DNA from: Acidimicrobiales bacterium
GTDB taxonomy: Bacteria > Actinomycetota > Acidimicrobiia > Acidimicrobiales > MedAcidi-G1
Direction: 5' to 3'
DNA length: 64,000 nt
Assembly: GCA_022452035.1 (NCBI GenBank)
Contig: JAKURV010000001.1
Location: 1 to 64,000 of the forward strand
In this document: one piece after another, positions 1 to 64,000 of the stretch
How positions within the stretch are numbered: position 1 is the first letter of the stretch
Layout of the letters: each line of letters starts with the position of its first letter
The notes under the pieces: generated by a model
Told to the model about the DNA's origin: nothing
Seen by the model: the letters and a program-made list of their open reading frames with translations, nothing else
Database searches by the model: none
Translations under genes and position numbers: made by a program

Positions 1-1200
1 CACCTGGCGGACCTCGCCGCCCAGCCCGACCTCACCGACGGCCACGCTGTCGGAAGCCAGATGCCGCCCAGTGGTAGCCGAAACCCGGGCTAGAGCCAGG
101 GGAAGATCAGCGGCCGGTTCGGTCACCTGCACGCCCCCGACCACCGTGGCGTAGACATCCAACGCCCCTAAGTCCACCTCGGTCCGACGTTCCAGCACGG
201 CTAACAGGAGCGAGAGGCGGCGAACGTCGAGGCCCTGGGGGGACCGGCGGGGATGCGGGGTGGTGGCTCGTACGACCAGCGCCTGGATCTCAACCAGCAG
301 GGGCCGGTGCCCCTCCATGGCCGGGAGGACAACCGAGCCGGCTACGCCGAGGGCCCGGTCGGCTAAGAAGACCCGACTGGGATCGTCGACGGACCGCAGG
401 CCGTCGCCCCCCATCTCGAACAAACCGATCTCGTCGGTGGGACCAAACCGGTGCTTGACCACCCGGAGCAGGCGCAAGGTGTGGTGGCGGTCCCCGGCCA
501 GCTCCACCACTGTGTCAACCACGTGTTCCAAGGTGCGAGGTCCGGCCAGGCTGCCGTCCTTGGTGAGGTGGCCGACCAACACGATGGCCAGGCCTCGGGT
601 CTTGGCCTCCACAACAAGGCGGTGGGCGCAGGCTCGGACCTGACTGAGGGATCCCGGAGCGCCTTCGTCGGCGGCCAGGTGGACAGTCTGGATCGAGTCC
701 ACGATGAGGAGGGCCGGCTGGAGGCGGTCAAGTTGGGACACGATCCCCTCCACGGCCCGGTCATCGCCCAGCCACAGGTCGTCGTGGACAGCGCCCAGGC
801 GCCCGGCCCGGAGCCGGACCTGGGAGGCCGACTCCTCGGCACTTACCAGGAGGACCCGACTACTGGCCTGAGCCCGGGCAGCGGCCAGTTGCAGTATCAG
901 GGTGGACTTGCCCACTCCGGGCTCACCCCCTAGGAGCGTCACCGAGCCAGGTACGAGGCCTCCACCCAAGGCCCGGTCGGCCTCAGCTAGGCCGGTGGGT
1001 ACGGCTTCCGCCCCGGTCGGGGCTAGGCCGGACAGCGGACGGGCGTCGGCCGGGGAAACCCGACCGCCAGCCGATTCGCCGACCTCGATCAGGGAGTTCC
1101 AGGCCGAGCAGGAGGAGCACCGGCCGACCCACTTGGGGTGGGGCGTGGTGCAGGAATCGCAGACGTAGGGCTGGGAACGGGGCTTGGCCAGGGCGGGCAT
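1..1200 (-). CDS. radA: DNA repair ATPase RadA/Sms, 3' end cut by the window edge
   Basis: RadA is a RecA-like hexameric ATPase that drives branch migration during recombinational repair. From the ATG at 1200 I read 400 codons to the window edge with no stop. The N-terminus carries a four-cysteine zinc finger (C14, C17, C28, C31). The Walker A box GGEPGVGKST is at 91-100, followed by the RecA core. The RadA signature normally reads KNRFG; here residues 249-253 are KHRFG. The Lon-like C-terminal domain begins before the window ends. The gene follows the LppM/HAD fusion by 51 bases, so clpC, the fusion gene and radA probably share a transcript. Identity is secure; only the 3' end is missing. 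Confidence 0.95.
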   Translation of the reverse strand, partial: MPALAKPRSQPYVCDSCTTPHPKWVGRCSSCSAWNSLIEVGESAGGRVSPADARPLSGLAPTGAEAVPTGLAEADRALGGGLVPGSVTLLGGEPGVGKSTLILQLAAARAQASSRVLLVSAEESASQVRLRAGRLGAVHDDLWLGDDRAVEGIVSQLDRLQPALLIVDSIQTVHLAADEGAPGSLSQVRACAHRLVVEAKTRGLAIVLVGHLTKDGSLAGPRTLEHVVDTVVELAGDRHHTLRLLRVVKHRFGPTDEIGLFEMGGDGLRSVDDPSRVFLADRALGVAGSVVLPAMEGHRPLLVEIQALVVRATTPHPRRSPQGLDVRRLSLLLAVLERRTEVDLGALDVYATVVGGVQVTEPAADLPLALARVSATTGRHLASDSVAVGEVGLGGEVRQV

Positions 1201-1251
1201 GACCCGGACACTATGGACAGGCTGTGACAGAACCGTCGGACGTCGGGACGG

Positions 1252-2751
1252 TCAGGAATCAGAAGCGCGAAACAGGTCGGCGAAGCCGTCGATGACGGGA
1301 TGTGGGAAGTCGGTCGGAACCAGAGCCGTACCCCTCAGGAGAACGGTCGAAATACCTAGGCCGCGGGCCGCCTCCAAGGTGGCCGGATCGGAGTCGATCA
1401 GCAGCATGTCGCCGAATGCCTCGCCGGACATCCGCCGCAGTGCCTCAAACATGGCCTGGCTGGGCTTGCGGGCCCCGACCCCGCCAGAGGCCACCCAAGG
1501 CTCCAGGCGGCCCTCTAGTTTGAACCGGTCTCGGAGTTGGGACGACCAGGCCAGCACGGCGTTGGTCAGGCAGGCCACCGGCATCGAACGCTCATCCATC
1601 CGGTCCAGGAAGGGCAGGACATCGGCCCTCATCCGTACCCGGGACAGATACTCGGCGTCCAGCACCTCGGGGTCACCGGCCACGCCGACTGCACCCCAAA
1701 ACTCCTCACTGGACAGGTGGCCGAGGCTGGCCGCCCGGTAGCGGTCGGCCACCTCGCGGGGATCCACCACGCCTCCCTGCTCCCGTACGAACGGAACCAG
1801 GAGGCCCTCCGGGTCGCCCCCGGCGTCCCACACCACCCCGATGCCCCCCAGGACGACCAGCCGAAGTTCCCGATGGGCCGGTTCGGCGGTGGAACGCCGC
1901 TCCTCCTTGATCTCCGTAGAGCCCAGGGGCTTATCGGCGACGGAAGCTCGGACCGCCCGTGCGGCTCGCCGGGACCGGACGAGGCGAAGGCCCTGGAAGG
2001 CCAGGAAGACTAGGAGCAGGATGCCAGCGACGGCCGATACGGCCAGCCAGGCCCTCGGCTCCCGGTCTACTAGGACTCCGGTGGCGCTGAACACAGTGTC
2101 CGATCGGTCGCCAAGGGCCACCGACCACCGCTCAATGACGGTCGGCACTGTCGGATCCGCTTTGTCGTCCGTGGAGGGCATGGTGACCTCCAGCACCAGG
2201 GTGAAGGCGTCGGCCGGCGTGCACGATCCGTCGCCGCATCCGGCCATCTCGGCTAGATCCTCCTCGGAGCGGGCGAACGGCAGCCCCCCGAGCGCCTCGG
2301 CGAGCTCCCGATCGGCCAGCAGGTCCAAGCCGTCGGAGAGGTCGATGGCGCCGCTCAGGCGCCAGGTGGTCCGGGCAAATGAGCGCTCCCGGACCAGCGA
2401 CACGTCCCGGATGGCCGTCGGTCCGACCACCTCGGCCAGTACCGGCCCGAGGTGGGACGGCTGGGTGAACGGCTTGACGGCCGAGATCTGACCCCCACCC
2501 GAGAGGTCGGTGGTCGGACCGGTCACCTTCCAGCCGGCGGCTACCAGGTCGTCAACGTGGACCCGGCCATCAAGGCCACCTAGCGCCTCGACGGCCGCGG
2601 CGTCTAGTTCCAGCGCAACGGCGACGGTGCCCGAGCCGTCGGCGACCACGTCGACGGTGACCGTGGCATCCACCCGGCAGGCCAACGCCGAGACGGCCAT
2701 CACGGCGACCAAGAACGGCCAGACAACTACACGACGAACCAACGGGTACAC
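1252..2751 (-). CDS. Membrane protein: LppM-like extracytoplasmic domain, one TM helix, degenerate HAD domain
   Basis: I read 499 residues from a GTG at 2751 with AGGAG six bases upstream; a longer frame would run into clpC. Residues 1-24 are a hydrophobic signal-like segment ending in ALAC (C25), an imperfect lipobox. Residues 26-230 are beta-rich and resemble the LppM/DUF3153 family. A transmembrane helix at about 234-256 is followed by a basic linker, and 295-499 is HAD-like: CLTNA (394-398), GARKP with K429, and LLIDSDP (451-456). Motif I, normally DxD, reads VVLGGIGVVWD (299-309), so both aspartates are replaced. The HAD part should face the cytoplasm and lack phosphohydrolase activity, perhaps acting as a sensor or binding domain. 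Similarity to LppM is from pattern recognition only. It lies 43 bases after clpC. Confidence 0.75.
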   Translation of the reverse strand: MYPLVRRVVVWPFLVAVMAVSALACRVDATVTVDVVADGSGTVAVALELDAAAVEALGGLDGRVHVDDLVAAGWKVTGPTTDLSGGGQISAVKPFTQPSHLGPVLAEVVGPTAIRDVSLVRERSFARTTWRLSGAIDLSDGLDLLADRELAEALGGLPFARSEEDLAEMAGCGDGSCTPADAFTLVLEVTMPSTDDKADPTVPTVIERWSVALGDRSDTVFSATGVLVDREPRAWLAVSAVAGILLLVFLAFQGLRLVRSRRAARAVRASVADKPLGSTEIKEERRSTAEPAHRELRLVVLGGIGVVWDAGGDPEGLLVPFVREQGGVVDPREVADRYRAASLGHLSSEEFWGAVGVAGDPEVLDAEYLSRVRMRADVLPFLDRMDERSMPVACLTNAVLAWSSQLRDRFKLEGRLEPWVASGGVGARKPSQAMFEALRRMSGEAFGDMLLIDSDPATLEAARGLGISTVLLRGTALVPTDFPHPVIDGFADLFRASDS

Positions 2752-2794
2752 GGCAGACTCCTGGCCGGCCGACCCCCGACGACCGGCGGGTGGG

Positions 2795-5332
<2,538 letters not shown>

Positions 5333-5472
5333 CGGGATGCCTCCTGGTCTCGATTGTCCCCCGTCTCCTCAAGTGTACCCGTGAGCCGTGACCCACCATC
5401 CGCGTGGATTAAGCCCTGGGCGACACGAGGGCCCCGTTTCGACCGGTGGGCCGGGCGTCGTATCCTCGGCGG

Positions 5473-6462
5473 GTGGCCAATCCCACCACCCTCCTCGACC
5501 TCCCTGGTATGGCCGACGGCCTCCGGCGGACCGAGGACGAGCTCCGCAAGGTCGTCGAGTCGGACGACCCATTCCTCACCGAGGTGGCCCGGCACCTGAT
5601 CGACGCTGGCGGAAAGCGGGTCCGACCCGCCCTGGCGATCACCGCCTCGCTGGTCCTGGACGAGGACCCTGACGTGGCCCTGTGGGCCGTCATCCGAGGC
5701 GGCGTGGCCGTGGAGCTGGTCCATCAGGGATCCCTGTACCACGACGATGTCATGGACGACGCCGAGACCCGGCGGACCGTCCAGAGCGTGAACGCCCGTT
5801 GGGGAAACCTGGAGGCCATCCTGGCCGGCGACTACTTGCTGGCCCGGGCCTCGGAGATCGCCGCCGATCTGGGGACCGAGGTGGCCGGGCTGCTGGCTGC
5901 CACCATCGCCGCCCTGTGCGAGGGCCAGGTCCGGGAGGTGCGCCATGCCTTCGACGTGGACCGCAGTGAGGAGGCTTACCTGGCCTCCATCTCCGGCAAG
6001 ACGGCCTCCCTGCTGGCTACCGCGGCCCGCATTGGGGCCATCGTGGCCGACCACTCCCGGGACGTCGTCGACGCCGTCACCGACTTCGGCCACAACTACG
6101 GCATGGCCTTCCAGGTCGTCGACGACCTGCTGGACGTGACAGCTACCGACGAGGAACTGGGTAAACCGTCGGGTAACGACCTTGTGGAGGGGACCTACAC
6201 CCTGCCCGTCATCCGGGCCCTGGCCGGCCCTGCCGGCGACGACCTACGGTCGTTGCTCGGTGGTCCAATCGACTCCGCCGGCCGCGACCGGGCCCGTGAG
6301 CTTGTCCGAGCCGACGGGGCCATCGCGTCCACTCGGGAGACGGCCGTCGGCTACCTGGCGGACGCCCGGGTGGCCATCGACGGGCTGCCGACTAACCCTG
6401 CGGTGGACGCCATGCTCACCACCTGCGACCTGCTGGTGGAACGCCTCGACCGGACGGCCTGA
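5473..6462 (+). CDS. Trans-type polyprenyl diphosphate synthase
   Basis: This enzyme adds isopentenyl units to an allylic diphosphate to make the long chain used for menaquinone or related lipids. Both aspartate-rich motifs are present: DDVMD at 91-95 (first) and DDLLD at 217-221 (second), with GGKRVRP at 46-52. Its 329 residues fit the octaprenyl/heptaprenyl class. I chose the GTG at 5473, giving an N-terminus beginning VANPTTLLDLPG; a GTG at 5446 is also open, and neither has a clear ribosome binding site. It is one of three plus-strand genes here, is divergent from clpC and converges on lysS. Chain length cannot be read with certainty from sequence alone. Confidence 0.9.
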   Translation: MANPTTLLDLPGMADGLRRTEDELRKVVESDDPFLTEVARHLIDAGGKRVRPALAITASLVLDEDPDVALWAVIRGGVAVELVHQGSLYHDDVMDDAETRRTVQSVNARWGNLEAILAGDYLLARASEIAADLGTEVAGLLAATIAALCEGQVREVRHAFDVDRSEEAYLASISGKTASLLATAARIGAIVADHSRDVVDAVTDFGHNYGMAFQVVDDLLDVTATDEELGKPSGNDLVEGTYTLPVIRALAGPAGDDLRSLLGGPIDSAGRDRARELVRADGAIASTRETAVGYLADARVAIDGLPTNPAVDAMLTTCDLLVERLDRTA

Positions 6463-6482
6463 GGCCTAGCCCCGTGGTCTGC

Positions 6483-7895
6483 CTACTGCTCGGGTCGAAG
6501 CGTCGGGAACAGGATGACGTCGCGGATAGTGGTGGTGCCGGTTAGCAGCATCACCAGGCGGTCCATACCAATCCCCAGGCCGCCGGTGGGCGGGAGGCCG
6601 TACTCCAGGGCCCGCAGGTAGTCCTCGTCCACGGCCATGGCCTCGGCGTCGCCCGCCGCCTTCCCGACCTCCTGGGCCTCAAACCGGATCCGCTGCTCCG
6701 CCGGGTCCACCAACTCGGTGAAGGCGTTGCAGATCTCCCGCCCGGCCACGATCCCCTCGAAGCGTTCCACCCAGCCCGGCCGGTCCCGGTGGTCGCGCGA
6801 CAGGGGTGAGACCTCCTTTGGGTAGTCGGTGACGAACACAGGCCCCCAGAGTTCCGGCTCGGTGGTTTTCTCGTATAGCTCCATAATGAGCTTGCCGGGG
6901 CCGTGGTGGTTCTCGACTGGGATGTCCCGCTCCCCACACAACCTGACCAGTTCGTCCCGGGGCGTGTCGAGGTCCACCGATAGGCCCCCGTGCTCTTCCA
7001 GGAGCTCCAGCAGCGTGGCACGCCGCCACGGTGCCGCCAGGTCCAGGTCCCGGCCGTCGTAAGAGAGCGCGGTGGTGCCGTGCAACTCGAAGGCCAGGTG
7101 GGACACCAGGTCCTCCACAAGGCACATGATGTCGCCGTAGTCGGCGTAGGCCTGGTACAGCTCCAGCATTGTGAACTCGGGGTTGTGGCGGGTCGACAGG
7201 CCCTCGTTGCGGAACACCCGGGCGATCTCAAACACCCGGTCGAAGCCACCCACCGTCAGGCGCTTGAGGTAGAGCTCGGGGGCGATCCGCAGGTAGAGCT
7301 CCAGGTCCAGGGCATTGTGATGGGTGGTGAACGGCCGGGCCAGGGCTCCACCAGGGATGGGATGAAAGACCGGCGTCTCGACCTCCAGGAAGCCCCGGTC
7401 CTCCAACCACCGGCGGGTGGCTGAGAAGATCCGGCTGCGAGCTACGAAGGTGTCGCGCGATTCCTCGGTGACCCACAGGTCCACGTACCGCTGGCGGTAC
7501 CGGATGTCGACGTCGGTAATGCCGTGCCACTTGTCGGGAAAGCCCCGACGGGCCTCGGCCAGACGGACCCAGGAGTCGACCCGGATGCTGAGTTCACCCC
7601 GACGGGTCCGCAGGACCTCCCCGGTCACCCCGATCCAGTCCCCTAGGTGGAGCCCGGTAAAGCTCTCGAAGTCGGGCGTTGACCGCTCCATGGCGAAGAG
7701 CTGCACCCGCCCGGTGCCGTCTTGCAGGTCCCCGAAGGCCAACTTGCCCTGGTCGCGCCGCAGCATCAGGCGGCCGGCCACCGTAACCACGACACCGGAC
7801 TCCTCGCCGTCGGCCAGGCCGGCGTGCTCGGCCTCGACAGCTGCCGCGGTGGCTGTTGGCTCGAAGCGGTATGGCACGCCGCCTGTTCCGCTCAC
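6483..7895 (-). CDS. lysS: Lysyl-tRNA synthetase, class II
   Basis: It charges tRNA-Lys with lysine. The 470 residues show an N-terminal OB-fold anticodon-binding domain ([20 protein letters not shown] region), then the class II catalytic core. Visible features are motif 2 around [18 protein letters not shown] and motif 3 around [13 protein letters not shown] near the C-terminus. The ATG at 7895 overlaps the coaX stop by four bases (ATGA), so the two are translationally coupled. It ends the folate/CoA operon and converges on the polyprenyl synthase gene, with 20 bases between the stops. Confidence 0.96.
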
Positions 7896-8680
7896 CGGTT
7901 CCGCTCATACACCAGGCGGAGCCCGTGGAGGGTCAGGAAGGGCTCCACGTGCTCGATGGTCGAGGCCACCGGGGCGATTATGTGGGCCAGGCCGCCGGTG
8001 GCCACCACAGTGCAGCTCCCAAGCTCGTCGCGGAAGCGGTTCACCATCCCGTCGATCTGGGCGGCAAACCCGAACACGGCCCCCGACTGCAGTGACTCCA
8101 CCGTGCTCTTGCCGATCACGCTTCGAGGTTCGACCAGTTCGACGGCCCGTAGGGCAGCGGCCCGTCCGAACAGGGCATCCAGGCTGATCTCCACGCCCGG
8201 AGCGATGGCCCCTCCCATGAACTCCCCATCGGCCGAGATGACGTCGAAGTTGTTGCCGGTTCCGAAATCCACGACGACCGTAGGACCGCCGTACAGGTCG
8301 TAGGCACCCACGGCGTTGGCGATCCGGTCGGCGCCAACCTCCCGGGGGTTGTCATAGAGGATCGGCATCCCGGTCTTCACGCCCGGCTCGATGATCACCG
8401 GCTCGAAGTCGATGTAGCGGTCGACCATCTCCCTCAGGCTGGCCAGCACTCGTGGCACCCCGGAGCACATGGCCAAACCGGTGACCGTCTCCTCCAGGTC
8501 CCGTCCCGACTGGCGCAGCAAGTTGCGGATGAGGACGGCGTGCTCGTCGGAGGTGCGATCGTGGTCGGTGCGGACTCGCCAGTGGTCAACCAGGCCGGCG
8601 TCGGCCGCCGACACAGCGGCATCGGCCTCGTAGAGGCCCAGGACGGTCTGGGTGTTACCCACGTCGATGGTCAGCAGCAT
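7892..8680 (-). CDS. coaX: Type III pantothenate kinase
   Basis: CoaX phosphorylates pantothenate, the first step of CoA synthesis. The 262 residues match the family length. The N-terminal phosphate-binding loop DVGNTQT (residues 6-12), the [16 protein letters not shown] segment and the [10 protein letters not shown] motif are all present. The start is the ATG at 8680 with a GGCGGAG site upstream. The frame stays open further upstream but there it only shadows the nadC remnant. Its first codons overlap the end of that remnant by 10 bases, and its stop overlaps lysS. Confidence 0.95.
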
Positions 8681-9024
8681 GGGATCTCCGCCTTTGGGAG
8701 GTCGAGGTCCACGTCGAGGGCTGGCGCGGCGTTGGTCAGCACACCGCTGGAGATGCAGTCCACGCCGGTGGCCGCGTACTCGGCCACCACGGCCAGCGTG
8801 ATCCCGCCGGAAGCCTCGACCAGCGGTCGGACGCCGTGGCGCGCCGCGTGGGCCCGAACCTCGTCGACGCAGGCCCTGACCTGGGCCGGGGTCATGTTGT
8901 CGAGCAGCAGAGCATCGGCGCCCGCCTCCAGTGATTGGTGTACCTGGTCCAGAGTCTCGCACTCGACGTGCACGGTACGCCCCGGCCAACGGGAACGGGA
9001 TGACTTCACCACCTCGACGGTCAC
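8671..9024 (-). pseudogene. nadC: C-terminal third of NadC (quinolinate phosphoribosyltransferase), N-terminus missing
   Basis: The 117 codons match only the end of NadC. VHVECETL carries the conserved Glu (E21), ALLLDNMTP the conserved Asp (D42), and EASGGIT (70-76) and GVDCISSGVLTNAAPALD the phosphate-binding end of the barrel. About 170-180 N-terminal residues, which hold most substrate-binding Arg/Lys residues including the KDNH lysine, are absent. Upstream sequence to the folK stop at 9092 shows no NadC in any frame. The remaining frame has no stop or frameshift. A GTG at 9024 has AGGAG seven bases upstream, so a short protein could be made. The family assignment is firm; whether this is a recent deletion, an assembly join or a kept fragment is open. 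Confidence 0.72.
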
Positions 9025-9091
9025 CCGACGACTCCTGGTGGCGGCGGTCCGACTTGGCCCGATGATCTCATGATCCACAACGTCGACACGA

Positions 9092-9565
9092 TCAGACCTC
9101 CGGATCCCGGGACCCGGCGTCCAGCAACCCGACGTCCACGATCTCGCCCTGGTCATCAGGGATGTCGCCCACCAAGTCGGGTGCCACCTCCCGGAGGGGC
9201 ACCAGCACGAAGGCCCGCTCGAACATACGGGGATGCGGGACCTCCAGGTCGGGCTCGTCGACCGTCTGGCCGTCCACCCAGAGCACGTCTACGTCCAGCG
9301 TGCGCGGCCCCCACCTCTCGCCCCGGACCCGGCCGGCAGCCAGCTCTCTGTCCTGGGCCAGCTCCAGGAGGCCCCGAGCGTCCAGGTCGGTCTCCAGGCG
9401 AACCACGCAATTTAGGTAGGGGCCCTGGTCTGGGCCGCCGACGGGTGCCGTCTCGTACACCGCCGACACCTCGACTACGTCGGGCAGGGCATCTACTGCC
9501 CAGCGCAGGTGACTCCACCGGTCGCCCAAGTTGGAGCCCAGAGCCAGGAGGGCCCGGCGGCTCAT
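9092..9565 (-). CDS. folK: HPPK, 6-hydroxymethyl-7,8-dihydropterin pyrophosphokinase
   Basis: FolK transfers pyrophosphate from ATP to hydroxymethyl-dihydropterin, just before dihydropteroate synthase. The 157 residues carry LALGSNLGDR at the N-terminus, the PYLNCVV strand, and the signature RWGPRTLDVDVLW with the metal-binding aspartates, then VPHPRMFERAFVLVPL. The start is the ATG at 9565, overlapping the folB stop by four bases. A long in-frame extension upstream is only a shadow of folB. Confidence 0.96.
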   Translation of the reverse strand: MSRRALLALGSNLGDRWSHLRWAVDALPDVVEVSAVYETAPVGGPDQGPYLNCVVRLETDLDARGLLELAQDRELAAGRVRGERWGPRTLDVDVLWVDGQTVDEPDLEVPHPRMFERAFVLVPLREVAPDLVGDIPDDQGEIVDVGLLDAGSRDPEV

Positions 9566-9921
9566 GCCGTGCGGTGGATCCGCACCCCGCTGGTGGCGAG
9601 GTCCTCTGGTACGGGAGGACGCAGCTTCCGCACCGCCACCGTCACCGCCTCCACGCCGCTGGTGGCCAGGATGTCCTCGGCCACCCGACTGGCGAACCGC
9701 TCCATCAGGTCGAACGACTCCCGGTCGGCGATGCAGGCCACCAGGGCGCACAGGGTGCCATAGTCCACCGTGTCGGCCAGGTCGTCGGTGGTCAAAGCGG
9801 CAGTTAGGTCGGCGTACACGTCGAGGTCGAGCTCGAGGGGCTGGCGACGGACTTTCTCCTCGGGAAGGACGCCGCAGACGGCCGAGACGCGCAGGCCTCT
9901 CAACTCGATCCGGTCGCTCAC
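9562..9921 (-). CDS. folB: Dihydroneopterin aldolase
   Basis: FolB converts dihydroneopterin to 6-hydroxymethyl-dihydropterin. The 119 residues are the normal size for this octameric enzyme. Recognisable parts are the DRIELRGLRVSAVCGVLPEEK start with its conserved Glu, the DTVDYGTL motif and the SFDLMERFA segment. The GTG start at 9921 overlaps the stop of the upstream phosphatase-like gene (GTGA), and its stop overlaps folK. Confidence 0.95.
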   Translation of the reverse strand: MSDRIELRGLRVSAVCGVLPEEKVRRQPLELDLDVYADLTAALTTDDLADTVDYGTLCALVACIADRESFDLMERFASRVAEDILATSGVEAVTVAVRKLRPPVPEDLATSGVRIHRTA

Positions 9922-10427
9922 CCGTCGCTCCCGCCGGACGAGGCCACCAGGCCCACGATCTCTCGGCCCGGGAAACCCAGTGGCCGACCGGTGAGCTGTT
10001 CGGCGATTGACATGGCCTGAGGGCCGGTGGGGGCCAGGCCGGTCCGCAGCAGGTAGGCACCCATCAGGCCGCACACCACGTCGTTGAGCTCCTCGCGGTG
10101 GACCAGCACCCTCCGGCCGTCGGTCGTTAGCTCGTCGATCCGCCGGAACACCTCTTCCAGACAGGCCAAGCCGTCGGATGCCCCACCGAACGGAATGTGG
10201 GACCAGGCCATCTCCAACTCGTCGTAGTTGTGGAGGTTGTGGTCGCTGGCCAGGAGGGAGAGCACGGAGTCGAAGCCGTTCTCCCGGATCCAGATGATCT
10301 CCTCCTGGCGGCGGATCCGACGGTGGGCGTCGCCACAACCCCCCGGCCGTTCGCTGACCGCGATGCGGTCCTTGATGATCCACGTGAAACTACGGGGCAC
10401 GATCCCCTGCGCCCACTTGCCCCTCAT
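9918..10427 (-). CDS. Dual-specificity-phosphatase-like protein without the catalytic Cys and Arg
   Basis: I read 169 residues from the ATG at 10427, which has GGCGGAG upstream; an ATG at 10460 is possible but has a weaker site. The layout follows small tyrosine/dual-specificity phosphatases: PRSFTWIIKDRIAVSERPGG (11-30), a helix with GFDSVLSL (51-58), WSHIPFGGASD (75-85), then strand VLVH (107-110) and helix ending GAYLL. In active enzymes VH is followed by C-x5-R. Here residues 110-119 are HREELNDVVC, so the Cys is Arg and the Arg is Val. It overlaps folB by four bases and follows folP by 67 bases. I infer a pseudophosphatase with a binding or structural role linked to folate synthesis; the fold assignment rests on motif spacing. 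Confidence 0.7.
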   Translation of the reverse strand: MRGKWAQGIVPRSFTWIIKDRIAVSERPGGCGDAHRRIRRQEEIIWIRENGFDSVLSLLASDHNLHNYDELEMAWSHIPFGGASDGLACLEEVFRRIDELTTDGRRVLVHREELNDVVCGLMGAYLLRTGLAPTGPQAMSIAEQLTGRPLGFPGREIVGLVASSGGSDG

Positions 10428-10494
10428 GGGGTGCTCCGCCCGCGTCGGGTTCCATGCCATCCGTCCACGTGAGACATGGTGCCCGAGATCCGGG

Positions 10495-11358
10495 TCATCC
10501 GACCACCCTTGAGGCCTGCACCGTGGCTCGGACGTCGTGGGCCCGCACCACCCTGACCCCCTGCAGGAAGGCCCAGGCCGCCATAGCTACCGAGGCTTCC
10601 CGCCGGTCGTCAACCGGGGTCGGCTCAACCGTCCCGTCGGCCCCCCGCTGGTCACTGCACCCGGTGAGCTCGCCCAGAAAGCGCTTGCGACTGACCCCCA
10701 GGACCACCGGCCATCCGGTGGACACCAGAGCGTCCAGGCGGGCCAGTAGGGCCAGGTTGTGGCCGGTGGTCTTGCCGAATCCAATACCCGGGTCGATCCA
10801 CACCTCCGGTACCCCGGCGGCGGCGGCCCGTTCGGCCCGGTCGACCAGAAAGTCACGGACCTCGACCACCACGTTGTCGTAAGCCGGCTCGTCCTGCATG
10901 GTCCGTGGATCGCCCTGCATGTGCATGGCCACCCACCCCACGCCTAGGTCGGCAGCCACCTCGTCCAGGGTGGAACTGACGTCGTTAACGATGGTGGCCC
11001 CGACGGCCACAGCCCGGCGAGCCACCTCGGCGTGGCGGGTGTCGATCGAGATGCGGACCCGGCCGTTGGCCACTTCCGGGAGGTCCGCCAGTCCGGCCAC
11101 CACCGGCACCACCCGGGCCACCTCCTCGTCCACGCCGACCGGCGTGGCACCTGGACGGGTCGACTCCCCACCCACATCGAGGATGGTGGCCCCCTCCGCC
11201 ACCATGGCTCGGCCGTGGGACACGGCCTCCCCGTAGTCGAGGAAGCACCCCCCGTCGGAGAACGAGTCTGGTGTGACGTTCAGGACGCCCATAACGCCTC
11301 CGGGAGAGCAAGCGACGTGTGGCCCCTCCGGGACGGTCTCGGTAGTCAGAGTGGACAT
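10495..11358 (-). CDS. folP: Dihydropteroate synthase
   Basis: FolP joins p-aminobenzoate to hydroxymethyl-dihydropterin pyrophosphate and is the sulfonamide target. The 287 residues show the two family signatures: MGVLNVTPDSFSDGG near the N-terminus and ILDVGGESTRPGA next, followed by SIDTRHAEVARRA, IVNDVSS, DPGIGFGKT and GVSRKRFLGELTG. It is preceded by folE with 46 bases between and followed by the phosphatase-like gene, so it is the middle of the folate operon. Confidence 0.96.
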   Translation of the reverse strand: MSTLTTETVPEGPHVACSPGGVMGVLNVTPDSFSDGGCFLDYGEAVSHGRAMVAEGATILDVGGESTRPGATPVGVDEEVARVVPVVAGLADLPEVANGRVRISIDTRHAEVARRAVAVGATIVNDVSSTLDEVAADLGVGWVAMHMQGDPRTMQDEPAYDNVVVEVRDFLVDRAERAAAAGVPEVWIDPGIGFGKTTGHNLALLARLDALVSTGWPVVLGVSRKRFLGELTGCSDQRGADGTVEPTPVDDRREASVAMAAWAFLQGVRVVRAHDVRATVQASRVVG

Positions 11359-11404
11359 GGATCGACCCTAGCGTCGACCCGTTTCGGCCCCTAGACCCGT
11401 CCAG

Positions 11405-11998
11405 TCAGTGCCGACCTTTCTCAATGAACCTCATGGCCTCCAGGCGAGTGGAGACCTCGTCTCGGAACACGCCGTGGACCGCCGAGGTGACGGTGACCGC
11501 CCCCGGCTTCTGGACCCCGCGCATGGACATGCACAGGTGCTCGGCTTCGATAACCACCAGGGTGCCTTGGGGTTCCAGGGTGTGCTGGATAGCACCGGCC
11601 ACCTGGGAGGTCAGGCGCTCTTGGATCTGCAGGCGCCGGGAGAAGCCATCTACAAGGCGGGCCAACTTGGAGAGGCCGGTAATCATGCCGCCTTTCTGCG
11701 GGATGTAGGCCACGTGGGCCACGCCGAAGAACGGCAATAGGTGGTGCTCGCAGAGCGAGTAGACGGGGATGTCGCGGACCATGACCATCTCGTCGTGTTC
11801 GAGGTCGAAGGTCCGGACGAGGTAGTCGGCGGGGTCCTCATGTAGGCCGCTGCAAACCTCGGCGTACATACGGGCCACCCGGGCTGGCGTCTCTTGTAGG
11901 CCGTCTCGGCTGGGATCCTCGCCGAGAGCGACCAGGATCTCGGCCACCGCCGCCTCGATACGGTCCAGGTCAACAGGTTGGCCTACGTCGGCGGTCAC
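11405..11998 (-). CDS. folE: GTP cyclohydrolase I
   Basis: FolE opens GTP to dihydroneopterin triphosphate, the first folate step. The 197 residues contain the zinc-binding Cys and His of [12 protein letters not shown], the [20 protein letters not shown] segment and the [16 protein letters not shown] motif with the second zinc Cys. The GTG at 11998 overlaps the hpt stop by four bases. In many actinobacteria ftsH lies between hpt and folE; here the two genes overlap directly. Confidence 0.97.
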
Positions 11999-12576
11999 CC
12001 GGACTCCCCGTCGTCGGGCTCCGAAACCACGACCCGGATGTCGGGAAGGTTCCGGAAGCGCTCGTTGACGTCCAACCCATAGCCCACCAGGAAGTCGCCG
12101 GGGACCCGGAAGCCCTCGTACCGAAGGACGGCCCCGTCCACCCGATGGTTCTCCCGAACCAGAAGGGCGCAGACCTCGAGGCTGGCCGGGTTACGGGCCA
12201 GAAGGTTGCGGCGCAGGTAGTTCAGGGTCAGGCCACTGTCCACGATGTCCTCAACGAGGATGACGTCGCGACCGGCCAGGTCGAGGTCCAGGTCTTTAAC
12301 GATCCGCACCACCCCGGACGACCGGGTGGAGTGGCCGTAGGAGGACACGGCCATGAAGTCAAACTCGACCGGCAGATCGATGGCTCGGGCCAGGTCACTC
12401 ATGAACATGAAGGCGCCCTTGAGTACCCCGACCAGCAACGGGGCCCGACCGGCGTAGTCGGCGGTGATCTCCTCGCCCAGGGCCCGGATCCGGGCCTGGA
12501 GGTCTTCTTCGGAGACCAGTAGTCGACCGGCGGTGTACCCGTCGGACGTGGCGGACGCGGACGGGTCTACGGCCAT
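11995..12576 (-). CDS. hpt: Hypoxanthine phosphoribosyltransferase
   Basis: It salvages hypoxanthine (and guanine) to IMP/GMP using PRPP. The 193 residues include [26 protein letters not shown], and the PRPP-binding signature [27 protein letters not shown] near the end is the purine-contact region. It follows tilS by nine bases and overlaps folE, the common actinobacterial tilS-hpt linkage. Confidence 0.96.
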
Positions 12577-12585
12577 GGCCCGACC

Positions 12586-13488
12586 CTAGCGGTGCCCATG
12601 GGAGAGGCGGCCCGCTGAGCGAGTCACCCGGTGGCCGCCCACCACCTCGGCAGCGCGGACTCGGCCCCGAACCACGTCAAGCACCCGCTCTACCGAGGCG
12701 GCGTCGGGCGAACGGCCGGCGTCGCGGTCGGTCAGCCAGGACCGAAGGGCCAGGCGGACTAGGTCATCAGATAGGTCGGATAGGGACCGTACGTCCGTCG
12801 GGTCGACATCGGCCACTAGGCCGGCCAGTAGTCCGGCCGCCTCCCTGGCCCGTGCAGCATGCCGGGCCAGCAGCGGCACCGGGTCACGGCCCGAGATCTC
12901 GGCCAGTAACGGCATCACCTCGTGGCGGAGCCGGTTGCGGACGAAACGCGGGTCGTTGTTCATAGGGTCGCAAACCGGCTGCAGGCCGACGGCCGTGCAC
13001 AGGGCTGACGTCTCGTGGCGACGTAGGGCCAGCAGGGGACGTCGCTGCGGCGCCCCGATGCCGGCCGCTCCCGGCACTCCGGCCCCCCGAAGCAGGTTGA
13101 GCAGCACTGTCTCGGCCTGGTCGTCGGCCGTGTGCCCGGTGAGTACCCCGGGCGGGAGGACGGCCCGCCGGACGTCCCGGGCCCGCTCTTCGAGATTCGA
13201 ACCTGGTTCCACCTGGGCCACCACCGAACGGGCCGTCGCCCCGCGGTCGGTAGCTGTCCGGACCACCCACGCCCCTTCGTCGGCCGAGGTGGGTCGTAGG
13301 CCGTGGTCGACGTGCCATGCCGTGACCTCCAGGCCGGCGTCAAGGGCCAGCACCAGGAGCGCCATGGAATCGGGACCACCGGACACCGCGCAGTCCACCG
13401 GGGTCCCGGCGGGGGGAAAGGCGCAGCGGTCCAGCAGGTCAGCGGGTCGTAGGCCAGCCGCCGGGCCAGTGTCGTCGGATGCCGTCAC
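12586..13488 (-). CDS. tilS: tRNA(Ile)-lysidine synthetase
   Basis: TilS converts C34 of the CAU-anticodon tRNA-Ile to lysidine so that it reads AUA. The PP-loop SGGPDSM lies about 40 residues in, followed by AWHVDHGLRP, LTGHTADDQAETVLLNLLRG and FVRNRLRHEVMPLL, all typical. The protein is 300 residues from the GTG at 13488 (AAGGTGG upstream); the in-frame GTG at 13497 is the alternative. It is a short form without the C-terminal TilS_C domain. The upstream metalloprotease gene ends 16 bases before it. Confidence 0.93.
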   Translation of the reverse strand: MTASDDTGPAAGLRPADLLDRCAFPPAGTPVDCAVSGGPDSMALLVLALDAGLEVTAWHVDHGLRPTSADEGAWVVRTATDRGATARSVVAQVEPGSNLEERARDVRRAVLPPGVLTGHTADDQAETVLLNLLRGAGVPGAAGIGAPQRRPLLALRRHETSALCTAVGLQPVCDPMNNDPRFVRNRLRHEVMPLLAEISGRDPVPLLARHAARAREAAGLLAGLVADVDPTDVRSLSDLSDDLVRLALRSWLTDRDAGRSPDAASVERVLDVVRGRVRAAEVVGGHRVTRSAGRLSHGHR

Positions 13489-13504
13489 AACCGCCACCTT
13501 CCGG

Positions 13505-14590
13505 TCAGCCGGCCACTGGCTCAGCTGGGGCGGATGCCATCCGCTGGATCCACTGGTCGGGCTGGCGGATCTCATCGAGGCCAGGCAGGTGGGACGGGTC
13601 CTCCCAAACCTGGTCCAGCAAAGCGGTGCCACCGTGGGCCTCCACGGCGGCGATGAACGCCTCACCCTGCGCGTACTGGGCCAGTTTGGCCTCCAGCCCG
13701 ACCAGGCGCTGGAAGACCCTCGTTACTCCAGACGCGGTGCGCCGACGGTCAGCCATGACCCGGGCGAAGCGATCGGCGCCCTCCACGATGCCCTCCCCGG
13801 CCCGACTCATGGTTACGTCGCCGTGCCCCTCCAGGAGGCTCATCAGGCCGGCGATCCGATCCAGGTTGGCCTGTTGTTCGGGTGACGAGATGGCCCCTAG
13901 CACGCCGCCCCCGGACCTCCCGTCGGCCGGATCCCCGGACCGCCGCCGGTCAACCAAGGACCGAAGGGCGGCGGTCAGGTCGAACGATTCGGTCTCGTTT
14001 CCGTCCAGGATGCCCGACACCAGCCCTAGGTAGTGCTCTCGCATCCACGGCACTCCCATGAACTGGGCCCGGTGGGTGACCTCGTGAAGGGCCAGCCACA
14101 GGCGAAAGTCGGTCGTCGAGAAGGCGTACCGGCGCTCAAGGGCCACCAGGTTGGGACCCACGTAGTAGACGAGATCCTGGTCCTCAGCCGCTTCGTCCTC
14201 CAGCACCAAGAGGTCGTACTGGCCCAACACCCGGGTGGACATCCACCCCAGTACGACTCCCAGCTCAACGGCCCCGATCCGGGTGGCCAGCGCCGATGGG
14301 CCGCCGCCGGGACTGTCGGCCATACGTTCAAACAACGGACGCAGGAGGCGCTGCAGCGAGGCCAGGTTGGCCCGGATCCAGTCGGCCCGGTCGACGACTC
14401 GGGCCCGGGCATCACCTGATAGGGCCCGCAGCCCAGTGGTGGTGGCTACCAACTCCTCGGCACGCGCCGTGTGGACGTCGAACTCCCTGGTCAGGCCTTC
14501 GAGGTGGTGGGCTCCGCCGAAGGGTGCCCGGTTGGCGACTCGAACGGCCACCTGTTCGGCCAGGGACCAGTCGACGAATACCTCGTTCAC
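13505..14590 (-). CDS. Zincin_2-family metalloprotease-like protein (coenzyme F420 biosynthesis-associated)
   Basis: The 361 residues match the actinobacterial Zincin_2 family, found mainly in F420-producing genomes; its substrate is unknown. The zinc motif is LHEVTHRAQF (HExxH). It is preceded by YVGPNLVALERRY and followed by VPWMREHYLGLV, both typical of the family. The C-terminal part is helical, with FQRLVGLEAKLAQYAQGEAF. It sits directly upstream of tilS, a conserved actinobacterial arrangement. The LLM oxidoreductase at 17.4 kb also suggests that the organism makes F420. Catalytic function has not been shown for this family as far as I know. Confidence 0.88.
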   Translation of the reverse strand: MNEVFVDWSLAEQVAVRVANRAPFGGAHHLEGLTREFDVHTARAEELVATTTGLRALSGDARARVVDRADWIRANLASLQRLLRPLFERMADSPGGGPSALATRIGAVELGVVLGWMSTRVLGQYDLLVLEDEAAEDQDLVYYVGPNLVALERRYAFSTTDFRLWLALHEVTHRAQFMGVPWMREHYLGLVSGILDGNETESFDLTAALRSLVDRRRSGDPADGRSGGGVLGAISSPEQQANLDRIAGLMSLLEGHGDVTMSRAGEGIVEGADRFARVMADRRRTASGVTRVFQRLVGLEAKLAQYAQGEAFIAAVEAHGGTALLDQVWEDPSHLPGLDEIRQPDQWIQRMASAPAEPVAG

Positions 14591-14647
14591 GGGGCGGTCG
14601 GGGACATCGGCGCGACGGGCGGGGGCCGGACGAAACCCGACCGGCGG

Positions 14648-14782
14648 TCAGCGCCTGGGATAGCGGGTGGACGAGACCTTCTGGAAATAGCCAACCAGGG
14701 TGGCCACGGTGAGGGCGAAAGCGCCGATGGCTAGCGGTACGGCTAGCCAGTAGTGCCAGATCACTCCTGCGAACACGTTCAT
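14648..14782 (-). CDS. Small single-pass membrane protein, unknown function
   Basis: A 44-codon frame starts at the ATG at 14782. About 25 hydrophobic residues (WLAVPLAIGAFALTVATLVGY) form one transmembrane helix, followed by a short basic tail ending in RYPRR. There is only a weak purine-rich site upstream. It lies between the tRNA-Thr gene and the metalloprotease gene, on the same strand as both. Tiny proteins of this shape are common in actinobacteria, and I do not recognise a named family. Coding is supported by the clean hydrophobic pattern and fit to the gap, not by homology. Confidence 0.55.
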   Translation of the reverse strand: MNVFAGVIWHYWLAVPLAIGAFALTVATLVGYFQKVSSTRYPRR

Positions 14783-14851
14783 GGGTGGGATCCTAGGGGG
14801 TCGGTCAGCGGGTGGGGCACGAGGCTCGGCCGGGCGCTGGGGGTCTGGACG

Positions 14852-14924
14852 AGCCCGCGCGGGGAATCGAACCCCGGACCTATTCATTACGAGTGAATCG
14901 CTCTTCCGACTGAGCTACACGGGC
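14852..14924 (-). tRNA. tRNA-Thr, anticodon CGU
   Basis: Reading the minus strand from 14924 gives a full 73-base cloverleaf. The seven-base acceptor stem is GCCCGTG paired with CGCGGGC (one G-U). The D-arm contains AGCTCAGTCGG, the anticodon stem ATTCA/TGAAT encloses loop CTCGTAA with anticodon CGT, and the T-arm contains GGTTCGAATCC. The discriminator is U, and no CCA is encoded. It decodes ACG threonine codons. Confidence 0.95.
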
Positions 14925-15010
14925 CGGGGCCGGCCCCGAGGGCCGGCCACCGAGGCAGCGTAACGGTCGGGGCCGGTGCACCGTCCCGGTGTGCCTCCCC
15001 AAGGGCGACC

Positions 15011-17353
15011 TCAGGTCCCCGGGCGCTCCAGGGGGGCCCAGGCCAGGAGCAGACGCTTCTCGCCCTTGGCGGCGAAACGCACGACCGCCTCGGCTCGGTC
15101 TCCCTCACCGTGCACCGACTCGACCACGCCGTCGCCCCAGGCCCGGTGGACCACATCGTCGCCAGGCTGCAGGCCCAACTCGTGGGCGCCGGTGGACGAG
15201 GGGCCCGACGCCGACTCAGAGGGCCCGCGGCCACCACCGAACACCGTGCCCGCCGGCTCGTCGTCCGGACGGTGGCGGGGAGGCGTCGGGTCGAACCAAC
15301 CCCGGTCCGAGGCCGTGTCTCCTTCCCGACTGCCTCGACTGCCCCGGCTGCCCCACCCGCCATCCTGGCGGGTCGCCGTCCGGCTCTCCTCGGCGTCGAC
15401 CATAAGGTCGTCGGGGATTTCGCTCAGGAACCGGCTGGGTGGGTTGTATTGGGTCTGGCCGTGCAGCATGCGGCTCCAGGCGTGGCTGAGGTGTAGTCGC
15501 TCCCGGGCCCGGGTGATGCCTACGTAGGCCAGGCGACGCTCCTCTTCCAACTCGTCCGGATCGCCGAGTGCCCGCTGGTGGGGGAAGACGCCGTCCTCCA
15601 TTCCGACCACAAAGACCACCGGGTACTCCAACCCCTTGGCGGCGTGCATGGTCATGAGAACGACCTGGCCGACGTCGTCGTCCTCGCCGCCGTCAGGCAG
15701 ATCGTCGGTGTCGGCTACCAGCCCGACCCGCTCAAGAAACTCATCCACGTCGGTGAACTCGGAGGCCACGCCGACCAGCTCGGCCAGGTTCTCCAACCGG
15801 CCTTCGGATTCAATGGTGTGTTCGGCCCGCAGCTCGTCGAGGTAGTTCGACCGGTCCAGCGCCCGTTCCAAGATGTTCCCCGGTCCGTCATCCAAGGTGG
15901 CGGCCAGGTCGTCCACCAGAGCTAGGAAGGAACGAATCCCTGCGGCCGCCCGTCCGGTGACGCCTGCTTCCTCAGCGGACCGCAGAGCCCCCATGAAGCC
16001 GACGTCGTTGGCCACCGCCCGGGCGTCCACCCTGGCTACTGAGGTGTCACCCACGCCTCGCCGTGGCACGTTCAACACCCGTCGTGCCGCTACCTCGTCG
16101 GCCGGGTTGGCGGCCAGCTTCAGGTAGGCCATGGCGTCGCGTACCTCTCGCCGGTCGTAAAACCGAGTGCCGCCTACCACCCGGTACGGCACGCCAAGCC
16201 GGACCAGCTGTTCCTCCACGGCCCGGCTCTGGGCGTTGGTGCGGTAGAAGATGGCAAGCTCCGACCAGGGACGGCCCTCAGCCCGGAGCGCCCGGAGGCG
16301 ACCCGCCACCCACGCCGCCTCGTCCACCTCGTCATCCGCGCGGAAGCGGACGATGCGGTCGCCTGGACCGGCGGCCGTCCACAGTTCCTTGGGTTTACGG
16401 CCCGGGTTCTTCGTGATGACGGCGTTAGCGGCGTCGAGGATGGTCTGCGAGGACCGGTAGTTCTGGTCCAGGACCACCACGGTGGCATCCGGGAAGGTCC
16501 GCTCGAACTCCAAGATGTTGCGGATGTCGGCGCCCCGGAAACGGTAGATGGACTGGTCGCTGTCGCCCACCGCGCAGACGTTGCGGTGCCCGGCACCCAG
16601 CAGCATCACCAGGTCGTTCTGGACCCGGTTGGTGTCCTGGTACTCATCGACCAGCACGTGCTCGAACCGTTGCCGGTAGTGCTCCAGGACGTCGGGGTGC
16701 TCGCGGAGGAGTCGAACGGCGTTGTCCAGCAGGTCGTCGAAGTCCATGGCCCCAGCCTTACGGAGCCGGGTTTGGTACTCGGCAAACACCTCGCCTAGGT
16801 GGCGTTCATAGGGGCCGACGGCTTGCTCGGCGTAGGTGGTCGCTGACCGGCCCTCGTTCTTGGCCGTCGAGATAGCAGCGTGGATGGCCCGAGACGGAAA
16901 CCGCTTGGTATCTAGGTTCAGGTCACGAACCACGTGACTGGTGAGGCGTACAGCGTCGCCCTGGTCGTAGATGCTGAACCTGGACGGGTATCCGAGTTGC
17001 TCGGCGTCCCGGCGCAGGATCCGCACGCAGGCCGAGTGAAAGGTCGAGACCCACATCCGGTGGGCCACCGGACCCACCAGGGCGGCCACCCGCTCCTTCA
17101 TCTCTCCGGCCGCCTTGTTGGTGAAGGTGATGGCCAGCAGTGCAAACGGTGACACCCCTCGCTCCCCTACCAAGTGGGCGATGCGTCGGGTCAGGACCCG
17201 GGTCTTTCCCGAGCCGGCCCCGGCCACCACCAGTAGGGGACCCATCGGGTGGGTGACGGCGTCCAGTTGGGCTGGGTTCAGGCCTTCGGACAACCCCTCC
17301 ACCGGACGGGGACTCACCCCGTTGGGAACCGGATCCGGGTCGAAGGGAGCCAT
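15011..17353 (-). CDS. pcrA: ATP-dependent DNA helicase PcrA/UvrD
   Basis: This is a superfamily 1A 3'-5' helicase used in repair and replication restart. The 780 residues are typical. The motifs run in order: NPAQLDAVTHPMGPLLVVAGAGSGKT region (Q motif and motif I), AITFTNKAAGEMKERV (Ia), VLVDEYQDTN (II), VGDSDQSIYRFRGAD (III), LDQNYRSSQTIL (IV), VVLMTMHAAKGLEYPVVF (V) and RRLAYVGITRARERL (VI). A Gly/Ser-rich linker and a PcrA-type C-terminal Tudor-like segment (GDDVVHRAWGDGVVESV) close the protein. The ATG at 17353 begins MAPFDPDPVPNG. It is divergent from the LLM gene across 82 bases. Confidence 0.95.
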   Translation of the reverse strand: MAPFDPDPVPNGVSPRPVEGLSEGLNPAQLDAVTHPMGPLLVVAGAGSGKTRVLTRRIAHLVGERGVSPFALLAITFTNKAAGEMKERVAALVGPVAHRMWVSTFHSACVRILRRDAEQLGYPSRFSIYDQGDAVRLTSHVVRDLNLDTKRFPSRAIHAAISTAKNEGRSATTYAEQAVGPYERHLGEVFAEYQTRLRKAGAMDFDDLLDNAVRLLREHPDVLEHYRQRFEHVLVDEYQDTNRVQNDLVMLLGAGHRNVCAVGDSDQSIYRFRGADIRNILEFERTFPDATVVVLDQNYRSSQTILDAANAVITKNPGRKPKELWTAAGPGDRIVRFRADDEVDEAAWVAGRLRALRAEGRPWSELAIFYRTNAQSRAVEEQLVRLGVPYRVVGGTRFYDRREVRDAMAYLKLAANPADEVAARRVLNVPRRGVGDTSVARVDARAVANDVGFMGALRSAEEAGVTGRAAAGIRSFLALVDDLAATLDDGPGNILERALDRSNYLDELRAEHTIESEGRLENLAELVGVASEFTDVDEFLERVGLVADTDDLPDGGEDDDVGQVVLMTMHAAKGLEYPVVFVVGMEDGVFPHQRALGDPDELEEERRLAYVGITRARERLHLSHAWSRMLHGQTQYNPPSRFLSEIPDDLMVDAEESRTATRQDGGWGSRGSRGSREGDTASDRGWFDPTPPRHRPDDEPAGTVFGGGRGPSESASGPSSTGAHELGLQPGDDVVHRAWGDGVVESVHGEGDRAEAVVRFAAKGEKRLLLAWAPLERPGT

Positions 17354-17435
17354 CGGGCGCACCCTACCGGTGGTCGGCGACGGGCTCCGGGGTGCCTTCG
17401 GGGCGGTACTCCGGTGTGGCATAGGGTGGCCCGCC

Positions 17436-18368
17436 ATGACCCGAACGTTTCGCTTCAGCGTCCAGGCCTCGGCTCCGCGGCCGGCCGCCGAGTGGCGGGA
17501 GATCGGCCGCCGGGCCGAGGATCTCGGCTACTCGGCCCTCTCGGTCTCGGACCATCTGGACGCCGAGATGGCGCCGCTGATCGCCCTGGCCGTCACCGCC
17601 GAGGCCACCCGCGACCTACGACTCACCACCTTGGTGCTGGGCAATGACTTCAGGCATCCGCTCTTTCTGGCTAAGCAGGCGGCGACGCTGGACCTGCTGT
17701 CCGACGGGCGCCTGGAGCTGGGCCTCGGGGCTGGCTGGAAGACCACCGACTATGACCAGTCGGGGATTCCTCTGGACCGGCCTGGGGTGCGCATCGCTCG
17801 GTTAGCCGAAGCGGTGAAGCTTCTGAAGCACTGCTTCGGAGAGGGCCCGTTTGACTTCGAGGGCGAGCACTACACCGTGCGGGGCTACGACGGGCAGCCC
17901 ACCTGTATCCAGTCCCCCCACCCGCCGTTCCTGCTAGCTGGTGGCGGGCGGCGCATGCTGAGCCTTGCGGCCCGGGAGGCCGACATCGTCGGGCTGAACG
18001 CCAATATGGCGGCTGGGGTGATCGACCAGCGTGCCGGGGCCACGGCCACCGTTGAGGCCACCGACGAGAAGCTGGGCTGGATCCGCGAGGCGGCCGGCGA
18101 CCGGTTGGACGACATCGAGCTCCAGACCCGGGTGCACATGGCCCAGATCACTGACGATCCGGTGGGCCTGGCCGAGCTCATGGCCCCCGCCCTGGGCCTA
18201 GACGCCGAGGCGGCCTTGGCCTCCCCGCACGTTCTGGTCGGTTCGACAGGGCAGTGCGTGGAAACCCTGCTGGCCTGGCGGGAACGTTGGGGCCTGACCT
18301 ACATCGGCCTCAACGAGGACGCCATGGTGGAATTCGCCCCCGTGGTGGAGGCCCTGGCCGGGGTCTGA
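17436..18368 (+). CDS. LLM-class F420-dependent oxidoreductase
   Basis: The 310 residues form a luciferase-like TIM barrel of the kind that uses the deazaflavin F420. Supporting features are LGYSALSVSDHL near the N-terminus, LGNDFRHPLFLAKQAATLDLLSDGRLELGLGAGW in the core (both family hallmarks) and FLLAGGGRRML for cofactor phosphate binding. The pattern is close to TIGR03621. The ATG at 17436 has AGGGTGG upstream. It is divergent from pcrA and converges on the unknown gene at 18406. The substrate cannot be read from the sequence. Confidence 0.85.
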   Translation: MTRTFRFSVQASAPRPAAEWREIGRRAEDLGYSALSVSDHLDAEMAPLIALAVTAEATRDLRLTTLVLGNDFRHPLFLAKQAATLDLLSDGRLELGLGAGWKTTDYDQSGIPLDRPGVRIARLAEAVKLLKHCFGEGPFDFEGEHYTVRGYDGQPTCIQSPHPPFLLAGGGRRMLSLAAREADIVGLNANMAAGVIDQRAGATATVEATDEKLGWIREAAGDRLDDIELQTRVHMAQITDDPVGLAELMAPALGLDAEAALASPHVLVGSTGQCVETLLAWRERWGLTYIGLNEDAMVEFAPVVEALAGV

Positions 18369-18405
18369 GCCCCACTGGCCCTGGCGGCACCGTGCCACCC
18401 ACCGG

Positions 18406-19227
18406 CTACCAGAGCTCGTCGACGTAGCGGTCGGTTCCGACCTCGGTCCGGAGGAACGGCGCCGCGGAGGTGACCCGGCCTACCCCGGAGGCCTCCAGAC
18501 GGGCCGCATAGTCCACGAACCGGTCCCAGCAGGCCTGGGGGGCCCCCTCCAGGAAGAACACCTGCATGGTGGCGTCTGGACCGGGGGGTGGTGAGCCGAG
18601 ATCCATGGGGGCGTTGCTGGTCATTCCATCGCGGGGCACAGCCGTCCACTGGGCACACGAGGCCACCGGCCCGTCGGTGAACAGCGGCGGTAGGCCCTCG
18701 TTGTCCAGCCAGGCGTCAAGGTCGACGGGGTCCGCGCCCCCGGTCGGCTCCACGACCACTGAGACGATCCCTGCGTAGTGGTGGTCCAGCGCCAGGTCCA
18801 CCGGTACCGGGTCCTTGTCCCGGTATCGGTTTGAACGGTGCCGGTACAGGACCGTGTGGGCGTGGCGACGCTCCTGGAATCCCCGGCCCGCCGTGTACAG
18901 CCTCACCACCTGGTCGGCCCCCCAAGCGAAGTGGTCGTCGTGGTGTCCGTCTTCCACCCAGTAGATAGCCACATAGGAACCCCGGTCGACCGGATCGCTG
19001 ATCGAGTTTCCCTTAGCCGGGAACCGCAGGTCCTTGAGTTCCCGGGTCGCCACCCAGCGGCTCCCGGCAAAACACCACGGACCGGTCATGCAGCCGCCGT
19101 AGAAGTGGTCCCGCTCGTACCACCGGTTGTAGGCCACCTCGTGGCCCGGCTCGGGGTCGACCAGCGTGTAGAGCATGCTGCCGGCCCGGACCGGATGGCC
19201 GGGGTTCAGGTCGTCGGACGGTGCCAC
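18406..19227 (-). CDS. Unknown protein, possible EthD-like two-repeat alpha/beta barrel
   Basis: The 273 residues start at a GTG at 19227 preceded by TAGGAGG, a strong site. I do not recognise a named family. The N-terminal half has a strand MLYTLVDPE followed by YNRWYERDHFYGG, the kind of motif seen in EthD-like and other dimeric alpha/beta-barrel proteins. A second similar unit appears near the end (MQVFFLEGAPQACWDRFVDYA). The middle is rich in His, Tyr and Trp. It is last in a likely operon after the thioesterase-like gene. The fold suggestion is inference, and no reaction can be named. Confidence 0.55.
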   Translation of the reverse strand: MAPSDDLNPGHPVRAGSMLYTLVDPEPGHEVAYNRWYERDHFYGGCMTGPWCFAGSRWVATRELKDLRFPAKGNSISDPVDRGSYVAIYWVEDGHHDDHFAWGADQVVRLYTAGRGFQERRHAHTVLYRHRSNRYRDKDPVPVDLALDHHYAGIVSVVVEPTGGADPVDLDAWLDNEGLPPLFTDGPVASCAQWTAVPRDGMTSNAPMDLGSPPPGPDATMQVFFLEGAPQACWDRFVDYAARLEASGVGRVTSAAPFLRTEVGTDRYVDELW

Positions 19228-19304
19228 GGGGCCTCCTACGGGTGGTCGGACTTCCCCAGCGTGGAGCCGGCCCCGGTCCGGTGCAAACCGGCCGACCGGG
19301 CTGC

Positions 19305-20123
19305 TCAGCGGGGTTCGATGAGAATGGAGGCGGTGGCCCGGCCTACCCGACCACCCAGGTCGTAGAGGACGGCGTCGGACAGGCCGATGCCGTCCCCGTT
19401 GTTCTTGTGGAGGCCGCGGAGGCCGACCCAGTCGCCCACCGGGTCCCGGAAGGCGGAAACCGTCAGGTCGGCGTTGACGGTGATCCAGGCGTCCGGTTTG
19501 AGGTACTGGGCGGCCATGGACGCCATGTCGGCGATGGCGGCGAGGCGGACGAATGGGCTGGTCGGGTGGCCCTCGACCATCTCGTTGTGCAGGCGGAGCC
19601 ACAGCAGGCCTGGGGCACCGCTCCGGTATGCCCCCTCCTGGCGCAGCTCAACGGCCCGGAGGAACGCGGGGACGCCGACACCGACCATCGATAATTCGAC
19701 CGGTTCGTCGGGCATTGGGTGCGGGTCGTCCTCAGCGTGGGCCGTGCGGACCGGGTCCACTGGGTTCGGGGTATCGCCCACCCGCATCCGCAGCGTGGTC
19801 GACCGGGCCACCTCTACCTCGTCGGCGTAGAGCGACGCTCGGACTACCTGGATGCGTCGCCCGGCCCGCAGCACCTCGACCTCGGGCCGAATCGGGTCCA
19901 GCGGGACCCCTCGCATCAGGTCGACGGTGTGGCGGCAAGTGCGCATGGGTTCCGCGGTGGGCACCGATTCAGCCAGATGGGCCAGAACGCCGGAGACCGT
20001 TCCTCCGTGTTGGACCGACGGGTCCCACGGTCCGCCAGCCAAGGGCCCGGGAACCAGCAGGCCGTCGCGTTCGGTGAAGAACGGTTCGGTTTCGAAAAGC
20101 GGCGGGCTGATGGGTGCGCTCAC
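19305..20123 (-). CDS. Acyl-CoA thioesterase-like (double hotdog) protein
   Basis: The 272 residues resemble TesB-like/thioesterase-superfamily proteins: an N-terminal hotdog with GPWDPSVQHGGTVSGVLAHLAES (the catalytic-region helix), a linker, then a second hotdog with LWLRLHNEMVEG, IADMASMAA and ITVNADLTVSAFRDPVGDWVGL. The final strand contains GRVGRATASI. The GTG at 20123 follows the upstream gene stop by seven bases. The acyl substrate is unknown. It is co-directional with the DinB-fold gene upstream and the unknown gene downstream. Confidence 0.8.
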   Translation of the reverse strand: MSAPISPPLFETEPFFTERDGLLVPGPLAGGPWDPSVQHGGTVSGVLAHLAESVPTAEPMRTCRHTVDLMRGVPLDPIRPEVEVLRAGRRIQVVRASLYADEVEVARSTTLRMRVGDTPNPVDPVRTAHAEDDPHPMPDEPVELSMVGVGVPAFLRAVELRQEGAYRSGAPGLLWLRLHNEMVEGHPTSPFVRLAAIADMASMAAQYLKPDAWITVNADLTVSAFRDPVGDWVGLRGLHKNNGDGIGLSDAVLYDLGGRVGRATASILIEPR

Positions 20124-20130
20124 CCGGGGA

Positions 20131-20727
20131 TCATGCCGTCCGACCGAGCAGCGATAGGAGTCGGACGCCGGCTAACGCCCCTTCGGGGGGCAGGACCGGT
20201 GAGCCGAACAAGTCCGCCATGGCGTCAGATCCAGCCAACGGAAGCCAGAAGTCCAGGCACCGCTCGGCCAGCGACTCGGGCAGTTCGGCGTCGCAACCGC
20301 ACGCCCGCGCCAGGTCCCAGCCGTGGGCCAGGTTCTCGGTGACCCGGAACCCGACGACCACCCCACCCGGTAGGTCACCCAGGGAGTGGGGATGGAGGGC
20401 GTCGAGCACGCCGTCGGCCGAGGCGGCGTTCAGAGCAGCTAGGGCCGTACCCCGCCAGGCGGCCATCGGATCCAATCCCAGGATGGAGGGGTCCACCTCG
20501 GTGTCCCACGACCCACCCTCCCGGAGCAACCGGGCGACCAGGGCCTCACCGGTGACTACGTGGGCGACGAGCGTTTGAACGTCCCAGTCGTCACACGGTG
20601 TAGGTCGGTCCCAGTCCGATCCGGTGACCGCAGACAGGCGCTCCCCGAAAAAGGCGCAGGCCGAGGAATAGGCGGCCAGGGTGTCAGAGTGCTCGCCGTC
20701 CGACAGGCCGGCGGCGTTTACTCCCAC
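20131..20727 (-). CDS. DinB/maleylpyruvate-isomerase-fold protein (TIGR03086-like)
   Basis: The 198 residues follow the mycothiol-dependent metalloenzyme fold common in actinobacteria. [23 protein letters not shown] carries the first metal histidine, and [18 protein letters not shown] carries later metal-binding positions. The likely GTG start at 20727 lies inside the last codons of guaA (10-base overlap), so translation is probably coupled. The reaction is unknown; family members include isomerases and thiol transferases. Confidence 0.75.
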
Positions 20728-22280
20728 TCGATGGTGCCCGGAGGCTTCGAGGTGATGTCGTAGGCCACCCGGTTCACACCCTCCACCTCGTTGATGATCC
20801 TGCTGGACATCCGCTCCAGCAGGTCGTACGGGAGGCGGGCCCAGTCGGCGGTCATGGCGTCTTCGCTGGTGACGGCCCGGATGACAACCGGTCGGGCGTA
20901 CGTGCGCTCATCGCCCATGACGCCCACTGATCGGATGTCGGGCAGCACGGCGAAGGCTTGCCAGATCTCTCTCTCCAGGCCAGCTGCCCTCAGTTCCTGA
21001 CGCACGATCAGGTCGGCAGCCTGAAGAACAGCCACCGTGTAGGGCGTGACCTCGCCGATGATGCGGACTCCCAACCCGGGGCCGGGGAACGGTTGGCGCC
21101 AGACGATCTCGTCGGGCAGGCCCAACTCAGAACCCACGGCTCGCACCTCGTCCTTGAACAGGTTGCGGAGGGGTTCGACCAGATCGAACTCCATGTCCTC
21201 GGGCAGTCCCCCCACATTGTGGTGACTCTTGATCTTGGCCGCGTCCTTGGTGCCCGACTCGATTACGTCCGGATAAAGCGTTCCCTGGACTAGGAAGCGA
21301 GCATCGGTGATACCACCCGAGGCGTCCTCGAAGATCCGGATGAACAATTCGCCGATGGCCTTGCGCTTGTCCTCCGGATCGATGACCCCCGCCAACCGCT
21401 CGAAGAAGCGCTCGGCGGCCCGGACGTGGATCAGCTCAATACCCTGCGTCTTCTGGAAGGTCTCAACGACCTGCTCGCCCTCCCCAGCCCGCATCAGGCC
21501 GGTGTCCACGAAGACACAGGTCAGTTTGGAACCGATGGCCTTGTGCACCAGGGCGGCGGCTACCGCTGAGTCGACCCCGCCGGACAGCCCGCAGATGGCC
21601 CGGCCGTCGCCCACCTGCTCGCGGATGGCGGCCACCGCGGAGTCGATAACGGAGGTCATGGTCCAGTCGCCGGCGCACCCGCACACGTCGTGCACGAACC
21701 GGCCAAGAAGGTCCTGGCCGCACGGCGTGTGGTGCACCTCGGGGTGGAACTGGACGGCATACAGGCCGTCCTCCGAAGCCTCGAAGGCGGCTACCGGGGC
21801 CTCAGGCGATGACGCGGTCACCGTGGCGCCCGGTGGGGGCTCGGTGATCGCGTCAAAGTGGCTCATCCAGACCGGGTGGGCGCCCGCTCCCGCGTCAGCT
21901 AGCAGGCGGCCCGGCTCGGCCACCGTCAGGTCGGTGCGCCCGTACTCGCCCCGCTCGTTGGGCCCTACGGTCCCGCCCCTCTGGTGGGCGATGAGCTGGG
22001 CGCCGTAGCAGATGCCCAGGATGGGCACCCCGAGGTCGTACACACCAGGGTCGATCCGGGGGGCTCCGTCCACGTGCACCGAGGCCGGTCCGCCGGAGAA
22101 GATGATGCCGCTGGGCCGACGCTCGGCGAACTCAGCAGACGTGAGGTCACGGGGAACGATCTCGCTGTAGACGTTCGCCTCGCGTACCCGCCGGGCGATG
22201 AGCTGGGCGTACTGGGCCCCGAAGTCGACGACCAGAATGCGGTCGGTGGCGCGGGCGCTCCCACCCGTGGTGTCAGCCAT
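20718..22280 (-). CDS. guaA: GMP synthase (glutamine-hydrolysing)
   Basis: GuaA aminates XMP to GMP. The 520 residues hold a class I glutaminase domain with GICYGAQ (catalytic Cys) and [10 protein letters not shown] (His and Glu), then the ATP-pyrophosphatase P-loop [10 protein letters not shown], and the C-terminal dimerisation domain ending in KPPGTIEWE. It follows guaB3 by 18 bases, the usual actinobacterial pairing. Confidence 0.97.
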
Positions 22281-22298
22281 TGGAGAGGTGCGGGGGGG

Positions 22299-23462
22299 CT
22301 AATGCCCCATCCCCACGCCCTGGGACTTCTGCAAAGACTTGCCCTCGGTCTGGAGAGCAGGCGCCACCATGACCTCGGCCTTCTGGAATTCCTTGACGTC
22401 CACGTAGCCGCAGGTGGCCATGGAGGTCCGGAGCCCGCCGAATAGGTTCAGCTTGCCGTCGTTCTCGTTGGCCGGACCGAGGAGGATTTCCTCCAGAGTG
22501 CCTCGGGTCGCCGTCTGGACCCGGGCGCCTCGGGGCAGCGTCGGGTGGAAGGTGGCCATACCCCAGTGGTAGCCCCGGCCGGGGGCCTCGGCGGCAGCGG
22601 CCAACGGCGAGCCGATCATCACGGCGTCGGCACCGCACACGATGGCTTTGGAAATATCGCCCCCAGTGGCCATGCCGCCGTCGGCGATGACGTGGCAGTA
22701 CACACCGGTCTCATCCAGGTGGCGCATGCGGGCCGCCCGCACGTCGGCGATAGCCGTGGCCTGCGGCACACCTAGGCCCAGGACACCACGCGTGGTGCAA
22801 GCGTGGCCGGGACCCACCCCCACTAGGACACCGGCAGCACCAGTACGCATCAGGTGGAGGGCCGCCTTGTTGGTGGCACAGCCGCCCACGATGACCGGAA
22901 TGTCCAGTTGGCGGATGAAGGTCTTGAGGTTGAGTGGTTCGACGACAGTCGACACGTGCTCGGCCGAGACCACAGTGCCCTGTATGACCAGCATGTCCAA
23001 CTCACCGGCCAGGATGTCGTCCAGCAGGGCACTGGTGCGCTGCGGGGTGACCGAGGCGCAGGAGACCACGCCAGCGGCTTTGATCTCGCGGATTCGCTCG
23101 GTGACCAGGCCGGGGATGATGGGCTGCTGGTAGAGCTCCTGCATCCGCTTGGTGGCCTTCTCAACCGGCTGCTCAGCGATCTCGGCCAGAGTCGAGTCGG
23201 CATCCTCGTAGCGGGTCCAGAGACCCTCAAGGTTGAGTACCCCCACGCCACCCAGGCGACCGACCTCGATGGCGGTGGCCGGACTGACCACGCCGTCCAT
23301 GGCCGATGCCATCAGAGGCAACTCGAAGCGGTAAGCGTCGATCTGCCAGCTGATGTCGACGTCCTCGGGGTCCCGGGTGCGCCGGCTGGGGACAATGGCG
23401 ATGTCGTCGAATCCGTAGGCGCGTCGTCCGCTCTTGCCCAGCCCGATCTCGATCTCGGCCAT
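22299..23462 (-). CDS. guaB3: GuaB3 family IMP dehydrogenase-related protein
   Basis: The 387 residues lack CBS domains and match the shorter GuaB3 paralogue found beside guaA in actinobacteria. The barrel carries FELPLMASAMDGVVSP at the N-terminus and the catalytic loop VGPGHACTTRGVLGLGVPQATA with its Cys. Further on is DGGMATGGDISKAIVCGADAVMIGSPLA. The start is the ATG at 23462 with GGGGAG upstream; an in-frame GTG two codons earlier overlaps that site and is less likely. Work on relatives suggests GuaB3 may act as a GMP reductase or an IMPDH-like enzyme. A canonical guaB is not in this window. Confidence 0.9.
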   Translation of the reverse strand: MAEIEIGLGKSGRRAYGFDDIAIVPSRRTRDPEDVDISWQIDAYRFELPLMASAMDGVVSPATAIEVGRLGGVGVLNLEGLWTRYEDADSTLAEIAEQPVEKATKRMQELYQQPIIPGLVTERIREIKAAGVVSCASVTPQRTSALLDDILAGELDMLVIQGTVVSAEHVSTVVEPLNLKTFIRQLDIPVIVGGCATNKAALHLMRTGAAGVLVGVGPGHACTTRGVLGLGVPQATAIADVRAARMRHLDETGVYCHVIADGGMATGGDISKAIVCGADAVMIGSPLAAAAEAPGRGYHWGMATFHPTLPRGARVQTATRGTLEEILLGPANENDGKLNLFGGLRTSMATCGYVDVKEFQKAEVMVAPALQTEGKSLQKSQGVGMGH

Positions 23463-23531
23463 GGTCACTCCCCGCCGACTGAAGCCGGCTCCGTCCGGTC
23501 GGGTCTCAGCGGTGGCCCCCGGAAAGGGTCG

Positions 23532-23537
23532 ATTCTA
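23532..23537 (-). promoter_or_regulatory. Possible -10 element upstream of guaB3
   Basis: On the minus strand TAGAAT occurs 69 bases before the guaB3 start, in a 170-base gap. It is a good match to an actinobacterial -10. A TTGACA lies only eight bases further upstream, too close to pair with it, so no proper -35 is visible. Low confidence. Confidence 0.3.
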
Positions 23538-23632
23538 GCCACGCGTGTCAAATCATCGCGGCGCGTCTGACCTGTGGTTTCGGGGTCCAAAAGGGAGCCA
23601 CCCGAGGAGGAGGTCCAGGGTTTCGGTCGCGG

Positions 23633-25048
23633 TCAGGCCAGCTCGTCGAGAAGGTCAGCCAGGCGTTCCACATGGGCTGTCGTGGTCCACGTGCCACCTA
23701 CGGCGACCCGCAGGACGTAGCGGTCGCTGAGGAGGGTGTGGGTGAGGAAGGCCTCACCAGTGGCGTTCACGGCTTCTAGGAGGCGCTTGGAGGCCTCGTC
23801 ACCGTCCACGTGGCGGAAGCACACCAGGCCGAGGGAGGGAGGGGCGGCGTGCACAAGGCCCGGGTGGGCCGCCACCCGGTCAGCCAGTATCCCGGCGGCA
23901 GCCACGTGGGTCCGGATGTGGGCCTGGAGGCCTTCCACCCCGTAGGACCGCATCACGAACCAGAGCTTCAAGGCCCGGAACCGGCGCCCCAACGGGATCT
24001 GCCAGTCCCGGTAGTCGATGACCTGGCCCGATTCGCTGGCCTCGTTGCGTAGGTACTCGGGGACGATGGACAGGGCGCTGACCAGCGGCGCGGCATCGGC
24101 TACGTAGAAGGCGGAGCAGTCGAAGTTGGTGAGTAGCCACTTGTGTGGGTTGAAAAGGTAGCTGTCGACGCGGTCCAGCCCGTCTAGGAGGTGGCGGTGT
24201 TCTGGGCAGACAGTGGCTGAGCCGGCCCAGGCGGCATCCACGTGGACCCATGCCCCCACCTCGGCGGCCACTTCGGCAATTCGGGACACCGGGTCCACCG
24301 CCCCCGACGAGGTGGTGCCCACGGTGGCCACCACTAGGCAGGGCACCAGGCCGTTGGCCACATCAGTGGCCACCAGGGCGGCCAGGGCCTCGGCGTCCAT
24401 GGCGTAGGTGTCGTCGACCGGCACGGCCCGCAGCTGGTCGCGGGCGAAGCCGGCCACCAGAACGTCCTTCTCTATCGAGGAGTGGGCCTGGACCGAGGTA
24501 TAGACCCGCAGGTCAGGAAGGACAGCGGCACCACCACTGCGGTCTCGAGCGGCCACCACCGCGCACAACGAGGCCGACGAAGCCGTGTCCTGAATGACGC
24601 CACCGCCCGGGCCGTCGGACCGGAACCGGTCGGGTAGTCCACAGGCCTCGGCCAGCCAGTCCAGGACATGGGTCTCCAGCTCGGTGCAGGCCGGGCTGGT
24701 CGACCAGAGCATCCCGTTCGCGCCCAGGCCAGCCGACAGGAACTCTCCGAGCACGGCAGGGGGCGAGGAGTTAGCCGGGAAGAAGCCGTAGAACCCCGGG
24801 TGCTGCCACTGGGTGATCGCCGGGGCGATGAGGCGGTCCACGTCATCTAGCAGTGCCGTGTACGGCTCCCCCTCCAGCGGAGGTGACGCCGGCAACGAAG
24901 CCCGGACGTCGCCCGGAGCCACCGGAGGGACGATGGGCCGATCACCGATATCGGCCAGGAAGTCTGCGATCCAGTCGACGGTGGCCCGGCCAGCGGCCCT
25001 GAATGCCTCCGGGGTCATGTGGTCCGGTCCGGTCGGTAGTTCAGGCAT
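23633..25048 (-). CDS. PLP-dependent aromatic/acidic amino acid decarboxylase family protein
   Basis: The 471 residues belong to group II PLP decarboxylases (aromatic-L-amino-acid/glutamate type). Typical parts are EAFRAAGRATVDWIADFLAD at the N-terminus, WQHPGFYGFFPANSSP, GVIQDTASSASLCAV, WVHVDAAWAGSA with the PLP-ring Asp, and the Schiff-base lysine in FNPHKWLLTNFDCS. The start is the ATG at 25048, eight bases inside the end of the Nudix gene; an ATG ten codons later is the alternative. The substrate is not deducible, but aromatic amino acids such as tyrosine, tryptophan or phenylalanine are likely candidates. Confidence 0.88.
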   Translation of the reverse strand: MPELPTGPDHMTPEAFRAAGRATVDWIADFLADIGDRPIVPPVAPGDVRASLPASPPLEGEPYTALLDDVDRLIAPAITQWQHPGFYGFFPANSSPPAVLGEFLSAGLGANGMLWSTSPACTELETHVLDWLAEACGLPDRFRSDGPGGGVIQDTASSASLCAVVAARDRSGGAAVLPDLRVYTSVQAHSSIEKDVLVAGFARDQLRAVPVDDTYAMDAEALAALVATDVANGLVPCLVVATVGTTSSGAVDPVSRIAEVAAEVGAWVHVDAAWAGSATVCPEHRHLLDGLDRVDSYLFNPHKWLLTNFDCSAFYVADAAPLVSALSIVPEYLRNEASESGQVIDYRDWQIPLGRRFRALKLWFVMRSYGVEGLQAHIRTHVAAAGILADRVAAHPGLVHAAPPSLGLVCFRHVDGDEASKRLLEAVNATGEAFLTHTLLSDRYVLRVAVGGTWTTTAHVERLADLLDELA

Positions 25049-25784
25049 CGTCGGCACGATAGCCACCGTGATGATCGGTCTCATCCTCAACACCCAGCGC
25101 CAGAGCCAGCAATTGGCGCAGCATGGCCGCTGTGGCCCCCCACACGGTGTCGCCCTCCAGTTCGAAGAACGTGATGGACCATGGCCCCTCGGCCCTCGGC
25201 CAGAGCTCCTCCCGGTAGACCTCATCACGTACCAACTCCGACAGGGCCACTATGCGCACCGCCTCTACTTCGTCGGGATTGGGTTCCAGCTCGGGGGACC
25301 CGCTGAGCACAGCCACGAACGGCTGGATAAGGCTCCCGCTTCCCACGGTCACGACGGGGTCCAGCCGCCCCAGAAGGCGGGGTAGCGACGGGTCCAGGTC
25401 GATCTCCTCCTTGGCCTCCCGGAGGGCGGTGGCCCACAGGTCAGCGTCGTCCGGATCGTGGCGACCACCGGGAAAGCTCACCTCGTGAGTGTGGGAGGCC
25501 AGCCGCGGCGACCGGCGGGTCAACACCACGTGCGGTCCGGTCCCCTCCGGATCATCGAACAGGGCCACCAGCACGCCGGCCTCCCACTCCCTCCCGGTGG
25601 GGGTTCCCCGAATACCGGTCGGCCGCCGGCCGTCAAATACCTCCTGCAGGCCGTCCAGGCTTAGGGTGCGGTCGTCTAGACCGGCCCACGGTGGTGGCGC
25701 TCCGAGCCTCCACCCTTCGGGTCGGGGGATCTCCTGCGGACCTCCCCGGCCTGGCAGAGGGCCGGGGGGCCGTGCCGCTGTCAC
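25041..25784 (-). CDS. Nudix hydrolase, CoA-pyrophosphatase-like
   Basis: The 247 residues hold a Nudix fold with the box GGRHDPDDADLWATALREAKEEIDL region, ending in the REAKEEID metal-binding helix. Upstream is SHTHEVSFPGGR, which matches CoA-pyrophosphatase (NudL/YeaB) relatives. The GTG start at 25784 overlaps the previous stop by four bases, and the end overlaps the decarboxylase start. The N-terminal 50 residues are proline-rich and low in order. CoA or a related dinucleotide is the likely substrate, by family only. Confidence 0.85.
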   Translation of the reverse strand: MTAARPPGPLPGRGGPQEIPRPEGWRLGAPPPWAGLDDRTLSLDGLQEVFDGRRPTGIRGTPTGREWEAGVLVALFDDPEGTGPHVVLTRRSPRLASHTHEVSFPGGRHDPDDADLWATALREAKEEIDLDPSLPRLLGRLDPVVTVGSGSLIQPFVAVLSGSPELEPNPDEVEAVRIVALSELVRDEVYREELWPRAEGPWSITFFELEGDTVWGATAAMLRQLLALALGVEDETDHHGGYRADDA

Positions 25785-26065
25785 CCGGAGGCCAGGTCGG
25801 CCAGAAGACGCTCCAGACCCCCATCCCGGAGCCCCTCAGCTACCTCCAGGGGGATGGTCCTACCGCGCTCCCATCCGTCCCACAGGACGACCAGCGGGGC
25901 GACCCGGTCGGCGTGCGGACCGTCGGCTGCCCCAGCCAGGACCTCGGGCATACGCCCCGTCTTGAGGTTGGCCAGCATTCGGCCGACCAACGTCTCGCCC
26001 CGGACCCACTCATCGAACTGACCAGCCAGCTTCACCGGGTCGGGAGCGGGGCGTTCGTCCATCAC
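25781..26065 (-). CDS. Conserved small actinobacterial protein, unknown function
   Basis: A 94-residue soluble protein with no signal or membrane segment. Recognisable blocks are DPVKLAGQFDEWVRGETLVGRMLANLKTG and, after a short loop, the LWDGWERGRTIPLEVAEGLRDGG region. I recall similar small actinobacterial hypotheticals but cannot name a function. It begins just downstream of the groEL terminator and overlaps the Nudix gene by four bases. Confidence 0.7.
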   Translation of the reverse strand: MMDERPAPDPVKLAGQFDEWVRGETLVGRMLANLKTGRMPEVLAGAADGPHADRVAPLVVLWDGWERGRTIPLEVAEGLRDGGLERLLADLASG

Positions 26066-26126
26066 GTTGTCAACCTACCGGTCGCCTCCCACCTAGCCCG
26101 CTGTGGGAAGACGGGCCCAAAACACC

Positions 26127-26154
26127 GGAAGCCGGGCCTAAAGGCCCGGCTTCC
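26127..26154 (-). terminator. Rho-independent terminator after groEL
   Basis: A perfect 12-bp inverted repeat (GGAAGCCGGGCC and GGCCCGGCTTCC) with a four-base loop lies 22 bases past the groEL stop. On the minus strand it is followed within a few bases by TTTT. This is a good intrinsic terminator for the groES-groEL operon. Confidence 0.8.
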
Positions 26155-26175
26155 GACAACGATCCGCGGGGATCG

Positions 26176-28117
<1,942 letters not shown>

Positions 28118-28169
28118 CGAACGCTTCCCTTTCGACGATGGCACCGGGCCGTCCGGCCCCGGATGCCTG

Positions 28170-28196
28170 TTGGCAGTCTCATTGGACGAGTGCCAA
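28170..28196 (-). promoter_or_regulatory. CIRCE operator (HrcA site) upstream of groES
   Basis: On the minus strand the sequence is TTGGCACTC, nine bases, GACTGCCAA: two nine-base arms that pair at eight of nine positions with the canonical nine-base spacer. Consensus CIRCE is TTAGCACTC-N9-GAGTGCTAA, and actinobacterial copies often use TTGGCACTC. It is 53 bases before groES, so heat-shock control by HrcA is expected. hrcA itself is not in this window. Confidence 0.88.
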
Positions 28197-28271
28197 CGAT
28201 AGGGGTGCCGCCCGCCCGGGCCAACGTCCACGACCCCGGTTTTCGCTCTATGTAACAGGCGGGGCTGCCGA

Positions 28272-29303
28272 TCAGGACAGCAGTGGCAAGCTCTGGTTGG
28301 GGTCGGCCCCGGTGTCCAAGGGACTGGGTCCGTCGGACCGGAACCGCCACCAGCCGGCAGCGGCCACCATGGCCGCGTTGTCGGTGCACATCGACCGGGA
28401 CGGCAGAAAGGCCCGTACGCCAGTCCCGGTGCACATGTCCAGGAACCGCTCCCGGAGGAGGGAATTGGCCGCCACCCCGCCACCTAGGCAGGCCCCCCTC
28501 GCCCCAGTGGCCTCCACGGCCCACCGGGCCTTAGTCACTAGAGCGTCAACCACCGCCTCTTGGAATGAGGCTGCCACGTCGGCCGTCGGGGAGTCGGGGT
28601 CGTGGCGGACGTGGTTCACCACGGCGGTCTTCAGGCCGCTGAACGAGAAGGCGTAGCGCCGGTCGTCGGGCAGTGTGTCCGGGTTCTCCTGGACCATGGA
28701 CCGCGGATAGTCAAAGGCTGAGCCGTCGCCCCCGGCGGCCAGGGCGTCGATCGCCGGACCACCGGGGTAGCCCAAGCCCAGGTACCGGGCCACCTTGTCG
28801 AATGCCTCGCCTGCCGCGTCGTCCAGTGTGGAACCCAGGAGCCGGTACCGGCCGTGGTCCTCCATCAGCACCAGCATGGTGTGCCCGCCGGAGACCAGCA
28901 GAACGACCAGCGGGAGTTCCAGGTCAGGCTCCTCCAGGAACGAGGCGTACAGGTGAGCCTCCAGGTGGTTCACGGACACGAACGGCACCCCCCACACCAG
29001 CGACAGGGCCTTAGCGGCACTCACCCCAACCAGCAGCGAGCCGATCAGCCCCGGCCCCGTGGTGGCGGCCACCACCTCCACGTCGGGACCCTCCACCCCC
29101 GCGGTGGCCAACGCCTCGGCCAACACCGGCACCAGTTCCTGGACGTGAGCCCGCCCGGCGATCTCGGGGACCACGCCCCCGAACCGAGCGTGCTGTTCGA
29201 CCTGGCTGGACACCACCGAGGACCGGACTACAGCTGCCCGCTCCACGACGGCTACTGCCGTCTCGTCGCATGACGTCTCGATGCCCAGGACGACATCACC
29301 CAT
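28272..29303 (-). CDS. tsaD: tRNA t6A synthase subunit TsaD
   Basis: TsaD transfers the threonylcarbamoyl group to A37 of ANN-decoding tRNAs, with TsaB and TsaE. The 343 residues contain [14 protein letters not shown] at the start, the metal-binding [35 protein letters not shown] and [13 protein letters not shown]. The start overlaps the rimI stop by eight bases. The stop lies 75 bases upstream of the CIRCE element. Confidence 0.97.
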
Positions 29304-29847
29304 CGGTCGGACCTCCCCCAGCCCGGTTGATCGCCTCGTCCACCCGGTTCGAGAAGGCCGGGTCGGCGATGTCGTGGGCCCACATCACGAGAGCGTCCTC
29401 CCGGCCCCCAACCGCCGAGTCGGTGTAGTACCCCTTTCGAATCCCCGCCGGAGCGAACCCGAACCGCTGGTACAGCCCGATGGCCGGCTCGTTGGACACT
29501 CGGACCTCTAGCGTCAGGGCAGACAGACCACGGACGAGGGCATCTCGGCACAAGGCGGCCATCAGGACGGTGCCGATCCCCGACCGCTTCCGGTCGGGGT
29601 CCACGGTCACTGAGATGACGTGCCCCTCGTCAACCACGACCAGTAGGGCGGCGTGGCCGACCAGCTGACCGTCCACCTCAGCCACTAGGTTGGTGCGGGT
29701 CGTCGGGTTGGCCAGTTGGCTGCGTAAGAACTTCGACGACCAGGTGTTCGGATGGACCCGGGCATCTAGGGCCAGCACGGCGTCAACGTCGCTGTCGACC
29801 AGCGGTCGGAGGTCCACGGGGACGCGAGACAGAGCCACGGCGGTCAC
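29296..29847 (-). CDS. rimI: Ribosomal-protein-alanine N-acetyltransferase RimI-like (GNAT)
   Basis: A 183-residue GNAT protein. The acetyl-CoA loop is the RKRSGIGTVLM segment (Q/RxxGxG/A), followed by LTLEVRVSNEPAIGLYQRFGF, a block very typical of RimI. RimI acetylates the N-terminus of bS18 in E. coli; in actinobacteria its range may be wider. It overlaps tsaB by four bases and tsaD by eight, fitting the conserved tsaE-tsaB-rimI-tsaD order. Confidence 0.92.
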   Translation of the reverse strand: MTAVALSRVPVDLRPLVDSDVDAVLALDARVHPNTWSSKFLRSQLANPTTRTNLVAEVDGQLVGHAALLVVVDEGHVISVTVDPDRKRSGIGTVLMAALCRDALVRGLSALTLEVRVSNEPAIGLYQRFGFAPAGIRKGYYTDSAVGGREDALVMWAHDIADPAFSNRVDEAINRAGGGPTDG

Positions 29848-30545
29848 GCCCCGCCCTCGCGAGTCGCCCAGTTGATCTGGGCGTCCGGCTGGCGCAGGTA
29901 TATCGGCTCCAGCTCCCAGGGCTGGACGAACTCCTCCCGCATGGCCCGGGCATGGGCCAACTGCACGAGGGACCGGGCACTGGGATTAGCCAGGCCCTGC
30001 TCGGCCATCTCCATGGCCCGGAGCCCGGTGAACCGTTCGGCGTGGCGTAGGGCGCCATCACCCAGCAGAAGGGTCGGCTCGTCGAGGGCTTCCAACTCGG
30101 CCGAAAGCTCGTCCGGTGTGCCCACGTCGGCCTCTCGAATCCGCTGAATGCCACCGGGAACCCTGCGGAACAGGGCGGTGAACAGCTCACCTCGCCGGGC
30201 ATCAAGGGCTGGCACGATGAGGCGCGTCGTCCAACGGGCCGGGAAGGCCATCAGGTCGAGGCTGGGTACCGGGATCATGGGCACTCCTAGGGCGTAGGCC
30301 AGAGCCACCGCCGTGGCGATGCCCACCCGCAACCCCGTGAACAGCCCCGGTCCGACGTCCACGGCCACCGCCCCGACCTCGGACAACTCGATTCCGGCCT
30401 GGCGGCGGACGAACTCGATCTGGGGGGCTAGGGCCTCAGCGTGGCGTCGACCCCGCCCGGAATGGGCCGAGGCCAGCACCCCCTCGTGGCCACCCACGGC
30501 GCATCCCACCTGGGCACCGGCGCTCTCGATCCCAAGGATCAGCAC
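29844..30545 (-). CDS. tsaB: tRNA t6A synthase subunit TsaB
   Basis: TsaB is a TsaD paralogue that serves as its partner in t6A synthesis. From the GTG at 30545 the protein is 233 residues. It has LGIESAGAQVGCAV near the N-terminus, RHAEALAPQIEFV, VDVGPGLFTGLRVGIATA and PALDARRGELFTA. The start overlaps the tsaE end by seven bases. A longer in-frame reading upstream is a tsaE shadow. Confidence 0.94.
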   Translation of the reverse strand: MLILGIESAGAQVGCAVGGHEGVLASAHSGRGRRHAEALAPQIEFVRRQAGIELSEVGAVAVDVGPGLFTGLRVGIATAVALAYALGVPMIPVPSLDLMAFPARWTTRLIVPALDARRGELFTALFRRVPGGIQRIREADVGTPDELSAELEALDEPTLLLGDGALRHAERFTGLRAMEMAEQGLANPSARSLVQLAHARAMREEFVQPWELEPIYLRQPDAQINWATREGGA

Positions 30546-31042
30546 GGCCCACCTCCCACCCCAAGCCCCTGCAGGGCAACTTCGCGATCGGCCCACTCCG
30601 GGCCCGAGGTCCGAAACTCCAGAAGGCGATCGTCCGGTCCGTCGCCCAACCGGAAGCGAACCTCCAAGTAGCCCCCCGGCAGTACGGCGGCAATGGCGTC
30701 TCCCCATTCCACGAGGGTTACCGCCCGGTCGTCGACCAGCTCGGGTAGGCCGAGGTCGCGTACCTCCTCGATGCGGGCCAAGCGGTAGACGTCCAGATGG
30801 TGGACGGTCAGGTTGTCGCCCTCGTAGCGATTGGCCAGGGTGAAGGTGGGCGACGTGATGGGGGCCGTCACGCCCAGCGCCCGGCCCAGTCCCTGAGTGA
30901 AGGCCGTCTTGCCGGCACCCAGGTCGCCACACAGCACGATCAGGTCACCGGCCCGAACCAAGGCGGCCAGCCGGGCGGCCACGGTCTGGGTCTCGTCAGC
31001 CGACGCCGTGGGAACGGTGGCCACCGCCTGGCCGAGGGTCAC
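30539..31042 (-). CDS. tsaE: tRNA t6A ATPase TsaE
   Basis: TsaE is the small P-loop ATPase that resets the TsaB-TsaD complex. The 167 residues contain Walker A CGDLGAGKTAFTQGLGRALG, then ITSPTFTLANRY, HHLDVYRL and VTLVEWGD, all standard. The GTG start at 31042 overlaps the uracil-DNA glycosylase stop by four bases. Confidence 0.95.
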   Translation of the reverse strand: MTLGQAVATVPTASADETQTVAARLAALVRAGDLIVLCGDLGAGKTAFTQGLGRALGVTAPITSPTFTLANRYEGDNLTVHHLDVYRLARIEEVRDLGLPELVDDRAVTLVEWGDAIAAVLPGGYLEVRFRLGDGPDDRLLEFRTSGPEWADREVALQGLGVGGGPC

Positions 31043-31605
31043 CGGTCCCCCATAAGGACCTTGGCCCGGACTAGGTCGGCCCGCATCCGGGCCAGGACGT
31101 CCGCACCGCCCCGCAGGGCGGCCGCCGGGTGGAAGGTGGGAACCAGGTGGCGTTCCGGGTCACCGAAGCGGTAACTACGACCCCGGAGCTTCGTAATGCC
31201 TACATCGGTCTCTAGGAGGAGCTTTGACGAGAAGTTGCCCAAGGTCACGATGACCGTCGGGTCGACGAGCGCTAGCTGCTGCTCCAGGTAGGGGCGGCAG
31301 GCGGCGATCTCGTCCGGCCGCGGGTCCCGGTTCTCGGGTGGGCGGCACTTCACCACATTTGTGATGTAGCAGTCGGTCCGGTCGATACCCAACTCCTCGG
31401 CCAGCAGGCGGTCCAACAACTGGCCCGACCGACCAACGAAGGGCACCCCCTGCTCGTCCTCCCGGGCTCCCGGACCCTCACCCACGAACATCAGGTCCGC
31501 CGCGGACGAGCCGGCTCCAAACACCACGGTGGTCCGGCCGACGGCCAGGCCACAGGACGTACAGGTGGAAGCCTCTTCGGCGAGGACTTTGAGGGCGGTT
31601 GCCAC
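31039..31605 (-). CDS. Uracil-DNA glycosylase, family 4 (iron-sulfur)
   Basis: It removes uracil from DNA and carries a 4Fe-4S cluster. The 188 residues have GEGPGAREDEQGVPFVGRSG (42-61) as motif A and HPAAAL near the end as motif B. The cluster cysteines are probably C15, C18, C87 and C103. GEGPG-ED places it in family 4 rather than family 5. It heads the t6A gene string, with a four-base overlap to tsaE. Confidence 0.92.
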   Translation of the reverse strand: MATALKVLAEEASTCTSCGLAVGRTTVVFGAGSSAADLMFVGEGPGAREDEQGVPFVGRSGQLLDRLLAEELGIDRTDCYITNVVKCRPPENRDPRPDEIAACRPYLEQQLALVDPTVIVTLGNFSSKLLLETDVGITKLRGRSYRFGDPERHLVPTFHPAAALRGGADVLARMRADLVRAKVLMGDR

Positions 31606-31782
31606 CTCGGCAGGTTACCGACGAGCCCCCGTTCCGACGGCCGAGACAGGCCCGGCGGCCCTGTCAGCAGGCGATGAGGGCGGCCCGTTCCACAGCGGCC
31701 ATTGCCAGGATCCGCAGGACGTTGACCAGGAACCTCGTGGTCCAGGACGTTAGTGCGAGGCTCTCGGTAGCCCGCCGGCTGC

Positions 31783-32874
31783 CTACGCCTCCAGTCGATC
31801 GTCGTAGTCGACCACCACCGTCCGCACGTCGAAACGCCGGATGTCCTCGTCCAGTCCGGTCATCTGGTCCCGCCAGTTGTCCAGGTCAGTCAGTACCTCG
31901 CGCAGCCGGTCGGTGAGCCCACCGTCGGGGTACAGGGCCACCCCGGCCCAGTCCCCCACCAGCTCCGGATAGCTCAGGCGGTCGGGGAGGACCGGAACAC
32001 ACCCGGCGGCCAGGGCTTCCACCACGGCGACACCGAAGAACTCGTGGTGCGCAGCGCTCACCACAACGTCACTGCGCCCCAGGAGGTCCACGTAGTCAGG
32101 ACGGTCCAGGAAGCCGAACTGCACCACCCGGTCGCCCAGGTGGTCCTGGGCCTCGGTGAACTCCCGGGGGTCCACCCGCTCATTTTCCCCGGCCACGGCT
32201 ACAGCGAAGGGCACCCCCTCTTCGGCCAGCCGACCCAGGGAGTTAAAAACTGCTGTGGGATTCTTGTCGTGGTCCCACCGCTGGTTCCACAACACGAGAG
32301 GAACCCCGGACGCGTGAACACCGACCGTCCGCCGCGACACATCGGCCAGTTCCACACCAACCGGCACGACGTAGCACGACCCGGCCACGCCGGGGAGGAA
32401 GGCAGCGTGAGTTAGGTCAGGTGCCCGGTCCAGCAGAGCCGGGAGGGCTGCCAGCAGGCCGTCTCGCTGGAAGGCGGAGTTGAACCACACCTGGTCAGCG
32501 GCGGCCATGCCGCGCCAGTTCACAAGGGGGAACTCGTCGTCAGCCCGCTGGTTGGGACTGAGGGGATGGAGCAGCTGGTTTTCGTGGAGGTACAGCACGA
32601 CCGGGGGATCGCCGAGGAACCGCCGAGTTAGCCCCAGCCAGCCGGCCAGATCGACCATGCCCGACACCAGCACCACGTCCGGCGCCCCGTGCACGGCCAC
32701 CGCCTCCCGAGTGGCCTCGGCCAGGGTCAACGCGGCGCCCCGCATCCGCCAACGCCAGAACGCTCCCGGATGGGACACGGGGACCACCTCGTGGCGGCTG
32801 TGCCGGACCAAGCCGTTGGCCCACGCGCCGTGGGAACCGCCGTGGAACGGCTCAACTAGTAGGACCCGGGCCAC
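31783..32874 (-). CDS. QTMAN-like glycosyltransferase (DUF3524; tRNA-queuosine mannosyltransferase family)
   Basis: From the GTG at 32874 the protein has 363 residues. The N-terminal block LLVEPFHGGSHGAWANGLVRHSRHEV, followed by HPGAFWRWRMRGAALTLA, is the DUF3524 signature of the animal tRNA-queuosine mannosyltransferase (QTMAN/GTDC1) and its bacterial relatives. The C-terminal half is a GT-B donor domain with LWNQRWDHDKNPTAVF, FGFLDRPDYVDLLGRSDVVVS and HHEFFGVAVVEALAAGCVPVLP. By family I infer that it mannosylates queuosine in tRNA-Asp, but no queuosine gene is in the window. It starts 13 bases after alr. The 177-base gap downstream (31606-31782) shows nothing I can name. Confidence 0.8.
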   Translation of the reverse strand: MARVLLVEPFHGGSHGAWANGLVRHSRHEVVPVSHPGAFWRWRMRGAALTLAEATREAVAVHGAPDVVLVSGMVDLAGWLGLTRRFLGDPPVVLYLHENQLLHPLSPNQRADDEFPLVNWRGMAAADQVWFNSAFQRDGLLAALPALLDRAPDLTHAAFLPGVAGSCYVVPVGVELADVSRRTVGVHASGVPLVLWNQRWDHDKNPTAVFNSLGRLAEEGVPFAVAVAGENERVDPREFTEAQDHLGDRVVQFGFLDRPDYVDLLGRSDVVVSAAHHEFFGVAVVEALAAGCVPVLPDRLSYPELVGDWAGVALYPDGGLTDRLREVLTDLDNWRDQMTGLDEDIRRFDVRTVVVDYDDRLEA

Positions 32875-32887
32875 GATGAACCGCCCG

Positions 32888-33988
32888 CTATAGGTAGCGC
32901 CGGGGAGGTCGGGCACTCAGCGAGCAGAGGACCTCCCACGGGATCAGTCCAATGGCCTCGCCGACCTCGGCAGCACCGATCATCTCGTCGCCCTGCGCGC
33001 CGAGCAGGATTACCTCGTCGCCCAGGGCCACGGTGTCGTCGACCTCCACCATCAGGGCATCCATCGACACGACGCCCCGGAGCGGCCGTCGGCGACCCCC
33101 GACCAGTGCCTCACCAACCAAACCCCAGCGGCGAGGAAGGCCGTCGGCATAGCCCATGGGCACGGTTGCTAGCCGCGTCTCGTCCCCGCTTACCCATTGG
33201 TGCCCGTAGCCCACGCCCTCCCCGGCGTCCACCGTCTGCAGGTGGGTCACCTGGCTGCGGATGGCCATGGCCTGGCGCAACCCGAGCGGGGCGCAGTGGG
33301 GGCGGACCTCCGTGGAGGGCTCCACCCCGTAGACGCCGATACCAACCCGCACCAGGTTCCGTCGGGTGTCCGGGCGGCTGACCGTGGCCGCTGTGTTAGC
33401 CATGTGCACGATCGCCGGTCGGATCCCAGCCGACGCTAGGTCGTCCAGAGCAAGGTCGAAGCGCCGAACCTGCCGGTCGGTGAACGGGTCGTCGGGGACG
33501 TCGGCCACCGAGCAGTGGGTGAACACCCCTTCCAGGCCAAGGCCCAGGTCCTGGACCAGCCGGGCGGTGGTCAACGCCTCGGCGGGTCGGACCCCCACCC
33601 GATGCATGCCAGTGTCGACCTTGAGGTGGACCGGTGCCCCGGGATCGGCCACCGCGGCGAAGGCCTTGATCCCAGCCTCCGTGTAGACGGTGGGTCGAAC
33701 CCCACCCAGCATCACCACCTCGGCCATCTCTTCCTGTCGTGGCTCGGACAGCAACAGGATCGGGGCATCGAGCCCGCCGCCCCGCAGGGCGGCTGCCTCT
33801 TCCACCAGAGCTACAGCCAACCAAGTGGCACCAGCCCCGAGGGCCGCCTGGGCCACCGGCAGGGCACCATGGCCGTAGCCGTCGGCCTTGACCACCGCGC
33901 ACATCTCGGCCGGGGCTACTAGGTCGCGGAAGACAGCCACGTTGTAGGCCACCGCCTCAAGGTCCACCGTGACCCAGGTAGGGCGCAT
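32888..33988 (-). CDS. alr: Alanine racemase
   Basis: Alr makes D-alanine for peptidoglycan. The 366 residues have the PLP lysine in AVVKADGYGHG, HLKVDTGMHRVG, HMANTAAT, the PLP-contact RVGIGVYG, and the second catalytic base Tyr in GVGYGHQW. The usual VSMDQ motif reads VSMDAL. The ATG shares one base with the nnrDE stop (TGATG), so translation is coupled. Confidence 0.96.
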   Translation of the reverse strand: MRPTWVTVDLEAVAYNVAVFRDLVAPAEMCAVVKADGYGHGALPVAQAALGAGATWLAVALVEEAAALRGGGLDAPILLLSEPRQEEMAEVVMLGGVRPTVYTEAGIKAFAAVADPGAPVHLKVDTGMHRVGVRPAEALTTARLVQDLGLGLEGVFTHCSVADVPDDPFTDRQVRRFDLALDDLASAGIRPAIVHMANTAATVSRPDTRRNLVRVGIGVYGVEPSTEVRPHCAPLGLRQAMAIRSQVTHLQTVDAGEGVGYGHQWVSGDETRLATVPMGYADGLPRRWGLVGEALVGGRRRPLRGVVSMDALMVEVDDTVALGDEVILLGAQGDEMIGAAEVGEAIGLIPWEVLCSLSARPPRRYL

Positions 33989-35343
33989 CAGGCCACCGTT
34001 TGTCCGGAACCGTCCACGCCCAAAGCCACCAGAACGTCGACCAGCCTCGCTGATAGGTCCCCGGCCACTACCCCGGTGGCTGGGAGGCCGTCCAGGAGGC
34101 GTCCGTGGACGTGGGCAGCGGCAGCAGCGGCCTCTAGGGCACCAGCCCCCCGGGCCAGGAACGCTCCCAGGATGCCAGCCAGCACGTCACCGGATCCTGC
34201 GGTGGCCAGGCGGCGGTCACCCGCTGCGGCCAGCAGGACTCGTCCGTCTGGGTGGGCCACCACGGTGGTCGGACCTTTGAGCAGAACCACTGAACCCGTC
34301 CGTCCGGCCAGGCTGCGGACGGCCCCTATCCGGTCGGAACCCGGAGACTGCTCGGCCAGGCGTTCGAACTCGCCGTCGTGTGGGGTGAGGACGGCCTGGG
34401 GACCTGGTCGGATCGTCGTGCCGGCTAGGGCGGTTAGGGCATCACCGTCCACGACCAGCGGACGGTTCACCCCGTCCACCAGACGCCGGACCCCCTCCGC
34501 CACCTCCTCGGAGGTCCCCAGCCCGGGACCCACCACCAGGGCGGCAAAGCGCTCTAGGTCCGCATGGTCTGGGCCCGGAACGCTGTCGACCGGGTAGCGA
34601 ACCACCTCTACGGGGGCCTCGGCCTCACCCCACCCCGGGGTCGACAGGCGTACGTATCCGGCGCCCGCCCGTTGCGCGGCCTCGGCAGCTAGTGCGGCTG
34701 CCCCCTCCATTCCCACCGACCCGGCCACGACCCAGCAGGCGTTCGCCCACTTGTGGGTGTCGTCCGGCCGGTTGGGCACTAAACGGGCTACGTCGTCGTC
34801 GTCTACCAGGTGGGTCCGGGCCGACGAGGTGTCCAGGCCGATGTCGGCCACCTCCACCCGTCCAGCCAACCCCGGCCCGTCGGCAAACAGCAGGCCTGGT
34901 TTCAGGGCGGTGAAGGTGACGGTGCGCTGGGCCGACGTCGGTGCGCCCCGGGCCTCACCGGTCAGGCCGTCCACCCCTGACGGGAGATCTACGGCTAGCA
35001 CCGGAGCGTCGGTAGCCGGCGCTTCGTAGGACCGGCCCAGGCCGGTGCCGTAGGCGGCATCCACCACCAGATCGGCCACCGGTAAGCGACCGGGGGCATC
35101 AGCAGCGTCGACCACCGTGGTACGTACCCCCCGTCGCTCTAGGCGGGCCGCCGCTACCCGACCGTCGGCGCCGTTGGAACCCTTGCCGGCCACCACCACC
35201 ACGCGTCGCCCGTACGCCCCACCCATCAGATTCAGCGCGGCCCGGGCGACGGCGGCCCCGGCCCGGTCCACTAGGACCTCTGCCGATTCGGACGCCGCGG
35301 CGTCCGCGACCGCCATCTCGTCTGGTGTTAGGACGGGGATCAA
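33988..35343 (-). CDS. Bifunctional NAD(P)HX epimerase/dehydratase
   Basis: This repairs hydrated NAD(P)H. The N-terminal YjeF-type epimerase domain covers about 1-190, with LTPDEMAVADAA at the start, VVVAGKGSNGADGRVAAARL and the VDAAYGTGLGR and VDLPSGVDG segments. The C-terminal dehydratase is ribokinase-like, with NACWVVAGSVGMEGAAALAA, VVGPGLG, TPHDGEFERL, LLKGPTTVV and the GSGDVLAG motif. I placed the start at a TTG (35343), giving 451 residues; it has no clear ribosome binding site and is uncertain by a few codons. It lies 31 bases after acpS. Confidence 0.9.
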   Translation of the reverse strand: MIPVLTPDEMAVADAAASESAEVLVDRAGAAVARAALNLMGGAYGRRVVVVAGKGSNGADGRVAAARLERRGVRTTVVDAADAPGRLPVADLVVDAAYGTGLGRSYEAPATDAPVLAVDLPSGVDGLTGEARGAPTSAQRTVTFTALKPGLLFADGPGLAGRVEVADIGLDTSSARTHLVDDDDVARLVPNRPDDTHKWANACWVVAGSVGMEGAAALAAEAAQRAGAGYVRLSTPGWGEAEAPVEVVRYPVDSVPGPDHADLERFAALVVGPGLGTSEEVAEGVRRLVDGVNRPLVVDGDALTALAGTTIRPGPQAVLTPHDGEFERLAEQSPGSDRIGAVRSLAGRTGSVVLLKGPTTVVAHPDGRVLLAAAGDRRLATAGSGDVLAGILGAFLARGAGALEAAAAAAHVHGRLLDGLPATGVVAGDLSARLVDVLVALGVDGSGQTVA

Positions 35344-35374
35344 CGGAAGGCCCGGATCGGCCGGTGTCCGCCGG

Positions 35375-35740
35375 TCACAGCGCCACGACGGTGGCCTGGG
35401 CCAGCCGGTCACTGTGGCTCAGGGTGACCAGCCACCGCGTCACCCCGGCCCGTCGGGCCACCTCCAGCGCCTTACCGTGCAAAACCAGCGAGGGAGGGCC
35501 CAGGTCATCCCGCACTACCTCAATGTCGTACATGGCCATACCCCCCAGCCCCAGTCCCAGGGCCTTCAGCGCGGCCTCCTTGGCAGCGAAGCGGACCGCG
35601 TAGCGGCCCGCTGGGTCTACGTGGGCGTCAGCCCGGGCCCGCTCGTCGGGCCGAAACAGGCGATCGCGCAACGAAGGGGTTCGCTCCAACGACCGTCGGA
35701 AGCGGTCCACGTCCACCAGGTCCACCCCGATCCCGATCAC
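35375..35740 (-). CDS. acpS: Holo-[acyl-carrier-protein] synthase
   Basis: AcpS transfers phosphopantetheine from CoA to acyl carrier protein. The 121 residues are typical. GVDLVDVDRFRR at the start carries the magnesium Asp, and RYAVRFAAKEAALKALG holds the catalytic Glu and Lys. LVTLSHSDRLAQATVVA closes the fold. It follows the GlmS-like gene by 19 bases. Confidence 0.95.
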   Translation of the reverse strand: MIGIGVDLVDVDRFRRSLERTPSLRDRLFRPDERARADAHVDPAGRYAVRFAAKEAALKALGLGLGGMAMYDIEVVRDDLGPPSLVLHGKALEVARRAGVTRWLVTLSHSDRLAQATVVAL

Positions 35741-35759
35741 CGTGCCCCCTCCTGGCGGC

Positions 35760-38700
35760 TCAGCCGCGGAGCCGATCGGCGATGGCTAGCACCGGATCGA
35801 TCAGCAGGTCGTCGACGGGTAGGGAGGCCAGCAGGTCATCCCGTAGTTCCGGTTCCGTCTCGCACACAACGTCGCGCACGGCGCCGTAGCGATTGTCGTA
35901 GCCCTGGAGCACCCCGCGGAGGACTTCGGGGTCCAGGCGGTCGCGCAGCGACACGTGGAGAAGTGTCAGGCCGACTGTCTCTCGGTCCTTTACCTCGGGG
36001 ACCAGGACGATGGTCCGGTCGTCGCGGGCGCCCCGGGTCACCAGGACGTCACGCTCCCGGGCCACACGGTGCTTGGTTCCCCGCAGCGCTGGGTCCCGGT
36101 CGGTCCGCGACGGGATCCCAGTGGACACACCTCCCCGGTCGACAATGGCCAACGTAGGCGCCGGACCATCCAATCCGTCCACCCGGTACCGGGTGAAGCC
36201 GACCACGTCGGCCACCGCCGGATCGAGGGCCACCAGCACTCGCAGTGTTCGGTAGCTGAGCGAATCACGGGGGGCGCCGGCGTCTAGGACGGCCCGGGCC
36301 AGGCGGGCCTCCAGCAGCGTCTCGTCAGTCCGCGAGATACCCACCGTCACCGTTTTGGCCTGGTGCTTGATGGCGTCGATGGGACGGGTCAGCTCCTCGA
36401 CGGCCACCGTCAGGGCACCGGCCAGGTCGTCGAGCACCAGGGCCGGCGTACCGACCCGGCCGAACTCCAACTGGTAGGACTCCAGCGGCACATCCCCGAG
36501 GGCAAAGCGGAACAGGGTCGACAGGCGTACGGCAGTCGACGCCTCCAGGTGACCGTTCAGCCGACCATTGCGGAGCTCGTCGGAGAACGCTGTGGCTGCC
36601 AACCGCAGTTCGTCACGCAGGGCCCCATCTACCGAGGCTCCCGGCTCGGCCTCCGAGGATAGGAGGTACACCGCCTCCCGCTCGATGGCCGCGTGAGCCT
36701 CCCGTAGGGGCTGGGCCTGGGCGTCTATGGCCCGGGCCGCCTCGTAACCGAACAGGTGCCCAACCATGGTCGAGAGGACGAAGGACAGTCGGGGATGGAC
36801 CACTGGAACCAACACCACGTCCAGCGCCTCCGAGAACCGCGACGAGCCAGCATCGGCCACCACCACCGGGGCCGCCCGGTGAGCCCGGTAGATGGCCACC
36901 TCCTTGGCCACGTCGTCGGCCGTCGAGCCAACCAGCCCTGTGGCGCACACCAGGATCAACGGCTCGGCCGACAGGTCGATGTGCTTCTTATCCTCCGTGG
37001 CGTCGGCCGAAATCGATTTGTAGCAGAGCTCCGACAACTTGATCCGGATCTCCCGGGCAGCCACCAGGTTGGGTCCGCTACCCACCACGGCCCAGTGCCG
37101 GCGAGCCGGTGCGTGGCGATCAGCTATCTCGGCAATCCGGTCTCGCTGGGCCAGCACCTCGCCCATGGCCTCGGGCAGGTCACGCAGGCCGGCCAGCACC
37201 CCGGCACGGTCCGGCGCGCCGCCGACCCCGACTGCGTCGGCCACCGCTGCGGCTAACAGCACCCCGGCCACCGCCTGGGCATAGAAGGCCTTCGTGGAGG
37301 CCACGCTCATCTCCACGTCACGACCGTCAGACGTGTACAGCACCCCGTCGGACCGGTCCACTAGGTCGCTGTTTCGCCGGTTGACGATGGCGACCACCCG
37401 AGCCCTCCGGGCCCGGACCAGATCCACCGTGCGGTTCGTGTCGGTGGTGGTGCCGGACTGGCTGATGGCTACCACCAGGGTGTCGGACATGTCGGGCACC
37501 AGGCCAAAGCCCGAAAGCTCGGTGGCCGGCAGGTCGTCCACCTCGATGCCTGTTCCGGTCAACTCCTCGGCCAGTGAACGGGCCACCGATCCGCCGGCTA
37601 CCGCGGCGGTGCCCTGTCCGATAACCAGTACCCGCCGGATGGCGCCAGCGGCCAGTTCGGCCCGTAGGTCGTCGCACAGCACCTCGGACCCCAGACGAAC
37701 CCCAAGGGTGCCGTCGCCGTCTGCCACTAGGCGACCCCGCAGGGTGGAACGGACCGAGTCTGGCGACTCGCTGATCTCCTTGATCAGGAAGTGGGGGTGG
37801 TCCCCCCGGTCGATGTCCCGGGTGGTGACCTCAGCCCGAGACAGGTCGGCTGACGTGACCGGCAAGTTTCGGCCGTCGTATGACCGACGGGTGATGCCAT
37901 CCACGGAACCGGCACTGGCGGCGTCCAACTCCACGATCTGTCCCCGACTAGCCCCCGGGTCGTCGGGGTCGGCCGGTGTCTCGCCGTCCATCCTTAGGTA
38001 GTCGGCGGTCAACTCCACCACCCCGTAAGGCTCGCTGGCTACCACGAAGGTGTCCTCAGCCAGACCGACGAAGAGACCCTGACCACTCCCCCGCAGGGAT
38101 AACAACAGGCGGTCCGGGGCATCGCCGGTAGCCATGCCGATGGCAACCGAACCCTCGAAGGCATTCACCGTGCGCCGGAAGGCCTCCAGCCGTTCACGGC
38201 CAGCTGCCAGGTGGGCGGCGCACAGCGCGGGAACCACCTTGGCGTCCGTAGTGATCTCCGGAGCCAGGCTCAACCCCTCGGATGCGGCCAGGTCGGCATG
38301 GTTGTCCACGTCACCGTTCTGGACGACGGTGACCAGCGGCACCGTCTCCCCGTCGGCCCGGGTGGAGTCCACCGGGTGGGCGTTGGGTTCCGAGATGAGG
38401 CCCACGCTGGCCCAACGCGTGTGTCCCAGTAGGGAACCCTGCACGGCCGGGGCGGCCAGCGCCCGGGCTAGGAGCCTGTCGGCGACCAGGGCGGACCGAA
38501 GGACGGCCGTGTTGTCGCCCAGCTCGCCGATCTCGGCCGAGGCCTTCACCACGAATGCCAGGCCGCCACCGTCCAGCACCCGGACGCTGCCCGAGCGATG
38601 GAGTGGATCGGCCGAACGGGCAACCACCTCCGGATCGTGCTGGTCGATCCCATGGTTCCAAACCGTGATCTGCAGGCCGGCCGAGTCACGACCCCGGACC

Positions 38701-39173
38701 TCCAACCGGTCGAGAGCCGAGAGGGCCTGCTGGGCGGAAAGTAAGACGGCGAGACCGGCGTCACTGGGAACCGGCCGTTCCTGTCGTAGGGAGGTCACCC
38801 CAGCAAACGCGCCCAAGCGGTCTCGCGACACGGTCCAGAGGACGTCCCGGACGCGGACCAGGGCAGCGTTGGCCGCCTCCACGTCTGGAGATCCGGCGAC
38901 CGCGGCCTCCAGGCCGGCTAGGTGAGCCGGAACCGGTGCCAGGACCTCGTTGATCCGGCTGACCAGCGTGGGATCCCGATCCAGGGCCAGCAGCCCTGGA
39001 ACCCCGCACAGCAGCCGATCGGCCTCGCCCAGCAGGTCGGCGGCTTCCCCCAGGAGGTCCGGCTCGACCCGGGCCAGCAGGTCGACGGCCCCGACCAGCG
39101 GGGCCGTAATCCGCTCGGCCGTGGGGACCTTCCGGTCGGACGGTCGGCGGAGGACCGCGATGATGCCGCACAT
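35760..39173 (-). CDS. Oversized GlmS-like glutamine-fructose-6-phosphate aminotransferase, 1137 residues
   Basis: The ATG at 39173 gives MCGIIAV, so processing would expose the catalytic Cys. Normal GlmS has about 610 residues. Glutaminase landmarks are RGRDSAG (160-166), GHTRW (250-254) and NGDVDNH (286-292). In ordinary GlmS the RGxDSAG motif is near residue 30, so about 130 mostly helical residues are inserted. SIS1 (about 505-640) has ISQSGTTTDT and EMSVASTKAF (E621). SIS2 (about 685-830) has KHIDLSAEP (H731). IKHQAKTVTVG (936-945), the match to the usual C-terminal lysine motif, lies after another insertion of about 90 residues and is followed by about 190 more of unknown fold. It sits after glmM, so GlcN-6-P synthesis is the natural role; the extra parts may be regulatory. 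Confidence 0.82.
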   Translation of the reverse strand: MCGIIAVLRRPSDRKVPTAERITAPLVGAVDLLARVEPDLLGEAADLLGEADRLLCGVPGLLALDRDPTLVSRINEVLAPVPAHLAGLEAAVAGSPDVEAANAALVRVRDVLWTVSRDRLGAFAGVTSLRQERPVPSDAGLAVLLSAQQALSALDRLEVRGRDSAGLQITVWNHGIDQHDPEVVARSADPLHRSGSVRVLDGGGLAFVVKASAEIGELGDNTAVLRSALVADRLLARALAAPAVQGSLLGHTRWASVGLISEPNAHPVDSTRADGETVPLVTVVQNGDVDNHADLAASEGLSLAPEITTDAKVVPALCAAHLAAGRERLEAFRRTVNAFEGSVAIGMATGDAPDRLLLSLRGSGQGLFVGLAEDTFVVASEPYGVVELTADYLRMDGETPADPDDPGASRGQIVELDAASAGSVDGITRRSYDGRNLPVTSADLSRAEVTTRDIDRGDHPHFLIKEISESPDSVRSTLRGRLVADGDGTLGVRLGSEVLCDDLRAELAAGAIRRVLVIGQGTAAVAGGSVARSLAEELTGTGIEVDDLPATELSGFGLVPDMSDTLVVAISQSGTTTDTNRTVDLVRARRARVVAIVNRRNSDLVDRSDGVLYTSDGRDVEMSVASTKAFYAQAVAGVLLAAAVADAVGVGGAPDRAGVLAGLRDLPEAMGEVLAQRDRIAEIADRHAPARRHWAVVGSGPNLVAAREIRIKLSELCYKSISADATEDKKHIDLSAEPLILVCATGLVGSTADDVAKEVAIYRAHRAAPVVVADAGSSRFSEALDVVLVPVVHPRLSFVLSTMVGHLFGYEAARAIDAQAQPLREAHAAIEREAVYLLSSEAEPGASVDGALRDELRLAATAFSDELRNGRLNGHLEASTAVRLSTLFRFALGDVPLESYQLEFGRVGTPALVLDDLAGALTVAVEELTRPIDAIKHQAKTVTVGISRTDETLLEARLARAVLDAGAPRDSLSYRTLRVLVALDPAVADVVGFTRYRVDGLDGPAPTLAIVDRGGVSTGIPSRTDRDPALRGTKHRVARERDVLVTRGARDDRTIVLVPEVKDRETVGLTLLHVSLRDRLDPEVLRGVLQGYDNRYGAVRDVVCETEPELRDDLLASLPVDDLLIDPVLAIADRLRG

Positions 39174-39246
39174 GTCCTTGTGACTGCCCTTTCGCTCCAT
39201 CGCACCGACCGGCGGTCGGTGCACAGACTCTAGGAATTCTACGGGT

Positions 39247-40593
39247 TCAGATCCGGTCGGCCCGCTCGACAGCAGCCACCAAGCGGTCGGCCACCTCCGA
39301 GGCCTCAGCGGTGTCGTACGCCTCCACCATCACCCGGACGACTGGCTCGGTACCCGACGGTCGGACTAGCACCCGCCCGGTATCACCCAGTTCGGCCTCG
39401 GCGAGAGCCAGGTCGTCGGCCACCGCGGCCACCACCGCGGCCCCGTCCGAAGAAACGGGAACGGCGTGGAGGACCTGAGGGGCCCGGACCATCAGCTCCG
39501 TCGCCCGTTCACCCAGGGTCCGGCCACTGCGCCGGGCGGCATCCAGGGCCTGGATCCCGGTTAGCAGGCCGTCGCCAGTGGTCGCCAGGTCGCGAAAGAC
39601 CACATGACCCGACTGCTCGCCGCCCAGCACCCAGCCGTTGGTCTCTAGGGCCTCCAGCACGTAACGGTCGCCAACCGCCGTCTCGTGGACAGTGAGGCCG
39701 TGGTCGACCAGGGTCCGACGCAGCCCCAGGTTGGCCATCACAGTCACCACTACGGTGTCGCCGGGCAGGGCACCGCGCTGGTACCGGTCGATGGCACAGA
39801 TTGCCAGCAGGTCATCGCCGTCGAGCAGGGAACCGTCATCGGCCACGGCAAGCACCCGGTCCCCGTCACCGTCGAAGGCCAGACCGGCATCGGCCCCCGC
39901 CTCCACCACGGCGGCCCGTAGGTCTCCCGGGTGGTTAGACCCGCAGTCCTCGTTGATGTTGCGACCGTTTGGACAGGCGTGGAGCACAGCTACATCTGCC
40001 CCTAGGCGGGTCAGAACGTCGGCGGCGAACGCTGACGTGGCGCCGTTGGCACAGTCCACAACCAGGGTTAGGCCGGAAAGAGACCCGTTGCCGGCCGAGG
40101 AAGCCACCGCGTCGGCCCAGGGGGCTGCCCCATCCGGGTCGTCGGACCAGCTCGACGACCCGCCTCCTCCGTCCCGTCGCGGCTCGACATCCCATGCCGC
40201 CTGGACGGCGGACTGCACGACGTCGTCCAGCTTCCGACCGCCGGCGGAGAACAGCTTCACCCCGTTGTCGTACCAGGGGTTGTGGGAAGCCGAGACCACG
40301 GCACCGGCCACCCCGTCAGCGGCCGCCACGTGGGCTACGGCCGGTGTGGGCGCCACGCCGAGGGACAACACCTGGAGCCCACCTTCGGATAGCCCCTCAG
40401 CCAGGGCCAGCGACAACCCGGGACCCGACTCGCGGGTATCGCGGCCGATAACCACCCGGTCGGCACCCAGGAGCGGGGCGGCGGCCAGGCCGAGGGCGCG
40501 GACCGACGGTTCGTCGAGTCGGGTGCCGGCACGGGCGCGAACGCCGTCGGTACCGAATCGGAGGCCCGCCGGAGCGACCTCGGGCTCTGCCAT
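39247..40593 (-). CDS. glmM: Phosphoglucosamine mutase
   Basis: GlmM interconverts glucosamine-6-phosphate and glucosamine-1-phosphate for UDP-GlcNAc. From the ATG at 40593 the protein has 448 residues. It shows LRFGTDGVRA, the active serine loop AVVSASHNPWYDNGVKLF, the metal site AFDGDGDRVLAV, GGEQSGHVV and the phosphate loop VLVRPSGTEPVVRVM. It lies between rpsI and the GlmS-like gene on the same strand. Confidence 0.96.
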   Translation of the reverse strand: MAEPEVAPAGLRFGTDGVRARAGTRLDEPSVRALGLAAAPLLGADRVVIGRDTRESGPGLSLALAEGLSEGGLQVLSLGVAPTPAVAHVAAADGVAGAVVSASHNPWYDNGVKLFSAGGRKLDDVVQSAVQAAWDVEPRRDGGGGSSSWSDDPDGAAPWADAVASSAGNGSLSGLTLVVDCANGATSAFAADVLTRLGADVAVLHACPNGRNINEDCGSNHPGDLRAAVVEAGADAGLAFDGDGDRVLAVADDGSLLDGDDLLAICAIDRYQRGALPGDTVVVTVMANLGLRRTLVDHGLTVHETAVGDRYVLEALETNGWVLGGEQSGHVVFRDLATTGDGLLTGIQALDAARRSGRTLGERATELMVRAPQVLHAVPVSSDGAAVVAAVADDLALAEAELGDTGRVLVRPSGTEPVVRVMVEAYDTAEASEVADRLVAAVERADRI

Positions 40594-40633
40594 CGCCGCA
40601 GCGTAGGAGCCGGACCGGTGGTCCAACCGTCGC

Positions 40634-41026
40634 CTAGCGCTTGGAGTACTGCGGAGCCTTACGGGCCTTGTGGAGGCCGTACTTCTTGGACTCCTTCTTG
40701 CGGTCGTCCCGCTTCAGGAGGCCGGCCTGCTTGAGGGCGGGCCGACGCTCGGGCTCGAGCGCCTCCAGCGCCCGGGCGATCCCGAGCCGCATGGCCCCAG
40801 CCTGTCCGGACACCCCACCACCGTGCAGCGTGGCGTCGATGTCGTAGGCGCCCTCGGTGGCCGTGACCCGCAGCGGCTCCATGAACACCAGGCGGTGGCT
40901 CTCCGACGGGAAGTAGTCCTCGGCAGTCCGACCGTTCACTGTGACGGTGCCGTTGCCGGGACGCAGCCGGACGCGGGCGACCGACTCCTTGCGACGACCG
41001 GTGGTCTGGATGAGGGGGCTGGGCAT
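40634..41026 (-). CDS. rpsI: 30S ribosomal protein uS9
   Basis: The 130 residues start with [14 protein letters not shown], continue with [20 protein letters not shown] and end in the YSKR tail that reaches the P-site tRNA. It follows rplM by 14 bases; L13-S9 is a universal pair. Confidence 0.98.
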
Positions 41027-41040
41027 CGTGGACTCCTGGT

Positions 41041-41502
41041 TCAGGCCTTGCGGGCCCGTGCGTGGTCGATGGCCAACGGCTGCGGCTGCTGGGCCTCGTG
41101 CGGATGGTCGGGGCCGCGGTAAACCTTTAACTTGGTCAGTTGCTGGCGACCTAGGCGGTTCTTGGGGAGCATGCCCCGGATGGTCCGGCGAACCGCCTCC
41201 GCGGGCTTGTCGGCCAGCAACTTGCCGTAGGACCGGGTGCGAAGGCCGCCCGGATAGCCAGAATGGTCATAGACGTTCTTGTCGGTCGCCTTGGCGCCGG
41301 TCAGCACGACCTTGTCGGCGTTAATAATCACCACGTGGTCGCCGGTGTCGATATGGGGGGTGAACGTCGGCTTGTGCTTTCCGCGTAGGATCGCCGCCAC
41401 CTCGGAGGCCATGCGACCGAGGACGAGACCGTCAGCATCCACGAGGTGCCAGACGCGCTGAATCTCGCTGGCCTTGGGGGTGTACGTGGACACGGAAACC
41501 AC
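41041..41502 (-). CDS. rplM: 50S ribosomal protein uL13
   Basis: The 153 residues begin [20 protein letters not shown] and contain [32 protein letters not shown] and [11 protein letters not shown], the family hallmarks. A stable hairpin lies 34-55 bases upstream of the start. It pairs with rpsI downstream. Confidence 0.98.
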
Positions 41503-41536
41503 CTGATTTCATGGGGAGAACACTTGCTGCGGACCG

Positions 41537-41557
41537 CGGTGGCCGACCCGGCCACCG
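41537..41557 (-). promoter_or_regulatory. Stem-loop in the rplM leader
   Basis: A perfect eight-base stem (CGGTGGCC/GGCCACCG) with a five-base loop lies in the 126-base gap between truA and rplM. There is no T-run after it, so it is more likely an mRNA leader structure than a terminator. Control by a ribosomal protein is possible but unproven. Confidence 0.35.
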
Positions 41558-41628
41558 GGGATCGGCACCACAACCGGGTGCGATCGAACCGAGGACCAAG
41601 GCTACGGGCGGCACCCCTACCCGGCAAC

Positions 41629-42417
41629 CTACGGCGAGGCGGAGGTGGCCCCCGGATAGTCCACCGACCAGAAGGTCAAGCCCTCCGGTGGGGCCGGCTC
41701 CCCGGCCGCCTGCCGGTTCTTGGCCGCCAGGATGCTGGGCAGGGCATCGGCGGCCAGGTGACCCCGACCCACAGCTACCAGGGTCCCGACTACCGAGCGC
41801 ACCATCTGGTGGCAGAAGGCGGTGGCCGACACCTCGAACTCCAGGAGGTCGGCGCCCGACAGGCCGTCGGCCACCCTCCGCCACGACGCCGCGGTGACCC
41901 GGCGCACCAGGCCGGCCGACGTGCCGTCGGGCCGGGGCGTGGGACGCCGACAGAATGATGAGAAGTCGTGCTCGCCGACGAGGTCGGCGGTGGCCAACTG
42001 CATCGCGTCGACGTCAAGGGGTACCGACACGTGCCAGGCTCGCAGGGCAGTGAACGGATCGGGGTCCGGACGATCCAGGATGCGGTACCGGTAGGTTCGC
42101 CCGATGGCACTGAACCGGGCGTCGAAGTCGTCGGCCGCACGCTCCAACGCTGTCAACACGACCGACGGCCTGCACTGGCGGTTCACCGCCCGCCGGACGG
42201 CCTCCAGAGAAGCGTCGTCCGGGGCGTCGAAACTGACCACCTGGCCCACGGCGTGCACGCCGCGGTCGGTCCGCCCTGCACAGGTCAGCACCACATCGGT
42301 ACCAAGAACCCTCGACAGTGCCCCGCTGAGGAGGCCGGCGACCGTCGGGACGCCATCGTTAACGGCGAACCCGTGGAACGGGGACCCGTCGTAGGCGACG
42401 GTTCCCCGGACCCGCAT
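41629..42417 (-). CDS. truA: tRNA pseudouridine(38-40) synthase
   Basis: TruA makes pseudouridine at 38-40 of the tRNA anticodon arm. The 262 residues include VAYDGSPFHGFA at the start, the catalytic Asp in CAGRTDRGVHAVGQV, FDARFSAIGRTYRYRI and FCHQMVRSVVGTL. It is 11 bases after rplQ, the common actinobacterial rpoA-rplQ-truA-rplM-rpsI order. Confidence 0.96.
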   Translation of the reverse strand: MRVRGTVAYDGSPFHGFAVNDGVPTVAGLLSGALSRVLGTDVVLTCAGRTDRGVHAVGQVVSFDAPDDASLEAVRRAVNRQCRPSVVLTALERAADDFDARFSAIGRTYRYRILDRPDPDPFTALRAWHVSVPLDVDAMQLATADLVGEHDFSSFCRRPTPRPDGTSAGLVRRVTAASWRRVADGLSGADLLEFEVSATAFCHQMVRSVVGTLVAVGRGHLAADALPSILAAKNRQAAGEPAPPEGLTFWSVDYPGATSASP

Positions 42418-42428
42418 GACGGGAGGGC

Positions 42429-42782
42429 TCAGACCAGCTCGATGCGCGCCATCGGCGCGTTGTCCCCGTGGCGGGGGCCGACCTTCAGGATCCGGGTATA
42501 GCCACCCGCCCGGTCGGTGTACCGCGGCGCGATCTCATCGAAGAGCCGGGCCGCCATCTCGCGGTCCCGGAGGAACGCCACTACCTGGCGGTGATTGTGC
42601 AGGCCGCCCTTCTTGGCCTTGGTGATGATCTTCTCGGCGATCGGCCGGACCGCCTTGGCCTTGGCCTCGGTGGTAGTGATCGCCTCAGCGGCGATGAGCG
42701 ACGCCACCAGGTTGGCCATCATCGACTTCTGGTGGGCGGAGCTGCCGCCGAAGCGACGGCCCCTCTTAGGGGTCGCGGGCAT
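42429..42782 (-). CDS. rplQ: 50S ribosomal protein bL17
   Basis: The 117 residues have the invariant [21 protein letters not shown] start and the [18 protein letters not shown] segment. The C-terminus is compact, with none of the long actinobacterial tails. It follows rpoA by four bases. Confidence 0.98.
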
Positions 42783-42786
42783 GGCG

Positions 42787-43725
42787 TCAGACCCGGACCC
42801 GGAGCGTCAGGCCGCGCTCGTCGAGCTTCTCGATGACCTCGTCCAGAGACTTCTGGCCGAAGTTGGTGACGGCCAACAGGTCGTCCTCGGTCTTCTCCAA
42901 GAGCTGGCCGACCGTGTCGACCTGGGCACGCTTGAGGCAGTTGCGGGGCCGTTCCGACAGGTCCAGGTCCTCGATGGGGAGGTCTAGGTCCGGTGAGCTG
43001 CCACCCACTTCCTCAGCCTCGCCCAACTCCAGGCCGCGGGCTTCGTCGCTCATGTCCTCCACCAACTGCACAAGAGTTCGCAGGGTGGCACCGGCCGAGG
43101 CCAGGGCGTCACGCGGGCTGACCGAGCCGTCGGTGGTGATGTCCAGCACGAGACGGTCCATGTCCTGGGTTTGGCCGACAGAGACAGGCTCCACGTCGAT
43201 CGATACCCGCCGAACCGGCGAGAACAGGGCATCCACCGGGATGACGCCGATGACGCCCTCGCCGACGGCACGGTCCGAACCCAGGTAGCCCCGGCCCACC
43301 TCGACGGTCAACTCGAGGGCCAGACGGCCCTTAGGAGCGATGGTGGCCAGGTGCAGATCCGGGTTCAGAACCTCAACCTGGTCGTTGGACTCGAGAGCCG
43401 CCGCAGTGACCTCGGCTCCGCCGCGGACGTCGACCCGCAGGGTGACCGGCTCGTCACTGTGGGAGCGCAGCTCGACATCCTTCAGGTTCAGGACAATGTC
43501 AGTGACATCCTCCACCACCCCTTCGATAGTGCCGAACTCGTGCAGAGCGTCGTCGAACTTCACCTGAGTGACCGCAGCGCCCGGGATAGACGACAGCAGC
43601 GTCCTCCGGAGCGAGTTGCCCAAGGTGTGGCCGAAGCCCGGCTCAAGCGGGCCGATGGAAAACTGCTGACGGTTGCCGACGGCTTCGCCGACGGCTTCGA
43701 CGGTCGGTCGCTGAATGACCAGCAT
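42787..43725 (-). CDS. rpoA: RNA polymerase alpha subunit
   Basis: From the ATG at 43725 (AAGGA seven bases upstream) the protein has 312 residues. The assembly domain shows [21 protein letters not shown], and a linker rich in Asp/Glu leads to the C-terminal domain with [22 protein letters not shown] and [16 protein letters not shown], the DNA-binding part. It lies between rpsD and rplQ. Confidence 0.98.
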
Positions 43726-43792
43726 GGGGTGTCCTTCTCGCCTTCGTACTTGCGTGGATACGTGACTGTCCCGGGACCCGAAGAGCCAGGGA

Positions 43793-44410
43793 CTACTTGG
43801 AATAGAGCTCGACAATGAGCTGTTCGCGAACCGGAACGTCGATCTGCTCGCGGAGGGGTAGTTCTCGGACGGTGACCTCGTGGCCGTTCTCGCCCATGTC
43901 CAACCAGGCCGGGGCCTGTCGGTCGAGCACGTCGATGTTCCACTGCACAACAACCATCTTGCGGGCCTTGTCGCGCAGTGTGACTACATCGCCCTTCCGG
44001 CAGCGATAGCTGGGAATGTCTACCCGGCTGCCGTTGACGTCCACATGGCCGTGGTTGACCAGTTGCCGGGCCTGCGGTCGGGTAGCGGCCATGCCGGCCC
44101 GGTAGACGACGTTGTCCAGGCGAAGCTCCAGGTACTGGAGCATGTTCTCGCCCGTCACGCCCTGGCGACGGTTGGCTTCGGCGTAGATCCGACGGAACTG
44201 CTTTTCAGACAGGCCGTATGCGAAGCGAGCCTTCTGCTTCTCCTGAAGCTGCACCAGATACTCGGACGGGTTCCCCCGACGTCGGGTCCGGCCGTGCTCG
44301 CCGGGCGGGTACGGGCGCTTGTCCAACGCCACAACCTCACCCTTGGTGCCGAAGATGTTGGTACCGAGGCGGCGGGAGACCCGGGCTCGGGGGCCGGTGT
44401 AGCGGGACAT
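43793..44410 (-). CDS. rpsD: 30S ribosomal protein uS4
   Basis: The 205 residues are the zinc-free form: the N-terminus SRYTGPRARVSRRLGTNIFG has no cysteine cluster. The S4 RNA-binding domain is around LELRLDNVVYRAGMAATRPQARQLVNHGHV. uS4 starts 16S assembly and often represses its own operon. Confidence 0.98.
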   Translation of the reverse strand: MSRYTGPRARVSRRLGTNIFGTKGEVVALDKRPYPPGEHGRTRRRGNPSEYLVQLQEKQKARFAYGLSEKQFRRIYAEANRRQGVTGENMLQYLELRLDNVVYRAGMAATRPQARQLVNHGHVDVNGSRVDIPSYRCRKGDVVTLRDKARKMVVVQWNIDVLDRQAPAWLDMGENGHEVTVRELPLREQIDVPVREQLIVELYSK

Positions 44411-44411
44411 G

Positions 44412-44810
44412 TCAGACCCTCCGCCGCTTGGGCGGCCGACAACCGTTGTGGGGAATTGGGGTGACGTCCTTGATGCCCGTCACCTCGATGCCGACGTTCT
44501 GGATGGTCCGGATGGCCGTCTCGCGACCGGATCCGGGGCCACGAACCACTACGTCGACCTTGCGGACACCGTGTTCCATGGCCCGCCGGGCGCACTGCTC
44601 AGCCGCCATCTGGGCGGCAAACGGCGTCGACTTGCGGGACCCTTTGAAACCGACGTTGCCGGCCGAGGCCCAGGCCAGGGTGTTCCCACCCTGATCCGTA
44701 ATGGTGATGATCGTGTTGTTGAAGGAACTCTTGATGTGAACGACCCCGTGCGGGACGTTCTTCCGTTCCTTCTTACGGGGACGTCGACCCCCGGCAGCCG
44801 GCTTCGCCAT
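44412..44810 (-). CDS. rpsK: 30S ribosomal protein uS11
   Basis: The 132 residues contain [35 protein letters not shown] and the [13 protein letters not shown] segment, ending in [11 protein letters not shown]. Its ATG shares one base with the rpsM stop. It leads directly into rpsD. Confidence 0.98.
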
Positions 44811-45187
44811 TACTTCGTGACCTGCTTCTTGTTAGCGACCGTCTTGCGGGGACCCTTACGGGTCCGGGCGTTGGTGTGGGTGCGCTGGCCACGGACCGGA
44901 AGGCCACGACGGTGGCGGAGGCCCTGGTAGCAACCGATGTCCATCTTGCGCTTGATGTTCTGGGACACCTCGCGACGGAGGTCGCCCTCGACCTTGAGCT
45001 GCTGGTCGACAAACACCCGGATCGAAGTGACCTCGTCGTCGGCCAGGTCACGCACCCGGGTGGAGGGGTTGACGCCGGTGGCCTCGCAGATGCTCGCCGC
45101 CGATGTGCGACCGATGCCGTGGATGTAGGTCAGCGCGATCAGTACCCGCTTCTCGCGGGGGATGTCGACGCCGGAAATTCGTGCCAT
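44810..45187 (-). CDS. rpsM: 30S ribosomal protein uS13
   Basis: The 125 residues begin [21 protein letters not shown] and include [31 protein letters not shown] and [15 protein letters not shown], ending in the lysine-rich tail that touches tRNA. It follows rpmJ by 12 bases. Confidence 0.98.
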
Positions 45188-45199
45188 GCCTGACTACCT

Positions 45200-45313
45200 C
45201 TAGCCCTGACGCTGCTTGTGGCGGGGGTTGGTGCAGATGACCTGCACGCGACCGTGACGCCGGATCACCCGGCACTTCTCACAGATTCGCTTGACGCTCG
45301 CTCGGACCTTCAT
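45200..45313 (-). CDS. rpmJ: 50S ribosomal protein bL36, zinc form
   Basis: A 37-codon frame from the ATG at 45313 reads [20 protein letters not shown] and so on. C11, C14, C27 and H32 form the zinc site of the C+ type. It ends QRQG at 45200, between infA and rpsM, the standard place. Confidence 0.97.
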
Positions 45314-45349
45314 ACTGTTCTCTCTCGTGTGCTCGCCACTCGCAGCGGA

Positions 45350-45574
45350 CTACTTGTAGCGGTAGGTGATCCGACCTCTCTGGAGGTCGTAAGGGGTGAG
45401 CTCAACCTGGACGCGGTCGCCCGGAAGGATCCGGATGTAGTGCATCCGCATCTTCCCGGAGATGTGGGCCAGCACGTTGTGGCCGTTCTCCAGCTCGACG
45501 CGGAACATGGCGTTCGGCAGCGGCTCGAGAACCGTGCCTTCCAGCACGATCGCATCTTCCTTGGGCTTCGGCAG
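45350..45574 (-). CDS. infA: Translation initiation factor IF-1, apparent CTG start
   Basis: IF-1 blocks the ribosomal A site during initiation. The 74-residue OB-fold is complete: [40 protein letters not shown], and the [20 protein letters not shown] stretch. At the position where relatives have the initiator Met the codon is CTG (45572-45574), with AGGAG seven bases upstream. The nearest in-frame GTG is 16 codons further up, has no ribosome binding site, and would add residues foreign to IF-1. So CTG is the likely start, though experimental proof is needed. Confidence 0.93.
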
Positions 45575-45690
45575 TGTGGCTCTCCTGGTCGTTATGTTCG
45601 AAAGGGTAAAAAACTGCTTCACAGGCCGGGCCCGGGAGGCTGCTCGCGAAGGCACTCACCCGGCGCGGGACAGTGGGTAACGCTATCGCA

Positions 45691-45706
45691 GGCCCTCCGG
45701 AGGGCC
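45691..45706 (-). terminator. GC-rich palindrome between adk and infA
   Basis: GGCCCTCCGGAGGGCC is a perfect 16-base palindrome 39 bases after the adk stop. There is no T-run on either side, so it may be a weak terminator, a processing site or just a stem. The rest of the 170-base gap shows no map (methionine aminopeptidase) gene. Confidence 0.3.
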
Positions 45707-45744
45707 AACCCCCGTCCGGCCGGTGTGGTGTGCAGAACCGCAGG

Positions 45745-46332
45745 TCACGACGCGTCTCCGACGCTCAGCCGTCTGTCGATGGCGGTTGTGAGGCGGGTGA
45801 ACACGTCATCTTCAATGCCTAGGCCGTCAACCACCTCCAGTAGGCCGCGTTCGGCGAACCAGGCCAGTAGCGGCGCCGTCTCTGACTCGTACAGGTCCAG
45901 ACGGCGGCGAATAGCCTCCGCCGTGTCATCAGCCCGGCCCCGAGCCACCATGCGGGCCGTGACCTCGTCGACGGGAACGTCGAGGTTCACGGCGGCATCC
46001 ATCGGAGTCCCGGCCTCGGCCAGAAAGCCTTCGAGCGCCGAGGCCTGGTCGGGGGTCCGGGGATAGCCGTCCAGCAGGAAACCATGCTCGGCCACGTCGT
46101 CCTGGGCCAGCCGCTCGGCCACGATGCCGTTGATGAGGTCGTCGCCGACCAGTTCGCCGGCGTCCATCACGGCCCTGGCCTGCAGGCCCAGTTCCGTCTC
46201 GGCGCCCACAGCGGCGCGCAACATGTCACCGGTCGAGATGTGCACCGTGTCGTAGGCCTCCACCAGGCGTGATGCCTGGGTGCCCTTTCCGGAACCCTGG
46301 CGTCCGAGGATGACGAGACGGACGGCGGTCAT
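45745..46332 (-). CDS. adk: Adenylate kinase, short form
   Basis: Adk equilibrates ATP and AMP with ADP. The 195 residues have the P-loop LGRQGSGKGTQASRL, HISTGDMLRAAV, and FLLDGYPRTPDQASAL with the AMP-binding Arg. The lid is the short type without zinc cysteines. It follows secY by two bases. Confidence 0.96.
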   Translation of the reverse strand: MTAVRLVILGRQGSGKGTQASRLVEAYDTVHISTGDMLRAAVGAETELGLQARAVMDAGELVGDDLINGIVAERLAQDDVAEHGFLLDGYPRTPDQASALEGFLAEAGTPMDAAVNLDVPVDEVTARMVARGRADDTAEAIRRRLDLYESETAPLLAWFAERGLLEVVDGLGIEDDVFTRLTTAIDRRLSVGDAS

Positions 46333-46334
46333 CG

Positions 46335-47657
46335 CTACTTGAGGAAGCCCTCGTAGTTGCGCATGGTGAGTTGCGAATCGACCTGCTTCATGGTCTCCAG
46401 AGAGACACCGGCGGCGATCAAGATCGAGATTCCGATGAAGCCGAAGCCGGCCGCACCGCCCGAGCCCACCCCGGCACTGGTGTCCAGGAACACATTGATC
46501 AGGATCGACGGGACCAGCGCCACGCCGGCGATGAACAGGGCGCCGGGCAGCGTGATGCGTGACAGTATTCGGGCCAGGTACCGCTCAGTCTGGTGGCCTG
46601 GACGGATGCCGGGCACGAACCCGCCCTGCTTGCGGATGGTGTCGGCCTGCTTGACCGGGTCGAAGGTGATCGCCGTGTAGAAGTAGGCGAAGCCCACAAT
46701 TAGCAGGCCGGTGATGGTGAAGTAAAAGACGTTGTCCGGCTGGGCCAGGTTGTTGTCGATCCAGCCCCGGAAGCCGTCCCAGGGCAGGGCGGCAGCTACC
46801 AACACCGGTAGGTACAGCACAGACGAGGCGAAGATGATTGGGATCACGCCCGACTGGTTCACCTTCAGCGGGATGTAGGTGTTCTGGCCGCCATACATCC
46901 GGCGACCCACCACCCGCTTGGCGAACTGCACCGGGATGCGTCGCTGACCCTGCTCCACGAAGACGATGGCGGCGATCATGGCCATCAGGACGGCTACCAC
47001 CACGACGGAGGCCACCACCCCATTTTCGGCATGGATCAGGGAGCCCTGGGCCGGGAAGCCGCTCACGATAGAGATCATGATCAGCAGCGACATACCGTTG
47101 CCGATCCCCTTTTGGGTGATCAGCTCGCCTATCCACATGAGCAGCGCCGTTCCGGCGGTCAAGGTCAGGACAACCACGCTCACCGTGCCGATGTGAAAAT
47201 CGGGCAGCAGATTGGCCCCCGACTGACCAGAGATCGAGTTGCCGCGGTCGTTGAACAAAAACGCGAAGCTCGTGGACTGGATGACAGCGATGGCCACCGT
47301 CAGGTAGCGAGTCCACTGGGTAATCTTGCGCTGACCGACCGCTCCCTGCTGCTGCCACTGCTCGATCCGGGGTACCACCACGCCGAGTACCTGCATGATG
47401 ATTGACGCCGTGATGTAGGGCATGACGCCTAGGGCGAACACGGCAAAGCTGGTCAGGGACCCGCCGGAGAAGAGCTGCATGAAGGCCAGAACGCCCCCCT
47501 GGTCCGCCCGGTCGCGCAGCAGTTGGACCTGCTCAACATCGATACCGGGGGCAGGCATGAAAGCGCCCACCCGGTAGAGCAGGATCATGAGCAGGGTGAA
47601 CACGATCCGCTTTCGCAGATCCCCCACCCTGAACATATTCAGCATGCTGGATAGCAC
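46335..47657 (-). CDS. secY: Preprotein translocase channel subunit SecY
   Basis: SecY is the protein-conducting channel of the Sec pathway. The 440 residues form ten transmembrane helices. Visible signatures are PYITASIIMQVLGVVVPRIEQ (second helix and following loop), ISIVSGFPAQG and the cytoplasmic loop FANPVKQADTIRKQGG-like stretch around KQADTIRKQGGFVPGIRPG. It follows rplO by 37 bases in the spc cluster. Confidence 0.97.
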   Translation of the reverse strand: MLSSMLNMFRVGDLRKRIVFTLLMILLYRVGAFMPAPGIDVEQVQLLRDRADQGGVLAFMQLFSGGSLTSFAVFALGVMPYITASIIMQVLGVVVPRIEQWQQQGAVGQRKITQWTRYLTVAIAVIQSTSFAFLFNDRGNSISGQSGANLLPDFHIGTVSVVVLTLTAGTALLMWIGELITQKGIGNGMSLLIMISIVSGFPAQGSLIHAENGVVASVVVVAVLMAMIAAIVFVEQGQRRIPVQFAKRVVGRRMYGGQNTYIPLKVNQSGVIPIIFASSVLYLPVLVAAALPWDGFRGWIDNNLAQPDNVFYFTITGLLIVGFAYFYTAITFDPVKQADTIRKQGGFVPGIRPGHQTERYLARILSRITLPGALFIAGVALVPSILINVFLDTSAGVGSGGAAGFGFIGISILIAAGVSLETMKQVDSQLTMRNYEGFLK

Positions 47658-47694
47658 GTGTGCTCCTGTCTCTGGTCTGGTCCGGACGACCCGG

Positions 47695-48180
47695 TCAGCG
47701 GTTCATCAGGGCGTTGCCGCTGGCCGGTGGGCGCACGGCGAAGGGCAGGGGTAGCTTCTCGACGCTTCCACCGGCCGCAGTGATAGCGGCCTCGGCCGAG
47801 GCCGAGAAGGCGTGGGCCCGCACGGTGACGGCCCGGGTAACCTCGCCCCGACCCAGCACCTTGACCAACGACTTCTTGCCGACCAGGCCGTGGGCGTGCA
47901 GAGTCTCCGGTGAGATCTCGTCGAGGCCACTGGCCTCGATAGCGTCGAGGTTTACCGCCTGGTACTCGACGCGAAACGGGTTCTTGAAGCCCTTGAGCTT
48001 TGGAATCCGCTGATGAAGGGGCATCTGGCCACCCTCGAAGCCGACCCGAACCGTGTTACGGGCCCGCTGTCCCTTCATGCCGCGGCCAGCGGTCTTGCCG
48101 CCCCTACCGCCGATACCGCGTGCGACGCGCTTGGCGCGCTTCTTGGAGCCGGGGGCCGGCTGCAGATCGTGGATCTTCAT
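47695..48180 (-). CDS. rplO: 50S ribosomal protein uL15
   Basis: The 161 residues begin MKIHDLQPAPGSKKRAKRVA and contain GIGGRGGKTAGRGMKGQRARN and FEGGQMPLHQRIPKLKGF. The ATG overlaps the rpmD stop by four bases. Confidence 0.97.
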   Translation of the reverse strand: MKIHDLQPAPGSKKRAKRVARGIGGRGGKTAGRGMKGQRARNTVRVGFEGGQMPLHQRIPKLKGFKNPFRVEYQAVNLDAIEASGLDEISPETLHAHGLVGKKSLVKVLGRGEVTRAVTVRAHAFSASAEAAITAAGGSVEKLPLPFAVRPPASGNALMNR

Positions 48181-48365
48181 TCTCCGTCGACCTCCTCGAC
48201 CTGGACCAGGTGGGGGACCCGGGCGATCATGCCCCGGATCTCACCCCGGTCGGGCAGGGTGTTACTGCGACCGATACGACCCAGGCCCAGAGCACGTAGG
48301 GTCCCCCGCTGCTTGGGCTTGGCACCGATGCCACTTCGGACCTGGGTGACGATGAGTTGTGCCAT
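48177..48365 (-). CDS. rpmD: 50S ribosomal protein uL30
   Basis: From the ATG at 48365 the protein is 62 residues: AQLIVTQVRSGIG, KPKQRGTLRALGLGRIG and the MIARVPHLVQVEEV end. In-frame codons upstream belong to the rpsE region. It overlaps rplO by four bases and follows rpsE by one. Confidence 0.96.
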   Translation of the reverse strand: MAQLIVTQVRSGIGAKPKQRGTLRALGLGRIGRSNTLPDRGEIRGMIARVPHLVQVEEVDGE

Positions 48366-48366
48366 G

Positions 48367-48939
48367 TCACTCACCGTCAGAACCGTCGGACGCGCCCACA
48401 CCGGCCTCGGTGCGGCGGTACGCGGCAAGCATGGCCCCCGGCACGAACTCCTCTGGGTCCAGGCCGCGCAGGCGGGCTACCTCGTCGGGCCGGCGCAGGG
48501 CCTGTAACCCGGCGATGGTGGCCCGGGCCACGTTGATGTGGTTGGGTGATCCCTGCGACTTACAGAGCACGTCGTGGATGCCGGCCTCTTCGAGAATGGC
48601 GCGGGCGGCGCCACCGGCGATCACACCGGTACCGGGGGCGGCCGGCTGGAGCAGGACCCGGCCGCCACCCATGATCCCCATGATGGGGTGGATGATGGTC
48701 GAACCGGCAAGCGGCACGCTAAATAGGTTTCGCTTGGCCTCTTCGGTCCCCTTCTGGATTGCCAGCGGGACCTCCTTAGCCTTGCCGTAGCCCAGGCCGA
48801 CTCGACCGGCGCCGTCGCCGATCACCACCAGGGCAGTAAACGAAAACCGGCGACCGCCCTTGACCACCTTGGCCACGCGGTTGATGTGGATGACCCGTGA
48901 CTCCCGAAGGGAGGCGTCGTCGTTGGTGTGAGGTGCCAC
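48367..48939 (-). CDS. rpsE: 30S ribosomal protein uS5
   Basis: The 190 residues start at a GTG at 48939 with GGAG five bases upstream. They contain [58 protein letters not shown] and [15 protein letters not shown]. The start shares bases with the rplR stop (TAGTG). The much longer open frame upstream is a shadow of rplR and rplF. Confidence 0.97.
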
Positions 48940-49295
48940 TAGAACTCCAGTCCGGCATCGCGGGCGGCGTCGGCAAGCGCCGCCACCCGGCCGTGGTAGA
49001 GGTAACCGCCGCGGTCGAACACCACGGTGGCGATTCCGGCCTCGCGGGCCCGCTCGGCGATCAGGCGACCGACTTCGGTGGCCGCGGCCACCCCGGTCGT
49101 CCCGTCGGCCACGCCGGCCTGCTGGGTCGAGGCGCTGGCCATCGTACGACCGGTCTGGTCGTCGATGACCTGTGCCGAGATGTGCCGCGAGGAGCGGAAC
49201 ACCGCCAGGCGGGGCCGCGCCGCGGTCCCCCGGACCGCCTTGCGGATCCGATGGTGGCGCCGCTGACGCGCTCGGGACCGATCGACGGTGCTCAC
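48939..49295 (-). CDS. rplR: 50S ribosomal protein uL18
   Basis: The 118 residues are the 5S rRNA-binding protein: [43 protein letters not shown] and [20 protein letters not shown]. It overlaps rplF by four bases. Confidence 0.97.
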
Positions 49296-49831
49296 TTCGC
49301 CGCCTTTCCGGCCTTGCGGGCCACGTGCTCGCCGAGGTAGCGCACGCCCTTGCCCTTGTAGGGCTCCGGCTTGCGGTGCGAACGGATGTCGGCGGCCACC
49401 TGGCCGACGACCTGCTTGTCGGCACCCGACACGATGATGCGGGTCGGTTCTGGCACCTCAAAGGAGATGCCGTCCGGGGCCTCGACGAGAACCGGATGGC
49501 TGAAGCCGAGCTGGAGCTCGAGGGCGTCGGTTCCCTTGGCGATACAGCGGTACCCGACACCCACGATCTGGAGTTCCTTGCGGAAGCCCTCCGACACGCC
49601 GACCATCATGTTGTTCACCAGTGAACGAGTCAGCCCGTGCATGGCCCGGTTAACCCGCTCGTCGTCGGGGCGCTCGACGAGGATCTCCTCGCCGTCTTGG
49701 CGGACGGTGATCTCGCCGGGCACCTCGAGGTCCAGGGCTCCCTTGGGGCCCTTCACGGCGACCTGGCGGCCGCTAATCGAGACCTCGACGCCCGACGGCA
49801 CGGGGATGGGGGCCTTCCCGATTCGGGACAT
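49292..49831 (-). CDS. rplF: 50S ribosomal protein uL6
   Basis: The 179 residues contain [30 protein letters not shown] and the C-terminal signature [16 protein letters not shown]. It follows rpsH by 11 bases. Confidence 0.98.
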
Positions 49832-49842
49832 GTCCTCCTCCT

Positions 49843-50247
49843 CTACCAGACGTAGCAGAGGACCTCGCCGCCGATCCTCCGGCGGCGAGCCTCGCGGTCG
49901 CTCATAAGCCCGCGACTGGTCGAGATCACGGCTACGCCGAGACCACCGAGCACGCGGGGGATCTTGTTCGAGGCGCTGTAGACCCGTAGGCCCGGGGTGG
50001 ATACCCGCTGCACACCGCTGATAACGCGCTCTCGCTCCGAGGAGTACTTCATCTCGATGGTCAGCACCTTCCCGGGGCTGGTCGTGGAGTCCGACACCTC
50101 GTAGCCACGGATGTAACCCTCAGCCTGGAGGACGTCAGCCAACGCCACCTTTTGCCTGGACGACGGCATCTTCACGCCCTCGTGCATGGCCTGGTTGGCG
50201 TTTCGGATACGCGTCAGCATGTCGGCGACGGGATCGGTCATGGTCAT
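49843..50247 (-). CDS. rpsH: 30S ribosomal protein uS8
   Basis: The 134 residues have [19 protein letters not shown] and the end [20 protein letters not shown]. Of two close ATGs the first (50247) is preceded by AGGAGG at seven bases and is preferred. In E. coli uS8 represses this operon. Confidence 0.97.
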
Positions 50248-50259
50248 ATCAGATCCTCC

Positions 50260-50445
50260 TCACCAGCTCGACTTCGTCAGCCCGGGGATCTCCCCGGCGT
50301 GGGCCATATTCCGCAGGCAGATCCGACAGAGATTGAAGGCCCGGTAGACCGACCGCGGTCGGCCGCAACGACGGCACCGCGTGTAGGCACGAACCTTGAA
50401 CTTCGGGGTCTTCTGCTGCTTATTGACCAGTGCTTTCTTGGCCAC
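50260..50445 (-). CDS. rpsN: 30S ribosomal protein uS14, zinc (type Z) form
   Basis: The 61 residues are the short zinc form with C24, C27, C40 and C43 (two CxxC pairs), plus [18 protein letters not shown] and the KSSW end. The ATG shares one base with the rplE stop. Confidence 0.97.
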
Positions 50446-51014
50446 TACTGCCCTTCCTTCCGGAATGGGAAACCGAACGCCGTGAGCAGTGCCTGCCCAC
50501 TGGCGTCGTCGGACGCGGACGTCACGATCGTGATGTCCATTCCCCGGGTGCGATCGACCTTGTCGTAGTCGACCTCCGGGAAGATGAGTTGCTCGGTCAC
50601 CCCGAACGTGTAGTTCCCGTTGCCGTCGAACGACCGGGGGCTGAGGCCGCGGAAGTCGCGGATCCGGGGGATGGCCAGGGTGATCAGGCGGTCCAGGAAC
50701 TCGTACATGCGGTCGCCCCGCAGCGTGACCTTGGCACCAATGGCCTGACCCTCGCGGAGCTTGAAGTTCGAGACGGACTTGCGGGCCCGGGTTATGAGCG
50801 GCTTCTGGCCGGTGATGACCTCGAGGTCGGCCACCGCCCCGTCCAGAAGCTTGGCCTGCTGGGCGGCGTCGCCGACACCCATGTTGACCACGATCTTCTC
50901 CAGCCGCGGAACCTGCATAACGTTGGACAGGCTCAGCTCGTCCTTCAGGGCGCTGCGGATCTGGGCGCCGTAAAGCTCCCGCAGCCGCACGCTCACCGTC
51001 ATGGTGTCAGCCAT
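50445..51014 (-). CDS. rplE: 50S ribosomal protein uL5
   Basis: The 189 residues contain [59 protein letters not shown]-like sequence and [16 protein letters not shown]. It binds 5S rRNA. It overlaps rplX by eight bases. Confidence 0.97.
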
Positions 51015-51321
51015 CGAGGTCCACCCCCGTCCGCTTGCAGATACGCACCTTGTCGCCGGCGTCGTTGTACCGGTAGCCGATGCGGGTGGGCCGACCGTCC
51101 GACGGGCTCAGCACAGCGACGTTGGAGGCTTCGACAGGCATGGCCTTGTCGATGATCCCGCCCTGCATGGTGGCGTTGGTCGGCTTCTGGTGGCGCTTGG
51201 CCATGTTTACGCCGTCCACGATCACCTTGTTCTCGGCGGGCATGGCCCGACTCACATGACCCTCCTTGCCTCGGTCCTTGCCAGCCAGGACGCGCACCTT
51301 GTCGCCCTTCCTGATCTTCAT
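51007..51321 (-). CDS. rplX: 50S ribosomal protein uL24
   Basis: From the ATG at 51321 the protein is 104 residues: [21 protein letters not shown] with its KOW motif, then [15 protein letters not shown]. It follows rplN by one base. Confidence 0.97.
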
Positions 51322-51322
51322 C

Positions 51323-51691
51323 TCAGAGCACCTCCGGGGCAAGCGAGACAATCCGCATGAACTTGTGGTCTCGCAATTCCCGACCCACCGGGCCAAAGAT
51401 GCGGGTTCCACGCGGCTGGTTCTGATCGTTGATCAGCACTGCGGCGTTCTCGTCAAAACGGATGTAGGACCCGTCGGGACGGCGACGCTCCTTCTTGGTG
51501 CGCACCACAACGCACCTCACGACCTCGCCCTTCTTGACCGCCGCGCCCGGGTTGGCGTCCTTCACCGTGGCGGTGAACACGTCGCCGATCGACGCGTAGC
51601 GGCGCTTTGAGCCGCCGAGCACCTTGATGCAAAGCACCTCGCGAGCACCTGAATTGTCCGCCACCCGGAGTCGGGTCTCCTGTTGGATCAT
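51323..51691 (-). CDS. rplN: 50S ribosomal protein uL14
   Basis: The 122 residues start [20 protein letters not shown] and contain [17 protein letters not shown] and [20 protein letters not shown]. The ATG shares a base with the rpsQ stop (TAATG). Open sequence further upstream is a shadow of rpsQ and rpmC. Confidence 0.98.
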
Positions 51692-51972
51692 TACTTCGCC
51701 CTCTCCAGGATCTCGACCAGGCGCCAGCGCTTGAGTTTGGACAGCGGGCGGGTTTCCTGGACCCGCACGCGATCCCCGACGTTCATCTGGTTCTCCTCGT
51801 CGTGAACGTGAAGGCGCTTGGTCCGCTGGACGGTCTTGGCGTACCGGCGGTGCCGAACCCGGTCGACCGTCTCCACGATCGCTGTCTTGTCTTGGACGTC
51901 GGACACCACGAAGCCCTCGCGCACCTTGCGGCGGTTCGGGCGCCCCGTGGTTGGTTCGGTCATCTCGGCCAT
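51691..51972 (-). CDS. rpsQ: 30S ribosomal protein uS17
   Basis: The 93 residues have [41 protein letters not shown] and [18 protein letters not shown]. The start shares a base with the rpmC stop. Confidence 0.97.
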
Positions 51973-52208
51973 CAGTCGGCCACCTCCTCGCCAGCCGCCT
52001 CGAGGGCGTCGGCGGCGTCGATCTCGCGGGCTCGTATCTCGGTGAGCACGCGGGCAATCTCCTTCTTGATCGACCCGACCCGGGCATAGTTCTCCAACTG
52101 GCCAGTGACCAGCTGGAACCGCAGGTTGAACAACTCCTCCTTGGCGTCGCTAAAGCGCTCCAGGAGATCGGTGTCGCCGAGGTCGGTCAGGGACCTGTTC
52201 TTCGCCAT
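51972..52208 (-). CDS. rpmC: 50S ribosomal protein uL29
   Basis: The 78 residues form the usual two-helix hairpin, with the [16 protein letters not shown] motif and [15 protein letters not shown]. The tail adds a few alanine and acidic residues. It follows rplP by two bases. Confidence 0.95.
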
Positions 52209-52210
52209 GG

Positions 52211-52621
52211 CTAGAAACCCTCCTCGCGGACGATAAAGCGGGCCTTGATGGGCAGCTTCTGGATGGCACGGTTGAGGGCGGCCCGGGCCACCTCGGCGTC
52301 GTAGTACGACAACTCGAACAGCACTCGGCCGGGCTTCACGACAGCGACCCAGTGTTCGGGGTTTCCCTTGCCGGACCCCATCCGGGTCTCGGCCGGCTTC
52401 TCCGTAACGGGCTTGTCCGGGAAGACGTTGATCCAGACTTTGCCACCGCGCTTGATGTGACGGGTCATGGCAATACGGGCGGCCTCAATCTGACGAGCCG
52501 TGATCCAGCCCGGCTCAAGCGCCTGGATCCCGAACTCTCCAAAGGTGATCTCGGTCTGGCCCTTGGAGGCGCCCCTCATCCGCCCGCGGTGGTGCTTGCG
52601 GTGGCGGACCTTCTTCGGCAT
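52211..52621 (-). CDS. rplP: 50S ribosomal protein uL16
   Basis: From the ATG at 52621 the protein is 136 residues: [41 protein letters not shown] and [24 protein letters not shown] two codons upstream is in frame, but family N-termini favour the ATG. Confidence 0.97.
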
Positions 52622-52629
52622 CAGCACGG

Positions 52630-53568
52630 TCAGTCACCGTCCCCGCCGCGGAAGTGCGGCGTCTCGTGGGCCTCGCGGGTGGAGGCCTCAATGGCCTCCT
52701 CCTCCGCTAGGAGCTTCTCGAATTCAGCGTCGCCCTCTTTAACCAGGGGTGCCGGGTCGGCGTCAGGTGTCTCTGCGGCCGGGGCCTCGGTGTCCACAAC
52801 CTCGGGTGTCTCAGTGGCTTCAGTCCGACGGCGAGCGGCAGCCGACGACACCACAGTGCGCGGCTTGGTCTGGCCCGAGGTCTCCCCGGCAGCCATCGCG
52901 GCCTCCTTGGTGATCTTGTCCTCGAGGAGGCTCTTGTAGGGCAAGATGTCGCCCTTGTAGATCCAGACCTTCACACCGATGCGGCCGTAGGTGGTCCGGG
53001 CCTCGCGGAAGCCGTAGTCGATGTCAGCCCGCAGGGTGTGCAGTGGTACCCGGCCCTCCCGGTACCACTCAGTGCGGGACATCTCGGCGCCGCCCAGGCG
53101 GCCCGAGCACTGGACCCGGATGCCGAGACCGCCAGCCTTCTGGGCGTTCTGAACGGCCCGCTTCATGGCCCGTCGAAAGGCGACCCGACCGGCCAACTGG
53201 TCAGCCACACCCTGAGCGATAAGAGCGGCGTCGAGCTCTGGTTCCTTAATCTCCTGAATGTTGAGCTGGACGGCGTGATTACCGGTGATCTGGCCCAGGC
53301 CGGCCCGCAGACGGTCGGCCTCAGCGCCCTTGCGCCCGATGACTATGCCCGGGCGGGCCGTGTGGACGTCGACCCGGACCCGGTCCCGTGTGCGTTCCAC
53401 CTCGACGCGGCTGATGGCGGCGTGCGGCAACTCGTTCATGAGGTAGTCGCGGACCTTCCAGTCCTGGAGAAGGTTGTCGGAGTACTCCTGCCGGGTGGCA
53501 AACCATCGCGACTTCCAGTCGGTGGTGATCCCCAGGCGGAAGCCGTACGGATTGACCTTCTGGCCCAT
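52630..53568 (-). CDS. rpsC: 30S ribosomal protein uS3 with a 100-residue acidic C-terminal tail
   Basis: Residues 1-211 are a normal uS3: [20 protein letters not shown], the KH domain around [17 protein letters not shown], and [20 protein letters not shown]. Residues 212-312 are an Ala/Glu/Pro/Thr-rich extension with a short basic patch, then strongly acidic stretches ([15 protein letters not shown]). Some actinobacterial uS3 proteins have tails, but this one is long. It lies between rplV, which also has an acidic tail, and rplP. Confidence 0.96.
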
Positions 53569-54296
53569 CAGTTGGCCTCTTTCTGCGCGTCATCGGCCGA
53601 CTGGTCGGCGTCGGCCCCTTCGGTGGTCTCATCGGCCACCGGCTCATCCACTGCATCCTCGACGACCTCGTCAGCGGTGGCCTCATCGATCTCAACAACC
53701 TCGTCGCCGGTCGCCTCGTCGACCACCAGCTCATCCGCCGCGGCCTCGGTGGCCTTGTCGTCAACTACCTCGTCGACCGGAGCGTCCTCCGCACCATCCT
53801 CGTGATCGTGCGCCGCCTCCTCGGCCGCTGCCCTGCTGCGCTCGACGCGCTGGCGGCGAGCTTCGGCGGCATGGGTGCTGGAACCGGCCCGACCTCGGGC
53901 CTCCTCGCGCGCCCGGAGGTCCTCGAGGGTGGCCTCGTCGTACCGGTTCACGATGATCGTGATATGGCAGGTCCTTTTGTTGATGCGGGTAGCCCTACCC
54001 CGGGCCCGGGGACGCCACCGCTTAAGCGTCGGACCCTCATCGGCGTAGCAGGCTGACACGTAAAGCTCCTCGGCCGATATGCCATCGTTGTTCTCGGCAT
54101 TGGCCACCGCTGAGTCGAGACACTTGGCGATTACGTCAGAGACAGCGCGCTCGGAGAAGGCTGCGATCTCGGCTGCCCGGCCGTACGACTCGCCCCGGAT
54201 CAGGTCGAGAACCTCGCGGGCCTTGGAGGCTGAGACCCGGACGTACCGAGCGACGGCCCGGGTGCCTGGACGCTCGTTGGTCTTGACAGCAACCAT
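53568..54296 (-). CDS. rplV: 50S ribosomal protein uL22 with a 120-residue charged C-terminal tail
   Basis: Residues 1-120 are uL22: [47 protein letters not shown] and [13 protein letters not shown]. Usual length is 110-130; here there are 242. Residues 121-160 form a charged helix rich in Arg/Glu, and 164-242 are very acidic with repeated DEVV/DEA-type units. The start shares a base with the rpsS stop. The tail would extend from the exit-tunnel side of the ribosome, since uL22 lines the tunnel. Confidence 0.95.
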
Positions 54297-54574
54297 TAGC
54301 GCAGACCGCCCCTCTCCTGGCCCGCGTGGGACCGGAACGTCCGAGTGGGGGCGAACTCACCAAGTTTGTGGCCCACCATCGACTCGGTCACGTATACCGG
54401 GACGTGCTTGCGACCGTCGTGCACACCGAGCGTGTGACCGACCATCTCGGGCACGATGGTTGACCGACGGGACCACGTCCGGATGACCTTTTTCTCGCCG
54501 GACTCGTTCAGGGCGTCGACCTTCTTCAGGAGATGGTCGTCCACGAACGGACCCTTCTTGAGACTCCTCGGCAT
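54296..54574 (-). CDS. rpsS: 30S ribosomal protein uS19
   Basis: The 92 residues begin [20 protein letters not shown] and contain [20 protein letters not shown] and the [16 protein letters not shown] end. It follows rplB by six bases. Confidence 0.98.
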
Positions 54575-54580
54575 CGCCGA

Positions 54581-55417
54581 TTACCTCCGCGACCCGCGCC
54601 GACGACGACGGCGCACGATCAACTTGTCGGACTGCTTGCCCCGCTTACGGGTACGGCCCTCGGGCTTTCCCCAGGGGGACACTGGGTGACGGCCACCGGA
54701 AGACTTGCCCTCGCCACCACCCAGAGGGTGGTCGACCGGGTTCATCACCACTCCGCGGGACTGGGGACGGACACCCTTCCAGCGGTTTCGACCGGCCTTG
54801 CCGATCTTGGTGAGCTCATGCTCCTGATTGCCCACCTCGCCGATCGTGGCCCGGCAGTCGATGCGGACCCGCCGCATCTCCGTGCTGGGCAGGCGGAGGG
54901 TGGCATGGTCGCCCTCTTTGGCCACCAGCTGGACGCTGGAACCGGCGCTGCGGGCGATCTTGCCTCCACCGTCGGGCTGCATCTCGACGTTGTGGACGAC
55001 CGTACCGACGGGGATGTAACGCAGCGGCAGGGCGTTGCCGGCCTTGATCTCACTGCCCTGTCCGGACTGCAAGGTCTCGCCAACCTGCACGCCCCGGGGA
55101 GCCAGGATGTAGCGCTTCTCACCGTCGTGGTAGTGCAACAGCAGGATGCGGCAACTCCGGTTGGGGTCGTACTCGACGGCCGCCACCTTGGCGGGTACGC
55201 CGTCCTTGTTCCGGCGAAAGTCGATGACCCGATACTGGCGCTTGTGGCCTCCGCCGCGGTGTCGCGAGGTCATCCGGCCGTAGTTGTTGCGACCACCGGT
55301 GCTGGTCTTCTTCTCAGTCAGCGACCGCTCCGGAACAGTCTTGGTGATGTCCGAGAAGTCGGCGACGGTCTGGAACCGGCGGCCAGGACTGGTCGGCTTG
55401 CGCTTGCGCTGCGGCAT
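54581..55417 (-). CDS. rplB: 50S ribosomal protein uL2
   Basis: From the ATG at 55417 the protein is 278 residues. It contains [52 protein letters not shown] and the peptidyl-transferase-proximal [20 protein letters not shown] segment. It follows rplW by four bases. Confidence 0.98.
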
Positions 55418-55421
55418 AGGT

Positions 55422-55712
55422 CTAGACCTCAAACAACTCGATCGAGTCGCCCTCGACGAGGGTGACGTAGGCCCGCTTGACGTCCGGACGCTTGCCGAAC
55501 GTCGGCATGCGTCGGTTCCGCTTGCGCTTGCCGTCGCGGTTCAGGGTATTCACCTTGAGCACCGTGACGTCAAAGATCGACTGAACGGCGTCGCGAATCT
55601 CCGGCTTGGAGGCCGACCGGGCGACCTCGAACGTGTAAACGTTCTCCTCGAGCAGGGCGTAGGACTTCTCCGATACGACCGGCTTCACGATGACGTCGCG
55701 GGCGTCCTTCAC
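55422..55712 (-). CDS. rplW: 50S ribosomal protein uL23
   Basis: The 96 residues include [40 protein letters not shown] and the loop region [20 protein letters not shown]. It is the docking site for trigger factor and SRP on the ribosome. It overlaps rplD by four bases. Confidence 0.97.
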
Positions 55713-56383
55713 TCTTCTTCCTCCCCGGCTGGATCTGGATCCGGTTCGGCCTCTAGGGCGGTGGAAGCCGGAGCCTGGGCACTGGGCAGGGTGTCCCGGG
55801 TGAAGACCACGAAGTCGCTCACCAGAACGTCGTAGGCATTTAGCTCACCGGTCGACAGTACGTGCACTGCCGGCAAGTTGGCGAAGCTCTTCCAGACGTT
55901 CTCGTCACCACGGTCGACCACCACCAGGACCCGACCCTCCACACCGAGGGCGGCCAAGGCGGCCACCGCGTCACGGGTCTTCGGAGTCTCGAAGGTCCAG
56001 CCGTCGACGACCACGACCCGGCCGTCGGCCGCACGGTCGCTGAGGGCGGACTTCAGGGCGAGCCGCACCATCTTCCTAGGGGTCTTCTGGGCATAGCTGC
56101 GGGGCTTCGGCCCGAGGGCCACACCCCCACCACGCCACTGTGGCGACCGGATGGAGCCGTGACGGGCACGGCCGGTGCCCTTCTGGGCCCACGGCTTGGC
56201 GCCACCACCCCGGGCCTCGGCCCGGGTCTGGGTGCTCTGGGTGCCCGACCGACGAGCTGCCAGCTGAGCGGTCACGACCTGGTGCATGACGGCGGTGTTC
56301 GGCTCGATGCCGAAGGTGGCCTCGTCAAGTTCGACCGAACCCGCTGGGTCGCCAATCTGGCTGAGCACGTTGACAGAAGCCAT
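55709..56383 (-). CDS. rplD: 50S ribosomal protein uL4 with a short acidic tail
   Basis: The 224 residues contain [43 protein letters not shown] and FTRDTLP. The last 25 or so residues are rich in Ala, Pro, Asp and Glu, ending in EEEE, beyond the usual end. The ATG at 56383 shares bases with the rplC stop; GGGAG lies seven bases upstream. Confidence 0.97.
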
Positions 56384-57024
56384 CACCGGGCTCCCTTGAC
56401 GGCGTCGCGGATGAGGACGGTGGCCCCGCGCGGGCCGGGAACCGATCCACGCACCAATAGGAGCTCGCGCTCCGGATCAGCCTGCACGACCTCGAGGTTC
56501 AGGGTGGTGGTCTTCTGGTTACCCATCCGACCCGGCATGCGCTTGCCCCGGAAGATACGGGACGGGGTGGCGCACTGGCCGACGGCACCCGGCTTGCGGT
56601 GGACCTTGTGAGCGCCGTGCGAGGCACGCTGACCCTTGAAGCCATGGCGCTTCATGACGCCGGCGAAGCCCTTGCCCTTGCTGACCGCCGTCACGTCGAC
56701 CCGACCCTGGTCGGCCAGCGACTCCACGGTGATCTCCTGGCCCACCTCGTAGCCGTCGACGTCGTCGAGGCGCAGCTCGACGAGCCGTTCCCCGGCATCG
56801 ACACCACCGGCGGCAAAATGGCCGGCCTCGGGACGGGTGAGCTTCGTCGCGTCCTTTCGGCCCACGGTCACCTGGAGCGCTGTGTACCCGTCCCGCTCGG
56901 TGGTCTTGACCTGAACAACTCGGTTGGGACGGACGCGGAGCACGGTGACGGGAAGGACGCGGTTGTCCTCATCCCAGACCTGAGTCATGCCGACCTTTTC
57001 GCCGACGATTGCCTTGTTGGCCAT
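56383..57024 (-). CDS. rplC: 50S ribosomal protein uL3
   Basis: From the ATG at 57024 (AGGAG seven bases upstream) the protein is 213 residues: KAIVGEKVGMTQVWDEDNRV, GKGFAGVMKRHGFKGQRASH, and GQCATPSRIFRGKRMPGRMG. Here rplC is first in its string because a plus-strand gene separates it from rpsJ. Confidence 0.98.
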   Translation of the reverse strand: MANKAIVGEKVGMTQVWDEDNRVLPVTVLRVRPNRVVQVKTTERDGYTALQVTVGRKDATKLTRPEAGHFAAGGVDAGERLVELRLDDVDGYEVGQEITVESLADQGRVDVTAVSKGKGFAGVMKRHGFKGQRASHGAHKVHRKPGAVGQCATPSRIFRGKRMPGRMGNQKTTTLNLEVVQADPERELLLVRGSVPGPRGATVLIRDAVKGAR

Positions 57025-57363
57025 GATGGCTCCTGCGACTGGCACCGGAGGACTCCCTCCGACGGCTGGCCCAATAAGTGAGCCGTTCACGCGAACGCTC
57101 CGCACGGGCATGGCCCGGCGGAGCGGTGATTCGGTTGTGCCGTTCGGTTCCCGGGGGGCCTTAACGGACGTCGATTGGCAACCCCGGACCCTCCGGAGTA
57201 AGGAGGACAACGATACGGCCGTTCCCAACGACCCACAACCGCGTCATCTGACGGATTCCACGTGCCGGGTGCCGAGCCCATCCCCGAGGTTGACCGACCC
57301 GGCCGGTAGCGTCAGCGACGACGAGAGATCGGCTCCATTGCACCGTTTTCTCGGCGCGATCTC
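57025..57363. other. Divergent intergenic region between rplC and the AI-2E permease gene
   Basis: These 339 bases hold no convincing gene. They must carry promoters for rplC (minus) and the permease (plus). I could not pick a confident -35/-10 pair for either. A purine-rich AGTAAGGAGG stretch lies near 57197-57207 on the plus strand without a following start of note. Confidence 0.5.
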
Positions 57364-58479
57364 ATGACCGAACCGGCGACCCACCACACGCTCCCCCCAT
57401 GGGTCCGTCGTGCCGTGTTGGCCTTGATGGCCGGCCTGGCCGGCCTGTGGATCCTCCGGAGCGTCGTCAGCTCATTGCGGCCCCTGCTGCTGGTCCTGCT
57501 GGTGTCGTTCTTTGTCTCGTTCGCCCTTGAACCGGCCGTCAACCGGTTGGAACGGACGGGCCTCCGTCGGGGTCCGGGCACGGCCCTCGTAATGCTGGCC
57601 GTGGTCGGCGCCCTCGGTGGCTTCGGCGTGCAGGTGGGAAGCCTGCTGGCCGAGCAGGTCACCGACTTCAGCGAGAACGTGCCCCGCTACCTGGAGGACA
57701 TCGACGGCTGGTTGGAAGACAGTTTCGGCATCCAGAACGCCACGGCTGACCTCCGGGCCGACTACGACACCGGCGCCCTGGCCCAACGGCTGGGAGACGT
57801 GGCCGACGACCTGGCCCGCTTTGGGACCACAGTGGCGAACGTTCTGTTCCAGCTGTTCACCGTCGGGCTTTTCACGTTCTACCTGGTGGCCGAGGGTCCG
57901 AAGCTACGCCGCTTGGTCTGCTCTTTCCTGGCCGAGCGACACCAGCGCCACGTGCTGGAGGTCTGGGACCTGGCCATAGAGAAGACAGGCGGCTACATAC
58001 TCTCTCGTAGCCTCCTGGCCCTGGGCTCCTCGCTCGTCCACTGGGCGGCCTTCGAGCTGATTGGCCTGCCGTCCTCGCTGGCCCTGGCCCTCTGGGTGGG
58101 CGTCATGTCCCAGTTCGTTCCCGTGGTCGGTACCTACATCGCCGGGGCCCTTCCCCTGGTCATCGCTCTGCTGGGTAACCCGGCAGACGGCCTGTGGGTC
58201 TTCGTGGTGGTAGCCGTCTACCAGCAGTTTGAGAACTACCTGCTCGCCCCCCGGATTACCTCCCACACCATGCAGTTACACGTGGCGGTGGCCTTCGGGG
58301 CCGTGATCGCCGGCTCGGCAGTCCTCGGCGTGGTCGGTGCCTTGCTGGCCCTGCCGGCCGCGGCGACCATCCAGTCGGTGATCGCCGCCGAGGCCGAACG
58401 GCACGAGGTGGCTGAACACCTGATCGCTGAAAGCAGCCAGCGGCGGGGACATGGCCCCGCCGGCGACCAGGAACACTGA
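57364..58479 (+). CDS. AI-2E family (PF01594) membrane permease
   Basis: The 371 residues are a typical AI-2E/PerM-like protein. There is an N-terminal pair of helices with LRPLLLVLLVSFFVSFALEP, a third helix, a soluble segment (about 100-155), then a cluster of helices with the family motif around MSQFVPVVGTYIAGALPLVIALLG, and YQQFENYLLAPRITSHTMQLH. Family members have been linked to sodium/proton antiport or export of small signals; here the substrate is unknown. It lies alone on the plus strand between rpsJ and rplC, which are normally adjacent. Confidence 0.9.
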   Translation: MTEPATHHTLPPWVRRAVLALMAGLAGLWILRSVVSSLRPLLLVLLVSFFVSFALEPAVNRLERTGLRRGPGTALVMLAVVGALGGFGVQVGSLLAEQVTDFSENVPRYLEDIDGWLEDSFGIQNATADLRADYDTGALAQRLGDVADDLARFGTTVANVLFQLFTVGLFTFYLVAEGPKLRRLVCSFLAERHQRHVLEVWDLAIEKTGGYILSRSLLALGSSLVHWAAFELIGLPSSLALALWVGVMSQFVPVVGTYIAGALPLVIALLGNPADGLWVFVVVAVYQQFENYLLAPRITSHTMQLHVAVAFGAVIAGSAVLGVVGALLALPAAATIQSVIAAEAERHEVAEHLIAESSQRRGHGPAGDQEH

Positions 58480-58494
58480 GTTAAAACGGCAGGA

Positions 58495-58512
58495 GCGCCC
58501 CCGAGGGGACGC
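58495..58512 (-). terminator. Possible terminator between rpsJ and the permease gene
   Basis: GCGTCCCC and GGGGGCGC (minus strand) can pair over eight bases with one G-U pair, although the central loop is tight. Reading the minus strand, CCGTTTTAAC follows within 10 bases. It lies 39 bases after rpsJ and 16 after the permease stop, so it could serve both. Confidence 0.45.
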
Positions 58513-58550
58513 TTCGTGCACTCGATCGACCAGCGGCCGACCCGGGGTGG

Positions 58551-58871
58551 TCAGGCCTGTTGGATCTTGATCTCGATATCGACGCCGGCTGGAAGGTCCA
58601 GGCGTTGCAGCGAGTCCACCGTCTTGGGCGAGGGGTTCAGAATGTCGAGCAGGCGCTTGTGGATGCGCATCTCGAAGTGCTCCCGGGAGTCCTTGTCCTT
58701 GAAGGGACCACGGATGACCGTGTAGCGGTGCTTCTCGGTCGGCAGGGGAACAGGCCCCCGAAGGTCGGCCTGGGTACGTCGAACCGTCTCGACGATCTTC
58801 TTCGTCGACTGGTCGATGACCTCGTGGTCGTAGGCCTTCAGCCGGATCCGGATCTTTTGCCCTACAGCCAT
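58551..58871 (-). CDS. rpsJ: 30S ribosomal protein uS10
   Basis: The 106 residues include [40 protein letters not shown] and [20 protein letters not shown]. It follows tuf by 10 bases and ends the str-type string rather than opening the S10 cluster. Longer in-frame sequence upstream is a tuf shadow. Confidence 0.98.
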
Positions 58872-58881
58872 GGTGGTCGTA

Positions 58882-60072
58882 CTACTTGATGATCTTGGTG
58901 ACGGCGCCGGCACCCACGGTGCGGCCACCCTCGCGGATGGCGAAACGGAGACCCTCATCCATGGCGATCGGGGCGATGAGCTCGACGGTCATGGTGGTGT
59001 TGTCACCGGGCATGCACATCTCGGTGCCCTCAGGCAACTCGATCATGCCGGTCACGTCGGTGGTCCGGAAGTAGAACTGCGGGCGGTAGTTCGAGAAGAA
59101 CGGCTTGTGGCGGCCACCCTCGTTCTTGGTCAGCACGTAGACCTGGGACTCGAACTGGGTGTGCGGGGTGATCGAACCCGGCTTGGCTAGCACCTGGCCA
59201 CGCTGGACCTCATCCTTTTCGATGCCCCGCAGCAGGGCACCGATGTTGTCGCCGGCCTGACCCTCGTCGAGGAGTTTGCGGAACATCTCGACACCGGTGC
59301 AGACGGTGGTCTGGGTGTCGCGGATACCAATGATCTCGATCTTGTCGCCCGTATTCACGACTCCCTGCTCGATGCGGCCGGTCACCACGGTGCCGCGGCC
59401 GGTGATCGAGAACACGTCCTCGATCGGCATCAGGAACGGCTTTGCCACGTCGCGCTCGGGCGTCGGGATGTAGTCGTCGACCTGGGTCATCAGCTCCACG
59501 ACCTGGTCACCGGCATCGCTGTCGCCCTCCAGGGCCTTCAGCGCCGAGACTCGCACGACCGGGGTGTCGTCACCGGGGAAGTCGTACTCGTCGAGGAGTT
59601 CGCGTACCTCCATCTCGACCAGCTCTAGCAGCTCGTCGTCGTCGACCATGTCGCACTTGTTGAGGGCCACGATGATCTTCGGCACACCGACCTGGCGAGC
59701 CAGCAGAACGTGCTCACGGGTCTGGGGCATAGGGCCGTCGGCCGCCGACACCACCAGGATGGCGCCGTCCACCTGGGCGGCACCGGTGATCATGTTCTTG
59801 ATGTAGTCGGCGTGGCCCGGCATGTCGACGTGGGCGTAGTGCCGGTTCGGGGTCTCGTACTCGACGTGACTCACGTTGATCGTGATACCGCGCTCGCGCT
59901 CTTCGGGCGCCTTGTCGATGTCCTCGAAGCCGGTGAACTGCGTGGACTCGGGATCGCGGTCCGAGAGGACCTTGGTGATCGCCGCGGTCAGGGTTGTCTT
60001 CCCATGGTCGATGTGTCCCATGGTTCCCACGTTCACGTGGGGCTTGTTGCGCTCGAACTGGGCCTTGGCCAT
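58882..60072 (-). CDS. tuf: Elongation factor Tu
   Basis: EF-Tu delivers aminoacyl-tRNA to the ribosome. The 396 residues have G1 [10 protein letters not shown], switch regions with [18 protein letters not shown] (G3), NKCDMVDD (G4), and the domain 2 and 3 landmarks [14 protein letters not shown] and [15 protein letters not shown] lies upstream of the ATG. It lies 53 bases after fusA. Confidence 0.98.
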
Positions 60073-60125
60073 TACGTTGCTTCCTTAGGTTTCTGTTCGG
60101 AGTTCCCTGGTCTTACCGGCGTAGG

Positions 60126-62213
60126 TCACTCACCGTGTATACGGCGGGTGATCTCCTCCTGCACCGACCCGGGAGTCTGCTGATACGAGTCAAACTGCAT
60201 GGTGTAGGTCGCGCGACCTTGGGTGCGCGAACGCAGGTCAGTAGCGTACCCGAACATCTCGGACAGCGGCACCTGAGCGCTGACCACCTGGTTGGTACCC
60301 CGGGCTTCCATCTGACCAACCCGACCCCGACGGGAGTTGAGGTCGCCCACTACGTCGCCCATGTAGTCCTCGGGGGTGACGACCTCGACGGACATCACCG
60401 GCTCCAGCAGGACCGGCTTGGCCATGCGCATGGCCTCCCGGAACCAGGCCTGCGCGGCGATCTTGAACGCCATCTCGGAGGAGTCCACGTCGTGCGACTT
60501 GCCGTCGTTGAGGCTGATCTTCAGTCCCAGGACCGGAAAGCCAGCTACCGGTCCGTTGGTGGTGGCTAGCTGCACGCCGGCGTCCACCGACGGGATGTAC
60601 TCCTTGGGGATGCGTCCACCCTTGACGTTGTCCTCAAATAGGTATGTCGAATCGTCGTCGCTGTAGGGCTCCAGGCTGGCCACGATCTCGGCGTACTGGC
60701 CCGACCCGCCGGTCTGCTTCTTGTGGGTGTACCGGTGGTCTGTGACCGCCTTGGTGATGGTCTCCCGGTACGCGACCTGCGGCTTACCCACGTTGGCATC
60801 CACCCGGAACTCCCGGAGCATCCGGTCGACCAGCACCTCGAGGTGGAGCTCACCCATTCCGCCGATGATGGTCTGGCCAGTCTCCTCGTCGCTCCGGACG
60901 GTGAAGGTGGGGTCCTCCTCGGCTAGGGCGCCGAGGGCCCTGCCCATCTTGTCCTGGTCAGCCTTGGACCGCGGCTCCACTGCCACGTGGATGACCGGCC
61001 GCGGAAACTCCAACTGCTCCAGCACGATGGGATGGTCCGGGGCACACAGGGTGTCGCCGGTCCGGGTGTTCTTCAGGCCGATGCCGGCCACAATGTCGCC
61101 CGTCCGGACGTCGTCACGGTCCTCGCGGTCATTGGCGTGCATCTCCAGAATGCGGCCGATGCGCTCCTTGTTCTCGGTGCGTGAGTTCATGACCGCTGAA
61201 CCCTTTTCCAAAATGCCGCTGTAAGCCCGGAAGTACGTGAGCTTGCCCACGTGGGGATCAGTCATGATCTTGAAGGCCAGGGCGGCGAAGGGCGCTGAGT
61301 CATCAGCACCGCGCTCTACGGTGTCACCCGTCCGAGGGTGCACACCTTCGACAGGGGGGAGATCGATAGGTGACGGGAGGTAATCCACCACAGCGTCCAG
61401 CAGGGGCTGCACGCCCTTATTCTTGAATGCCGTCCCGGTGAGGATTGGGACACAGTGCCCAGCCAGGGTGCCGGTCCGCACGGCCGACCGCAAGTCGGTG
61501 GCTGTGATCTCCTCCTCGCTGACGAACTTCTCCAGAATGTTCTCGTCGAACTCCGAAAGGACGTCGATGAGTTCGGCCCGGTACTCCTCAGCCATGTCCA
61601 CCAGGTCGGCCGGGATGTCGACAATGTCCCAAGACGCACCCAGATCCCCGCTCTGCCAGACCAGGGCGTTCATCTCCACCAGGTCGACCACCCCGGTGAA
61701 GTCCGACTCGGCGCCGATCGGCAACTGGATGACCGCCGCCTTGCAGCCCAGGCGCTCCCGGATGGTACCCAGCACGAAAAAGAAGTCGGCCCCAGTGCGG
61801 TCCATCTTGTTGATGAAGCACATCCGGGGGACGTTGTACCGGTCGGCCTGACGCCACACCGTCTCGGTCTGAGGTTCCACACCAGCCACACCGTCGAACA
61901 CGGCCACCGCACCGTCTAGGACCCGTAACGAGCGCTCCACCTCCACGGTGAAGTCCACGTGGCCCGGGGTGTCGATGATGTTGATGCGGTGGTCATTCCA
62001 GAAGCAGCTGGTGGCCGCCGATGTAATGGTGATCCCTCGCTCCTGCTCCTGCTCCATCCAGTCCATGGTGGCGGCGCCGTCGTGGACTTCACCGATCTTG
62101 TAGTTCACACCGGTGTAGTAGAGGATCCGCTCGGTCGTCGTGGTCTTGCCCGCGTCGATGTGGGCCATGATCCCAATGTTGCGGGTCTTGTCGAGGGGGT
62201 GTCGCGTTGCCAT
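60126..62213 (-). CDS. fusA: Elongation factor G
   Basis: EF-G catalyses translocation. The 695 residues have [19 protein letters not shown] (G1), [13 protein letters not shown] (switch), [19 protein letters not shown] (G3) and [13 protein letters not shown] (G4), and domains III-V to the end at RRIHGE. The length is normal. It follows rpsG after a 160-base gap, which may hold its own promoter. Confidence 0.98.
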
Positions 62214-62358
62214 CTCTATGCTCTGTATTCGTTGCTCGGTCGATCTCGGTCTCTGGTGCTGGACCTAGGCGGTATACATGGTCAGTGCGGCATGCAGGCC
62301 GGGGCTGTGCCGGGTGCCGGGCCGACGTGGACGGCCGCTGCGGATCAAATGGAGGGGC

Positions 62359-62370
62359 GCCCCGAGGGGC
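62359..62370 (-). terminator. Weak GC-rich stem just after rpsG
   Basis: GCCCC and GGGGC are separated by two bases directly after the rpsG stop, next to an alternative GGGGCGCCCC palindrome (62354-62363). There is no clean T-run (CATTTG follows at some distance). It may reduce read-through into fusA. The rest of 62214-62373 holds nothing else I can support. Confidence 0.25.
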
Positions 62371-62373
62371 AAC

Positions 62374-62844
62374 TCACCACCGGTAGTGGGCGAACGCCTT
62401 GTTGGACTCGGCCATCTTGTGGAGGTCCTCCCGGCGCTTCACCGATGAACCTAGGCCGTTCGAAGCATCCATGATCTCGTTAGCCAGCCGCTCAGCCATC
62501 GATCGCTCGCGACGGTCACGGGAGTAATTGACCAGCCAGCGGACGGCCAGCGTATTTGCCCGACGGGGACGGACCTCGACCGGCACCTGGTAGGTGGCAC
62601 CACCGACCCGGCGGCTACGCACCTCGAGTTGCGGACGGACATTGTCGATAGCCCGTTTCAGGGTGCCGACCGGCTCGCTGCCCGTCTTTTGCTCAACGGT
62701 GGAGAGTGCGGTGTAGACGATGCGCTCGGCGGTGGAACGCTTGCCTCGTTGCAGCACTTTGTTGACGAGCTGGGTGACCACCGTGGACCGGTAGACCGGG
62801 TCTGGAGTCAACTCACGACGATCGGCGGGGCCCTTGCGCGGCAC
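62374..62844 (-). CDS. rpsG: 30S ribosomal protein uS7
   Basis: The 156 residues contain [39 protein letters not shown] and [20 protein letters not shown], ending in AFAHYRW. It follows rpsL by two bases. Confidence 0.98.
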
Positions 62845-62846
62845 GG

Positions 62847-63218
62847 TCAGCCTTCCTTTTTCGTGCCGTAGCGGCTACGAGCCTGGCGTCGCTGACCGAC
62901 GCCCGAGGTGTCCAGCGTCCCGCGGATCACCTTGTAGCGGACACCGGGGAGGTCCTTCACGCGGCCACCGCGGATGAGCACGATGGAGTGCTCCTGGAGG
63001 TTGTGTCCCTCACCGGGGATGTAGGCCGTGACCTCGACACCCGTGGTGAGGCGGACACGAGCCACCTTGCGTAGCGCGGAGTTCGGCTTTTTCGGTGTGG
63101 TGGTGTAGACCCGGGTGCACACCCCGCGCCGCTGGGGCGCTCCCTTAAGCGCAGGCGTGGCTTCCTTGCGGCGCTTGGACTGACGGCCCTTGCGGACCAG
63201 TTGCTGGATGGTGGGCAC
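62847..63218 (-). CDS. rpsL: 30S ribosomal protein uS12
   Basis: The 123 residues start at a GTG at 63218: [15 protein letters not shown], then [20 protein letters not shown] with the streptomycin-region lysine, and [19 protein letters not shown]. The sequence looks like the drug-sensitive form at the first K site (TPKKPNSA). A 139-base gap separates it from rpoC. Confidence 0.98.
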
Positions 63219-63357
63219 AGACCTACCTCGTCGATTGGAAAAACAGGGATTGCAACACCGCGACCGGGAACCGGCACCGGCCAGCAATCAAGTCTACGGG
63301 TGGGCCTCCCCCACTCACAAACGTGTCGCCCGGGCCGGACCGACGTCACACGGCCAA
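63219..63357 (-). other. rpoC-rpsL spacer with inverted repeats
   Basis: GATTGC (63248-63253) and GCAATC (63284-63289) can pair around a CCGG-rich interior, and a smaller GTGGG/CCCAC stem lies near 63300-63320. These may form a leader structure or part of a terminator for rpoC. No promoter is clear. Confidence 0.3.
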
Positions 63358-64000
63358 CTACCCGGCCTCGGGGGCCTCCTCGGTCGGAACGCCGATGGCG
63401 GTAGCTAGGTCGATCACGTCGGCCTCGTAGGCACCCTCGAATGCATCCTCGCCCGGGCCGACCTGACCGGCCAGCCATTCGGCGAGGTCCTGTTCCTCGT
63501 CAGCCGACGAGTAGAAGTCCATCGGCTTGTAGTCCGGGGCATGGGTGGCCACCCGCCGGTACTCCTCCAGACCGGTCCCGGCAGGGACCAGCTTGCCAAT
63601 GATGATGTTCTCTTTGAGGCCGATGAGTTTGTCGCTCCGGCACTCGATGGCCGCCTCGGTGAGGACCCGTGTGGTCTCCTGGAAGGAGGCCGCCGAGAGC
63701 CACGAATCGGTGGCCAACGAGGCCTTGGTGATGCCCATGAGCTCGGGACGGCCCTCGGCGGGACGGCGACTCTCGGCCACCAGCATGCGGTTGGTCTCAG
63801 CGAAGAGGCGCTGGTCGACCTGCTCGCCGGGCAGGAAGTCCGATTCGCCAGGGTCGTTGATCTTCACCCGGCGAGTCATCTGACGGACGATGAGCTCGAT
63901 GTGCTTGTCGTGGATGGACACGCCCTGGTCCCGGTAGACCTTCTGGACTTCCTCCACGAGGTACTGCTGTGTCTCGCGGACACCCTTGATCTCGAGCAGT
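63358..64000 (-). CDS. rpoC: RNA polymerase beta' subunit, C-terminal end only
   Basis: About 214 codons run from the window edge to the stop at 63358. The sequence is the C-terminal clamp region of beta': [21 protein letters not shown]-type block, [38 protein letters not shown] and [19 protein letters not shown], all highly conserved. The end is an acidic tail (TEEAPEAG). The start lies outside the window. Confidence 0.97.

Follow-up and report, generated by a model that had tools for sequence, protein, structure and literature searches.

A giant GlmS of the Acidimicrobiia with a conserved, predicted PAS/GAF-like domain beyond its catalytic tail

Results

The window analysed here, the whole 64,000-nucleotide stretch at positions 1 to 64,000 of contig JAKURV010000001.1 (Acidimicrobiales bacterium, GCA_022452035.1), carries on its minus strand a gene run of rplM, rpsI, glmM, a giant glmS, acpS, nnr and alr, in which the neighbours were named by inspection. 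The giant glmS (35760..39173) encodes 1137 residues, nearly twice the usual length of a GlmS, an assignment resting on the open reading frame, NCBIfam, homologues and a genome search. As the first-pass annotation had it, glmM (39247..40626) lies directly upstream; downstream follow acpS-like (35375..35740), nnr-like (33988..35412) and alr-like (32888..33988) genes, all on the minus strand, and this context is conserved among giants. The frame is open over 35760..39224 (minus strand) with no internal stops, and the ATG at 39171-39173 gives the encoded N-terminus MCGIIAV. Both this start and the RGxDSAG motif at residue 160 had been read correctly in the first pass, the motif being RGRDSAG at residues 160-166. 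Upstream of the ATG, GCGAAAGGG is a possible ribosome-binding site. No glmS ribozyme or other RNA was found upstream of the gene, and a promoter and terminator scan at it yielded nothing useful.

The best NCBIfam match of the giant is GlmS, scoring 219-242 bits where the cut-offs stand at 381-418; membership of the equivalog family TIGR01135 (219 bits, curated cut-off 418) is not reached. Pfam recognized GATase_6 and one SIS domain, and phmmer against the PDB returned E. coli GlmS and human GFAT-1. The protein has at least 80 full-length homologues at 54-77% identity and thus is not a chance product. All conservation counts below refer to an alignment of 112 distinct giants.

The catalytic core is that of a GlmS. 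Residues 1-9 (39147..39173, minus strand) form the first strand of the glutaminase domain in the whole-protein model and bear the N-terminal nucleophile Cys2, which is kept in 110 of the 112 giants and falls in gaps in the other two. The rest of the glutaminase domain (residues 138-413; 37935..38762, minus strand; GATase_6) includes the conserved R253, W254, H266, N286, G287 and D310; the E. coli glutamine-site residues R73, W74, H86, N98, G99 and D123, together with the Cys, are matched in all 112 giants bar at most two that are gapped or ambiguous. The first SIS domain (residues 456-650; 37224..37808, minus strand), with the motifs SQSGTTT and EMSVASTK, was placed by Pfam and conservation, and the second (residues 651-820; 36714..37223, minus strand), with K712, E715 and H731, by fold alignment and conservation. 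These two domains show 66% and 67% mean identity, with 58/195 and 46/170 positions near-invariant, respectively, and the equivalents of S347, Q348, S349, T352, K485, E488, H504 and K603 are present in 112/112 giants. Residue equivalence between the giant and E. coli runs Cys2 = C1, E715 = E488, H731 = H504 and K940 = K603; E621 and H731 do lie where first reported, but E621 corresponds to E. coli E396 and the isomerisation glutamate is E715. The clear exceptions are the E. coli S303 position, a phosphate ligand in that enzyme, which is Ala in all giants, and H77, which is V/I in most. With the glutaminase, phosphosugar and E488/H504/K603 positions otherwise kept, the different ammonia or sugar specificity raised as an option in the first pass is not suggested.

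A whole-protein model built with 57 homologues (pLDDT 89, pTM 0.79) shows the GlmS/GFAT fold: a glutaminase is joined to two SIS domains, and the tail covers the active site. It matches human GFAT-1 (Z ~43) and E. coli GlmS (1jxa; Z 41.8 over 596 residues), and giant residues 2..945 align on E. coli 1..608, with 945 paired to 608; this range places K940 on K603. The protein is very probably the glucosamine-6-phosphate synthase of its source organism, catalysis being inferred in the absence of activity data.

The catalytic tail, residues 927-946 (ELTRPIDAIKHQAKTVTVGI; 36336..36395, minus strand; K940 codon 36354-36356), has 94% mean identity with 13/20 positions near-invariant, and K940 is found in 112/112 giants; residues 941-947 were modelled with low confidence. 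As first noted, the lysine motif (QAKTVTV, with K940) is displaced: 191 residues follow it, whereas every GlmS compared here ends at the tail. The giant therefore does not satisfy the architecture criterion of the GlmS/GFAT family, that the tail be the C-terminus; in the predicted model, its tail forms an internal loop, with a helical insert before it and a C-terminal domain after it. This mid-insert (residues 821-926; 36396..36713, minus strand) separates the second SIS domain from the tail in the whole-protein model and has 49% mean identity with 4/106 positions near-invariant. An N-insert (residues 10-137; 38763..39146, minus strand; model helices at 19-129) separates glutaminase strand 1 from the RGxDSAG helix and is the least conserved add-on (34% mean identity, 5/128 near-invariant). 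Pfam scans gave no family for the N-insert and no consistent family for the mid-insert, and a PDB sequence search with profiles of both inserts and the C-terminal extension gave only weak, apparently chance matches. The N- and mid-inserts are looser helical elements of fairly constant length. The three added segments described at the outset are thus real, but two smaller inserts, at ~176-200 and 401-413, had been missed. A finding that the extra segments are unconserved filler would have counted against a special role for them; this objection does not hold for the mid-insert and least of all for the C-terminal extension, and is only partly answered by the N-insert, where length and helical character are kept but sequence is conserved weakly.

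The C-terminal extension (residues 947-1137; 35763..36335, minus strand) was delimited by modelling, fold search and conservation, and contains the motifs TRYR, LRGTK, GxxDxR and VPExK. Its 56% mean identity and 26/191 near-invariant positions indicate a real domain. Modelled alone (pLDDT 94, pTM 0.89), it has the order H-H-H-b-b-h-h-b-b-b followed by five helices, and in this prediction it looks like a PAS/GAF-like five-stranded antiparallel sandwich with flanking helices. The fold matches, to GAF domains and the ACT/PAS part of Mycobacterium L-GDH180, are weak (Foldseek best E 1.2e-3). With VIA, the top match is L-GDH180 (7jsr; Z 8.8 over 163 residues, to L-GDH 174-357 in the N-terminal ACT/PAS segment), the next scores Z 7.1, and GAF/PAS domains (3ci6, 5w10, fRMsr) score Z 6-7; the latter have a five-stranded antiparallel sheet with helices like that predicted for the extension, which matches none of their sequence families and has extra C-terminal helices. 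Indeed, no PAS/GAF family match was obtained for the extension against Pfam or PDB sequences. PAS/GAF domains are often missed by sequence search. Homology with the L-GDH PAS segment was considered and found no support (hhalign probability 0.2%), and without a sequence relation in profile comparison we claim a resemblance of fold only. A viral fold library gave weak GAF/kinase-like matches and no others, and the extension was not found on plasmids. Its only match in the phylum outside giant GlmS, a methylmalonyl-CoA mutase-like protein named by inspection (E 4.4e-4), was taken as chance. The near-invariant polar residues R995, Y996, R1023, K1034, D1051 and R1053 might surround a binding site for an anionic ligand, a guess from conservation.

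The first pass had left it to a search for an ordinary glmS to decide between replacement and a new role, and none was found elsewhere in the source genome, which is 96.1% complete. The TIGR01135 search there returned the giant and three weak places in two other open reading frames, covering the glutaminase part only; from score and coverage, we read these two as other amidotransferases. A standard GlmS above cut-off occurs in 159 of the 296 genomes sampled from the class, and the giant C-terminal domain in 113, with no overlap. The lack of any ordinary glmS found in the genome and mutual exclusion across the class argue for replacement rather than a second role, and they bear out the earlier inference that the giant is the GlmS of this organism. 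Outside the class sample, two genomes hold both forms: G335, listed at 5% contamination, with a standard gene in the canonical slot and the giant elsewhere, and G654, in which the standard GlmS is a partial reading frame. Both may be mixed bins. One genome of the same order (G181, 98% complete) was found to have neither form, possibly as an amino-sugar auxotroph or through an assembly gap.

The two forms share a chromosomal position. Where the flanks of a locus in the class are long enough, the giant nearly always lies between glmM and acpS/nnr, and the standard glmS of the class is mostly in the same slot (L087-L090, L156-L166, L167-L186); within one family (f61), the slot holds the giant in L150 and the standard gene in L154. 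The giant is outside the usual glmM slot in G335 (L151) and in f91, a family of another class (L147-L149), of which a relative, G429 (L153), has a standard glmS in the slot; the f91 arrangement suggests transfer. On a tree of five neighbour genes, made by a quick method and with odd composition in some rows, GlmS state needs about five changes, at least four of them forced by well-supported branches. In the core alignment, all giants form one clade on a very long stem, with a mean identity of 64% within the giants, 51% within the standards and 29% (24-33%) between the two. A single giant clade combined with changes of state at the locus is most simply read as one origin followed by repeated exchange with the standard enzyme, as far as sequence comparison can tell; the direction is not resolved.

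A natural deletion may have separated the extension from the core. In G242 (family f14; L228 7404-10514), a giant of ~47% identity ends in GISRR directly after the tail, at residue 948, and nnr starts within ~15 bases of its end, with no remnant of the extension between and no acpS detected at the locus. Should the assembly be correct, a catalytic core that keeps its tail can exist without the extension; G242 is one fragmented draft genome, and the deletion may be an assembly fault. G271 and some other genomes, in which a contig end cuts the gene short, were not taken as evidence for deletion.

Discussion

GlmS is essential and serves as a drug target, and both its length and its end are textbook matter; its product, glucosamine-6-phosphate, is the first amino sugar of the cell wall. 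It is strongly supported that the giant works like a GlmS, with activity inferred, but without the equivalog score and without the free tail of the family. With bacterial GlmS (E. coli 1jxa/2j6h; TIGR01135) it shares the domain order, the Cys nucleophile, the phosphosugar motifs, E488/H504/K603, the tail AK(S/T)VTV and an adjacent glmM. It differs in a core identity of only ~29% to standards of the phylum and 26-27% to E. coli (by fold match), in two large inserts, in S303A, and in a 191-residue domain that leaves the tail away from the C-terminus. Its best fold match, human GFAT-1 (6svq and others), is an allosterically regulated glucosamine-6-phosphate synthase, likewise enlarged relative to E. 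coli GlmS; unlike the giant, GFAT-1 (681 aa) ends at its tail, and it is inhibited by UDP-GlcNAc without an extra C-terminal domain (PMC7000685). This feedback inhibition, found only in the eukaryotic enzyme, is the main stated distinction from prokaryotic GlmS (PMC7000685), and a tag at either end of GFAT-1 interferes with catalysis (PMC8041777, PMC7000685). A conserved domain after the tail in a widespread bacterial clade thus breaks the rule of the free end and may break that of no feedback. L-GDH180, too, acts in nitrogen metabolism and carries added sensor-type domains, but its catalytic core is unrelated and hhalign showed no sequence relation. Several relatives of the source organism have a large glutamate dehydrogenase (PF05088), for which no match was found in the source genome.

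In standard GlmS, the Schiff-base lysine sits on a mobile C-terminal tail that shuts the sugar site and takes part in forming the ammonia channel. The E. coli tail is pinned by Arg331-Glu608 (PMC8041777); the equivalent of position 608 in the giant is Gly945, and the chain continues. A tail in mid-chain before a conserved, sensor-like domain suggests regulation within the enzyme, and we lean towards a GlmS that replaces the standard one and controls its tail allosterically from within, regulation being inferred without ligand data. Its deep clade of enlarged enzymes displaced the standard form, or gave way to it, several times at one locus. As a synthase, it would use Cys2 of the Ntn glutaminase to release ammonia from glutamine, and the two SIS domains would isomerise and aminate fructose-6-phosphate through Glu715, His731 and Lys940, the Schiff-base lysine. 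The C-terminal domain, a few residues from the tail, would set its freedom according to a bound small molecule or partner, and changed freedom would change activity, giving the add-ons an allosteric role. That the sensor domain gates the tail in this way is a tentative proposal on which we do not insist, with neither ligand nor regulation data behind it. More speculative still, a PAS/GAF-like sensor joined to the tail might gate both ring opening and ammonia channelling, as an allosteric design independent of eukaryotic GFAT and exchangeable between lineages with the standard enzyme.

The add-ons could instead be structural, supporting a larger oligomer or a stabilised dimer without binding a ligand or regulating the enzyme. 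We consider this unlikely but not negligible, as the N- and mid-inserts are helical, are moderately conserved in sequence and better in length, and such segments often form interfaces, whereas a compact, predicted five-stranded PAS/GAF-like domain with many near-invariant polar residues is more than a pure brace needs. It is rather improbable that the add-ons are docking sites for a partner protein, such as GlmM receiving glucosamine-6-phosphate or a GlmR-like regulator. A report on Bacillus proposes GlmR as a stimulator of GlmS (PMC7525490), and glmM adjoins nearly all giants; yet standard glmS is equally adjacent to glmM, the f91 giants lie away from it, and GlmR, present in 60/113 giant genomes and 106/183 others, does not track the giant. 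A separate idea, that the giant replaces GlmR, was rejected on those counts. Finally, the sub-threshold scores, S303 to Ala, H77 to Val and an altered KKHID loop would fit a related enzyme with a different sugar as substrate or free ammonia as its nitrogen source, but this is very hard to credit for the only GlmS-like enzyme found in the genome, which occupies the glmS slot and keeps every main catalytic residue of the two domains.

What is new here is the either/or at one locus, the single clade, the internal-loop tail, the PAS/GAF-like domain after it and the apparent natural deletion. We found no description of the giant architecture in the open PMC literature (closed-access papers lay outside the search), and GlmS goes unmentioned in the main text of the Acidimicrobiia marker paper. 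The giant allows control of the tail to be tested directly, aided by the apparent natural variant without the domain, and the strict either/or at one locus offers a clean case of essential-gene replacement.

A link between the giant and loss of GlmU was also considered and discarded; GlmU absence follows lineage, not GlmS type. At 1e-30, GlmU (TIGR01173) had no match in the source genome or in four f1 relatives (G169, G187, G211, G246), nor in f7 and some f2 genomes; the best TIGR01173 match in the source genome has E 1.3e-16 and lies near a galE-like gene (L233).

Annotation is a further pitfall, as curated GlmS models put the giant far under their cut-offs. Acidimicrobiia-type giants also occur in records under other titles (L033, L064, L069, L074, L076, L035 and L011; Bifidobacterium breve, Ferrithrix thermotolerans, Thermoanaerobacterales, Acidobacteria and Dehalococcoidia), which are probably wrong, unless the bins are mixed.
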